DNA from: an uncultured Nitrosomonadales bacterium
Lineage (GTDB): Bacteria; Pseudomonadota; Gammaproteobacteria; Burkholderiales; Gallionellaceae
Assembly: GCA_903892645.1 (NCBI GenBank)
Contig: CAITJF010000148.1
Coordinates: forward strand, 1 to 48,806
Reading direction: 5' to 3'
DNA: 48,806 bases
Below are positions 1-48,806 of this stretch, piece after piece. Both the position numbers and the translations under genes were made by a program. Numbering within the stretch: position 1 is the first letter of the stretch; every line of letters begins with the position of its first letter. A model generated the notes under the pieces. The model worked only from the letters and a program-made list of their open reading frames with translations, was not told the DNA's origin and did no database searches.

Positions 1-120
1 AGGAGATTGATACGGCAATGGAACGATTGAACAACCGACCCAGAAAAAGGCTTGAATACAAAACACCCAGTCAGGTATTCTTCAAGTCAGGCGTTGCACT
101 TCAAACTTGAACTCGCGACT
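1..120 (+). mobile_element. 3' end of an IS30-family insertion sequence (transposase C-terminus plus right inverted repeat)
   Basis: Reading from base 3, an open frame runs to a TGA at 108-110 and ends with the typical IS30 transposase tail: LNNRPRKRLEYKTPSQVF, where the family has LNNRPRK-x-L-x-(Y/F)-x-TP-x-E/Q-VF. The AT-rich stretch after the stop (about 93-119, TTGCACTTCAAACTTGAA) resembles the right inverted repeat of this family. The rest of the element lies outside the window. It ends only about 25 bases before the glmU start codon. Family assignment is fairly sure; the exact outer boundary is an estimate because the left repeat is not visible. Confidence 0.75.
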
Positions 121-145
121 CTTGAAACTTTAAGGTTTAGCAGAT

Positions 146-1513
146 ATGAGCACACTCAACATCGTCATTCTCGCCGCCGGCAAGGGTACGCGCATGTATT
201 CGGATCGGCCCAAGGTGCTTCATGGCTTGGCTGGCCGCGCACTATTGCAGCACGTGCTGGATACCGCAGCTATTCTTATGCCCGAGAAGACATGCGTGGT
301 GTACGGCCATGGCGGTGAGATTGTGCCGCAGGCGATGGCGCAATATGACACCAGCTTTATTCTGCAGGAGCCGCAACTCGGCACCGGCCACGCGGTGCAA
401 CAGGCGCTGCCGCAATTGCCTGACGCCAGTTTGACACTGGTGCTGTATGGCGATGTGCCGCTCATCCAGCACACCACGTTGCGGCAAATGCTCGGCGCAC
501 CGGATGCGCTGACCCTGCTTACCGTTTATCTCGACAATCCCACAGGTTATGGACGCATCGTGCGCGATAGCGCAGGCAATGTCAGCAGTATTGTCGAGGA
601 AAAAGATGCCACACCGGAGCAGTGCGCCATCGGCGAAGTGAATACCGGCATCCTGGCTGCCCCCACCTCCTTGCTACGCGGCTGGCTGTCCAAGCTGCGT
701 AACGATAATAATTCGCAGGGTGAGTACTACCTTACTGACATCGTCGCCATGGCCGTAGCACAAGGCATTGCGGTGCATACCGTGCAACCAGCGCACATAT
801 GGGAAGTGCTGGGGGTGAACAGCAAGGCGCAACTTGCCGAACTGGAGCGCACTTGGCAACATGGTGAGGCTACCCGACTGCTGGTGCACGGTGTAACACT
901 TGCTGATCCTGCGCGTTTGGATGTGCGTGGCAAGCTGGTGTGCGGGCGCGATATTGAGATCGATGTTGGCTGCATTTTCGAGGGTGATGTGCACTTGGGT
1001 AACGGTGTGCGAGTGGGGGCTTACAGCATCATCAAAAATACCATCATTGCCGAGGGGACAAACATCGCACCCTATAGTCACATTGATAGCAGCGAAGTAG
1101 GGGCTAACTGCCACATTGGCCCTTATGCGCGCCTGCGACCAGGCACCAAGCTGCATGACGGGGTGCACATCGGTAATTTTGTTGAAGTCAAAAACAGCGA
1201 GATCGCCAGCGGCAGTAAGGCCAATCACCTGAGCTACATTGGTGACAGCAGCGTGGGTAACCGCGTCAATATCGGCGCAGGCACCATTACCTGCAACTAC
1301 GACGGTGCGAACAAGCACCGCACCATCATCGAAGATGACGTGTTCATCGGTTCCAATACACAGTTGGTCGCGCCGGTGAAAGTCGGGCGCGGCGCTACTA
1401 TCGGTGCAGGCTCCACCATCACGCGCAATGTGCCTGAGGGAGAATTGACATTATCGCGCACCAGGCAAACAACCATCAACGGATGGAAACGCCCAACGAA
1501 AGATAAAAAGTAG
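146..1513 (+). CDS. glmU: Bifunctional UDP-N-acetylglucosamine pyrophosphorylase / glucosamine-1-phosphate N-acetyltransferase
   Basis: GlmU acetylates glucosamine-1-phosphate and then couples the product to UTP, giving UDP-GlcNAc for peptidoglycan and lipopolysaccharide in the cytosol. The 455 residues match the usual length (E. coli 456). The N-terminal nucleotidyltransferase domain starts with the signature LAAGKGTRM (residues 9-17). From about residue 250 a left-handed beta-helix of hexapeptide repeats carries the acetyltransferase, including the conserved YIGDSSVG and [11 protein letters not shown] segments. The ATG at 146 follows a TAAGG at 131-135. The stop codon is one base from the glmS start, so the two form an operon. 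The IS30 element just upstream probably replaced the native promoter. Confidence 0.97.
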
Positions 1514-1514
1514 A

Positions 1515-3341
1515 ATGTGCGGAATCATTGGCGCGATAGCGCAACGCAATGTTGTTTCCATCCTGTTGCAGGGTTTGCAGCGCCTGGAATACCGCGGCTA
1601 TGACTCTGCCGGGCTGGTGGTGGTCAACAACAACCGATTGGAGCGCGTGCGCAGCATCGGGCGCGTGGCGGAGTTGACTGCAAGAAGTGCAAAAACCAGC
1701 GGGCACCTCGGCATTGGCCATACACGTTGGGCCACGCACGGCGCGCCCAGCGAGCGCAATGCACATCCGCATATAAGTGCCGACCTTATTGCAGTAGCAC
1801 ACAACGGCATTATTGAAAACTATGAAGAGCTGCGCGCGCGATTGACCGCACAAAGTTATGTATTTACCTCCGACACCGACACTGAAGTCATCGCGCACCT
1901 GATACACAGTCACTATGCGCGCGGCAACAGCCTGTTGGTTGCAACTCAGGCCGCACTTGCCGAGTTGGTGGGCGCTTACGCCATCGGCGTGGTGGCGGCG
2001 GACAATTCAGACCAGCTGATCGGCGCGCGCAAGGGCAGCCCGTTGTTGCTGGGCGTGGGCAGCGAAGAACATTTTATTGCCTCGGATGCGTCGGCTTTGC
2101 TACAGGTCACGAAAAACATGGTGTATCTGGAAGAAGGCGATGTGGCCGAAGTCGGCCTGCACGGCTACCGTATTTTCAATGCAAAGGGCGAGGCGGTGGA
2201 ACGCCCAGTGCACATCAGCGAGTTGACCAACGAAAGCGTGGAACTGGGCGAGTATCGCCACTACATGCAGAAAGAAATTCACGAGCAGCCGCAAGCGCTG
2301 GCGAACACGCTGGAAGCCGTGTGCAACAGCCAGTCGCTGGTGCCCGGCATTTTCGGTGCCGAAGCGACGGCGACTTTTGCTGACATCAACAGCATTCTCA
2401 TCCTCGCCTGCGGCACCAGCCATCATGCGGGTCTGGTGGCGCGCTACTGGCTGGAAGAAATCGCTGGTATCCCGTGCAACGTGGAAATCGCCAGTGAATA
2501 CCGTTACCGCGTAAGTGCACCCAACCCTAAAACGCTGGTGGTGACCATCTCGCAATCCGGTGAAACTGCCGACACGCTGGCGGCGCTCAACCATGCCAAG
2601 GCAATAGGCCATGAGCACACACTGTCCATCTGCAACGTGCCGGAAAGCGCACTGGTAAGATTGTCCAAACTGCGCATGTTGACACGCGCCGGGCCGGAAA
2701 TCGGCGTGGCCTCCACCAAGGCATTTACCACGCAATTGGCCGCCCTGTTTCTGCTCACTCTTATTCTTGCCAAGCAGCGCGGCAGGCTGAACAAAGAGGC
2801 GGAACAGCAACATCTGCATGACTTGCGCCATCTGCCCAGCGCGGCACAGGCTGTGCTGAAACTCGAACCAGCCATCGCACAGTTGGCGGAACGTTTTGCC
2901 GGCAAGCAGCATGCCTTGTTCCTCGGGCGCGGCCTGCATTACCCCATCGCGCTGGAAGGCGCGCTCAAGCTCAAGGAAATTTCCTACATCCACGCCGAGG
3001 CCTACCCCGCTGGGGAATTGAAACACGGCCCGCTGGCGCTGGTGGACAAGGACATGCCGGTCATCGCCGTGGCGCCCAATGACGCGCTGCTGGAAAAGCT
3101 CAAGTCCAATCTGCAAGAGGTGCGCGCACGCGGCGGCGAGCTGTATGTATTCGCCGATGCTGACACGCGCTTTCATTCCAGCGATGGCATCCATCTGATG
3201 CAAATGCCCGAACACGCCGGATATTTAAGCCCTATTCTGCATACCATCCCTTTGCAACTGCTGGCATATTACGTGGCATTGCAAAAGGGAACGGATGTAG
3301 ATAAGCCAAGGAACCTCGCAAAATCAGTAACGGTGGAGTAA
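1515..3341 (+). CDS. glmS: Glutamine--fructose-6-phosphate aminotransferase (isomerizing)
   Basis: GlmS makes glucosamine-6-phosphate from fructose-6-phosphate and glutamine, the first step of the amino-sugar pathway that GlmU finishes. The protein has 608 residues, the family norm. The start MCGIIGA places the catalytic Cys at residue 2 after Met removal. The N-terminal Ntn glutaminase domain is followed by two SIS sugar-isomerase domains (for example SQSGETADT and the CGTSHHAG segment), and the C-terminus ends with the invariant [13 protein letters not shown]. It begins one base after the glmU stop, so coupling is likely. I see no glmS ribozyme in the short gap, as expected outside Gram-positive bacteria. 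Confidence 0.97.
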
Positions 3342-3478
3342 TCGCCCAGCTTTATTGTGAAGTTCCCTGGCTTACGGCGAAGGCTCACTTGCGCAGCAAG
3401 TTAAGCACGGCGGCTGGCAGTAGCCACAAGCTGTGTAGCCTGATCCACATCCTCCCACAACCGTGGAGGCGTTCCAGC

Positions 3479-4318
3479 ATGGCGGTCATCGCTGTATTCA
3501 ACCAGAAGGGCGGGGTGGGCAAAACCACTACCTGTCTCAATCTTACCGCTGCGTTAGCCAAGGCGCAGCGCCATCCCATTGCGCTCGACATGGATCCGCA
3601 AGGACACCTGAGTCTGGCTTGCGGGCTGAAGGATGCCACTCTTGCGAATGCCGGCATGGAAGCATTTTTCAAGCACAAGATCCCGCTGGCCAAGCTACTG
3701 CGTGAAACCTCAGCAGGCTGGCAGATCGTTTCCTCATCGCTGGGACTATCCAAGGTTGACGCGCTTTACGGCAGCGACCCCAGGGCCGCAACCCTGTTGA
3801 AACAAGGTTTGCGTGAAGACCTGGCGCTTACCGGCGCCCCAATCCTGATTGACTGCTGCCCTATGCTGGGCGTGCTCACACTCAATGTCCTGCTTGCCTC
3901 GGACCGGGTGCTGATCCCCGTTTCGGCGGATTTCCTCTCCTTGCAAGGCGTGCATCGTCTGGATTCAGCGCTCAATGCGTTGGAGATCAAACTCAATCGT
4001 AAATTCGAGCGGCGCATCGTAGTCACGCGCTTCGACTCGCGGCGCAAACTTGCGCATGAGATTTTTGACAAGCTCAAGAGCCGCTACGGCGCGCTGGTAT
4101 GCAACACAAAAATTGGAGAAAACGTCGCGCTGGCCACCAGTCCCGCACATGGCAAGGATGTGTTTGCTTATGCCCCGCACAGTCCGGGTGCGGCAGATTA
4201 CAGGGCGCTAACGGTGGAGTTGGGCAACAGCGGATTTTTTGATCACAGCCAGAATAAGGGCAAGAGCAACAGGCCGGTCGCAGTCAGCGCCGACAGGGAA
4301 ATGAGCATGAGCCATTGA
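3479..4318 (+). CDS. Orphan ParA/MinD-family ATPase
   Basis: This is a deviant-Walker-A ATPase of the ParA/Soj type, which partitions DNA or other cargo by ATP-driven surface binding. Using the ATG at 3479 (preceded by GGAGG at 3465-3469) it has 279 residues and begins [18 protein letters not shown], with Walker A KGGVGKTT at residues 10-17. The DMDPQGH motif is conserved. The Walker B region reads [15 protein letters not shown] where most relatives have DCPPSLG, so the first Pro is replaced. There is no parB beside it, hence its cargo is unknown. The last 25 or so residues are low-complexity and lie antisense to the 3' end of ubiB, which suggests an ancestral stop codon was lost. An in-frame start 90 bases upstream exists but lacks a ribosome-binding site. 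Confidence 0.85.
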
Positions 4319-5769
4319 TTCCTGCGCTGCTGTAGCGCCACCAATTCTTTCAACACACCTTCAATTTGCGCGGTAGGATTTTCGTTCAGGCGCTGGTACA
4401 GCAGGCGCGGCAATTGCGGCAGCAGAGTGGCGTAGTGCGGTGCTTCGGTGCGCAGGGTTTTGAGGAAGCCGCGCCAGCCTACCTGCTCGCTCATCCAGCG
4501 TTCCAGCCAGGGCTTGGCAGTCTTCCACAAATCCAGTTCGGGGTCGAGTTGCAGACCCAACCCTTCGATGTTGAGCAAAGTTTTTTGCAGCAGCACCAGT
4601 TGCGGCTGGATTTCGATGCCGAAGCGGCGCGAGGTCTGGAACAGACGCAGCAGCAAACGCCCGAAGGAAACCTCGCGCAGCGGCTTGTCGAAGATCGGTT
4701 CGCATACCGCACGGATGGCGGTTTCAAGTTCGTCTACACGCGTATCCGCAGGTGCCCAGCCGGATTCGATATGCACCTCCGCCACGCGCTTGTAGTCGCG
4801 CTGGAAGAAGGCGATGAAATTCTGCGCAAGGTAATGCTTGTCGGTATCGGTGAGTGTGCCCATGATGCCGAAATCCAGCGCGATAAAGCAGCCATCCGGT
4901 GCGACCAGCACATTGCCGGGATGCATGTCGGCGTGAAAGAAACCATCGCGAAACACCTGCGTATAGAAAATTTCCACACCGTTTGCGGCAAGCTTGGGGA
5001 TATCAATACCCGCCGCGCGCAAGGCGCTTATCTGGCTAACGGGAATACCATCCATGCGTTCCATCACCATCACTTCGCTGGTGCACCAGTCCCAGAAAAT
5101 TTCCGGCACGACCAATAGTTTCGAGTTGGCAAAGTTGCGCTTTAGCTGGCTGGCGCAGGCGGCTTCACGCATCAGGTCGAGTTCGTCGCGCAGGTGTTTC
5201 TCGAATTCTGCCACCACTAGGCGCGGTTTGAGTCGCTTGCCGTCTTCCCACCAGCGTTCCATCAGCCCGGCGCAGATATTGAGCAACGCGACATCGTGCG
5301 CGATGATGCGCGCGATACCGGGGCGCAGTATCTTTACCGCGACTTCGCGCCCATCAGGAAGCACGGCAAAATGCACTTGCGCCACCGATGCGCTGGCGAT
5401 GGGCGTTTCATCAAAACTGTAGAACACCTCGCCAAGTTTCTTTTTGTATGCGGTCTCCAGCAGCGCCACGGCCTGCGCGGAAAGAAAGGGCGGTACCTGG
5501 TCTTGCAGTTTGGCGAGTTCGTCGGCGATGTCAGCGGGCATCAGATCGCGCCTGGTGGAAAGCATCTGGCCGAACTTGACGAAAATCGGCCCCAGGTTTT
5601 CCAGTGCGTGGCGCAACCTTTCCGCGCGCGGTGCGGAAGTGTTGCGGAAGAACAGCAGGATATTGAGCGGCCCCAGCATCCAGCGTGTGCGCTCATGCGC
5701 GAGCAGAAATTCGTCCAGCCCGAATCGCAGCACCACAAAAATTATTTTCAGCAGGCGTAACAGGCGCAT
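4243..5769 (-). CDS. ubiB: ABC1/UbiB-family atypical kinase of ubiquinone biosynthesis
   Basis: UbiB is a membrane-bound atypical kinase/ATPase needed for the early hydroxylation stage of ubiquinone synthesis. The family signature [14 protein letters not shown] is present near residue 65, followed by the Ala-rich loop [11 protein letters not shown] and the catalytic-type segments HADMHPGN and LDFGIMG. A hydrophobic C-terminal segment ([20 protein letters not shown]) would anchor it in the inner membrane. I prefer the ATG at 5769 (508 residues), because its N-terminus [20 protein letters not shown] aligns in position with E. coli UbiB; the ATG at 5793 would add 8 residues and neither has a strong Shine-Dalgarno. 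It is convergent with, and overlaps by 76 bases, the ParA-type gene. Confidence 0.93.
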
Positions 5770-5826
5770 GTTAATTATCTTGCCACTCGCCATTTAACGT
5801 GAACATCGCGTAGCGATTCATTGTCC

Positions 5827-5847
5827 CTCTCCCCCAGCGAGGGAGAG
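5827..5847. repeat. CTCTCCC/GGGAGAG dispersed hairpin repeat
   Basis: A perfect 7-base stem (5827-5833 with 5841-5847) around a 7-base loop lies in the 250-base gap between the Tim44-like gene and ubiB, and GAGAG motifs continue to 5858. A longer relative with the same CCCTCTCCC core occurs at 42251-42300, so this belongs to a dispersed intergenic repeat type. Nothing else in the gap (5770-6019) looks coding. Confidence 0.5.
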
Positions 5848-6019
5848 CAGGAGAGAGGAAACGGGCAAGGTGGCAGCGACGTTTGTCATCGGGCGTGGCG
5901 CTGACATCATGTCCGTTAGGAGAGTGGCCAGCAGTGGGTATTCTTCCATTCGGTTTATCGCCAGTGCCTGCGAGCAGGTGATTCAGGGTTGCGGCAGCAG
6001 GCTGGGCAAACACGATTAC

Positions 6020-6892
6020 CTAGTGCAAAGTGGTTTGTTGTATTCCCGCCAGCAGCCACACCGACTTGTCATCGCGCAGATTCTTCTGCACGTGCCAGAT
6101 TTCATCCACGCTGTCCGGTGCGCCGTTATTCTCGCGTAACTGGCCGGTGAAGCGCACGCTGGCAATCGCCATATCGCCTTCGTTCGCCACTTCCAGCAGC
6201 TCACCGTTGATCGCAATCACATCGGTTTTTTGCGGTGCATCATCGCGCTCCTGCATCTGCATCGAGATTTCTGCGAACATTTCCGGCGTGGTGTATTCGC
6301 GAATATCGTTCAAATCCTTGCGATCATTTGCAGCCTGCAAGCGGATGAAAGAAGTCTTCGCGCTACGCAGAAAAGTTTCCACCGGAAAATCTGCCGGTAC
6401 GTTGTTCTGAGTAGCAGGTGCAGCGGTGGATGCAGCACTACCGCCATACGCCGGCTGTTGTGCAGGTTGTGGCTCATTGTAGGGAGCGCCTGCTCCGGCA
6501 TATTGCATCACAGGTTGGGTCTGTTTCTTGCGGAACAAGGAAATCAGGAACATCACCGCAACGCCGGCAAGAATCGCCATCAGAATACTGCCCATCGCAC
6601 CGCCCATGCCGCCTAGGCCGCCGCCGGCAAACAGCGCACCCAAGCCCGCGCCAATTGCCAAGCCAGCCAACGGGCCGAGCCACTTATTGCCAGCCGGTGC
6701 AGGTGCGGCAGCAGGGACTGCGCCCGGTGTCGGAGCGGGTGCTGCTGCAGGAGCCTTGGGAGCTGGTTGCGGAGTCATCGTTCGTTGCTTGCCAAAACTA
6801 CCACCTCCTCCAAAACGTTTGGCTTCCGCCGTTGCGGTAAACAAACTCAGACAGGTCAAAGCAATCGTCAACAACATCAAAAATCTTTTCAT
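6020..6892 (-). CDS. Tim44-like domain membrane protein
   Basis: The 290-residue protein starts with a signal/anchor peptide (MKRFLMLLTIALTCLSLFTATAEA) followed by the hallmark glycine-rich FGGGGSFGKQR. A Pro/Ala linker (residues about 40-70) leads to a Gly-rich hydrophobic stretch and a transmembrane segment (SILMAILAGVAVMFLISLFRKK). The C-terminal 120 residues form a Tim44-like/MbA domain, ending near the conserved DEIWHV segment. Bacterial members of this family are poorly characterised inner-membrane proteins; the exact role is unknown. The chosen ATG is the one that starts the signal peptide; an upstream in-frame ATG at 6964 would precede it by 24 unlikely residues. Confidence 0.85.
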   Translation of the reverse strand: MKRFLMLLTIALTCLSLFTATAEAKRFGGGGSFGKQRTMTPQPAPKAPAAAPAPTPGAVPAAAPAPAGNKWLGPLAGLAIGAGLGALFAGGGLGGMGGAMGSILMAILAGVAVMFLISLFRKKQTQPVMQYAGAGAPYNEPQPAQQPAYGGSAASTAAPATQNNVPADFPVETFLRSAKTSFIRLQAANDRKDLNDIREYTTPEMFAEISMQMQERDDAPQKTDVIAINGELLEVANEGDMAIASVRFTGQLRENNGAPDSVDEIWHVQKNLRDDKSVWLLAGIQQTTLH

Positions 6893-7071
6893 GTATTCCT
6901 CATGGTGGGGGTTAAAACAAAGTGGGTGTAAGTATAACACTGGCGACTGAATTAGAGCCCTCATGGGGTAGCGAAAGCGTATTTCAGCGGATGCTTAAAA
7001 GGTAAGTAATCAAGGAGCTTAGTTTATTGACGCCCACATTACGCGAATTGATAGTGCTGTATGGCGATGAT

Positions 7072-8667
7072 TTAGGCGACGAAGGCGAATTTGTCGCGGT
7101 GGCTCAGCAAGATGTAGAAGTCGGTGTAGTTGAGGATATTTTTGCGTACTTCTTCTTTCAGCCACAGGTCGTAAAAATCCACCGGGTTATAGTTATCAGA
7201 CAACACAATCGCCGGGGTTTGCGGCGGAAAAGCAAAGGTGTGTACCATGCCTAGCCTGACAACACTTTCTGCGCTGGGGTGAATGGCGAAGTGTTTGATA
7301 TGCTCAAATTGCAACGCACGCTCACGCCCATCGTAGGCAACAATTTCGATGTTTCCAGTACCCTCGCCCGTTGCGGGATCAAAGAGAGGATAAATCGCAA
7401 CTTGTCCAAACACATTTTTCAGGGTTTTCACTACCGATGCGGTCATGAAAGTATGGTGTTTGAGGCTGCCTATCAGGTTGACTGCAAGTACGCCATTTGG
7501 GGCCAGTCGCTGTTTAGCCAGGCGCATTGCTTCGACGTTGAGTAAATGTCCTGGTGTGGTGTCGCCATTGAACACGTCGAGTATTATATAATCGTAGCGT
7601 TGCGCGGTATTAATCAGGAAATAGCGCGCATCTTCGACATGCACCGGGATCGTCGGGTTGAAACTGAAGTAGTTGCGTGCAAGCTCGATTACAGTAGGAT
7701 CAATGTCCACCACTTCGGTATTGACACCCTGTGCCTCGTACCATGCCGGTATCAGCCCGGCACCCAGACCGATCACCAGGCAATTCTTGCCATCCGGGTT
7801 GAGCGCATAGGGCAGAAATTGCAGCAAATAGTTGTATCCAAAAATTGACAGCCCGCTGCTCATGTCGACCCCGCCTTGCACCTGCCCATCGATTAATAAC
7901 TCGCGGTTGTGTATTGTCCCATAGGAATATTCAACTACTTTCAGATTGCCATAATAAGTGTCGCGATCAGCAATACGTTCGGCGCGTGTTCCATCTTCCA
8001 ATATTTTGACCACATGCGTTTCATGCGGCAGCAGTAAAAGGGGAAGTATTGCGGCGAGCGCCGCTGCCCATTTGTGGCGGAAGAACAGGAAGTAGGCTAC
8101 GCTAAGTGCGATCAGAAGCGAGCCGGTAAGCAGGAAAATCTGATTGACACCGAGGTAAGCAATCAGCACAAAGCCGGTGAGCAATGTGCCAGCCACGCTG
8201 CCGACGGTGGAAATAGCATAGAAGCTGCCGACAGTGCGACCGATATTGTGCATTTCGCGCGCGGCGATTTTGACGACGTAGGGTGACACGCAGCCCAGCA
8301 GGAACAGTGCCGGACCGAACAGCAGGAAGGCGCTAACCAGCGAACCCCAGCGCAAGCCCAGCGGCAGGCTAATTTGCAGTATCGGCCCTTTCAATACTGG
8401 AATCAAAATCACCAAAATGCCGGAGAGCAGAATAATACCGTAAAGCCAATCGGGTGAGCTTTTGCGGTCGGATAAGCGACCGCCAATGGCATAGCCAGCG
8501 GCGAGCGCAACCATGGTCACGGTGATCAATGAAGTCCAGACAAACAGGCTGACGCCGAAGAACGGCCCGATCACGCGGGAACCGAGCACTTCGAGCACCA
8601 TCACCAGCGCACCACACAGCGCGGCAGTTGCGATCAGATAAGCGATAAACCCTTTTGGGTGCTGCAC
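7072..8667 (-). CDS. Membrane-fused spermidine-synthase-like protein
   Basis: The 531-residue protein has two parts. Residues 1-210 contain about six or more hydrophobic segments of a transporter-like domain (the family is annotated as fused MFS/spermidine synthase). Residues 215-510 form a Rossmann-fold methyltransferase/spermidine-synthase-like domain with the SAM-binding type loop VIGLGAGLIPAW, the acidic strand-end motif VVDIDP and IILDVFNGD. In true spermidine synthases the loop is usually GGGDG and the catalytic motif D-(S/T)-x-D; here both are altered, so aminopropyl transfer is doubtful and the substrate is unknown. Translation appears to begin with GTG. The gene stands alone. Confidence 0.8.
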   Translation of the reverse strand: MQHPKGFIAYLIATAALCGALVMVLEVLGSRVIGPFFGVSLFVWTSLITVTMVALAAGYAIGGRLSDRKSSPDWLYGIILLSGILVILIPVLKGPILQISLPLGLRWGSLVSAFLLFGPALFLLGCVSPYVVKIAAREMHNIGRTVGSFYAISTVGSVAGTLLTGFVLIAYLGVNQIFLLTGSLLIALSVAYFLFFRHKWAAALAAILPLLLLPHETHVVKILEDGTRAERIADRDTYYGNLKVVEYSYGTIHNRELLIDGQVQGGVDMSSGLSIFGYNYLLQFLPYALNPDGKNCLVIGLGAGLIPAWYEAQGVNTEVVDIDPTVIELARNYFSFNPTIPVHVEDARYFLINTAQRYDYIILDVFNGDTTPGHLLNVEAMRLAKQRLAPNGVLAVNLIGSLKHHTFMTASVVKTLKNVFGQVAIYPLFDPATGEGTGNIEIVAYDGRERALQFEHIKHFAIHPSAESVVRLGMVHTFAFPPQTPAIVLSDNYNPVDFYDLWLKEEVRKNILNYTDFYILLSHRDKFAFVA

Positions 8668-8777
8668 GGAAAATATTTTACAGGATGGTTTGCCAAGGTT
8701 GTTAGTCTACATCATGCAGGCTGTTTGTTGAATATCCTGATCCAGGTTGTCCGGCATTCACGCATTGGCAAGTAAAG

Positions 8778-9314
8778 TTATTTCATTCGGGAAGGCAATT
8801 GAATTGTCTCGCCGGCCACCATAAACGTGCCTTTGCCTTGATGATGAATCGTCTGCGGATGTTTTTGTGCCGGGTCTATCCATGCTTTGACTACCTCAAG
8901 GATGAACAAATTATATTTGGTGACCATCTTCCCATCGACGATCTTGCATTCAAGATTGGCATAACACTCGTCGATGAGCGGCGCCTTAACGCATGATGCG
9001 GCCACAGGCGTGAGGCTAAATTTTTTGAACTTGTCCATCTTTCGCCCGGAGCTGTTTCCGCAGCCCACCACTTTCTTCGCCAGCTCCACCGTTGGGATGT
9101 TGATCACGCATTCCCTGGTTGCTTTCAAGATATCGAACGAGTAGTTCCGGTTGCTGATCACGCAACCCACCAGTGGCGGTTCAAATTCAATCATGGTATG
9201 CCACGACATGGTCATGATATTCGCACGGCCTTTACTGGCGGTTGTGACCAGCACGACCGGCCCCGGCTCAAGCAGGCGATAGACCTTGGACAAAGGAAAG
9301 GGTTTTTTCGACAT
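8778..9314 (-). CDS. Flavin reductase-like (FMN-binding split-barrel) protein
   Basis: The 178-residue protein matches the flavin reductase-like split beta-barrel family, which binds FMN and often reduces flavin or other small acceptors with NAD(P)H. Recognisable segments are PGPVVLVTTASKGRANIMTMSW, with the typical A-N-x-M-T-x-S/A-W pattern, the PPLVGCVISNRNYSF strand and CVINIP. A GGGAG ribosome-binding site sits 7 bases before the ATG. It has no obvious operon partner. The physiological substrate cannot be told from the sequence. Confidence 0.85.
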   Translation of the reverse strand: MSKKPFPLSKVYRLLEPGPVVLVTTASKGRANIMTMSWHTMIEFEPPLVGCVISNRNYSFDILKATRECVINIPTVELAKKVVGCGNSSGRKMDKFKKFSLTPVAASCVKAPLIDECYANLECKIVDGKMVTKYNLFILEVVKAWIDPAQKHPQTIHHQGKGTFMVAGETIQLPSRMK

Positions 9315-9460
9315 CGCTGCACTCCCGTTTGGCGGTTTTCAACAACCGTATTCTTCAGTCCATCATGGACGCTGGGCAAACCTTGATGATGTTATGCCTG
9401 AACATATGGTAAATGGTAAACCCAAACTGCTTTTAATTAAAAGAACCATACGCAGGTTGT

Positions 9461-10117
9461 TCAGAACGGCGGCTCACACACCAAGATCAGCGGTTTTTCG
9501 CTGAGCGGATGGTCAAAGCTCAGCATCCGGGCGTGCAACAGTAACCGCCGCGCCGCGTTGCCCCCATATAACGCATCGCCTACAATCGGATGCCCGATGA
9601 TCGCCAGATGTACCCGCAATTGGTGGGTGCGCCCGGTGACAGGCTCCAGCTTCACACGGCTGGTATCGGTGGTAGCATCGTTGTCCAGCAACAGATATCG
9701 CGTGAGCGAGTGCTTGCCGATAGCCAAGTCCACTTTCTGTCGTGGGCGATTCGGCCAATCGGAAATCAACGGCAGATTGATTTCGCCAACGGCTGGTTTA
9801 ATCTGACCAGCCACCACTGCCACATAACTTTTTTCCATCCTGCGCTCGCGGAATAGCCTGGAAAGGTAACGCTGCATCTCCGCACCGCGCGCGAATACCA
9901 GCAAGCCGGAGGTAGCCATGTCCAAGCGGTGCACGACCAGCGCGTCGGAAAATTCTGCCTGCACCCGTGTCGCCAGGCTGTCCTGCTTGCCCGCCCCCCG
10001 TCCCGGTACCGAAAGCAGTCCGGCGGGTTTATTCACCACAATAAGAGATTCGTCTTGGTAAACAAGATCGAGATCGCAGTTGCATGGTGGAGAGTAATGC
10101 GCTTGGGTATTGATCAA
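9461..10117 (-). CDS. rluA: RluA-family RNA pseudouridine synthase (dual tRNA/23S rRNA type by length)
   Basis: The protein isomerises uridine to pseudouridine in RNA. It has 218 residues, the size of E. coli RluA (219), and lacks an S4 domain. The catalytic motif HRLDMATSGLLVFA (Asp as nucleophile) lies near residue 63, and the conserved PVTGRTHQLRVHLA and GHPIVGDALYG segments follow. The first available initiation codon after an in-frame TAA is a TTG at 10117; no ATG fits before the conserved N-terminus (VYQDESLIVVNKPAGLLSVPG). Specificity for tRNA position 32 and 23S position 746 is inferred from size and similarity only. Confidence 0.88.
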   Translation of the reverse strand: MINTQAHYSPPCNCDLDLVYQDESLIVVNKPAGLLSVPGRGAGKQDSLATRVQAEFSDALVVHRLDMATSGLLVFARGAEMQRYLSRLFRERRMEKSYVAVVAGQIKPAVGEINLPLISDWPNRPRQKVDLAIGKHSLTRYLLLDNDATTDTSRVKLEPVTGRTHQLRVHLAIIGHPIVGDALYGGNAARRLLLHARMLSFDHPLSEKPLILVCEPPF

Positions 10118-10204
10118 GGGAAAGTGCGGGACTTAATCAGAGGTTCCTCGGTTTATTGCTGAAATGTCATTTGTGTCTGGCCAAATTGGTTGCTGCTGCA
10201 ATAT

Positions 10205-10636
10205 CTACAGGGTCTTGTTGATTTGCTGCGGTTTCTTCAATGTCTCATCAGAGGGATATGGGAAGCGAATGTGGCCGAAGCGGATAAGCAATACCGCCAA
10301 TGCCAATATCAGGACTGAGCCAGTCACCGCGAGCATGCGTAAGTCGTCCATGTACTTTAAATCCAAGATGAGATAGCGTGCCAATGCCACCATGCCGATA
10401 TAAATCGGGGAACGTACCGGCAGCTTGCCAGTTCTGTAGTGGAGGCCGACCATCGCCAGCACTTCCAAATAAAGAAATAACATCAGCAGATCAGCAAGTG
10501 TCACTTCGCGCGCACTCACCATCGTGATCACTTCGTTTGTCATGGCAAACACCGTAGCGATAGCGATTACCAGCAGACCAACATGTTCCACGGACGAGAG
10601 AAGCCACTGATTGAGTATCTTGATGGTGTTTTTCAT
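10205..10636 (-). CDS. psiE: PsiE-family phosphate-starvation-inducible membrane protein
   Basis: The 143-residue protein has four hydrophobic segments (about residues 18-38, 48-66, 78-98 and 102-122) and the family features LADLLMLFLYLEVLAMV and the basic G-K-LPVR-PIYI segment. PsiE in E. coli is induced by phosphate starvation and its biochemical function is unknown. GAGG six bases before the ATG is a good ribosome-binding site. In this window it may relate to the polyphosphate genes 12-16 kb away, but it is not linked to them. Confidence 0.85.
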   Translation of the reverse strand: MKNTIKILNQWLLSSVEHVGLLVIAIATVFAMTNEVITMVSAREVTLADLLMLFLYLEVLAMVGLHYRTGKLPVRSPIYIGMVALARYLILDLKYMDDLRMLAVTGSVLILALAVLLIRFGHIRFPYPSDETLKKPQQINKTL

Positions 10637-10677
10637 CGCTTACCTCATAATATTAAAAGATGGAGTATTAAATATTG

Positions 10678-11412
10678 CTACAGCTTATATCCCCGATGTA
10701 CAGCGACCACGCCGCCCGTCAGATTGAAGTATTCAACCTTTTCCAAACCGGCTTCTTCCATCATTTTCTTTAACTCCTCCTGTCCCGGGTGCATGCGGAT
10801 GGATTCGGCGAGGTAGCGGTAGCTATCCGCGTCGCCTGCGATGAGCTGTCCGATTTTGGGCAGCAGCGTGAAAGAGTAGGCGTCGTAGAGCTTCTCGAGC
10901 GGTTTGGCAACCTTGGAAAATTCCAGCACAATCACTCTTCCACCCGGCTTGAGTACGCGCTGCATGTCGCGTAGTGCTGCATCCTTGTGGGTGACGTTGC
11001 GCAGGCCGAAGGCGATGCTGACACAGTCGAAATAATTGTCGGGGAAGGGCAGGTGTTCGGCATCGCATTGCGTGACCGGTGTGGCGATGCCTGCGTCGAG
11101 CAGGCGATCGCGCCCCACGTGCAGCATGGCATTGTTGATATCGGTGAGCACCACCTGCCCGCCGCTGCCGACTTTCTTCAGGAACAACCGCGACAAATCC
11201 GCCGAGCCACCCGCCACGTCGAGCACGCGCTGGCCTTCGCGCACGCCGCTGACGCCGACGGCAAAGTGCTTCCACAGGCGATGCAGGCCGACCGACATGA
11301 CATCGTTCATGATGTCGTATTTATCGGCAACGGAATCGAACACGCCTGCGACGCGCTTGGCTTTTTCTTCCTCGGCGACGGTCTCGAAGCCGAAGTGGGT
11401 AGTCCTAGTCAT
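10678..11412 (-). CDS. ubiE: Ubiquinone/menaquinone biosynthesis C-methyltransferase
   Basis: UbiE is the SAM-dependent methyltransferase for the C-methylation in ubiquinone (and menaquinone) synthesis. The 244-residue protein starts [21 protein letters not shown]. Family motifs present are [14 protein letters not shown], the SAM loop [13 protein letters not shown] and the C-terminal [16 protein letters not shown] chose the ATG at 11412; an ATG 54 bases upstream would overlap the DUF971 gene, which ends 16 bases before the chosen start. The spacing suggests co-transcription with the DUF971 and rfaE2 genes upstream. Confidence 0.95.
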
Positions 11413-11428
11413 TGCTTGAGCCGGTGGT

Positions 11429-11827
11429 TTAGTGCCCGCATCCGTGCGGTTTATGGCTGCCGCCACTTTGCTGGCGCGGCTCGCGGCTTTCGCCTGCGGC
11501 TTCCAATTGCTTCAGGTAATCCTGCCACAATACATCCTGATTCTGGCCCAGCTCGTGCAGGTATGCCCAAGTGTAGAGGCCACTGTCGTGGCCGTCGTCG
11601 AAGGTCATTTTGAGGGCATAGCTGCCCACCGGATCCAGATTGAGCAGATTCACGTTCTGCTTGCCGACTTGTAACGTTTCCTGTCCCGCGCCGTGCCCGC
11701 GCACTTCGGCGGAGGGCGAATGCACGCGCAGGAATTCAAAAGGCAGGCGGTAACACGCACCGTCGTCGAAAGCGATTTCCAGCTGTCTGGATTGTTGGTG
11801 CAAGGTTATTTCTGTTGGATTGGTCAT
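11429..11827 (-). CDS. DUF971 (gamma-butyrobetaine hydroxylase-like N-terminal) protein
   Basis: The 132-residue protein is a stand-alone DUF971 domain. It shows the conserved pattern [31 protein letters not shown] and the [14 protein letters not shown] segment. Homologous domains bind metal at the N-terminus of 2OG-dioxygenases, and the small bacterial versions often sit near ubiE or iron-sulfur genes. The C-terminus is His/Gly-rich ([10 protein letters not shown]), compatible with metal binding. It lies between rfaE2 (9 bases apart) and ubiE (16 bases apart), so probably in one transcript. Function unknown. Confidence 0.85.
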
Positions 11828-11836
11828 GGTTGTTTG

Positions 11837-12319
11837 TTATGTGCGTATTTTGTTTAGTAATGCGGTAGTGGAATGTTGATGCAGAAACGGGATGCTGTGC
11901 ACCGTGCCGCTCCAGCCCTGTACTTCATTTGCACCGACGATTTTATCCGGCGGCCAGTCGCCGCCTTTCACCAGCACGTCCGGGCGGCAGGCGAGAATTA
12001 AATTCAGCGGCGTATCCTCGTCGAACACCACCACCAGATCTACTGCTTGCAGTGCAGCCAGCACAACCATGCGGTCTTCCTGTGAATTCAGCGGGCGATC
12101 TTCGCCCTTGCCCAGGCGTTTCACCGAAGCGTCGCTGTTCACCCCCACCACCAGCGCCGCGCCCAAGGCACGAGCCTGCGCCAGATAGGTGACGTGGCCA
12201 CGGTGCAGCACGTCGAAACAGCCGTTGGTAAACACCAGTGGACGCGGCAGTGCGGCGGTGCGTTCCGCAAAATCTGTACGCGCACAGATTTTTTGTTCGA
12301 AGTTCATAGGTGCGTTCAT
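11837..12319 (-). CDS. rfaE2: D-glycero-beta-D-manno-heptose 1-phosphate adenylyltransferase
   Basis: The enzyme adenylates heptose-1-phosphate to ADP-heptose for the inner core of lipopolysaccharide. The 160-residue protein is the stand-alone equivalent of the C-terminal half of E. coli HldE. Nucleotidyltransferase motifs are [18 protein letters not shown] (the HxGH site) and [17 protein letters not shown]. Its neighbour gmhA, 0.8 kb upstream, would supply an earlier step. No kinase half (rfaE1) is in the window. Confidence 0.93.
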
Positions 12320-12328
12320 CCAGGACCT

Positions 12329-12512
12329 ATTCCAATTTCAACTCGAAGGCGAGACAAGGCGGCGACGAAGAACGACGAAGACAGTGCAAACAGCACGGCT
12401 ATAACCAGCGACTTGGCTATCGTCTTTTGATAGCTTAGTCGAATGGCTAGTAGTTTCATCAGGAGTGAGTGAGGAAGCCAACGCAGTATCGCCGATGAAG
12501 TGGAATTGGAAT
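12329..12512. repeat. MITE-like non-coding element with terminal inverted repeats
   Basis: The 184-base stretch between rfaE2 and dolP begins ATTCCAATTTCAACT (12329-12343) and ends with AAGTGGAATTGGAAT (12498-12512). The reverse complement of the right end matches the left at 12 of 15 positions. The interior is purine-rich with a repeated GACGAAGA motif (about 12360-12385) and has no plausible reading frame. The right end runs into the dolP stop codon (12512-12514). The layout is that of a small non-autonomous mobile element, but there is no second copy in this window. Confidence 0.45.
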
Positions 12513-13078
12513 TAGTCGAGGTACTCGAACACTTTGACTACCCGCTGCACCCCACCCGTGGTGCTGGCGATCTCGGTAGCGGCTTCCGCTTCCTTGTGAT
12601 AGACCAGGCCCATCAGGAACACCGTGCCGTTTTCGGTAACGACTTTGACGTGGTCAGCCTGAAAAACCTTGCTGTTGAGAAAGCGCAGTTTCACATCGCC
12701 GGTGATAATGCTGTCGCTGCCGCGCGAGGTGATGCCGGTGAGGCCGGATACCGCCAGTTCGTTGCTGACCGCTTTTACATTGGGTATGCCCGCGACGATT
12801 TGCGCGATCCCGGTCTTGGTTTCTTCATTCGGCGCCTCGCCGGTGATGAGCACATGGCGGTTGAAGCTGGTGACATTCACATGCGTGGTATTTTTGTACT
12901 TGGTGCTTATCTGGTTGGCTGCTTTGTCTTCAATGCCCTCGTCCTCGATATAAGAGCCGGTGGTGCGGCGATCAGATGCCATTAAGGCACCGGTGCCAAC
13001 ACCCGTGGCAACTACCGCAGGACAACCCTGCAACGTACCGAGTATGGTAGCGAGCAAAAAATAATTGAGATAACGCAT
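12512..13078 (-). CDS. dolP: Dual-BON-domain outer-membrane lipoprotein
   Basis: This matches DolP (YraP), a lipoprotein of two BON domains that supports outer-membrane integrity and division-site envelope remodelling. The signal peptide ends in a lipobox-like LQGC with Cys at about residue 19. BON domain 1 spans roughly residues 45-110 and BON 2 roughly 120-188, ending with the typical GVQRVVKVFEYL. Its ATG shares its first A with the TAA of the upstream SIS-domain gene (TAATG), so translation is coupled. It is the last gene of the yraM-N-O-P block, followed by a MITE-like element. Confidence 0.9.
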   Translation of the reverse strand: MRYLNYFLLATILGTLQGCPAVVATGVGTGALMASDRRTTGSYIEDEGIEDKAANQISTKYKNTTHVNVTSFNRHVLITGEAPNEETKTGIAQIVAGIPNVKAVSNELAVSGLTGITSRGSDSIITGDVKLRFLNSKVFQADHVKVVTENGTVFLMGLVYHKEAEAATEIASTTGGVQRVVKVFEYLD

Positions 13079-13668
13079 TATTCACCTCCTAACAGTAAAT
13101 GGTCGATGGCATCGCACAGGCAGTGTAAGGTAAGCAGGTGCACTTCCTGGATACGCGCCGTACGTTCCGCATGGACACAGATATGAATGTCATCCGCTTC
13201 GAGTATTTCCCCCATTGTTCCGCCTTCGCGTCCGGTGAGCGCAATGACGCGCATGCCGCGCTCGTGCGCGGCATGTACGGCCTCGACCACATTGATCGAA
13301 TTGCCGCTGGTGGAAATGGCGAGCAGCACGTCATCTGCCATGCCGAGCGCGCGCACCTGCCGGGAAAATATCAGGCTGAAATCGTAATCATTGCCAATGG
13401 AAGTCAGCACCGAGCTATCGGTAGTCAGCGCGATGGCGGCCAGTCCGGGGCGCTCGATTTCAAAGCGGTTAACCAGTTCGGCGGCAAAGTGTTGCGCGTC
13501 GGCGGCGGAACCGCCGTTGCCGCAAGCCAGAATTTTGCAGTCATTTATCAGGCATTCCACCATGGCTTGGGCGGCATCGGCTATCGGCTGTGCCAGAGTA
13601 TCTTTCACCTGCAGCTTGGTTTGCGCGCTGTCGTCGAAGTGTTTACGGATTCTGCCTGCCAGATTCAT
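13078..13668 (-). CDS. gmhA: SIS-domain protein: phosphoheptose isomerase / DiaA
   Basis: The 196-residue SIS protein matches the GmhA/DiaA family. GmhA converts sedoheptulose-7-phosphate to heptose-7-phosphate; DiaA promotes DnaA assembly at the origin. [22 protein letters not shown] carries the substrate loop and the His and Glu expected at the zinc site, and [10 protein letters not shown] supplies Gln and His eight residues apart, so GmhA catalysis looks possible. The gene order (lpoA-yraN-this gene-dolP) is that of E. coli yraM-N-O-P, where the third gene is diaA. With rfaE2 close by, a heptose role is equally plausible. The choice between the two is open. Confidence 0.85.
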
Positions 13669-13716
13669 TGGATTGTTTGCCTGCCAAGTATTTGTGGGTG
13701 TGGATATTACCCGAAA

Positions 13717-14061
13717 TTAGCCGCCAAAAGCATCCCTGACCCACTCGATGCTACTGCCGTCCGATGCTTGCAGCAACACCGCATCGAAGCGGCAGGGCGG
13801 GATGTGGGCCAGCGTGGCGAGGTAATGCTGTGCGGCGCGCACCAGTTTGGCCTGCTTGGCCGCATTGATGCTGGCCGCAGCACCCCCAAAATCACCACGG
13901 CTGCGCAAGCGCACTTCGGCGAATACCAACGCATCGCCGTCTTGCAAGATCAGGTCAATCTCGCCAAAGCGGCAGCGATAGTTCTGTTGCAGCAGCTTGA
14001 GTCCCTGATGTTGCAGAAATTTTGCCGCCAGGTTCTCGGCCTGTGCGCCCTGTTTGTTCAT
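13717..14061 (-). CDS. yraN: UPF0102 (YraN) nuclease-like protein
   Basis: The 114-residue protein belongs to UPF0102/YraN, a small endonuclease-like fold of unproven function. It contains the conserved stretch AENLAAKFLQHQGLKLLQQNYRC, then the restriction-enzyme-like GEIDLILQDGDALVFAEVR. I use the ATG at 14061, 13 bases after lpoA ends; the first in-frame ATG at 14115 would overlap lpoA by 41 bases and add 18 His/Pro-rich residues. It sits between lpoA and gmhA/diaA in the conserved yra cluster. Confidence 0.9.
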   Translation of the reverse strand: MNKQGAQAENLAAKFLQHQGLKLLQQNYRCRFGEIDLILQDGDALVFAEVRLRSRGDFGGAAASINAAKQAKLVRAAQHYLATLAHIPPCRFDAVLLQASDGSSIEWVRDAFGG

Positions 14062-14074
14062 GATGCCAAGATGC

Positions 14075-15154
14075 TCATGGATGGGATGGTGTGGCGGATG
14101 GGAATTGGGGCTCAAGCAACTGGCTGCGCCCCTGCTTGATCAGGGCTGGGGTGGCCTCGCGTTGAAACTGGCGGTTGCTGTTCAGGCGGATGAGGCCGGT
14201 TACACCGTCCAGTGGCAGGGTGGTGCGGTAAGTGTTGTCGAGCATGATTTGCAGCAGGCGGAAAGCGTCAATGCCGAGCGCGTAAAGCCGTTCCATGTCC
14301 GCCTCCAATGGCGGATTGGCGCGTGGGTAAATCATCACCGCCGGATGATCGTTCTGCAACAGCCACGGCATATCCACGAAGCGGGTGTTGTTGAGGTCAT
14401 AGTTGGTCAGCGTATCGGTATTGCCATTGAATAATTGTGAGGTGGCGTAAACTGGCAGGGCGATGCTCAGGTAAGGGTGAATCAAGCGTGCTGTCTTCGC
14501 GTCGGCGGCGAGAAATACCATGTTACCCGGATCTTCGGGCAGATCGGCCAACACGTCAGGGTCATTGTTGTACAGGATTTTTGTCGCGATACTGCCGCCC
14601 AAAATTTTCCACTCCTCGACAAAAGCCTGCGATAGCCGCATGGACAGGGGTGCATCGGTGCTGACAATGATCGCATTACTCAAACCTGCCGCTGCGGCAA
14701 GCTGTGCTGCCTGGCGCGCCTCGGCTTCTGCCGACATGCCGAAAAAATACAGTTTATCCGCATCTTTCGCTTCGCCGGTGTTGAGCGCCAGGGTTGGCAC
14801 GGAGATTCCGGCGCTGGCCGCCAGCGCCGCTACGCCATCGCGCGTCAGCGGCCCGGCAACAGCGCGTGCGCCGTTTGCGATGGCATGCTGGTAAAGTGCG
14901 ACGATGTCCTTGCTTTCATCAGTACATTCGTACACCCTGATCGGCATGGGCAATGGCTGGTTGTTTGCCGCCACCATGAAACCCTGCTGCACAACCTCGG
15001 CAGCGTGCCCAAATGCCGCCGACTTGAGCGGCAACAGCAGGGCGATGTGAGGCGCAGATTTCTCGGCTTCGGCGTGTGCCTCGTCAGTGGCATAAGCCAG
15101 ATTGCTCACGTATAGTGCCGCGACCAGAAAGAACCAAAAGGAAATACGGTGCAT
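14075..15154 (-). CDS. lpoA: Penicillin-binding-protein activator LpoA, short form
   Basis: The 359-residue protein corresponds to the C-terminal periplasmic-binding-protein-like domain of LpoA (LppC), which activates the synthase PBP1A in Gammaproteobacteria. The signal peptide is MHRISFWFFLVAALYVSNLAYA; the mature part begins with IALLLPLKSAAFGHAAEVVQQGF. There is no lipobox Cys and no N-terminal TPR domain, so it is probably a soluble periplasmic protein, unlike E. coli LpoA. Identity rests on both sequence and position beside rsmI and yraN. The start overlaps that of divergent rsmI by 6 bases. Confidence 0.8.
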   Translation of the reverse strand: MHRISFWFFLVAALYVSNLAYATDEAHAEAEKSAPHIALLLPLKSAAFGHAAEVVQQGFMVAANNQPLPMPIRVYECTDESKDIVALYQHAIANGARAVAGPLTRDGVAALAASAGISVPTLALNTGEAKDADKLYFFGMSAEAEARQAAQLAAAAGLSNAIIVSTDAPLSMRLSQAFVEEWKILGGSIATKILYNNDPDVLADLPEDPGNMVFLAADAKTARLIHPYLSIALPVYATSQLFNGNTDTLTNYDLNNTRFVDMPWLLQNDHPAVMIYPRANPPLEADMERLYALGIDAFRLLQIMLDNTYRTTLPLDGVTGLIRLNSNRQFQREATPALIKQGRSQLLEPQFPSATPSHP

Positions 15155-16015
15155 AGCGGGCAAAAACAAAAGTTGGAATGCGCATTATATGTAGTCGCCA
15201 CCCCAATTGGGAATTTGCGTGATATTAGTTTGCGTGCGCTGGACGTGCTGGCATCCGCCGATGTGGTTGCAGCCGAAGACACGCGCACCACCGCGCCCAT
15301 GCTGACGCATTACGGCATTGCCGCGAACCGGCTGATGGCGCTGCACCAGCACAACGAGCGCGGTACGGCGGAAAAGGTGATTGCGCTGCTTGCACAAGGC
15401 CAGTCGGTGGCGCTGGTGAGCGATGCGGGCACACCGGCGGTGAGCGACCCCGGCGCATTACTGGTGGAGGCAGTGCGTGCCGCAGGCTACCGTGTGATTC
15501 CCATTCCGGGCGCGAACGCCGCATTGGCGGCGCTGTCCGCCGCCGGGCTGCCTGCGCCGCATTTCCTGTTTTACGGTTTCCTGCCCAACAAATCCGCCGC
15601 ACGTTGCAGCGCATTGCAAGACCTCGCCACTCAATCCTGCACGCTGGTGTTTTACGAAGCGCCGCACCGCATCCTAGAATGTGTTGCCGACCTGCAGGCG
15701 GTTTTCGGCGGGGAACGCCAAATCGTGCTGGCGCGCGAGATCACCAAGATGTTTGAGAGCATCCATCGTTGCACACTGGCTGAAGCAATGGGCTGGCTCA
15801 ATGCCGACCCCAATAACCAGCGCGGCGAATTCGTGCTGCTGGTATCCGGCGCGGCGGCACAGCAGGAGGGACTGGATGCGGAGGCCGAGCGCATCCTGAC
15901 GCTATTGCTGAAAGAACTGCCACTCAAGCAGGCCGTGCAACTGGCCGTGCAGGTTACCGGAATGGGTCGCAACGAGTTGTATCAACGCGCACTTGAGCTC
16001 AAAGAGCAAGGATAG
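15149..16015 (+). CDS. rsmI: 16S rRNA (cytidine-1402-2'-O)-methyltransferase
   Basis: RsmI methylates the ribose of C1402 in 16S rRNA. The 288-residue protein has the tetrapyrrole-methylase fold with the family N-terminus LYVVATPIGNLRDISLRAL, AAEDTRTT, LVSDAGTPAVSDPG and GFLPNKSAAR. The likely start is a GTG at 15149 with AAAGGA at 15137-15142; a TTG at 15173 would also leave the conserved domain intact. With the GTG start it overlaps the lpoA start codon on the other strand. A MITE follows the gene. Confidence 0.95.
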   Translation: MHSGQKQKLECALYVVATPIGNLRDISLRALDVLASADVVAAEDTRTTAPMLTHYGIAANRLMALHQHNERGTAEKVIALLAQGQSVALVSDAGTPAVSDPGALLVEAVRAAGYRVIPIPGANAALAALSAAGLPAPHFLFYGFLPNKSAARCSALQDLATQSCTLVFYEAPHRILECVADLQAVFGGERQIVLAREITKMFESIHRCTLAEAMGWLNADPNNQRGEFVLLVSGAAAQQEGLDAEAERILTLLLKELPLKQAVQLAVQVTGMGRNELYQRALELKEQG

Positions 16016-16024
16016 CGTCCCTTT

Positions 16025-16167
16025 CCGTCATTCCCGCGCAGGCGGGAATCCAGCGGGTTTGAAAAGATATTTTTGATTGGCCTGGATTCCCGCCTGCACC
16101 CGCAAGGGGTACGCCGTGGTTGTAAGGGGCTGAAGCCCCAACAACACACGCAGCGCGGGAATGACGG
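16025..16167. repeat. MITE with perfect 14-base terminal inverted repeats (CCGTCATTCCCGCG type)
   Basis: The 143-base element between rsmI and pyrC has CCGTCATTCCCGCG at 16025-16038 and its exact reverse complement at 16154-16167. Inside are a second perfect inverted pair of 15 bases (CAGGCGGGAATCCAG, 16039-16053 and 16082-16096) and a small GGGGCTGAAGCCCC palindrome near 16126-16139. Short elements of this GTCATTCCCGCG type are widespread in intergenic regions of proteobacteria. It may also end rsmI transcripts through its stem. Confidence 0.75.
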
Positions 16168-16206
16168 TATATCTATCATGGGTCAAGAAGAGGAGTTTCC
16201 TTTAGA

Positions 16207-17268
16207 ATGCCAAATATGGAAATTAAACTGACCCGCCCCGACGACTGGCACCTGCACCTGCGCGATGATGCGCTGATGCGCTCCGTGCTGCCCGACACCG
16301 CGCGCCAATATACCCGCGCCATCGTCATGCCCAACCTGCGGCCACCGGTGACTACCACCGAACAGGCGCTGTCTTATCGCCAGCGCATCCTTGCCGCCTT
16401 GCCCGCAGGATCAAACTTCCAGCCGTTGATGACGTTATATCTGACCGACAACACACCAGCGGAAGAAATCCGCAAGGCCAAACAAAGCGGCGTGGTGCAT
16501 GCGGTGAAACTCTATCCGGCTGGAGCGACCACCAATTCCGATGCGGGCGTCACCGACCTGCGCAAGACTTATGCGGCGCTGGAAGAAATGCAGCGCTGCG
16601 GCATGCCGCTCTTGGTGCATGGTGAAGTGACCGACCCGGCGGTGGATGTGTTCGACCGCGAGGCCGTATTCATCGAGCGCGTGCTGCAACCGTTATTGAA
16701 AGACCTGCCGGAGTTGCGCGTCGTGTTCGAGCACATCACCACCAAGGATGCGGCGCAGTTTGTGACGGACGCACCGGACAACGTCGCCGCCACTCTCACC
16801 GCGCATCATCTGCTCTACAACCGCAACGCCATGCTGGCCGGCGGCATCCGCCCGCACTACTACTGCCTGCCGGTGTTGAAGCGCGAGACGCACCGCGAAG
16901 CCTTGGTCGCGGCGGCCAGCAGCGGCAACAAGAAATTCTTCATCGGCACCGACAGCGCCCCGCACGCGCAACACACCAAGGAAACCGCCTGCGGCTGCGC
17001 CGGTTGCTACACCGCACACGCTGCCATCGAACTGTATGCCGAAGCCTTCGAACAGGCGCGCGCGCTGGACAAGCTGGAAGCCTTCGCCAGTTTTTACGGT
17101 GCGGATTTCTATGGCTTGCCGCGCAATACTCAGACCATCACCCTGCGCGAGGAGGAATGGCATGTGCCTGTGTCAATGGAGTTTGGTGATTATCGCCTCG
17201 TGCCGCTAAGGGCGGGGGAGATGATGAAGTGGAAGCTGGTGGGTGAAGACTTTGCTGGCGCGTTTTAG
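16207..17268 (+). CDS. pyrC: Dihydroorotase (class II)
   Basis: PyrC closes carbamoyl-aspartate to dihydroorotate in pyrimidine synthesis. The 353-residue protein has the zinc motif HLHLRD (residues 15-20), the Lys segment [15 protein letters not shown] (the Lys is carbamylated in the family), FEHITTKDA and the IGTDSAPH segment with the catalytic Asp. Length agrees with E. coli PyrC (348). A GAGGAG about 11 bases upstream supports the ATG at 16207; an in-frame ATG three codons in is possible. Immediately downstream (17278) begins the cassette-like foreign segment. Confidence 0.96.
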
Positions 17269-17277
17269 GGTGCATAC

Positions 17278-17284
17278 GTTAGGC
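17278..17284 (+). other. R'-type attC core (GTTAGGC) at the left end of the cassette segment
   Basis: GTTAGGC occurs nine bases after the pyrC stop and about 13 bases before the start of the next gene, just as the R' core precedes a cassette gene. Integron integrase cuts between G and TT, which would place the left junction between 17278 and 17279. One heptamer alone could arise by chance; the two palindromes further on raise its credibility. Confidence 0.45.
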
Positions 17285-17297
17285 ATAAGGAGCATTG

Positions 17298-17666
17298 ATG
17301 GCTTTTTTACCAACTGATTTGCCTAGTTTCGCATGGGGTGCGCTTGTTGGTGCAATTGCTGCATTTGGAACAGGTTTCTTACAAAAAGTAGGCGAGCATG
17401 TATTCGCATACATCAGAGACAAAATCAATCCTAAGCATCCTGAGCCAGAACAAATTGACGGTCACTTCGTTCCAGTTACCTTTGCATGTAGCGAGTGCGC
17501 TTGGGTTAATGAGGTAAAACTATACGAGTACGAACAAAAGGGATATAGCTACTATCCCCATCCAAAGAATAATGCACGCTGCTTTCGTATCACATCTGAC
17601 GGTCGGCATCCTATCAAGGAGTTCTTGTTAGTGCAGCCAAGGGCAAAAAAGATGGCAAATGCCTAG
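17298..17666 (+). CDS. Unknown small membrane-anchored cassette protein with a CxxC motif
   Basis: I do not recognise this 122-residue protein. An AAGGAG (17287-17292) five bases before the ATG makes the start convincing. Residues 7-35 (SFAWGALVGAIAAFGTGFLQ and onward) form one likely transmembrane helix. The rest is soluble, with a single ACSEC (CxxC) motif near residue 57 in an aromatic, charged region (YEYEQKGYSYYPHP), suggesting half of a zinc ribbon or a small recognition domain. The TAG stop lies inside a GCCTAGC attC-like core. Base composition is clearly more AT-rich than pyrC or wrbA, a sign of transfer. Confidence 0.65.
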   Translation: MAFLPTDLPSFAWGALVGAIAAFGTGFLQKVGEHVFAYIRDKINPKHPEPEQIDGHFVPVTFACSECAWVNEVKLYEYEQKGYSYYPHPKNNARCFRITSDGRHPIKEFLLVQPRAKKMANA

Positions 17667-17724
17667 CACTACATTTGAGAGGAGTTGCGCAAAAGCGTAC
17701 GGCCCCTCAATTTAAACATTAGAC
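17661..17724 (+). repeat. attC-like recombination site of the first cassette
   Basis: The site runs from R''-like GCCTAGC (17661-17667) to R'-like ATTAGAC (17718-17724). Between them TTGAGAGGAGTTGCGC and GCGTACGGCCCCTCAA form an imperfect stem (11 of 16 positions pair) around an AAAA loop. The 64-base length is within the attC range. The R' core may have been ACGTTAGAC, changed to ACATTAGAC by a CpG transition. Not conclusive by eye. Confidence 0.5.
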
Positions 17725-17747
17725 CTATTACAGAAGGGATTTTACCT

Positions 17748-18185
17748 ATGTTTGACATCTGGAAATTCAGGCGATGGTTGTGCACTCTTGAGATGGGCAT
17801 TCTTATGAGTTTTTCACCGTTACTTTTCGCCCAAGATGAATTCACGCCGACGAATATAAAAACTTCAGCCCCAGCTACGTCAAGATACGAAATTGTTCAA
17901 TCCCCTCTTGCTGTGAAATGGACGTTTCGTCTTGACAAGTACTGTGGGCAAATTTCTCAACTTGTAAAAACAAAGGACGACGATGTTGCTTGGGAATCAA
18001 TGAATATCGTTGGGCTTCCAAAATGTTCAACCGATTTGCGAGTTCGTTTCCAACTGTTTTCGTCTGGTCTCGCTGTGCGGCACACATACATGCTGAACTT
18101 GGAAACCGGACAATCATGGGTACTCTCAACCGTGAAGGATAAGAAGCAAGGCGATATCATGGGATGGTTTCCTTTCGCTGAATGA
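17748..18185 (+). CDS. Unknown secreted cassette protein
   Basis: I do not recognise this 145-residue protein. AAGGG (17734-17738) nine bases before the ATG at 17748 supports the start. The N-terminus MFDIWKFRRWLCTLEMGILMSFSPLLFAQDE looks like a long signal peptide with cleavage near FAQ-DE, so the protein is probably periplasmic. The mature part has two Cys (in KYCGQI and LPKCST) about 30 residues apart that could form a disulfide, and ends GDIMGWFPFAE. It begins 24 bases after an attC-like R' core, as a cassette gene would. Base composition is AT-rich relative to the neighbourhood. Confidence 0.65.
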   Translation: MFDIWKFRRWLCTLEMGILMSFSPLLFAQDEFTPTNIKTSAPATSRYEIVQSPLAVKWTFRLDKYCGQISQLVKTKDDDVAWESMNIVGLPKCSTDLRVRFQLFSSGLAVRHTYMLNLETGQSWVLSTVKDKKQGDIMGWFPFAE

Positions 18186-18303
18186 CAATGGCCACGGTTC
18201 ATGGCGGATTTGTTTACATGTGCGTGCCGAAGTCTTGCAATCACGCATTCACCCTAATCTTGCGCAAAATGTGCCGTTTCTCAGCTCCATTTACGCTAGG
18301 CTA

Positions 18304-18332
18304 TTGTTGCGTACCGCGCAACACGCTATTAT
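18304..18332 (+). promoter_or_regulatory. higBA promoter with embedded palindromic operator
   Basis: TTGTTG (18304-18309) and TATTAT (18327-18332) are spaced by 17 bases, a good sigma70 promoter. A perfect palindrome TGTTGCG-TACCG-CGCAACA (18305-18323) lies across the -35 and spacer, where binding of the HigA antitoxin would block RNA polymerase. Transcription would start about 7 bases after the -10, at or next to the higB ATG (18339), so the mRNA may be leaderless. The rest of 18186-18338 shows no gene. Confidence 0.6.
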
Positions 18333-18338
18333 GCCAGC

Positions 18339-18617
18339 ATGATTACATCGTTCCGACACAAGGGGCTGCGAAAATACTTTGAGTCTGGTAGCTTGGCTGG
18401 AATCCAGCCTGCACACGCGAACCGTCTCAAAATGCAGTTGGCTGCGCTCGATACCGCTCAAGCCATCGAAGACATGGACATTCCCGGCTTCCGGCTTCAC
18501 CCACTAAAGGGAAGCAAACATGGGCGTTGGTCAATATGGGTAAATGGTAACTGGCGTATCACGTTCGAGTTTGAAAACGGCAACGCACTTGTTTTAGATT
18601 ATGAGGATTATCACTAA
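18339..18617 (+). CDS. higB: HigB-family mRNA interferase toxin
   Basis: The 92-residue protein is a RelE/HigB-type toxin, an endoribonuclease that cleaves ribosome-bound mRNA. Family features are FRHKGLRKYFESGS near the start, RLHPLKGSKHGRWSIWVNGNWRITFEF in the middle and DYEDYH at the end. As in other higBA loci the toxin gene precedes the antitoxin gene, and its TAA overlaps the antitoxin ATG (TAATG). There is no ribosome-binding site before the ATG, consistent with a leaderless transcript. HigBA modules are common integron cassettes. Confidence 0.92.
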   Translation: MITSFRHKGLRKYFESGSLAGIQPAHANRLKMQLAALDTAQAIEDMDIPGFRLHPLKGSKHGRWSIWVNGNWRITFEFENGNALVLDYEDYH

Positions 18618-18910
18618 TGGCTATGCACAATCCACCGCATCCCGGGGCGTTTATTCAAGAGGTTTACCTTACGCCCAACGAGATTAGTTGTAGGGAACTT
18701 GCCCTCAAATTGGGCGTTGCCGCATCGACCCTTAATCGTGTTTTGAACGAAGCCAGTGGCGTAAGCCCCGAAATGGCTCTCCGCCTCTCAAAAGCATTAG
18801 GCCGCTCACCCGAAAGCTGGTTGACGATGCAAGACAATTACGACTTATGGCAAGCCAAGCAAACTGTGGACTTGAAAAAAGTCAGCAAAATTGAATTCAG
18901 GTATGCCTAA
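18617..18910 (+). CDS. higA: HigA-family antitoxin
   Basis: The 97-residue protein is an HTH_XRE antitoxin. It opens with the family signature PPHPGAFIQEVYL and carries a helix-turn-helix in the segment SCRELALKLGVAASTLNRVLN, followed by VSPEMALRLSKALGRSPESWL and the typical MQDNYDLWQA. It should neutralise HigB and repress the promoter through the palindrome upstream. Translation is coupled to higB. The TAA stop lies within the GCCTAAC core of the attC-like site that follows. Confidence 0.93.
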   Translation: MAMHNPPHPGAFIQEVYLTPNEISCRELALKLGVAASTLNRVLNEASGVSPEMALRLSKALGRSPESWLTMQDNYDLWQAKQTVDLKKVSKIEFRYA

Positions 18911-18967
18911 CCCGGCATTTAACACGGTCTGGTGCGATAAGGCCGCGCCAGCCAGTTAATTCAGACG
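18905..18967 (+). repeat. attC-like site after higA, at the right end of the cassette segment
   Basis: A perfect R'' core GCCTAAC (18905-18911) begins an imperfect palindrome: ATTTAACACGGTCTGGTGCG pairs with CGCGCCAGCCAGTTAAT, with a bulged base on the left arm as in attC sites. The expected R' core GTTRRRY is missing; the arm ends CAGACG followed by CAGCTC. That is what a last cassette would show if the segment had inserted into a non-canonical target. The remaining bases to wrbA (18968-19020) show nothing. Confidence 0.5.
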
Positions 18968-19020
18968 CAGCTCAATGCATCAAGCACCTCGTTACGAATT
19001 CCCAATGTTCACTTGAGCAC

Positions 19021-19641
19021 TTACCCTTGGCTGCCAATTAAAAGATTGCGCGCAATCTGCGCCACATGTTTTCCCTGAAAGCGCGCGATGCCGAGTTCGT
19101 TGGCTGAAGGCTGACGCTTGCCGTCGCCGCCCGCGATGGTGCTGGAACCGTAGGGCGAGCCGCCGGTGAGTTCATCCGTACGCATCTGGTCGGCGCAGGA
19201 ATAGGGTACACCGACGATCAACATGCCGTGATGTAACAGGGTGGTGTGGAACGAGAGGATGGTGCTTTCTTGCCCGCCGTGCTGGGTGGCACTGGAGGTG
19301 AATACGCTGCCGACCTTGCCTATCAGCGCGCCTTTGGCCCACAGCCCGCCGGTCTGGTCGAGGAAGTTGCGCATCTGCGCGGTCATGTTACCGAAGCGCG
19401 TCGGCGTGCCGAAGATGATGGCGTCGTAATCGGCAAGCTCATTGGGGGCGGCGATGGGCGCGGCCTGATCCAGCTTGATACCTGCCTTGCGCGCCACGTC
19501 CTCGGGCATCAATTCCTCCACGCGCTTGATGGTAACTTCAGTATCCGCCACTTCGCGCGCACCCGTGGCAATCGCCTGCGCCATGGTTTCGATGTGGCCG
19601 TAGCTCGAGTAGTACAGCACCAGCACTTTAGTGGTTTTCAT
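19021..19641 (-). CDS. wrbA: NAD(P)H:quinone oxidoreductase, WrbA type
   Basis: WrbA is a tetrameric FMN-dependent quinone reductase of the flavodoxin fold, thought to keep quinones fully reduced under stress. The 206-residue protein starts [21 protein letters not shown], the FMN phosphate loop, and has the diagnostic [28 protein letters not shown] precedes the ATG. It appears to be monocistronic and stands at the right border of the cassette segment. Confidence 0.95.
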
Positions 19642-19686
19642 GACTGCCTCCTTGTATGAGTTTGCGGGGTGGATTTGAAAGATAAA

Positions 19687-21900
19687 TTACACGTGGAGCA
19701 ATGTTCGCTCGCCATCCGCATGCCGCAGGCGGTGCGCGAGGGTGCGGGAAATCGCGGTGATCAACAGGAAGGCGAGTTTTTTGTGGTCATCGGCAAGCTG
19801 GTTGAATTGATCGAGCGTAAGCACGAACAAGTCAATATCGGTGTACGCGATCGCATTATCGCTGCGGGCGCGATCATCGAGGAAGGCCAGGCCGCCAAAG
19901 AAATCTCCGCGCCCGAAGGTGGCAATATGGTGCAGCTGCCGGCTACCGCTAATCGGCGCCATGATGCGAACCGCGCCGCGCCGGATCAGATATAGATTCC
20001 GATCTTGATCGCCGATTGAGAAGACGGGTTCACCGGCTTTGACCGTCCGTTGTTGCATGCGCCCTTCCAGATCGGCGATGGTCTCATCCTTGCGCCCCTG
20101 GAATAAATCCATTTCCTGCAAATGCAGGGGGACTTCTTCGTTGGCAGGTTGTGCGATGTCGCCGACCAGACGATCTTCCACCCATTCAATCGCGGCTTCG
20201 ATGGTCTGGAAAACGCGCACCGAATCACTGGAATCGATGAGTCCGGTCTGCTTGAAAAATTCCAACAGGTTGCGGCCATTGGGTAGATGCTCGCGCACAT
20301 TGCTCATCAGCAGCGGCACGCCGCGCTCCCGCAGCATGTCGCGCACCTGATTGAGCATGTGCGCGGCGGTGATGTCTACCGATAGTACCCGCCGCAGGTC
20401 GAGGATAATGTAATCGCGCGTCTTTATTTCCGGTTCGAGCGCGGAGTAAAGTTCATAAGTGGTGCCGAAAAAAAGGCTGCCTTGCAGCTCGAAAATAATG
20501 GCCTTGTCGCCTTTTTGCGCGATGAGGCGCATCTCGGCTTCGGGGCGATACCAGGTGGATGAGCGCTGGTTGACGAAGGTTTTGTGCCGCACCACCGAAC
20601 CACCGACCTGTTCGCGCACGAAAAGCAGGATGGACAGGGCGACGCCGGCAGCGGAAGCGGCGATCAACCCTACCGTCAAGGCAAAACCGATGACCACAAC
20701 CACGACCGCAAAATCGAACACGGTGGCGCGCGACTCCAGAAAACTCAGGGGTTTCATATCTATCATGCGCAGGCCGATGACAATCAGGATGCCAGCCAGC
20801 GTGGCAATCGGAATCCAGGCGATAAATGTATTCAATACCAGCGCGGCCACCAGCACCAGCACTCCTTCAATGATGCCGGAAACGCGGGTTTGCGCGCCGC
20901 TGGACAGATTCACCATGGTCGCACCCATGGTGCCGGCACCGGGAATCCCGCCTATTGCGGAGGATGTGATATTGGCCAGACCCTGCGCAAACAGTTCGCG
21001 ATTGGGTTCATGACGCGTCCGCGTCATCTGGTCGATGACGACACAGGTCTTCAGCGTATCAATCGAAAGCAAGGCCGCCAAGGTAAGCGCACTGCCGAAA
21101 AGGGCAGCAATCTGGGACAGTTTCAATTCGCCGATTTCATTCCAGCGCCCGGTAATCGTGCTGATATAACCTTCGCCGGATGCGCCGAGCGCGCCAAGCA
21201 CCAGCTTGTTATCGGCGAGAGTCATCATCGAAGCATCGCTGTTGGCGAGGCCAAAATACACCAGAACACCGGCGATAATGCCAAGAATGGTGCTGGGGAC
21301 AGCCTTGGTTAATTTGGGTGCCAGCAGTGCGACAACCACGGTTGTTACACCGACGGCAATGCTGCGCATATCCCACAGCTCCGGGGAGAGAGCGGTCTGC
21401 CACCATGCAGTATCGTGGGAGGCGCCGACAAATTTCTGTATCTGGCTGCCGATGATGATGAGGCCGACGCCGCTCAAATAGCCGCTGACCACGGTGTAGG
21501 GAATATATTTGATCATGCGGCCGACACCGAGAAAACCGATAAACATCTGGATCAGGCCGGTCAAAATGCCGAGTACAGTGAGCAGCAGGACGATGCTCGA
21601 CGGGGCGACGCCCTGTTTCACCAGTTCGATGGCGAAGGCGGAAAGCACCGCCGCAGCGGGCGCACACGGCGCACTGATCAGCCGGTCGGTGCCGCCGAAG
21701 ATGGAGGCAATCAAACCCAGCGCGGCTGCGCCGAGGATGCCCGCCAGCGCACCAAAAACCGCGTACTGCGGGCTAATCGCCGAATAAATCGTGACGCCAA
21801 AGGCCACTGCCGCCGGTAAGGCGACCAGCATGGATGCCAGCCCTCCCCAGAAATCCCCGGGGACTTTAAGTTTGTTTGACAGTGTTGGCATGGAAATCAT
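19687..21900 (-). CDS. SulP-family anion transporter with STAS and cyclic-nucleotide-binding-like domains
   Basis: The 737-residue inner-membrane protein has three parts: a SulP transport domain (residues about 10-410, more than ten hydrophobic segments, with GAGTMGATMVNLSSGAQTR typical of the family), a STAS domain (about 450-560, IILDLRRVLSVDITAAHMLN) and a C-terminal cNMP-binding-like beta-roll (about 595-725). SulP proteins move sulfate, bicarbonate or related anions. In the beta-roll the phosphate-binding cassette reads FGGLAFLDDRARSD: the Glu of the usual FGE is Gly at about residue 670, so cyclic-nucleotide binding is doubtful although the Arg is kept. The ATG at 21891 is an alternative start. 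Confidence 0.9.
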   Translation of the reverse strand: MISMPTLSNKLKVPGDFWGGLASMLVALPAAVAFGVTIYSAISPQYAVFGALAGILGAAALGLIASIFGGTDRLISAPCAPAAAVLSAFAIELVKQGVAPSSIVLLLTVLGILTGLIQMFIGFLGVGRMIKYIPYTVVSGYLSGVGLIIIGSQIQKFVGASHDTAWWQTALSPELWDMRSIAVGVTTVVVALLAPKLTKAVPSTILGIIAGVLVYFGLANSDASMMTLADNKLVLGALGASGEGYISTITGRWNEIGELKLSQIAALFGSALTLAALLSIDTLKTCVVIDQMTRTRHEPNRELFAQGLANITSSAIGGIPGAGTMGATMVNLSSGAQTRVSGIIEGVLVLVAALVLNTFIAWIPIATLAGILIVIGLRMIDMKPLSFLESRATVFDFAVVVVVIGFALTVGLIAASAAGVALSILLFVREQVGGSVVRHKTFVNQRSSTWYRPEAEMRLIAQKGDKAIIFELQGSLFFGTTYELYSALEPEIKTRDYIILDLRRVLSVDITAAHMLNQVRDMLRERGVPLLMSNVREHLPNGRNLLEFFKQTGLIDSSDSVRVFQTIEAAIEWVEDRLVGDIAQPANEEVPLHLQEMDLFQGRKDETIADLEGRMQQRTVKAGEPVFSIGDQDRNLYLIRRGAVRIMAPISGSRQLHHIATFGRGDFFGGLAFLDDRARSDNAIAYTDIDLFVLTLDQFNQLADDHKKLAFLLITAISRTLAHRLRHADGERTLLHV

Positions 21901-21985
21901 GTTTGGTTTTTGTATATCTCAGCTCTTCAAATTTATAGCAGGGACGTATTGCCATACGCCCCTACCTGTCACGTTACCCCCCCCA

Positions 21986-23473
21986 CTATTTTTTCTTCAT
22001 CGCGGCTTCAATTTGCGTGCACATCGTTTTCAAAATCTTGATGCGCGCAAAATTCTTGTCGTTGGCTTCCACCAGCGTCCACGGCGCAATTTCAGTGCTG
22101 GTGCGATCCACCATATCGCACACGGCATGCTCGTAGTCACCCCATTTTTTGCGGTTGCGCCAGTCTTCCTCGGTAATCTTGAAGCGTTTGAAGCCGATCT
22201 TTTCGCGCTCCTTGAAGCGTTTGAGTTGTTCTTCTTTGCTGATGGTAAGCCAGAATTTGACTACTACGATATTGTGGCGCACCAGTTGTGCCTCAAAATC
22301 ATTAATCTCGCTGTAAGCGCGCATCCAGTCTGTCTTTGAGCAGAAGCCCTCGACGCGCTCGACCAATACGCGGCCATACCATGAACGATCAAAAATCGTC
22401 ACCCGACCGCGCCGCGGAATGTGCCGCCAGAAACGCCACAGGTAGGGCTGGGCGCGCTCTTCCTCGGTAGGCGCGGCAACCGGAATAATATTGTAATAAC
22501 GAGCATCCAGCGCACTGGTGATGCGGCGAATGGCACCGCCCTTGCCGGCAGCATCGTTGCCTTCGAACATGGCGATTACGGTGATATCCTTGAACTTCGG
22601 GTTGCGTGTCAACAAGGCGAGCTTGCCTTGATACTTTTCCAGTTCGAGCTGGAACTTTTTCTTGTCGATTTCCTGGCCAAGGTCCAGTGTCTTCAGGATG
22701 TCCAGCTGGTCTATCGAGGGAAGCGGTGGTGGCGCATAAACCTCCGTTGTTTTTTGGCCAGCTTCCTTCAGGCGTTTGCGGATGGCGTCAAGAATGACCT
22801 TGCCCACGGTTAGGCCGCGGTAGCGGGCATCGTAGCCCTCGACGATAATCCACGGCGCTTCTGCCGTGCTGGTGTGCCGGATAACGCTTTCATGCACGAC
22901 ACGGAACTTGTCGTACATCTTGAAGTGTTTCCAGTCGCGGTCGGTAACGCGCCAGCGGGTTTTCGGGTCTTTCTCGAGAAGCTTCAGGCGTTTTTCCTGC
23001 TTGTCCTTGGATAAGTGCATCCAGAATTTGAGGATCAGCGCACCTTCGTCGGTCAGCATTTTTTCCAAACGCTTGGCTCGCTCCAGACTCTGGTCAAGAT
23101 CGGCCACCTTGGTACGGCCAACCACACGGTTGAGAATTGGCCAGGTGTACCAGGAGCCGAGAAACACGCCGATTCTTCCCTTTGGCGGCAGGGCGCGCCA
23201 GAAGCGCCACATCATCGGACGATCCAGTTCTTCATCCGATGGTTCGCCCATACCATGGGTCTGGATAAAACGCGGGTCCATCCATTCATTGAGCAAGTTG
23301 ACGGTTTCACCGCGCCCTGCACCATCCAGACCGCCGATTAGAATAATGACCGGAAACTTGGACAGTTTTGCCAAATCCAGCTGTGCTTCCAGCAGCGCCT
23401 CGCGCAGTTTGGGAACTTCCGCATCGTAAGTGGCTTTGTCTATCTTATGTCCGAGCTCTGCTGATTCAAACAT
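21986..23473 (-). CDS. pap: Polyphosphate:AMP phosphotransferase (two-domain PPK2)
   Basis: The enzyme phosphorylates AMP to ADP with polyphosphate as donor. The 495-residue protein holds two PPK2 domains, as in the two-domain Pap enzymes. The C-terminal domain has an intact Walker A EGNDAAGKGG (residues 304-313) and the catalytic FDRSWYGRVLVERVEGF (361-377). In the N-terminal domain the Walker A-like GGLDGAGRGE (47-56) is kept, but the matching Asp-Arg site reads FLGSWYTW, so that half is probably structural. The ATG at 23473 follows GGGAG seven bases upstream; an earlier in-frame start would add 26 unconserved residues. It is adjacent to sixA and 1 kb from ppk1. Confidence 0.93.
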   Translation of the reverse strand: MFESAELGHKIDKATYDAEVPKLREALLEAQLDLAKLSKFPVIILIGGLDGAGRGETVNLLNEWMDPRFIQTHGMGEPSDEELDRPMMWRFWRALPPKGRIGVFLGSWYTWPILNRVVGRTKVADLDQSLERAKRLEKMLTDEGALILKFWMHLSKDKQEKRLKLLEKDPKTRWRVTDRDWKHFKMYDKFRVVHESVIRHTSTAEAPWIIVEGYDARYRGLTVGKVILDAIRKRLKEAGQKTTEVYAPPPLPSIDQLDILKTLDLGQEIDKKKFQLELEKYQGKLALLTRNPKFKDITVIAMFEGNDAAGKGGAIRRITSALDARYYNIIPVAAPTEEERAQPYLWRFWRHIPRRGRVTIFDRSWYGRVLVERVEGFCSKTDWMRAYSEINDFEAQLVRHNIVVVKFWLTISKEEQLKRFKEREKIGFKRFKITEEDWRNRKKWGDYEHAVCDMVDRTSTEIAPWTLVEANDKNFARIKILKTMCTQIEAAMKKK

Positions 23474-23495
23474 GGTGATCTCCCTGAAGTGGTTA

Positions 23496-23948
23496 TTACA
23501 AATGATCCGGGGCGATGACGAGGCGCAGTGAAGTTTGGTAATCGCCTTCACGCGCGCGGCGGCTAAACCACCATACCGCCCCCTTCTTTATGCTCCAATA
23601 ATCCGGATGGCCGGTCATGAGCAACGCGGCAGTTTCGCCCAAGGCGGGTTGATGGCCGACAATCAACACGCTACCTTCACCGTCCGGCCAGTCTGCCGCT
23701 TTAAGGATGGCTTCAGGTGATGCGCCGGGCCCGATGGCTGGCTCAGTGGTGAAATGATTGGTGAAAGCCTGGGCGGTTTGCCGGGTGCGCTTTGCGGGGC
23801 TGACCAGGATGCGCGTGTCATGCGGCAGGCTGGCGCGCAGGAAGGTTGCCATCTTATCGGCTTGCTTCTCGCCCTTTGCGGTAAGCGACCGTGTGTTGTC
23901 GGGCACGCCATCCTCTGCTTCAGCGTGACGCCACAGTATCAGTTCCAT
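23496..23948 (-). CDS. sixA: Phosphohistidine phosphatase SixA
   Basis: SixA removes phosphate from histidine residues of signalling or phosphotransfer proteins. The 150-residue protein (start MELILWRHAEAED) has the RHxE nucleophile motif at residues 7-10, the SPAKRTRQTAQ segment and the second catalytic His in VGHQPALG. GGGAG six bases before this ATG decides the start over an in-frame codon 18 bases upstream. It lies 22 bases upstream of pap, so the two are probably co-transcribed. The pairing with polyphosphate genes recurs in other proteobacteria as far as I recall. Confidence 0.92.
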   Translation of the reverse strand: MELILWRHAEAEDGVPDNTRSLTAKGEKQADKMATFLRASLPHDTRILVSPAKRTRQTAQAFTNHFTTEPAIGPGASPEAILKAADWPDGEGSVLIVGHQPALGETAALLMTGHPDYWSIKKGAVWWFSRRAREGDYQTSLRLVIAPDHL

Positions 23949-24036
23949 GACTTTCTCCCGCGCCAAATATTACAGTTCGGTTTGCAGGATATACCGTATA
24001 TACTGATTTTGCCATATCTCAATTAAGGAGCACGGC

Positions 24037-24387
24037 ATGACTGAAAAACCAACCACAACCAAACGCAAGATTATTCCGGCAAAGCCTTCATCAGCCGCGC
24101 GCAAGCTCACCACGGCAAAATCTCCCGCCAAGGAAGAAAGGATGGACAAGAAGAACAAGGCGGAAAACAAGAAGAAGGTCGTCCGCGACAGTTTCACCAT
24201 GCCGCCAGCTGATTACGCGAAAATCGGCGAGTTTAAGCAAGCCCTGCTGAAAGCGGGCGTGCATGTGAAGAAAAACCAGCTGCTGCGCGCCGGACTGCAC
24301 GCACTGGGCAGGCTCAGTGCGGCGCAATTGAAGCAAGCGATTGCGCGGGTGGAACAGGTCAAGACCGGGCGGCAGAAAAAGAGCTGA
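24037..24387 (+). CDS. Small basic conserved protein, possibly DNA-binding
   Basis: The 116-residue protein has a Lys/Ala/Pro-rich N-terminal half (about residues 1-48, with KKNKAENKKKVVRD) and a folded-looking C-terminal half (DSFTMPPADYAKIGEFKQALLKAGVHVKKNQLLRAGLHALGRLSAAQLKQAI). The second half resembles a ribbon-helix-helix-like or related small DNA-binding fold; this is an impression. The basic tail recalls histone-like or polyphosphate-binding proteins. AAGGAG precedes the ATG by eight bases. The gene is divergent from sixA-pap and convergent with ppk1. The 88 bases before it hold a near-palindromic GGATATACCGTATATACTG that could be an operator. Confidence 0.75.
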   Translation: MTEKPTTTKRKIIPAKPSSAARKLTTAKSPAKEERMDKKNKAENKKKVVRDSFTMPPADYAKIGEFKQALLKAGVHVKKNQLLRAGLHALGRLSAAQLKQAIARVEQVKTGRQKKS

Positions 24388-24429
24388 TGACCTTACGTAA
24401 TTCAGGCAGCTGCAGCTCGGTAATAAGTA

Positions 24430-26514
24430 TCAGGCCGGTTTGAGCGGCTGTCCGGCGAGTTCCTGCAACAGCATGGTCTGCGCGTTTTTTGGTGTTGCGC
24501 GGTGCGTGGTCTTGCGGCGGTAGTGGCCATCCGCATCCATGTCCCAAGCTTGGCAGTTGTCCTGCATGTAAACCTTCAGTCCTTCTTCGATCACGCGCTT
24601 CTTGAGTTTCTTGTCGAGCACCGGGAAGCACACTTCGATGCGGCGGAAGAAATTTCTGTCCATCCAGTCGGCGCTGGCGAGATACACATCATGCTTCAAA
24701 TTATTGCGGAAGTAGAAGATGCGTGTGTGCTCCAGAAAGCGGCCGATCACCGAGCGTACGCGGATGTTTTGGGACAGCCCCGGCACACCGGGACGCAGCG
24801 CGCACACGCCGCGCACGATGAGATCCACTTTTACCCCGGCTTGCGAGGCTTCGTACAGCGCCATGATGGTTTCCGGCTCCAGCAATGCGTTCATCTTGGC
24901 AATGATGTGCGCGCGCTTGCCCGCTAGAGCGAGCTTGGTTTCGTTGTGGATGGCCTGCAGGGTCTGGCTGTGCAGCGAGAACGGCGATTGCCACAGATGA
25001 TTCAATTTGCGCGCCTTACCGAGGCTGGTGAGCTGGCCGAACACCTCGTTCGCGTCCGCACAAATTTCTTCGTTGGCGGTGAACAGGCCGAAATCGGTGT
25101 AGAGCCGCGCGGTGCGCGGATGGTAATTGCCGGTGCCGAGATGCACATAGCGGCGCAGCTTACCGTCTTCGCGCCGCACCACCATCAGCATCTTGGCGTG
25201 CGTCTTGTGGCCGACCACGCCGTACACCACGTGCGCACCGACCTCTTCTAGCTTGCGCGCCCAGTTGATATTGGCTTCCTCGTCGAAGCGCGCGAGCAGT
25301 TCCACCACCACGGTCACTTCCTTGCCGAGTTGGGTGGCAGCGATCAAAGCATCCATCAGCGCGGAATCCACGCCGGTGCGGTATACCGTCTGCTTGATGG
25401 CGACTACGCTGGGGTCGGTGGAAGCCTGTTGGATGAAATCGATGATCGGTTTGAACGATTGGAAAGGGTGATGCAGCAACACGTCACCCTTGCGAATGAC
25501 CTTGAACATGTCCGCGCCCTTTTTCTGCAACACGTTGGGCACACCGGGCGAGAATTCCGGAAACTTCAAGTCGTCGCGTGCTACCTGGCTGGGGATGCCC
25601 ATCAGTCGCACCAAGTTGACCGGCCCATCCACGCGGTATAGATCGTTGGACTCCAGATTAAATTGTTGCAGCAGAAATTCGGCCACTTGCGGTGAGCAGT
25701 TGTCGGTGACTTCCAGACGCACTGCGTTGCCGAAGTGGCGGTGCGGCAATTCGCCCTGCAGGCTGATGCGCAGGTTTTTCACTTCCTCGTCATCCACGAA
25801 CAGGTTGCTGTTGCGCGTAACCCTGAACTGGTGGCAACTCAGCACTTCCATGCCGCTGAATAATTCCCCGACATGGGCATGCAGAATGGACGAGAGGAAT
25901 ACGAAGCTGTGCGCGCAGCCGCTGATTTCCGGCGGCAGCGGGATGGTGCGCGGCAACACGCGCGGCGCCTGCACAATAGCTTTGGCGGAATTGCGCCCGA
26001 AGGCATCCTTGCCTTGCAGCTCCACCGCGAAATTCAGGCTCTTGTTGAGCACGCTCGGGAAAGGATGCGAGGGGTCAAGCCCGATCGGGGTCAGCACCGG
26101 CATCACTTCATTGAAAAAAAACTCCCGTACCCAGGCGCGTTGTGCATCGTTCCATTTGGTGCGGCGCAGGAAACGGATACCGTGTTTATCGAGGGCGGGC
26201 AGGATGTCGTTGTTGAGTACCTGGTATTGCCGCGTGATGAGCTGATGCGCCTGCTCGCGCACCAGCTTCAGGGTTTGGTGCGCGTCCATGCCATCCGGCC
26301 CTGCAGGGATGCCGGTGAGCTTAATCTGCTCTTTCAGGCCGGCAACACGGATTTCAAAAAATTCATCCAGGTTGCTGCTGACGATGCAGAGATATTTCAG
26401 CCGCTCCAGCAACGGAATGCCGGCATTTTCCGCCTGCGCCAGCACGCGCCGGTTAAATTCCAGCTGCCCCAGTTCGCGGTTGAGAAAATGCTGCGCGGGA
26501 TATTTTTTAACCAC
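24430..26514 (-). CDS. ppk1: Polyphosphate kinase 1
   Basis: Ppk1 reversibly polymerises the terminal phosphate of ATP into polyphosphate at the inner membrane. The 694-residue length is typical. Seen in order are FLNRELGQLEFNRRVL and SNLDEFFEIRVAGLKEQ in the N-terminal domain, HPFPSVLNKSLNFAV, the KTHAKMLMVVR segment with the autophosphorylated His, and the partner region YVHLGTGNYHPRTARLYTD; then DRNFFRRIEVCFPVLD near the end. It is followed on the other strand by the small basic protein and by pap-sixA, which makes a polyphosphate block. The upstream neighbour yggX is 17 bases away. Confidence 0.97.
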   Translation of the reverse strand: MVKKYPAQHFLNRELGQLEFNRRVLAQAENAGIPLLERLKYLCIVSSNLDEFFEIRVAGLKEQIKLTGIPAGPDGMDAHQTLKLVREQAHQLITRQYQVLNNDILPALDKHGIRFLRRTKWNDAQRAWVREFFFNEVMPVLTPIGLDPSHPFPSVLNKSLNFAVELQGKDAFGRNSAKAIVQAPRVLPRTIPLPPEISGCAHSFVFLSSILHAHVGELFSGMEVLSCHQFRVTRNSNLFVDDEEVKNLRISLQGELPHRHFGNAVRLEVTDNCSPQVAEFLLQQFNLESNDLYRVDGPVNLVRLMGIPSQVARDDLKFPEFSPGVPNVLQKKGADMFKVIRKGDVLLHHPFQSFKPIIDFIQQASTDPSVVAIKQTVYRTGVDSALMDALIAATQLGKEVTVVVELLARFDEEANINWARKLEEVGAHVVYGVVGHKTHAKMLMVVRREDGKLRRYVHLGTGNYHPRTARLYTDFGLFTANEEICADANEVFGQLTSLGKARKLNHLWQSPFSLHSQTLQAIHNETKLALAGKRAHIIAKMNALLEPETIMALYEASQAGVKVDLIVRGVCALRPGVPGLSQNIRVRSVIGRFLEHTRIFYFRNNLKHDVYLASADWMDRNFFRRIEVCFPVLDKKLKKRVIEEGLKVYMQDNCQAWDMDADGHYRRKTTHRATPKNAQTMLLQELAGQPLKPA

Positions 26515-26531
26515 CGTGCGGATTGACTTGA

Positions 26532-26804
26532 TTATTTATGCGGCGGCACATAACCGGGAGGCATTTGCGCGCCATCGCCGAAGAAGTAATCCTCCATTTG
26601 CCTGGCCAGGTACTTGCGCGCCTGTGCATCGGCGAGATTGAGGCGGTTCTCGTTAACCAGTATGGTCTGGTAGCGTATCCAGCCTTGCCATGCTTCCTTG
26701 GAGACGTTTTCAAAAATGCGCTTACCAAGCTCGCCAGGATAAGGGAGGCGCTCCAGCCCTTCCGCTTCGCGCCCGAGTTTTACGCACTGCACCATTCTTG
26801 TCAT
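26532..26804 (-). CDS. yggX: Fe(2+)-trafficking protein YggX
   Basis: YggX is a small iron-trafficking/oxidation-protection protein. The 90-residue sequence is typical: [17 protein letters not shown] with the conserved Cys7, [20 protein letters not shown], and the C-terminal [10 protein letters not shown] plus PPGYVPP. It lies 17 bases upstream of ppk1 on the same strand, so co-transcription is likely. Confidence 0.96.
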
Positions 26805-26872
26805 GGTTGTATTCTCCGGTTATTTGATTCAGGTTTTGATTGTGACATTAATATACGCAGCCATGCATAGTT

Positions 26873-28201
26873 TTATTGCAAAGCTTTTACGAACACCTTG
26901 GAACGCCGCTGGTAGTTGTACAGGCTTTTTTTCTGCGCGGGCAGTTTTCCTATGTCGGTTTCCTTGAAACCGCGCTCGACAAACCAGTGGGCGGTGCGCG
27001 TGGTCAGCACAAACAGCTTGCGCAAACCCTGTGCCTGCGCTTCCGACGTGATGTGCTTGAGCAGTGCATCACCGTAGCCGCGTCGGCGGCAAGCAGGCTG
27101 CACCGCGAGGCAGGCCAGTTCTGCCGCTGCCTCATCGGCAAACGGATACAGCGCGGCACAACCGATGATGCGGTGGTCATGTTCCATCACCACGAAACGG
27201 CCAATTTCGCGCTCGAGCAGCTCGCGGCTGCGCCGCACCAGTATGCCTTCTTCTTCCAGCGGATGCAGCAATTGCAGGATGCCGCCGACATCGTTGATGG
27301 TGGCGTCGCGCAACGTGTTGAGCGTGGTCTCAACCACCATGCTGCCGATGCCGATATCGGAAAATAATTCCTGGAGTATCGCGCCATCCACGTGGCGGCT
27401 GATCAGGTGTGCGCGCGCCACACCTTCTTCGCAGGCGTGTACCGCGCACGGCAGGAACAGCCCGACATCGTCCGGCAACTTGCGCTTGCCGGAAAGCACA
27501 GTGTTCGCCTGATCCACGGTTAGTTCGCGCAGCAAATCACCTTTCTTGTCCAGCACGCCATCGTGGTCCATCAGGAAAATCAGCTTGTCCGCATCCAGCG
27601 CGATGGCGGCCTGCGTCGCCACATCTTCGAGGGTGAGATTGAACACTTCGCCGGTGGGCGAATAACCCAGCGGCGAGAGCAGCACCACCTCGTTGTGGGC
27701 GAGCCGGTCCTTGATTGCGGTTACGTCCACCTTGCGCACGCTGCCGGTGTGCAGCAAGTCCACCCCGGCGATCACCCCCATCGGCTGCGCGGTAATAAAG
27801 TTACCGCCCGCCACGCGGATGTCGGCATTCGCCATTGGTGAATTCACCAACCCCATGGACAGCAACGCCTCGATTTCCACCCGCACCCGCCCTACCGCTT
27901 CCTTTACGCATTGCATGGTTTCCGCATCAGTCAGACGGATGTTCTGGTGGTAGCGATCCTCGATGTTATTGCGCGACAGGTGTTGCTCGATTTGCGGGCG
28001 CGCACCGTGCACCAGCACCAGCCGCACGCCCAAACTGGCAAGCAGGTTGAGGTCGTGGGTCAATCCGATAAATTTGCCATCCGCCACCACTTCGCCGCCG
28101 AAGGCGACCACAAAAGTGCGCCCGCGAAAGGCATTGATATAAGGCGCGACGGAGCGAAACCAGGTTACAAAGTCGGTAGAGGGTACGGAATTATGTGGCA
28201 T
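26873..28201 (-). CDS. argA: Amino-acid N-acetyltransferase (N-acetylglutamate synthase)
   Basis: ArgA makes N-acetylglutamate, the first step of arginine synthesis. The 442 residues form an amino-acid-kinase-like domain (residues 1-285, FVVAFGGEVVADG, LVLVHGARPQIEQHL, the arginine-binding regulatory part in this family) and a C-terminal GNAT domain (about 300-442, with RRRGYGDALLKHI binding acetyl-CoA). The length equals that of classical ArgA (443 in E. coli). It is likely feedback-inhibited by arginine, as inferred from the domain layout. Confidence 0.95.
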   Translation of the reverse strand: MPHNSVPSTDFVTWFRSVAPYINAFRGRTFVVAFGGEVVADGKFIGLTHDLNLLASLGVRLVLVHGARPQIEQHLSRNNIEDRYHQNIRLTDAETMQCVKEAVGRVRVEIEALLSMGLVNSPMANADIRVAGGNFITAQPMGVIAGVDLLHTGSVRKVDVTAIKDRLAHNEVVLLSPLGYSPTGEVFNLTLEDVATQAAIALDADKLIFLMDHDGVLDKKGDLLRELTVDQANTVLSGKRKLPDDVGLFLPCAVHACEEGVARAHLISRHVDGAILQELFSDIGIGSMVVETTLNTLRDATINDVGGILQLLHPLEEEGILVRRSRELLEREIGRFVVMEHDHRIIGCAALYPFADEAAAELACLAVQPACRRRGYGDALLKHITSEAQAQGLRKLFVLTTRTAHWFVERGFKETDIGKLPAQKKSLYNYQRRSKVFVKALQ

Positions 28202-28375
28202 ATATTTGTCTTCCCTGTAGGAAGGTTAACGGGCAACGTACCCAGCAACAGTTGCAAATAATGCCATGAATACTACCTAATTTGGCGTAATTTGTGATGT
28301 AGATATTGTACGGATAGTGTATTTCCGTGCCTAGCCAGTCTTGACAGGTTAAAAGAATTTTGCCACTCTGCCCGC

Positions 28376-28789
28376 ATGTTCCGCTCCATTAGAAAATTTG
28401 TTGCAGTGTTTTTGGCCATTTGGTTGCCGCTGTTCAGTGGCAATGCGCTGGCTGAGTCGGTTGCCATGCAGTCGAATGCGGAAGGCTGTCATGCTGCGCC
28501 GCCGCAGCAAAGTGGGCATTACTCGCACCATGCCTCAGCCCAGCATCAGCATATGCATCAAGCACAACTTGCCGCGAATCCCGATCTATCTTCCGATCAA
28601 CACGGTCAACAAAACTCTTCCTGTAAAAACCACACCCTCTGCCATCTGGTGTGCTGCGGATACGTTGCCGGTTCTATGTCGGTGATCGTTGCAGAGCAAC
28701 AGGCAGATCGTATCTTTACTCCCTATCTCGATACACCACGCACGCTTACTCTTCCACTGTTTGATCCTCCCCCGCTCGCTCGCACTTAA
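28376..28789 (+). CDS. His-rich periplasmic DUF2946-like protein of the copper locus
   Basis: The 137-residue protein starts with a signal peptide (MFRSIRKFVAVFLAIWLPLFSGNALA) followed by a His/Gln/Ser-rich stretch (HYSHHASAQHQHMHQAQ, about residues 48-64) and a Cys cluster (CKNHTLCHLVCCGY, about 83-96). The layout is that of DUF2946-like or CopL-like small periplasmic metal-binding proteins found before copper efflux genes. A TTGACA (28341-28346) is the best -35 element in the 174-base upstream gap, but the -10 is weak. It opens the plus-strand copper island. Function is inferred from composition and place. Confidence 0.7.
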   Translation: MFRSIRKFVAVFLAIWLPLFSGNALAESVAMQSNAEGCHAAPPQQSGHYSHHASAQHQHMHQAQLAANPDLSSDQHGQQNSSCKNHTLCHLVCCGYVAGSMSVIVAEQQADRIFTPYLDTPRTLTLPLFDPPPLART

Positions 28790-28911
28790 TACGGGGTGAG
28801 CCGCTTCCATCGTTTATTCACGCCAGTTCTGTTGGCATAAAAGCTCTCGTCCCGAATCGTCCGGCAGCCGTTTTCGACTGCCTGTTCGCCACTCATTTGA
28901 GGATTCGGATC

Positions 28912-29394
28912 ATGAAAACGAGCAAAGCGAGTTTCGCTAAAACTTATTTACCAACCCGCATTGTGCTGCGCAGCTTGGCAATATGTGTCGCGCTGGCTGC
29001 GGCTTGGCCCAGTATGGCGCAGTCCCTGCCCGTGGTGGATGTGTATAAAAGCCCGCAGTGCGGCTGCTGCAAGGCTTGGGCGGAACACCTGCAAAAAAAC
29101 GGCTTTACGGTCATTTTGCATGATGTGGATGATGTGCCTGCGGCACGCAAGAAACTGGGCATGCCCAATCGTTTTGGCTCATGCCATACCGCCAAGGTTG
29201 GGCAATATTTAGTTGAAGGACACGTGCCTGCGGCGGACATCAAGAAATTGCTCAAGAAACATCCCGAGGCCATCGGTCTGGCCGTGCCTTCCATGCCACC
29301 CGGATCACCCGGCATGGAAGGTGAACGTAGCATTCCATATGACACCCTGCTGGTTACGCAGGATGGCAAAGCAAAGGTTTTTGCGCATCATTGA
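28912..29394 (+). CDS. DUF411 periplasmic copper-associated protein
   Basis: The 160-residue protein has a signal peptide (to about residue 37, ending SMAQS) and a DUF411 domain with the characteristic VYKSPQCGCCKAWAEHL (a CxCC site), FGSCHTAKVGQYLVEGHVPA and PGSPGMEGE, all conserved in the family. DUF411 proteins accompany copper and silver resistance genes and probably bind the metal in the periplasm. The ATG at 28912 follows a GAGGA (28898-28902) 9 bases upstream. It lies 30 bases before cusC, so it belongs to the efflux operon. Confidence 0.88.
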   Translation: MKTSKASFAKTYLPTRIVLRSLAICVALAAAWPSMAQSLPVVDVYKSPQCGCCKAWAEHLQKNGFTVILHDVDDVPAARKKLGMPNRFGSCHTAKVGQYLVEGHVPAADIKKLLKKHPEAIGLAVPSMPPGSPGMEGERSIPYDTLLVTQDGKAKVFAHH

Positions 29395-29424
29395 ACTGGT
29401 GCAACTAACCATAGGGAATGAATT

Positions 29425-30699
29425 ATGAAGATGCGATTTATTGCCAGATTAGCAGCTTGCGGGTTAATGGGAGCATGGCTGTTGCCTGCTTATGCGGCTG
29501 ATGATCTGGGCGCCAATCTCACCGGGCTGCTGGAGTATGCGCGCGAGCACAACCCCGAGTTCGCGGCGATGCGCTACGAGGCGGATGCTGCGGCACAACG
29601 CGTACAGCCTGCCGCAGCTTTGCCCGATCCGGTGTTGCGCACCGAGTTGATGGACATCGCCAATAACGGCATGGACAAGAACCCCAGCCTATTCCCATCG
29701 CAGGTGGGCAGCACGCGCTATACGTTTACGCAGAGCGTGCCATGGTTTGGCAAGCGTGATTTGAAGCGGGAAGCAGCCGGGGCTGTGGCAGGCCAGGCAC
29801 AGGGGCGAACCGCCGCAACCTGGGCGGAATTGTCGGCGCAAATCAAGTCCGCTTACGCGCAGTATTACTACGTTATTGGCAGTCAAAAAATCACCCGCGA
29901 CCTGCTCGATCTGGTGGTGCAGATGGAGAAAGTTGCGCAGATTCGTTATGCCAACGGCCTTGCTGCGCAGCAAGACGCGGTGCGCGCGCAAGTTGAACAA
30001 ACGGCCATGAAAACCGAACTGGTCATGCAGGGCAGCACCAAGCGGCAAGCTGAGGCACGGCTGAATGCTTTGTTGTCGCGTCCGGCAAACATGCCGCTTG
30101 CCACCCCGCAAGCCTTGCGCAACATTCCCGCAGCAGCCAGCCTGGAAAACTATAAGGCATTGGAAAATCGTATTCGTGAACACAACCCGGATTTATTTGT
30201 GGACGAGGCGGGTATCAGCGCGGCAGAAAAAAATCGTGATCTTGCTTACAAAAATCGTTATCCGGACTTTGCGCTGGGTATTTCTCCGACCCAGTTCGGC
30301 ACCACGGTGCGCGAGTGGGGCTTGATGGTTGAACTCAATATTCCGTTGCAGCAAGAGACCCGCCGTTCGCAGGAGCGTGAATCCGAAGCCATGCTGGCGG
30401 CAGCAAAGGCACGCAAGGAAGCAACCGCCAACCGCACCCTGTCTGCGCTAGCCGAAAATCTGTCCGGCCTTGACGCAGCGCAACGCACCGAGTTGCTGAG
30501 TGCCAACGGTCTGTTGCCGCAAGCGAAGGTCACCTTTGAAGCCGCGTTAACCGCCTACCAGACCGGCAGGGTGGATTTTGCGACGCTGCTGGATGCGGTA
30601 CGGCAAATCCTGAAGGCCAAGCTGGAAGCGTTGAAAGCACAGGCGGACGCACAGATAAGTTTGGCTGAAATCGAACGATTGTTGGGAGAAGATCTATGA
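29425..30699 (+). CDS. cusC: TolC-family outer-membrane channel of the copper/silver efflux pump
   Basis: This is the outer-membrane component of a tripartite heavy-metal efflux system. The 424-residue protein has a signal peptide (cleavage after PAYA) and two outer-membrane-efflux repeats rich in Ala and Gln coiled-coil helices, for example LEYAREHNPEFAAMRYEADAAAQRVQPAAALPDP. No lipobox Cys follows the signal peptide, unlike E. coli CusC. Its stop overlaps the cusB start by ATGA (30696-30699). Substrate is inferred from cusA. Confidence 0.88.
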   Translation: MKMRFIARLAACGLMGAWLLPAYAADDLGANLTGLLEYAREHNPEFAAMRYEADAAAQRVQPAAALPDPVLRTELMDIANNGMDKNPSLFPSQVGSTRYTFTQSVPWFGKRDLKREAAGAVAGQAQGRTAATWAELSAQIKSAYAQYYYVIGSQKITRDLLDLVVQMEKVAQIRYANGLAAQQDAVRAQVEQTAMKTELVMQGSTKRQAEARLNALLSRPANMPLATPQALRNIPAAASLENYKALENRIREHNPDLFVDEAGISAAEKNRDLAYKNRYPDFALGISPTQFGTTVREWGLMVELNIPLQQETRRSQERESEAMLAAAKARKEATANRTLSALAENLSGLDAAQRTELLSANGLLPQAKVTFEAALTAYQTGRVDFATLLDAVRQILKAKLEALKAQADAQISLAEIERLLGEDL

Positions 30700-32315
30700 A
30701 ACCGATCAGCATAATAATTATTGGCGTTCTGGCTTTGCTTGGCGTAGGCGCAAGCGGATATTGGTTCGGCACACGCACGGTTACCCAAGCGCCGGCTGCG
30801 CCAGCCCCCGTTGCGACTGTCAAGGCAGAACGGAAGATTCTGCATTACCGCAATCCGATGGGCTTGCAGGACACCTCGCCGGTGCCGAAGAAAGATGCGA
30901 TGGGTATGGACTACGTTGCGGTGTATGAGGGAGGCGAGGAGCCGGGCAGTGGCAATCAAACCGCTTCGTCCTTCGGTACCTCGGGACAGGTAATAATCAG
31001 CGTCGAAAAGGTGCAGAAGCTGGGGGTGAAAACCGAGCATGCTGCGAAGCGCGCGCTGGATAAAACGATACGCGTCGTGGGCAAGGTGGAAGTCAACGAG
31101 CGGAATATCCACAACATCGCTCCCAAGTTTGAGGGGTGGATAGAAAAGTTGCATGTGAAGACCACTGGGGAACCGGTAAAGAAAGGGCAGGCACTGTTCG
31201 ATGTGTATAGCCCGGAGTTGGTATCGGCGCAGCGCGAGTACACGATTGCCATGCAAGGTGTCGCGGCATTGAAAGATGCGGATGGCGATATCAGGCAGAG
31301 TATGCAAAAGCTCGCCGAGGCCAGCTTGCAGCGCCTCAAGAACTGGGATATTTCCGAGCAGCAGGTGAAAGAACTGACCGAATTCGGGACAACCAGGCGC
31401 AGCCTGACCTTCAATGCTTTTCATACGCCGGTGAATGGCATTGTGTTGGAGAAGAAAGCCTTCGAGGGGATGCGTTTCATGCCCGGTGAAATGCTGTATC
31501 AGATCGCCGATCTTTCCTCGGTGTGGGTGATGGCAGATGTTTTTGAGCAGGACATCGCTTTGGTAAGGACTGGCGCCAAGGCCAGGGTGAAAATCAACGC
31601 TTACCCAGACAAGGAATTCGAAGGCGCGATTACCTACATCTACCCGACTTTGAAGCCCGAGACCCGCACTGTCACGGTGAGACTGGAGATTGCCAACCCG
31701 CATGGGTTGCTCAAGCCAGCCATGTTTGCGCAGGTGGAAATTTCGGTGACCGGCAAGGGTAAGGTGCTAACCGTGCCGGCTTCTGCGGTGATTGATAGCG
31801 GCACACGCCAAATTGTGCTGGTGCAACTGGCAGAAGGGCGTTTTGAGCCGCGCGAAGTCAGCCTGGGCAGCCGTAGCGACAATTATGTGGAAGTGCTGGA
31901 TGGGGTTGCCGAAGGAGAGCGCGTGGTTGTGGCAGCCAATTTTTTGATTGATGCAGAGAGCAACCTCAAGGCAGCGCTTGGCGGACTTGGGCACGCGCAT
32001 GGCGGTGGGGCGCCAGATGCAAAAGGAGCGAATGAGCAATCGAAGCCAGTTGCGGTAGGATATCAGACAGAAGGTATGCTGAACGCCCTCAATGCAGACG
32101 GCACGGTCAATGTCACGCACAGCCAGATCAAGATGCTGGGCTGGCCGGGAATGACCATGGATCTCGCGCTGGCTAATTCGTCGTTGGTGACAGGCATTCA
32201 ACCCGGCACGGCCATCACCTTTGAAATCGTCGAACGCAAGCCAGGAGAATGGGTGATTACCAAACTGCAAGCCAAAGCGGCTGCGCCTTCCGGCAACCCG
32301 CACGCGGGGCACTGA
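30696..32315 (+). CDS. cusB: Periplasmic adaptor CusB with fused CusF-type copper-binding domain
   Basis: The membrane-fusion protein links CusA and CusC. The 539 residues hold an N-terminal anchor (8-25), a heavy-metal-binding HMBD domain (about 48-79, YRNPMGLQDTSPVPKKDAMGMDYV), the lipoyl/barrel adaptor core (about 100-430) and a C-terminal CusF domain (about 455-528). In the CusF part the Cu(I)/Ag(I) ligands are visible: His475, Trp483, Met486 and Met488 in HSQIKMLGWPGMTMD. In E. coli CusF is a separate chaperone; here it is tethered to the adaptor. The end is His-containing (HAGH). Translation is coupled to cusC, and cusA follows after one base. Confidence 0.93.
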   Translation: MKPISIIIIGVLALLGVGASGYWFGTRTVTQAPAAPAPVATVKAERKILHYRNPMGLQDTSPVPKKDAMGMDYVAVYEGGEEPGSGNQTASSFGTSGQVIISVEKVQKLGVKTEHAAKRALDKTIRVVGKVEVNERNIHNIAPKFEGWIEKLHVKTTGEPVKKGQALFDVYSPELVSAQREYTIAMQGVAALKDADGDIRQSMQKLAEASLQRLKNWDISEQQVKELTEFGTTRRSLTFNAFHTPVNGIVLEKKAFEGMRFMPGEMLYQIADLSSVWVMADVFEQDIALVRTGAKARVKINAYPDKEFEGAITYIYPTLKPETRTVTVRLEIANPHGLLKPAMFAQVEISVTGKGKVLTVPASAVIDSGTRQIVLVQLAEGRFEPREVSLGSRSDNYVEVLDGVAEGERVVVAANFLIDAESNLKAALGGLGHAHGGGAPDAKGANEQSKPVAVGYQTEGMLNALNADGTVNVTHSQIKMLGWPGMTMDLALANSSLVTGIQPGTAITFEIVERKPGEWVITKLQAKAAAPSGNPHAGH

Positions 32316-32316
32316 T

Positions 32317-35300
32317 ATGTTAAACACCATCATCGACTGGTCGGCGCGCAATCGTTTTCTGGTGCTTCTCGCCACATTGTTCATCACGCTGGCGGGCATT
32401 TACTCGGTGATCAAGACCCCGCTGGACGCACTACCCGATTTGTCGGATGTGCAGGTGATCGTCTATACCGAATATCCCGGCCAAGCGCCGCAAGTGGTGG
32501 AAGATCAGGTCACCTACCCGTTGACCACTTCCATGATTTCGGTACCGAAATCCAGGGTAGTGCGTGGATTTTCGGTCTTCGGCGCATCCTTTGTGTATGT
32601 CATTTTCGAGGATGGCACCGACCTCTATTGGGCGCGCTCGCGGGTGCTGGAGTATCTTAACTTTGCTTCCGGCAAATTGCCCAAGGGCATTACGCCGCAG
32701 ATCGGCCCGGATGCGACCGGTGTCGGCTGGGTATACCAGTACGCGGTGATCGGCGTGAACAAGACGCTGGCCGAACTGCGCACTATTCAAGATTGGTACC
32801 TGCGTTATCAGCTCACCAAGGCACACGGGGTATCGGAGGTGGCTTCTGTCGGCGGCTTCGTGCAGCAGTATCAGGTGACGGTGGATCCGGTAAAGCTGCG
32901 TGCCTACGGCATTCCGCTCAACAAGGTGGTGCAGGTGATCCGCGAGTCCAATCGCGATGTGGGCGGGCGTGTGGTAGAAATGGCCGAGACCGAGTATATG
33001 GTGCGCGGCAAGGGTTATCTGCGCGGCACGGGCGACATTGAGAATCTGGTAGTCAAGGCGGAAAAAGGTACACCGGTGCTGATCCGCGACATTGCGCGTG
33101 TCGAGCTCGGCCCGGACGAGCGGCGCGGCCTCACCGAGTTGAACGGTGAAGGTGAAGTGGTGTCCGGTATCGTCATGGCGCGCTATGGGCAGAACGCGCT
33201 GGAGGTTATCGAGAACATAAAAAACAAAATTGCCGAGGTGTCCGCTGGTCTGCCCGATGGCGTAACCATACAGACGGTGTATGACCGTTCCGACCTGATC
33301 CACCATGCCATCGCAACCCTGAAAAGCACATTGCTGGAGGAAAGCATTATCGTCGCACTGGTGTGCATGGTATTTCTGATGCATGTTCGCAGCGCGCTGG
33401 TGGCCATCGTGATGTTGCCCGTCGGCGTGCTGATCGCCTTTATTGCCATGCGCGTGCTGGGCATAAATTCCAACATCATGAGCCTGGGCGGCATCGCGAT
33501 TGCCATCGGCGCGATGGTGGATGCGGCTATCGTGATGATTGAGAACGCGCACAAACATCTTGAGCGGGTCAAGGAGGGTGAGTCGCGCTTTGAAGCAATG
33601 CTGGCAGCATGCAAGGAAGTCGGCCCGGCGTTATTTTTCTCTCTGCTCATTATCACGGTCTCATTTTTGCCGGTATTCACGCTGGAAGCGCAGGAAGGGC
33701 GGTTGTTCTCGCCGCTTGCCCTTACCAAGACCTTCTCCATGGCCGGTGCGGCATTGCTGTCCATCACGCTGGTGCCGGTATTGATGGGGCTGTTTATACG
33801 CGGCAAGCTCATGCCGGAGGCAAAGAACCCGCTGAACCGCTTTTTGATCTGGGCTTATCGCCCGATCATCGCGGCGGTGATGCGCTGGAAGAAAACAACC
33901 ATCGTCACCGCGCTGGTGCTGCTGGGTATTTCCATCTATCCTGCGACACGCTTGGGTAGCGAATTCATGCCCACACTCAACGAGGGCACGCTGCTCTACA
34001 TGCCCGCCTCGCTGCCCGCCATGTCCATCACCAAGGCGGCTGAACTGTTGCAGACGCAGGACAAGATCATCAAGAGCTTTCCCGAGGTTGCATCCGTGTA
34101 TGGCAAGGCAGGACGTGCGCAGACGGCCACCGACCCGGCCCCGCCGGAGATGTTCGAGACGGTGATTAATCTCAAGCCGGAAAAAGAATGGCGTGCCGGC
34201 ATGACCATCGACAAGCTGATTGCGGAAATGGACAAGGCATTGCAATTTCCGGGTATGGCCAACTCGTGGACCATGCCGATCAAGGCGCGTCTCGACATGC
34301 TCGCCACCGGCATCCGCACACCGGTCGGCATCAAGGTGTATGGCAAGGATCTGCAAGGAATAGAGCGTGTGGCTAAGGATATCGAAGCAGTGATCAAGAA
34401 TATTCCGGGCACCACCAGTGCCTTTGCCGAGCGCATTACCGGCGGTTTCTACCTCGATATTGAGCCGGATCGGGAAGCGCTTGCGCGTTACGGGCTGGCG
34501 GTCGGCGAGCTGCAGGATGTCATCTCTACCGCACTCGGCGGCGAGATGGTGACCACGACGGTGGAGGGGCGTGAACGCTTCGGCGTCATCGTCCGCTACC
34601 CGCGCGAGTTGCGCAGCAGCCCTGAACTGATCGCGAGGGAGGTGCTGGTACAGAGCATGGAGGGTGCGATGATCCCGCTCGGGCAACTCGCCAAGGTGGA
34701 AGTAGTCAAGGGAGCGCCCGCCATTCGTACCGAGAACGCGCTGCTTTCTGCTTACATCTATGTGGATATTCGCGACCGCGATATCGGCTCGTATGTGGCG
34801 GAGGCGCGCAAGGCGGTGGCGGAGAAAGTGAAATTCCCGCCCGGTTACTATGCGACATGGAGCGGGCAGTTTGAATACATGGAGCGCGCTGCCGCCAAAA
34901 TGAAGATTGTTATACCGATTACCCTGCTGATCATTTTCTTGTTGCTCTACCTCAATTTCATGCGCGTGACGGAAACCCTGATTGTGATGCTCTCGGTGCC
35001 GTTCGCGCTGGTGGGGGGTGTCTGGTTGCTGTGGCTGCTCGGCTACAATATGAGCATCGCGGCGGCAGTCGGCTTCATCGCGTTGGCAGGGGTGTCCGCG
35101 GAGATCGGCGTGATCATGCTGATTTATCTTGATCATGCGCTGCAAACAATAATCCAGAAACGCCATGCTTTCGGGGAACAGGTGAGCGTAAGTGATATCT
35201 ACGATGCTGTCATGCAAGGAACATCGCTGCGAGTGCGCCCCATTATGATGACGGTGTTTGCCATTACTGCGGGGCTGTTACCTATTATGTGGGGGCATGG

Positions 35301-35433
35301 CACAGGGTCGGAGGTCATGAGTCGTATCGCCGCGCCGATGATCGGCGGCATGATCTCATCGACCATTTTGACTTTGGTGGTCATTCCGGTCATTTATGCA
35401 CTGGTTAAGGAAGCGGGGTTGCGCAAGCTGTAG
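32317..35433 (+). CDS. cusA: Cu(I)/Ag(I) efflux RND pump
   Basis: CusA is the proton-driven inner-membrane RND pump. The 1038-residue protein belongs to the HME subfamily. The three methionines that carry Cu(I)/Ag(I) in E. coli CusA (573, 623, 672) align with Met562 (LLYMPASLP), Met612 (PEMFETVINLKP) and Met661 (RLDMLATGIRTP), all shifted by 11 residues, so the pump is monovalent-metal specific. The TM4 segment GAMVDAAIVMIENAHKHLE is that of CusA. It is the last intact gene of the cus operon; a decayed methyltransferase gene follows two bases after its stop. Confidence 0.96.
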   Translation: MLNTIIDWSARNRFLVLLATLFITLAGIYSVIKTPLDALPDLSDVQVIVYTEYPGQAPQVVEDQVTYPLTTSMISVPKSRVVRGFSVFGASFVYVIFEDGTDLYWARSRVLEYLNFASGKLPKGITPQIGPDATGVGWVYQYAVIGVNKTLAELRTIQDWYLRYQLTKAHGVSEVASVGGFVQQYQVTVDPVKLRAYGIPLNKVVQVIRESNRDVGGRVVEMAETEYMVRGKGYLRGTGDIENLVVKAEKGTPVLIRDIARVELGPDERRGLTELNGEGEVVSGIVMARYGQNALEVIENIKNKIAEVSAGLPDGVTIQTVYDRSDLIHHAIATLKSTLLEESIIVALVCMVFLMHVRSALVAIVMLPVGVLIAFIAMRVLGINSNIMSLGGIAIAIGAMVDAAIVMIENAHKHLERVKEGESRFEAMLAACKEVGPALFFSLLIITVSFLPVFTLEAQEGRLFSPLALTKTFSMAGAALLSITLVPVLMGLFIRGKLMPEAKNPLNRFLIWAYRPIIAAVMRWKKTTIVTALVLLGISIYPATRLGSEFMPTLNEGTLLYMPASLPAMSITKAAELLQTQDKIIKSFPEVASVYGKAGRAQTATDPAPPEMFETVINLKPEKEWRAGMTIDKLIAEMDKALQFPGMANSWTMPIKARLDMLATGIRTPVGIKVYGKDLQGIERVAKDIEAVIKNIPGTTSAFAERITGGFYLDIEPDREALARYGLAVGELQDVISTALGGEMVTTTVEGRERFGVIVRYPRELRSSPELIAREVLVQSMEGAMIPLGQLAKVEVVKGAPAIRTENALLSAYIYVDIRDRDIGSYVAEARKAVAEKVKFPPGYYATWSGQFEYMERAAAKMKIVIPITLLIIFLLLYLNFMRVTETLIVMLSVPFALVGGVWLLWLLGYNMSIAAAVGFIALAGVSAEIGVIMLIYLDHALQTIIQKRHAFGEQVSVSDIYDAVMQGTSLRVRPIMMTVFAITAGLLPIMWGHGTGSEVMSRIAAPMIGGMISSTILTLVVIPVIYALVKEAGLRKL

Positions 35434-35434
35434 C

Positions 35435-35638
35435 ATGGGGTTTTACGCCAAAGCTCGCCACCCCCGGTACGGCGCTTTCGTGTTCATCATGTCAGGATTC
35501 CCATTGTGGATGCCGAGTATTTTGACACTGCTAATGTTTCTGATATTGGTATGGATATGCATGCGGCTTATATGGTAAGAAGAGCGGGAAGCCATAGCAG
35601 AACTTGGAAGCGTATACACCGGGTATGCACAGCCGTAG
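35435..35638 (+). pseudogene. Remnant of an isoprenylcysteine-carboxyl-methyltransferase-like gene
   Basis: Reading from an ATG just after the cusA stop gives GFYAKARHPRYGAFVFIMSGF, then PLWMPSILTLLMFLILVWICMRLIW and a TAA (35576-35578). The same frame continues after that stop as EEREAIAELGSVYTGYAQP up to a TAG (35636-35638). Together these make the C-terminal half of the ICMT-like membrane methyltransferase family (Y-A-x-x-RHPxY...R-L...EERE-A-x-x-FG-x-x-Y-x-x-Y). The N-terminal half is missing and the stop interrupts the best conserved part. Related intact genes accompany metal-efflux operons in other proteobacteria, as far as I recall. Confidence 0.65.
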
Positions 35639-35842
35639 GAGCCGGATGATAACTTCAAGGTGGTGTGAAGAGTCGGCCGAAGGCCGGCAGATTCCCGGCT
35701 TGAGCTGTAACTTCAAGCCCTCGCCTAAAGGTGAGGGTTGTTCGGTAGTTTTCACACCCTAACTGTGAGTGTCAATATGTCGAGTAATAATCCCGTGCGG
35801 TGTTAAAATCGCGCTCCAAAATTTTCTGAAATCGAGTTTTAC
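35639..35842. other. Non-coding gap between the methyltransferase remnant and ybiT
   Basis: This stretch holds small hairpins, one CGGCC-GAA-GGCCG near 35675 and a terminator-like one at 35718-35737. No reading frame or RNA gene is recognisable. The last 60 bases are AT-rich and probably hold the ybiT promoter. Confidence 0.5.
35718..35737 (+). terminator. Terminator-like hairpin behind the cus operon
   Basis: CCCTCGCC (35718-35725) pairs with GGTGAGGG (35730-35737) around a TAAA loop, eight pairs with one G-T. The bases after it (TTGTTCGGTAGTTTT) are only moderately T-rich. It would end transcription of the cus genes. Confidence 0.45.
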
Positions 35843-37441
35843 ATGCTTTCCACCGCCAACATCACCATGCAATTCGGGGCGAAGCCCCTGTTTGAAAACG
35901 TCTCCGTAAAATTCGGTGATGGCAACCGCTACGGCCTCATTGGCGCGAACGGTTGCGGCAAGTCCACGTTCATGAAAATCCTCGGCGGCGATCTGGAGCA
36001 AAGTTCGGGCAATGTGATGCTGGACAAGGGCGAGCGGCTGGGCAAGTTGCAGCAGGATCAATTTGCCTACGAGGACACGCGTGTGCTGGACGTGGTGATG
36101 ATGGGGCACGCCGAGATGTGGGAGGTGATGGCGGAGCGCGATGCGATTTATGCCAACCCGGATGCCTCGGAAGAAGACTACATGCACGCCGCCAATCTGG
36201 AGGCGAAGTTCGCCGAATTCGACGGCTACACGGCGGAAGCGCGCGCCGGTGAGCTGTTGAACGGACTGGGGATAGCGCAAGAGTTGCAGAATGGCCCGAT
36301 GCGCGAAGTCGCACCCGGTTTCAAATTGCGCGTGCTGCTGGCGCAGGCATTGTTCTCCGACCCGGAAATCTTGTTGCTGGATGAACCGACCAACAACCTC
36401 GACATCAATTCCATACGCTGGCTGGAAGATATACTCAACGCGCGCAACAGCACCATGGTCATCATCTCGCATGACCGCCACTTCCTGAACAGCGTGTGTA
36501 CCCACATGGCCGACCTGGACTTCGGCAGGATCATGGTTTACCCCGGCAACTACAACGATTACATGCTGGCCTCGACCCAGGCGCGCGAGCAGCAGTCGTC
36601 GGACAATACCAAGGCCAAGGAAAAGATCGCCGAGTTGAAGGCTTTCGTGGCGCGCTTCTCGGCGAATGCGTCCAAGGCCAAGCAGGCGACTTCGCGCGCG
36701 CGCCAGATCGACAAGATCAAGGTCGAAGACATCAAGCCATCCAGCCGCCAGTACCCGTTCATCCGCTTCGAATACGATGAGCGCGAGAAGCTGCATCGCG
36801 TCGCGGTGGAAGTGCAACACATGAGCAAGGGTTTCGACCGCGTGCTGTATTCCAACGTGAATTTCCGTATCGACGCGGGTGAAAAAGTCGCCATTATCGG
36901 GCCGAACGGCATTGGCAAGACCACGCTGCTGCGCTGCCTAGCGGGCGACCTCACCCCGGATACCGGCATCATCAAGTGGGCGGACAAGGCCAAGCTCGGC
37001 TACTACGCGCAAGATCATGCCGCCGATTTTGCCGAAGATATAATCATGATGGACTGGATGACCGACTGGCGCGGCCCGAGCGACGACGACCAGGTGGTGC
37101 GCGGCACGTTAGGTCGTTTGCTGTTCTCCGGCGACGACGTGAAGAAAAAAGTGAAAGTGCTGTCCGGCGGCGAGAAGGGCCGCATGCTGTTCGGCAAGCT
37201 GATGCTGCAAAAGCCCAACGTGCTGCTGATGGACGAGCCGACCAACCACATGGATATGGAAGCCATCGAGTCGCTCAACACCGCACTCGACCTGTACAAA
37301 GGCACGCTGATATTTGTCAGCCACGACCGCGAGTTTGTTTCATCGCTCGCCACGCGCATCATCGAAATTTCCGCCAAGGGTGTCACCGATTACCACGGCA
37401 CGTATGAGGAATATCTGCGCAGCCAAGGCATGGTGGTGTAA
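35843..37441 (+). CDS. ybiT: ABC-F family ribosome-associated ATPase YbiT
   Basis: ABC-F proteins bind the ribosomal E site and modulate translation. The 532-residue protein has two ABC cassettes without membrane segments: Walker [10 protein letters not shown] at residues 34-42, and GPNGIGKTT in the second half; Walker [12 protein letters not shown] and [11 protein letters not shown]. The start [25 protein letters not shown] and the length (530 in E. coli) identify YbiT rather than EttA or Uup. It stands alone. A CACCTTT/AAAGGTG hairpin (37451-37467) follows the stop. Confidence 0.94.
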
Positions 37442-37710
37442 CGATAGACCCACCTTTGTCAAAGGTGTTAGGGGGTAGTGGTATCAGATATCGAAGACTT
37501 TCAAATCCACCTCAGTCCAGAATGGCACTGGGCGCGGCTGGTGCTGGTACATAGGCAAACACCCGCAAAGCAGAATACGCGATTTCACAGGCGAACCTCA
37601 TCGCTAAGGTAGCAGGCAACACCGAATATTTCGCTCAGACGAATTGGCAGCTCGTGCGCTAACAAGATTTTTGTTTGAGCTTCCCTCTGTGCGGGTAACT
37701 ATGCACAAAG
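37442..37710. other. Non-coding gap downstream of ybiT
   Basis: It begins with a perfect 7-base hairpin CACCTTT-GTC-AAAGGTG (37451-37467). The rest gives only stop-broken short frames on either strand that I do not recognise. It ends at the strong hairpins between ybiT and nirK. Confidence 0.5.
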
Positions 37711-37748
37711 AAACCCCCCTTGCATGCAGAAGCATGCAAGGGGGGTTT
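37711..37748. terminator. Perfect 17-base-pair hairpin, likely bidirectional terminator
   Basis: AAACCCCCCTTGCATGC (37711-37727) pairs exactly with its reverse complement at 37732-37748 around an AGAA loop. The C6/G6 core and the flanking AAA/TTT fit a bidirectional terminator for ybiT and nirK. It contains two GCATGC palindromes. Confidence 0.7.
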
Positions 37749-37758
37749 AGCAAAAAAA

Positions 37759-37782
37759 GAGCAAGGCCGTTAAGCCTTGCTC
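37759..37782 (-). terminator. nirK rho-independent terminator
   Basis: GAGCAAGGC (37759-37767) pairs perfectly with GCCTTGCTC (37774-37782). Read on the minus strand, the stem is followed by a run of seven T (37752-37758), as a terminator of nirK requires. On the plus strand it is followed by CTTTT. Confidence 0.85.
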
Positions 37783-37821
37783 CTTTTAATTCCCACCCTT
37801 CTTAGGAAGGGCAAAAACTGA

Positions 37822-38823
37822 TTACTTCTTAGCGTCTAACTTGCCTGCACGGAACAGATCAGGCTGATCTGCACCTTCAGCTTGGATAATGGCGACATTA
37901 CCCTTCATCAGGCGGGTCAGTGCATGGTCAACCAGGATGTACTTGGCTGGAACGCGTGCCTTGAATTCCACCATCGTCGCACCACCAGGAGGTACCGTTG
38001 TGGTTTGCACGTTGAGTTCCGGTGCGCCAGTGGAGCCTTCAGCCCAAACCTTATCGAAGATGGTACCAATTGCGTGGAATGATGAAGTCAGGTTAGGACC
38101 GCCAACACCGAAGAAAACACGGATGTTGTCGCCAACTTTGGCTTTCATCGGGGCTCCAGCCAAGGCAGCAGCGGAACCGTTCATCACCACGTTAGTGGGT
38201 TGCTCCATCATCATCTTCTCCATGCTGAAATCTTTGTGAGGGCCAGCGCCATCAGCATAGATATCGCCTTGCATCACGTAGAATTCCTTGTCAACCTTCG
38301 GCAGGCCGCCTTCTGGTTCGATCAGGATCAAGCCATACATACCGCTCGAAATATGCTGTGGAATCACCGTAGTAGCGCAGTGATACACAAACAGGCCTGG
38401 GTTCAATGCCTTGAACACAAATGACTTCTCTTCACCCGGAGCAACGCTGGTCAGCGCAGCACCACCACCCTGACCCCATACTGCATGCAGGTCAACGTTA
38501 TGGATCAAAGCGCTGGTCTTGGCATTTTTCATGGTGACTTCAATTGTGTCACCAACGCGGGCACGCAGCATAGGGCCCGGTACTTTTCCGTTGAATGTCC
38601 AGTATGTAAATGAAGTTTTAGCGGCACCGTCAAGAATTCCGTTTACTTCAACAGCTTCCAGAGTGAACTTAACATGTGTTGGGCCACGCTTGCCTACAGG
38701 TGTTCCTACTGCAGTTGGATCTTGAACAATGCTTACAGGCTCAGGACCTGCAGCCCATGTTGCCGATGAGCCAAATGCCAACAGACCCAGCGACAGCGCT
38801 CCGATGATTGCACTTACTTTCAT
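37822..38823 (-). CDS. nirK: Copper-containing nitrite reductase (NO-forming)
   Basis: NirK reduces nitrite to nitric oxide in the periplasm. The 333-residue protein has a signal peptide (cleavage near TWA-AG) and two cupredoxin domains. All copper ligands are present: type 1 His108, Cys149, His157, Met162; type 2 His113, His148, His300; plus catalytic Asp111 and His250. The sequence resembles the AniA/Nitrosomonas class (HNVDLHAVWGQGGGAA, NPGLFVYHCA, GMYGLILIEPEGGLPKVDKEF). No cytochrome domain is fused. GGGAAGGGAA before the ATG is a strong ribosome-binding site. It is monocistronic with a terminator and a long AT-rich upstream region. No nitrite-reductase accessory gene is nearby. Confidence 0.95.
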   Translation of the reverse strand: MKVSAIIGALSLGLLAFGSSATWAAGPEPVSIVQDPTAVGTPVGKRGPTHVKFTLEAVEVNGILDGAAKTSFTYWTFNGKVPGPMLRARVGDTIEVTMKNAKTSALIHNVDLHAVWGQGGGAALTSVAPGEEKSFVFKALNPGLFVYHCATTVIPQHISSGMYGLILIEPEGGLPKVDKEFYVMQGDIYADGAGPHKDFSMEKMMMEQPTNVVMNGSAAALAGAPMKAKVGDNIRVFFGVGGPNLTSSFHAIGTIFDKVWAEGSTGAPELNVQTTTVPPGGATMVEFKARVPAKYILVDHALTRLMKGNVAIIQAEGADQPDLFRAGKLDAKK

Positions 38824-38972
38824 GATGATTCCCTTCCCTTAGTTTTGCTGGTTATTAAAAACTACATACTGCAACATACATACCGTATCACAAGTCAGCA
38901 GGTGCGCCACCGACAGACCGGACAAACACTACAAAAACAAACCTTCATTAAGCTTTTTGTATTTTTCACCTG

Positions 38973-38991
38973 GGTGCATTATTTTTGCACC
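38973..38991 (-). promoter_or_regulatory. Candidate operator GGTGCA-N7-TGCACC upstream of nirK
   Basis: A 6-base inverted repeat around an AT-rich spacer lies 150 bases before the nirK ATG. Size and AT core are reminiscent of NsrR-type nitric-oxide-sensor boxes (TGCATTT-based), but the match is imperfect. The regulator is unknown. Confidence 0.35.
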
Positions 38992-39097
38992 TTGAGTGTT
39001 ATTTCGATCCGATATTGTTTATCTTCCAAGCTTGATGCAGAGGTTGATTTATCAATATGGTTGATTCTAATTCTGGTTGCCTAAGCTTAAATTTTCT

Positions 39098-39111
39098 TTG
39101 ATATACGTCAA
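39098..39111 (-). promoter_or_regulatory. Candidate FNR/NnrR-type box (TTGAT-N4-GTCAA)
   Basis: TTGATATACGTCAA fits the FNR/NnrR consensus TTGAT-N4-ATCAA except for one base. It lies 275 bases upstream of the nirK ATG, so the transcript would have a long leader. Control of nirK by oxygen or nitric oxide through Crp/Fnr regulators is common. Confidence 0.4.
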
Positions 39112-39181
39112 CTTTCATTAACAAAGAGAGGGGGAAACATTGAACTAACAGGGTTTGAAGCATTCATCCTTGTAAAAGCCC

Positions 39182-39196
39182 GTACAAAAATTGTAC
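39182..39196. promoter_or_regulatory. Perfect palindrome GTACAA-AAA-TTGTAC
   Basis: A 15-base perfect inverted repeat lies between the metK stop and nirK. It could be a regulator site. It is far from the nirK start (about 360 bases), and its role is unknown. Confidence 0.3.
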
Positions 39197-39246
39197 TCCA
39201 AAATTGAATCCGCCAATGATTAAAAACTAGCGGTTTTTTAGCTGGC

Positions 39247-40425
39247 TTACAGGCCAGCGTCTGCACGCAAGGCGGCGGCCTTGTCTGTCACTTCCCAGGT
39301 AAATCCCGGCTCTTCGCGGCCAAAATGGCCGTAAGCAGCGGTGCTCTGATATATGGGACGCAATAGGTCGAGCATTTGCACGATGCCTTTCGGGCGCAGG
39401 TCGAAATGTTTCTTCACCAGCTCCGCAATCTTCTCGTCGGAAACTTTGCCGGTGCCGTAAGTTGTGACCCAGACACTGGTAGGTTGCGCCACACCGATCG
39501 CGTAGGAAATCTGGATCAGGCACTTATTGGCCAATCCCGCCGCCACAATGTTCTTGGCGACATAGCGGCCTGCGTAAGCTGCGGAACGATCCACCTTGGA
39601 CGGATCCTTGCCGGAGAATGCGCCGCCGCCGTGCGGGGCTGCGCCGCCGTAGGTATCCACAATGATCTTGCGCCCGGTCAGGCCGCAGTCGCCCTGCGGG
39701 CCGCCGACGACGAAACGGCCGGTCGGGTTGACTAGGTATTTGATGTTGCCCTTCATCAGTTCCTTCGGTAACACCGGCTTGATGATCTCCTCGATCACGG
39801 CATCGATTGCGGACTGCTTCATCTTCGGGCCGTCGGACATTTCAGGCGCGTGCTGGGTGGAGAGCACCACAGTGTCGATGGAGTGCGGCTTGCCATCCAC
39901 ATAGCGAACGGTGACCTGCGATTTTGCGTCCGGGCGCAGCCAGTTCAGGCGGCCATCGCGGCGCAGTTGCGCCTGGCGCTCGACCAAGCGGTGTGCCAGG
40001 TAAATCGGCAGCGGCATCAGGGTGTCGGTCTCGTCACAGGCATAGCCGAACATCAGGCCTTGGTCGCCCGCTCCTTGATCAAGAGTATCGTCATAGGCCT
40101 TGTTCACGCCTTGGGCGATGTCCGGGCTTTGCTTGTCATAGGCCACCAGCACGGCACAGCCTTTGTAATCAATACCGTATTCGGTGTTGTCGTAGCCGAT
40201 GCGCTTGATGGTGTCACGCGCCACCTGGATGTAGTCCACATTGGCGCTGGTGGTAATCTCGCCAGCCAGCACGACTAGGCCAGTGTTGCACAGCGTTTCA
40301 GCGGCAATGCGTGAATGCTTGTCCTGCGCTAGAATGGCGTCCACAATGGCATCGGAAATTTGATCCGCAACCTTGTCTGGATGACCTTCAGATACCGATT
40401 CGGATGTGAATAGAAATTCGCTCAT
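39247..40425 (-). CDS. metK: S-adenosylmethionine synthetase
   Basis: MetK makes SAM from methionine and ATP in the cytosol. The 392-residue protein starts [26 protein letters not shown], and has [16 protein letters not shown], the P-loop-like [15 protein letters not shown] and the C-terminal YGHFGRE. Length is as expected (about 390). It is expressed from its own promoter (see the -10 at 40466-40471) and is divergent from the lipid A acyltransferase genes. No SAM or SAH riboswitch is evident in its 57-base leader. Confidence 0.97.
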
Positions 40426-40465
40426 TGTGTTCCGTACGCCTCCAGGCTGGATAATTAGGACGCAT

Positions 40466-40471
40466 ATTATA
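40466..40471 (-). promoter_or_regulatory. -10 element of the metK promoter
   Basis: On the minus strand the gap holds a consensus TATAAT about 40 bases before the metK ATG. The -35 element is weak. GGAGG at 40439-40443 is the ribosome-binding site, 13 bases before the start. Confidence 0.55.
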
Positions 40472-40494
40472 ACAAAACCCGGTTGTTTCTACCC

Positions 40495-41379
40495 ATGTGT
40501 CCTTCCATTGTTGTTTGGCTGTTCGAATTAGCAGCACACTTGCCGCTTGGTGCATTACATCGTCTGGGCACACTAATGGGCTGGGCGACATATCTACTGT
40601 CTGGCAATTATGCCCGGCGCTTGCGCGAGAATCTCAGGTATGAAATGGGGAGCTGCCCTGAAAAGGATTTCCACAAGGTGTTAAACGCCAGCATAGCGGA
40701 AGCGGGCAAGGGCGTGGCCGAATTGCCATGGCTTTGGCGCCGGCCGCTGGCGGAGGTGGCGGCCAGCGTCAAGGCGTGCCACGGATGGGAACATGTCGAG
40801 GCCGCGCGTGCGCGCGGTAAGGGAATAGTTTTTTTAACTCCGCACCTGGGGTGCTTCGAAGTTTCCGCGACCTATGCGGCTGAATCAATTCCTATCACCG
40901 TGCTGTATCGCCCGCCCAAACTGGCCTGGCTGGAACCGGTGATGTGTAGCGGGCGCGAGCGCGGCCAGATGCGGCTGGCGCGCACCGACGTGGGCGGGGT
41001 GCGCTCGTTGTATAAGGCGCTTAAACGCGGCGAGGCAATCGGGCTGTTGCCGGATCAGGTGCCCGGCAAAGGCGAAGGAGAGTGGGCTGATTTTTTTGGC
41101 CGACCGGCCTATACCATGACGCTGGTGGGGCGCCTGGCAGAATCCAGCGGGGCGGCCGTGCTGATGGCGTATGCCGAGCGTTTGCCGAAAGGCGCGGGCT
41201 ACGTTATCCATATTACGCCGCTGGAATTTGTTTCCGGCATCCCCATCACAAAACAGATAAATGCGGCGCTGGAAAAAGTGGTGCGCGCCTGCCCCACGCA
41301 ATATCTGTGGAGCTATAACCGTTACAAGGTTCCCGCTGGTATTGAGCCGCCCAGGCAGCAGGAAGCGGGGCAGCCATGA
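40495..41379 (+). CDS. LpxL/HtrB-type lipid A acyltransferase, first of a tandem pair
   Basis: These inner-membrane enzymes add secondary acyl chains to Kdo-lipid A. The 294-residue protein has an N-terminal hydrophobic segment, the HX4E-type catalytic motif HLGCFE (in TPHLGCFEVSATYA), then VLYRPPK and GLLPDQVPGKGEGEWADFFG. Its stop overlaps the next gene's start (ATGA), so they form an operon. The start could also be a TTG four codons upstream. Which acyl position it serves is unknown. Confidence 0.88.
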   Translation: MCPSIVVWLFELAAHLPLGALHRLGTLMGWATYLLSGNYARRLRENLRYEMGSCPEKDFHKVLNASIAEAGKGVAELPWLWRRPLAEVAASVKACHGWEHVEAARARGKGIVFLTPHLGCFEVSATYAAESIPITVLYRPPKLAWLEPVMCSGRERGQMRLARTDVGGVRSLYKALKRGEAIGLLPDQVPGKGEGEWADFFGRPAYTMTLVGRLAESSGAAVLMAYAERLPKGAGYVIHITPLEFVSGIPITKQINAALEKVVRACPTQYLWSYNRYKVPAGIEPPRQQEAGQP

Positions 41380-42245
41380 TGGTTCGCTTCAGCGTTTTCC
41401 TGATCTGGTTGTTGCACTTTTTGCCGTTGCCGGTGCTGGCATGGTTTGGCAACGGTGTGGGCATGGTGTTTTATGCGCTGGCTGCGGAGCGACGCAGGGT
41501 GGCGGACATCAACTTGCATTTGTGTTTTCCCGAAATGTGCAAGGCAGAACGCGCTCGCCTGATACGCGCCCATTTCCGGGCGTTCGGGCGCAGCGTTGTC
41601 GAGCGCGGCATCCTGTGGTGGTCCAGCAGTGAGCGGATCAAGAAACTGGTGCGTGTCGAAGGGCTGGAGCATTTTCAGGCCGTACACGGCAAGCCTCTCA
41701 TCCTGCTGACGGCGCATTTTGTCGGGCTGGATGTCGGCGGCTCCTGGCTCTCCCAGCATACCGATGTGGTCACCGTTTATTCCAAACAGAAAAACCCCTA
41801 TTTCGATGCTTTTATGTTGCGGAAGCGGACGCGCTTCGGGAATCAGTTGTTGTATTCACGGCAAGATGGCATGCGCCCTGCGGTAAGGGCTATGCGCGAA
41901 GGCCACCCTTTTTACTATTTCACGGACCAGGATTTTGCGGCCCGGGATGCGCTGTTCATCCCCTTCTTCGGCGTGCCGGCCTCTACCTTGACCACCGTGC
42001 CGCGTTTGGCGGAAATGACTGGCGCGCGAGTAGTGCCCTGTATCCCCCGTGTGCTGCCGCATGGCAAAGGTTATGAACTGCGCTTCTACCCGGCATGGGA
42101 CAATTACCCTACGGGCGATCTGGCAGCGGATACGCGCCGCGTGAATGAATTTATCGAGCAGCGTGTGCGTGAAATGCCGGAGCAGTATTTTTGGTTGCAC
42201 AAGCGGTTCAAGACCAGGCCTGAAGGCGAGGAAAAGCTTTATTGA
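41376..42245 (+). CDS. LpxL-type lipid A acyltransferase, second of a tandem pair
   Basis: The 289-residue protein is a paralogue of the upstream gene, with hydrophobic N-terminus and the motif HFVGLD (HX4D type, in LTAHFVGLDVGGSW), KQKNPYFDAFMLRKRTRFG, YYFTDQDFAARDALFIPFFG and the C-terminal PEQYFWLHKRFKTRPEGE. This is closer to classical LpxL (HX4D) than the first gene (HX4E). The pair probably adds two different secondary chains. ATGA overlap gives coupled translation. Confidence 0.9.
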   Translation: MMVRFSVFLIWLLHFLPLPVLAWFGNGVGMVFYALAAERRRVADINLHLCFPEMCKAERARLIRAHFRAFGRSVVERGILWWSSSERIKKLVRVEGLEHFQAVHGKPLILLTAHFVGLDVGGSWLSQHTDVVTVYSKQKNPYFDAFMLRKRTRFGNQLLYSRQDGMRPAVRAMREGHPFYYFTDQDFAARDALFIPFFGVPASTLTTVPRLAEMTGARVVPCIPRVLPHGKGYELRFYPAWDNYPTGDLAADTRRVNEFIEQRVREMPEQYFWLHKRFKTRPEGEEKLY

Positions 42246-42250
42246 AAACC

Positions 42251-42300
42251 CCCTCTCCCTAAATCCTCTCCCCTAATGGGAGAGGGGCTGGGGGAGAGGG
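42251..42300. repeat. Nested CCCTCTCCC/GGGAGAGGG intergenic palindrome
   Basis: An outer 9-base stem (CCCTCTCCC 42251-42259, GGGAGAGGG 42292-42300) encloses an inner hairpin CCTCTCCC-CTAAT-GGGAGAGG (42265-42285). The CTCTCCC core recurs at 5827-5847. It lies between the acyltransferases and ubiD and may act as a terminator or mRNA-stabilising repeat. Confidence 0.6.
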
Positions 42301-42319
42301 CATAAAAAAGGGGTTGCCC

Positions 42320-43783
42320 ATGAAATACCATGACCTGCGCGATTTCATCGCGCAACTGGAAAAAATCGGCGAACTGAAACGCGTCACTACACCCGTTTCG
42401 CCGCATCTGGAAATGACGGAAATCTGCGACCGCGTGTTGCGTGCGCAAGGCCCTGCTGTGCTGTTCGAAAAACCTGCTGGACACACTATGCCCGTATTGG
42501 CGAATCTGTTCGGCACGCCGCGCCGCGTGGCGCTCGGCATGGGCGAGGAGAACACACAGGCATTGCGCGAATTGGGCAAATTGCTGGCTTACCTGAAAGA
42601 GCCGGAGCCGCCCAAGGGCCTGCGGGACGCCTGGGATAAATGGCCGGTGCTGAAGCAGGTGCTTAATATGTCGCCCAAGGTGGTGTCCAGTGCACCTTGC
42701 CAGGAAATCGTTTGGGAAGGCAATGATGTGGACTTGGGCAAGCTGCCCATCCAGCACTGCTGGCCCGGCGATGTCGCACCGCTCATCACCTGGGGCTTGG
42801 TAGTCACGCGCGGCCCGAACAAGCCGCGCCAGAATCTCGGCATCTACCGCCAGCAGGTGATCGCGCCGAATAAAGTCATCATGCGCTGGCTGGCGCATCG
42901 CGGCGGTGCGCTGGATTACCGCGACTGGTGCGCGACGCACCCCGGTGCGCCGTTCCCGCTGGCGGTGGTAATCGGCGCCGATCCGGCGACCATCCTGGGT
43001 GCGGTCACGCCGGTGCCGGACTCCTTATCCGAGTATCAATTCGCCGGATTGTTGCGCGGTGCAAAGACCGAGCTGGTGAAATGTATTGGCAGCGACTTGC
43101 AAGTTCCGGCCAGTGCCGAAATCGTGCTGGAAGGCGTAATTCACCCTAACGAAACCGCGCTGGAAGGCCCTTATGGCGACCACACCGGCTATTACAACGA
43201 GCAGGAAAAATTCCCGGTATTCACCATCGAGCGCATCACCATGCGCGCTAACCCGATTTACCATTCTACCTACACCGGCAAGCCGCCCGACGAACCGGCC
43301 ATGCTGGGCGTGGCGCTGAATGAATTGTTCGTGCCGCTGCTGCAAAAACAGTTTCCAGAGATCGTGGATTTTTACCTGCCGCCGGAAGGTTGCTCCTACC
43401 GCCTCGCCGTGGTGTCCATCAAGAAACAGTATCCGGGGCACGCCAAGAGCGTGATGTTCGGCATCTGGTCCTATCTGCGCCAGTTTATGTACACCAAATT
43501 CATTATCGTGGTGGACGACGACATCAACATTCGTAACTGGCAGGAAGTGATCTGGGTGATGACAACCCGCGTTGACCCGGTGCGTGATACGTTGTTGGTG
43601 GAGAACACGCCGATTGATTATCTCGACTTCGCCAGCCCGGTGTCCGGGTTAGGCGGCAAGATGGGCTTGGATGCCACCAATAAATGGCCGGGGGAAACCC
43701 ATCGCGAATGGGGCACGCCCATCGTCATGGACGCAGCGGTGAAGGCAAAGGTGGATGCGATGTGGGGGGAGATGGGGTTGTGA
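42320..43783 (+). CDS. ubiD: 4-hydroxy-3-octaprenylbenzoate (polyprenyl) decarboxylase
   Basis: UbiD decarboxylates the prenylated hydroxybenzoate in ubiquinone synthesis using prenylated FMN made by UbiX. The 487-residue protein starts [21 protein letters not shown] and contains [59 protein letters not shown] (with the catalytic Glu region) and VDDDINI. AGGGG seven bases upstream supports the ATG at 42320; an in-frame TTG at 42314 is less likely. No ubiX is in the window. Confidence 0.96.
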
Positions 43784-43790
43784 TGTGTAG

Positions 43791-43816
43791 GGCGGATGAG
43801 CGTAGCGTTTTCCGCC
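43791..43816. repeat. GGCGGA/TCCGCC dispersed hairpin between convergent genes
   Basis: GGCGGA (43791-43796) pairs with TCCGCC (43811-43816) around GAGCGTAGCGTTT-type sequence, a common REP-like intergenic repeat in proteobacteria. It separates convergent ubiD and dacB and may serve as terminator. Confidence 0.5.
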
Positions 43817-43829
43817 GCCACACACCCTC

Positions 43830-45236
43830 TTACCTCCCCTGCAACCACTCGACCAGCGCGTCCTGCGCGGCCTGTCCGTATTTGGCGTTGGGGTGGTTGA
43901 TGAAGAACACCACCACCCATTCCTTGCCGCCTTGCGAGCGCACATAACCGGCGATGGTCTTCACGCCTTCCAGTGTGCCGGTCTTGAGGTGGGCGTGGCT
44001 GGCGGCGGCGCTTTCCTTGAGGCGTTTCTTCACCGAGCCATCTACGCCGAGTATCGGCAGCGAGGATTGCAGTTCGGCGCTGAGCGGATGAGCAGCGGCG
44101 CTTTGCAGCAGCAATGCCATGCTGTGCGGGCTGATGCGCTCGGTGCGGGATAACCCCGCGCCGTTTTCCAGCACCAGTTCCGGGAAGTCGAGGCGCTGTT
44201 TGTTTAGCCATTGCTGCATAGCTGCCGTACTGCGCGTGATGGAGGTAGTAGCGTTACCTGCCACACCCAGCGTCAAGAACAACTGGCGCGCCATGACGTT
44301 GTTGCTGAATTTGTTGATGTCGTGGATGACTGTGCTCAATGGATCGGAGAGATGCGTGGCAAAGAGTTGCGCGTTACTGCTTACCACTTCCTCGCGCAAT
44401 TTGCCGCGTAGCGTGCCGCCGAGTTCCTGCCACAGCGCGCGGAACACGGCTTCCACATAGCGCGTGTGCGGCATCACGCTGAGATTTTGTTCGCGCTCGC
44501 CACATTCGCTTGGGTAGCCGCCTTGCAGGATGACGCTGTCGCCGTCCGGTTGCACGCGGATGGCGTCGTCCCATTTGTCGCAATCCCCTTTCGATGGGTG
44601 TGAAGCAGTTTGTGGCGTGAACTGGTTATCCAGTCTTATGCCATCCAGTGGCGGTTCGCTGATAATTTTCAGCGTGTTTCCGTCAGGCAGGTAGCGCAGG
44701 CGCAGGGTGTTGAAATTCAGCAGCAGCGCATCCGGCCCGACGTTGTAGGCGCGTACCGGATCGTTGTCGAAGGCGGCGGGGTCGTGTGCGGGCAAATCAA
44801 AAAAGCTGCGATCCAGCACCAGGTCGCCGCGTATCTCGCGCAGGCCGCGTGCGCGCAGTTCGCTCAGCCACAGCCAGAATTGCTCGATGGTGAATTTCGG
44901 GTCACCATAACCTTTCAGGATCAGGTTGCCTTGCAGCACGCCATCTTTCAACTCGCCGTCCAGATATGCCTCTGTTTTCCAAGTGTAGGCGGGGCCGAGG
45001 ATATCCAGCGCGGCGTAGGTGGTGAGTAGCTTCATGGTCGAGGCCGGATTCATCGCCTGCGTGGCGTTGATGCTGATGAGCGGTTTACGCGCATTCACCT
45101 CATATACTTCGAGGCCGATGCCGTCGAGTGGGATGTGCGCCTGCTGCAAGGCATCACGCACTGAGGAAGGCAGCGCGGCGGCGTGGGCGTTGAACACGAC
45201 GAACAGTGCGGCAATCAGGGTGTACATGAGCCTCAT
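43830..45236 (-). CDS. dacB: D-alanyl-D-alanine carboxypeptidase/endopeptidase (PBP4)
   Basis: DacB trims and hydrolyses peptidoglycan cross-links in the periplasm. The 468-residue protein has a signal peptide (to about AHAA), and the three penicillin-binding motifs: STMK (Ser66-Lys69), SNN in KFSNNVMARQLF, and KTG (418-420) in LKTGTLEGVKTIAGYV. Insertion domain 2 characteristic of PBP4 lies between SxxK and SxN. The ATG overlaps the stop of bioA (ATGA), with GGAGGCG in bioA acting as ribosome-binding site, so expression is coupled to biotin synthesis, presumably by chance arrangement. Confidence 0.94.
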   Translation of the reverse strand: MRLMYTLIAALFVVFNAHAAALPSSVRDALQQAHIPLDGIGLEVYEVNARKPLISINATQAMNPASTMKLLTTYAALDILGPAYTWKTEAYLDGELKDGVLQGNLILKGYGDPKFTIEQFWLWLSELRARGLREIRGDLVLDRSFFDLPAHDPAAFDNDPVRAYNVGPDALLLNFNTLRLRYLPDGNTLKIISEPPLDGIRLDNQFTPQTASHPSKGDCDKWDDAIRVQPDGDSVILQGGYPSECGEREQNLSVMPHTRYVEAVFRALWQELGGTLRGKLREEVVSSNAQLFATHLSDPLSTVIHDINKFSNNVMARQLFLTLGVAGNATTSITRSTAAMQQWLNKQRLDFPELVLENGAGLSRTERISPHSMALLLQSAAAHPLSAELQSSLPILGVDGSVKKRLKESAAASHAHLKTGTLEGVKTIAGYVRSQGGKEWVVVFFINHPNAKYGQAAQDALVEWLQGR

Positions 45237-46555
45237 ATCAGCGCCTCCACGATATCCAGTGTGCGCTCCACCAGCATTTGCATTTCTTCCTCTCCAATCA
45301 CATACGGTGGCATGAAATATACCGTGTTGCCCATCGGACGCAGCAGCAGTTCCTGTTGCAGCGCGAGCGCGAAGCAGCGTTGCGCGAAATCGGTGTGTGG
45401 ACTCTCCACCTCAAATGCCCAGATCATGCCGGTGTTGCGAAAGTTCCGCACCTTGGGGTGTTCGCGCAACGGCGCGGCAATACGGTTGAAATACGCAGCT
45501 TTGCTGCAATTGATATGTAAGACATCGTCCTGCGCAAAAATATCCAGCGTCGCCAACGCCGCGCGGCAGGCCAGCGGGTTGCCGGTGTAGGAGTGCGAGT
45601 GTAGGAAGCCGCGCGCCACCTCGTCGGCATAAAACGCCTGATAGACTTCATCGGTGGTCATCACCACCGACAGCGGCAGATAGCCGCCGCTGATGCCTTT
45701 CGACAGCAGCAGGAAGTCGGGGCGAATGCCAGCTTGTTCGCACGCAAACATCGTCCCCGTACGTCCCATGCCCACCGCAATTTCATCGGCGATGAGATGC
45801 ACTTCATATTGATTGCACAACTCGTGCGCGCGTTGCAGGTAAACCGGGTGATACATCGCCATGCCTGCGGCGCCTTGCACCAATGGCTCCACGATGAAAG
45901 CGGCGATGCTGTCGTGATGCTGCTGCAAATGCGCTTCCAGCTTGCCCGCGCAGCGTAGCGCATAATCCGCGGCGCTTTCTCCTTCTGCCGCATTGCGCCA
46001 GTCCGGGCTTGTCACCGTGGCATTCTGTTTCAGCAGCGCGCCGTAGGCATCGCGGAATAACGCCACATCCGTCACCGACAGCGCCCCCAGCGTCTCGCCG
46101 TGATAGCTGTTTTGCAGACTGATAAAGCTGGTTTTTTGCGGCTTGCCCAGATTGCGCCAATAATGCGCGCTCATCTTCAGCGCAATCTCCGTCGCCGACG
46201 CGCCGTCCGAAGCATAGAAACAATGCCCCAGATCGGCAGGCGCCAGTTGCGCTAGCCGCTCGGACAATTCCACCACAGGCGCATGCGTAAAACCCGCCAG
46301 CATCACATGCTCCAGCTTGTCAAGCTGGTCGGCAATCGCGGCGTTGATGCGCGGATTGCAGTGCCCGAACAAATTCACCCACCACGAACTCACCGCATCC
46401 AGATAACGCTTGTCGTTGAAATCGTACAGCCACACCCCTGTACCGCGTGCAATTGGCACCAGCGGCAGAGCCTCATGCCGCTTCATTTGTGTGTATGGGT
46501 GCCATACGGCTGTGAGGGAACGGGTGAGGAGATCGGCGTTGGGCATGAAAGGCAT
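45233..46555 (-). CDS. bioA: Adenosylmethionine-8-amino-7-oxononanoate aminotransferase
   Basis: BioA converts KAPA to DAPA in biotin synthesis, with SAM as amino donor and PLP as cofactor. Family features are VWHPYTQMKRHEALPLV, YSYDG-like CFYASDGASATEIALKMS, the LIADEIAVGMGRTGTMFACE segment and LLSKGISGGYLPLSVV with the PLP Lys. The start is uncertain: ATG at 46555 (440 residues) or 46546 (437 residues); a TTG at 46594 is also in frame and none has a good Shine-Dalgarno. It is followed by dacB in an operon. No other bio gene is present. An IS30 relic lies just upstream. Confidence 0.93.
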   Translation of the reverse strand: MPFMPNADLLTRSLTAVWHPYTQMKRHEALPLVPIARGTGVWLYDFNDKRYLDAVSSWWVNLFGHCNPRINAAIADQLDKLEHVMLAGFTHAPVVELSERLAQLAPADLGHCFYASDGASATEIALKMSAHYWRNLGKPQKTSFISLQNSYHGETLGALSVTDVALFRDAYGALLKQNATVTSPDWRNAAEGESAADYALRCAGKLEAHLQQHHDSIAAFIVEPLVQGAAGMAMYHPVYLQRAHELCNQYEVHLIADEIAVGMGRTGTMFACEQAGIRPDFLLLSKGISGGYLPLSVVMTTDEVYQAFYADEVARGFLHSHSYTGNPLACRAALATLDIFAQDDVLHINCSKAAYFNRIAAPLREHPKVRNFRNTGMIWAFEVESPHTDFAQRCFALALQQELLLRPMGNTVYFMPPYVIGEEEMQMLVERTLDIVEALI

Positions 46556-46610
46556 CAAAGGTTGTCGAACGGGCTTTGTATACGGCGGATTCAAGAACCA
46601 ACCGCAACAG

Positions 46611-46784
46611 TTAATGCTTAGTAGCAGTTTTAGCGAGTTCCATATTGTGCAGGAGTTCGCTGTAAACCTCTACCGGTGATCGAAACTCGAGCGACCTCCT
46701 CAGCGCCTCCATACAATCGCATCCAACTATTCTTGCGAGTAAACCGACAGGTCTGCTCCATTGGGCAAATACTGATAAAACAAC
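46611..46784 (-). pseudogene. Relic of an IS30-family transposase (C-terminal part)
   Basis: On the minus strand one frame reads QYLPNGADLSVYSQE, then a stop and LDAIVW; after a frame change it continues RSLEFRSPVEVYSELLHN and ends at a TAA (46611-46613). This is the IS30 pattern QYFPKGTD(L/F)S...LNNRPRK(S)L-x-F-x-(S/T)P-x-EV(F/Y), with the LNNRPRK part lost. At least one in-frame stop and one frameshift make it non-functional. It is not the same sequence as the IS30 tail at the left end of the window. Confidence 0.7.
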
Positions 46785-46883
46785 TAGCCATGTCTAGAAG
46801 GCTTCGCGCGGGCTATGAAGTTTCACGTCTAGCCGATGCCGGACAACACCTTGCGCACTTCGGATACTGGCAAGCTGGCTGAC

Positions 46884-48299
46884 TCAGGTTTTCCGCTCCT
46901 TCGATCCACGCACCCCAGCAATGCGCGAAATCGGTCTGGTCATGTCGCGGATGTCGGGCAGGCGGCCCTTCAAGGTGAATTGCTCTGCATGGTCAGCGCC
47001 TGTGCCCATCTGGAACAACGCGCCACCCACCGAGTAAGTAGCGGAGGCCGGGCTGCTCTGAATCATGGTGTGAGCGGCGGCTTCGGCCAGTAGGCTTTGC
47101 AATACACTGCTGGCGTTATCGAAACTTATTATATGTATCGTGTTGGCGATTGCTGCTGTGGCGACGGGCGCGGTACTTACTACCGCCGAAGCAATCGCGG
47201 CCGGAGCAGCAAACTCGGCAGCCGCAGCCAATTCAGCGGCTGCGGGAGCGGAGACAGCCGCTTGCGCTGCGGTTACGTTCACTCCTGCAGCAGTGATGCC
47301 AACAGGTGCCGGAGTTACATTCTCCACGGGCAAATTCTGGGCTGCTTCCGCCGCAGTAACGATTTCAGCAGTAGTGGTGGTAGTGGTTGTAGCCACGGTG
47401 GTGGCCGCTGTCGTAGTAGCAGCAGCATTGGCTGCAGTTGTGGCGGTTGTGGCAGTAACCGTGGCAGGTGTGGTGGTGGCAGGCGCGGCGCTCGTGGCGG
47501 TGGATGTTGCGACGACTGTTGTCGTAGCTGCGGGGGTTGCGGTTGCCACGAGCGTGGCAGTGGGAGCCTGTGTTGTAATAGTAGGGGACGCTGTTAGTGC
47601 GGCGGCTGTGGCATTGGCAGCCGTCGTTGCGGTGGCGATCACCTCCGCAGTCGCAAGGTTGGCCGTCGCAACAGGAGCCTCAACCGTTACCGGATTCCCC
47701 TCAGTCGCGGGATTCAAGTTCGCCGCAGGCAAGGTGCCAGCGGTTTGGGTGTTTGCCGTGCTTGCTGTCGTTGCTGTTGCACCAAGATCAAGAGTAGCCG
47801 CGAACACTGCTTCTGAAACCTGGCTTGCCACGTCGGCAGGTGTGCCTTGGGTCACGCCTTGGGCACCAAAGAGGCCTGGAACGTCCAAGAGGCTTGGTGT
47901 TGTCGCGCTGGCTTCCGTTGTAGCAGCGTTGATGTCGCCCACCAATACGTTGACCAGGGCCTGCGAGGCGTCGGCGGGCACCAGCAAGGCGTTGATGGCG
48001 TCCATGACGCCGGAACTTGTCGCATTGGCGTTCAACCCCAACGCCGCAGCCAATTTCTGCTGCTGTGCTGCGTTGAGGCCGGATGCAGAAATGGTGGGAT
48101 AAAATGTTTGCAGCAGACCGATCGCATCATATGTCAGCGGAGCAGCGGTGCCGTTTGTGCCCAGCGTTGTGATCAAACTCGGATTTGCCAGCGATGAAAC
48201 CTGCGCCTGCGCGGCTTGCGAAAGACTGCCCCATATATGCAGGGGACTGACCGTTGCCGCTCCGCCAGAATTCGACACAACTTGTATAGAGGTTATCAT
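46884..48299 (-). CDS. Thr/Ala-rich low-complexity protein of unknown function
   Basis: I do not recognise this 471-residue protein. GGGGG seven to eight bases before the ATG at 48299 supports the start (MITSIQVVSNSGGAATVSP). Residues 1-150 are ordinary sequence with possible helices (LTYDAIGLLQTFYPTISASGLNAAQQQKLAAALGL). Residues about 165-400 are almost only Ala, Thr, Val, Pro and Ser with repeated ATTTxA-type units, and the end (about 410-471) is again ordinary and basic (KGRLPDIRDMTRPISRIAGVRGSKERKT). No signal peptide or lipobox is evident. The layout, folded ends joined by a long disordered linker, recalls surface, stalk or filament-associated proteins. Trp is nearly absent and I see no Cys. 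Confidence 0.6.
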   Translation of the reverse strand: MITSIQVVSNSGGAATVSPLHIWGSLSQAAQAQVSSLANPSLITTLGTNGTAAPLTYDAIGLLQTFYPTISASGLNAAQQQKLAAALGLNANATSSGVMDAINALLVPADASQALVNVLVGDINAATTEASATTPSLLDVPGLFGAQGVTQGTPADVASQVSEAVFAATLDLGATATTASTANTQTAGTLPAANLNPATEGNPVTVEAPVATANLATAEVIATATTAANATAAALTASPTITTQAPTATLVATATPAATTTVVATSTATSAAPATTTPATVTATTATTAANAAATTTAATTVATTTTTTTAEIVTAAEAAQNLPVENVTPAPVGITAAGVNVTAAQAAVSAPAAAELAAAAEFAAPAAIASAVVSTAPVATAAIANTIHIISFDNASSVLQSLLAEAAAHTMIQSSPASATYSVGGALFQMGTGADHAEQFTLKGRLPDIRDMTRPISRIAGVRGSKERKT

Positions 48300-48806
48300 T
48301 GCCGCATCCCCCGCTCTCACTACTGCCAAAATTACACGCCTATCGATCCGACAAGTCAAGCGGAGTTTTGTTCAGCACATCAGGCAGCAGCCTTCATGTC
48401 AAGCCTGAAACCATGCAGCACAGGATGGCTGGAATCACTCGTTGATGTTAGATATGCAAAATACTTGCAGAAATGATGTTTATTGCACACAAAAAAGCGT
48501 TATCGGCGTTTGCCTGATTATGATGAAAGGAGATGGAAAAGTTTGTTGTCAGTGTTTGCCTGACAAGGTGAGGAAGGTACGCGGGTTAAATCAAACAACC
48601 TTGGGGCTTATTTTGTAAACGACTGAATGGCCGGCAGCAGGCTAAACTGTTATCACACCCAGAATCAGTAGTGTCCGGTTAACTTACAAATATCCGAGCC
48701 AAGATTGAGTCTTGGCGCGGGCTGCAAAACAATTTATTTTGGTGCCGATTTGAAATCAGTTTACTCATATGCCGGTCCAAGTAACTTCCAGAGATTGATT
48801 TCTCTG
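48300..48806. other. Right-end non-coding region upstream of the Thr/Ala-rich gene
   Basis: No credible gene is seen. A direct repeat GTTTGCCTGA occurs twice about 44-48 bases apart (near 48508 and 48556). From about 48669 TAGTGTCCGGTTAAC begins an AT-rich stretch that could be the end of an insertion sequence, but the matching end would lie outside the window. Confidence 0.4.

Follow-up and report, generated by a model that had tools for sequence, protein, structure and literature searches.

What governs expression of nirK, the gene for a copper nitrite reductase, in an uncultured bacterium of the Gallionellaceae? The question is raised by the gap between nirK and its neighbour metK (TIGR01034 profile) in the window, i.e. 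the whole stretch of 48,806 nucleotides of DNA analysed here. An earlier note had described this gap as a long, palindrome-rich leader, had singled out three elements in it and had proposed that oxygen and nitric oxide (NO) may act on nirK through more than one regulator. The features concerned are these:

37822-38823, minus strand: nirK, copper nitrite reductase of 333 aa (TIGR02376, 320.5 bits against a cut-off of 296.3)
38824-39246, minus strand: AT-rich metK-nirK intergenic region, 423 bp
38829-38840, minus strand: purine-rich ribosome-binding stretch AAGGGAAGGGAA, with a similar stretch in the family alignment
38973-38991, no strand assigned: dyad GGTGCA-N7-TGCACC (GGTGCATTATTTTTGCACC), probable NsrR operator
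39098-39111, minus strand: FNR box TTGACGTATATCAA (plus strand TTGATATACGTCAA), exact match, centre at 39104.5
39182-39196, no strand assigned: GTACAA-AAA-TTGTAC palindrome (GTACAAAAATTGTAC), probably outside the nirK control region
39210-39233, minus strand: terminator-like hairpin 3' of metK (1 found, 0.6 expected)

The description of the gap as AT-rich and unlike the rest of the window holds, with 37.4% GC against 56.0%. Among 2420 sliding windows of 423 bp (step 20), two are equally AT-rich and both overlap the gap, which at this scale exceeds the rest of the window in AT content. All three elements are present in it and together span 224 bases. Palindrome richness as such is weak: four perfect inverted repeats (arm 6, spacer 0-10) are observed, and at least four occur in 61 of 1000 dinucleotide shuffles of the gap, which set the chance levels for all motifs in it. 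What stands out clearly is the FNR box, because an exact TTGAY-N4-RTCAA occurs in only 1/1000 shuffles; the dyad stands out mildly.

At class II promoters activated by FNR, the centre of a TTGAT-N4-ATCAA box lies about 41.5 bp before the start, with the -10 hexamer at a fixed distance. The nirK box has a single mismatch to this symmetrical consensus and is followed by a hexamer that gives an inferred promoter, P1, with a start site predicted near 39063:

39070-39075, minus strand: inferred -10 hexamer CAGAAT of P1, 29.5 bp from the box centre
39070-39111, minus strand: composite FNR promoter TTGAY-N4-RTCAA-N17-RCAACNARAAT, matched with zero mismatches

With up to two mismatches allowed, the composite promoter, a pattern drawn partly from the nirK site itself, occurs in 0/1000 shuffles of the gap. 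In an alignment with the upstream regions of two relatives, L089 (genome G008, 89% NirK identity) and L098 (genome G092, 74% NirK identity), the box through the inferred -10 forms a gap-free block, and at the class II spacing the three loci have CAGAAT, CAGAAT and CAAAAT. The search for Fnr in the genome that the earlier note had called for returned two FNR proteins, which score 239.0 and 258.1 bits against the NF008365 cut-off of 228 and both carry C-x2-C-x5-C. Oxygen control of nirK by FNR is well supported. As for the label “FNR/NnrR-like” given to the box, the FNR/DNR type stands, and NnrR is rejected as regulator because its consensus, ctTTGcgnnnncgCAAag in the available part of PMC1274295, differs from the box.

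How far does this promoter extend among relatives? The family set comprises 14 of 15 nirK loci at ≥73% identity with 500 bp upstream each; L091, whose contig stops <100 bp from the matched region (as also in its twin record L008), was left out. An exact FNR box is found at four of the 14 (L088, L089, L098, L100) and is absent from ten. The distant set comprises 70 of 72 loci (L013-L084; L016 and L041, with <400 bp upstream, are omitted), taken as the 450 bp before the tblastn match; here an exact FNR box occurs in 1/70 and the NsrR core in 0/70, and the counts inside genes are 0 and 0. Motif conservation, on which the earlier note had made its reading depend, is thus kept in close relatives and absent in distant ones. 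The one distant box, TTGATCTTCATCAA, is of exact FNR type and lies at -343 of a Terriglobia nirK locus (L084).

In the genome of the window (G000), 13 exact FNR boxes are found against 5 for the reversed pattern. Seven of the other 12 are inside reading frames (L130, L131, L133, L136-L139) and five are outside the listed frames, at a local GC of 39-44%: two in L135, one of them between fnr and hemN and the other next to a cytochrome c gene, one in front of a COX2/COX1 operon (L134), one 10 bp ahead of a reading frame of no assigned identity (L129) and one between two such frames (L132). The hexamers spaced from these boxes as in class II promoters read GAAAAT for the COX2 operon, CAAAAT for the cytochrome c gene, ATAAAA for fnr and ATAATC for hemN. 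The L129 and L132 boxes have ACACAT and TGGTTT, no fitting hexamer on the one strand looked at; a -10-like hexamer is not at every box.

The composite promoter, drawn from nirK and the COX2 operon of G000 and from G008 and G092, gives 17 matches with up to two mismatches in 16 genomes, against 1 for the reversed control. Seven are exact: four belong to nirK (G000, G008, G092, G093), two belong to the COX2/COX1 operon (G000, G092), and the seventh (G009:C65), ~660 bp from a contig end, has no assigned gene. Beyond the source sites of the pattern, the exact promoter thus also occurs in front of G093 nirK and of the G092 COX2/COX1 operon. Among the four matches with one mismatch, G008:C40 is at the COX2/COX1 operon, G007:C67 has the same type of upstream neighbour as that operon with COX2 absent from the frame list, and G008:C73 and G009:C189 are at other genes. 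The six with two mismatches include G093:C37 at the COX2/COX1 operon, G007:C40 at the same gene as G009:C189, and four of no assigned gene (G071:C12, G079:C152, G093:C82, G093:C88).

The COX2/COX1 operon that recurs in this search suggests a partner for NirK. On contig C152 of G000 (L165:1515-3761), COX2 lies directly upstream of COX1 behind an FNR promoter like that of nirK. Four residues after an active-site histidine, COX1 has a glutamine where the two aligned oxidases that are its best matches, PDB 7deg and 4gp8, both of the ba3 type, have a tyrosine. This glutamine and a cupredoxin subunit encoded upstream are given as marks of the NO reductase eNOR in the available part of PMC8756737, and the C152 operon has both: glutamine in place of the active-site tyrosine and, directly upstream, a gene for a cupredoxin subunit II. 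Its products are thus a putative NO reductase of the eNOR type. The cytochrome-c-like domain of cNOR and qNOR (PF22085) was not found in G000, and a literature search under other names of NOR subfamilies returned nothing. According to PMC10734462, as far as available, few Gallionellaceae have eNOR, cNOR is their commonest NOR, no genome has nosZ, and removal of nitrite and NO is one suggested reason for their nir genes.

Because the putative eNOR operon has the same type of promoter as nirK, NirK is probably one step in a branch from nitrite via NO to N2O, which may serve respiration or detoxification. Conversion of nitrite to N2O by this organism is plausible, with the NO reductase activity inferred from sequence. 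The earlier statement that the window has no second denitrification gene stands for positions 33000-45000, where none was seen among the reading frames listed.

The case for a second regulator turns on the dyad and on NsrR. The dyad agrees with the NsrR consensus gATGyAT-N5-ATrCATc (PMC1274295, available in part) at 11 of 14 positions, a score reached in 47/1000 shuffles and, in the window, by three other sites. Its core, TGYA-N7-TRCA, occurs in 36/1000 shuffles, and the fuller RRTGYA-N7-TRCAYY has nine sites in G000 against three for the reversed control. There is also a pattern from the lineage itself. The DNA 3' of nsrR in G000 carries CTTGCATTATAAATACACT, and TGCATT-W-N3-ATRCAY is present 3' of nsrR in five of the six genomes with NsrR, G008 being without a match. 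The dyad is one mismatch from this pattern, which was made without nirK (17/1000 shuffles do equally well), and is the only place in the window within one mismatch of it. A wider operator pattern gives 17 matches in 11 of 14 genomes against 1 reversed control, with three in G000 (nirK, the nsrR-linked site and C159); it was drawn to include the nirK site, and the nirK match is therefore circular.

The genome search for NsrR, also called for in the earlier note, finds an ortholog encoded, though at 139.3 bits it is below the curated NF008240 cut-off of 182. The best candidate is an Rrf2 protein whose gene shares a run with a hemerythrin-domain gene. Among PDB structures it matches the NsrR 5n07 best, and cysteines align to the three cysteines of 5n07, which bind the cluster. 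Orthologs (75-100% identity) are found in G000, G007, G008 and G009, which are the genomes of the genus, and in G092 and G093. All four genomes with an FNR-box nirK encode NsrR; G007 and G009 have NsrR and lack a nirK match. We also note that the DNA 3' of nsrR (L166:3451-4605) encodes a 231-aa protein without a Pfam or NCBIfam match and then the hemerythrin-domain protein.

Among nirK loci the geometry of the dyad varies. The nearest relative, L089, has it with a spacing of N8, and in L098 its right arm is lost, so that the strict NsrR geometry is kept in one of the three loci; a GGTGYA-N-TGCACC dyad occurs in two of the 14 family loci. What the window, L089 and L098 share is AAATARCACYYAAGGTGY followed by an A-tract and AATAA. 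Because the spacing shifts in the nearest relative and an arm is lost in the next, the dyad is a probable rather than a certain NsrR operator, and control of nirK by NO through NsrR is plausible. Two further features lie in this part of the gap:

38978-39007, minus strand: possible second promoter P2, TCGAAA-N18-AATAAT, from a consensus scan; overlaps the dyad, start near 38971
38894-38937, minus strand: leader block TTTTTGTAGTGTTTGTCC...GGTGGCGCACCTGCTGAC between the promoter and the nirK start, partly recognisable by eye in 10 aligned family loci and partly conserved across genera

In the consensus scan P2 is no better than chance (1 found, 0.9 expected).

Based on these data, we suggest a model in which FNR drives nirK from P1 and NsrR represses it at the dyad. 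In this model, the regulatory region would be transcribed on the minus strand. At low oxygen, active FNR would bind the box at about -41.5 and activate P1, giving a transcript with a leader of ~240 nt. NsrR on the dyad would sit over the weaker P2 and inside the P1 transcript, and would repress nirK until NO removes it. As a result, NirK would be produced at low oxygen in the presence of nitrite or NO, alongside the putative eNOR driven by FNR. We hold this combined model to be the likely one, with a modest degree of confidence. The proposal that more than one regulator acts on nirK is reasonable, because control by oxygen and FNR is well supported and control by NO and NsrR plausible; its NnrR part is unsupported.

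The most serious competitor, which we regard as unlikely but well worth keeping in mind, is that nirK is under FNR alone and that the dyad is a chance or decaying repeat of which only the left arm and the A/T tract of P2 are kept. The variable spacing and right arm in relatives and the frequency of the core in shuffles agree with it. They have to be set against the presence of NsrR in 4/4 genomes with an FNR-box nirK and against a dyad one mismatch from the nsrR-linked operator of the lineage, both of which favour the combined model. Distinctly less probable is that the box is read by an NO-sensing, DNR-like member of the Crp/Fnr family in place of FNR. DNR and FNR have the box type in common (DNR consensus CTTGATnnnnATCAAG in the available part of PMC1274295), and a third Crp-type protein (L087), which is without C-x2-C-x5-C, could be such a regulator; however, L087 scores weakly (at best 42.1 bits, to FtrB, against a cut-off of 211), the genome encodes two clear FNR proteins, and hemN and fnr itself also have this box in front of them.

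A structured, cis-acting RNA in the long leader would be a third way to control nirK, and the partial conservation of the leader block across genera is what speaks for it. By contrast, the 165-nt stretch around the start codon (38818-38982, against a leader of ~240 nt) folds more weakly than its shuffles (z +1.5, with 192 of 200 shuffles as stable or more so), and the only two Rfam matches in 38600-39500 are both far below the gathering scores. We consider this explanation very improbable.

The third element named in the earlier note, the GTACAA palindrome, shows no sign of function. GTACAA-N3-TTGTAC has one other copy in the genome, the same number as the reversed control, and occurs in 0/5 relatives searched, on which grounds we reject it as an operator; in the alignment the palindrome is lost in L089 and L098. 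It is probably chance or sequence of the metK 3' end.

Joint control of nirK by FNR or DNR and NsrR is already described in Betaproteobacteria, and the design is the same here in a new lineage. In Chromobacterium violaceum, the available part of PMC1274295 likewise predicts for nirK/norB control a box of FNR/DNR type in the nirK upstream region with an NsrR site downstream of it; the activator predicted there is DNR, whereas FNR is favoured here. Neisseria aniA, a nirK, is likewise activated by FNR and repressed by NsrR (PMC10187123 and PMC1274295, each available in part), and both regulators were tested at aniA in PMC10187123. However, aniA also uses NarQP and Fur and shares its region with norB; nirK here adjoins metK, and its NsrR site is less certain in geometry. 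In Nitrosomonas europaea, a lithotrophic betaproteobacterium, nirK is likewise under NsrR repression according to PMC1274295, whose available part mentions no FNR box. A literature search combining NsrR, Fnr, nirK and Gallionella returned nothing. For a betaproteobacterial lineage related to iron oxidisers, the model tells when NO would be made from nitrite: under low oxygen and, probably, after NO has appeared.

The more novel part, the comparison suggests, is a possible swap of regulators within the family. Seven of the 14 family loci (L093-L097, L101, L102) carry the palindrome TGCGRCA-N3-TGYCGCA, and three (L090, L092, L099) have neither this nor an FNR box. In Gallionella, the palindrome adjoins the inferred nirK promoter and the FNR box is absent. 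Among the genomes with this palindrome at nirK, seven in all, one has an NsrR match above 30% identity (G029, 50%). Each of 12 genomes has 1 to 6 copies against 0 or 1 for the reversed control, and neighbours were read at 13 of 18 fetched loci. They include TonB-receptor genes (by Pfam in L167, L175 and L181; by eye in L168/L180, L177 and L183), genes for the copper-storage protein Csp1 (TIGR04401 in L181 and L183, with PDB 5fjd for L181; by eye in L180) and histidine-kinase genes (L176; L182, closest to RegB and below the cut-off), as well as one gene of outer-membrane type (L174) and one that matches no family (L179). In L170 the palindrome is inside a reading frame, and in L169 it is without a clear gene.

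The palindrome is thus a probable mark of a copper regulon of nirK, Csp1 and TonB-receptor genes. Tentatively, and as a possibility that falls somewhat short of even, we speculate that orthologous nirK genes of a single iron-oxidiser family have exchanged their master regulator: in this genus and two others, which encode NsrR, nirK would belong to an FNR regulon that includes a putative eNOR, and in Gallionella it would go with a copper-linked palindrome. Because copper-storage and TonB-receptor genes have the palindrome in common, NirK of Gallionella would track the supply of copper and not oxygen or NO. The comparison would then be a clean natural experiment on how a nitrite reductase gene moves between regulons, one for oxygen/NO and the other likely for copper. 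Literature searches for a copper operator with these genes, or for a copper repressor and a palindrome at a nirK promoter, returned nothing. Finally, a gene for a metal efflux RND pump of the CusA/CzcA type lies near nirK in the window (32317-35433), and RND-like sequence is also seen by eye near nirK in L092, L097 and L099.
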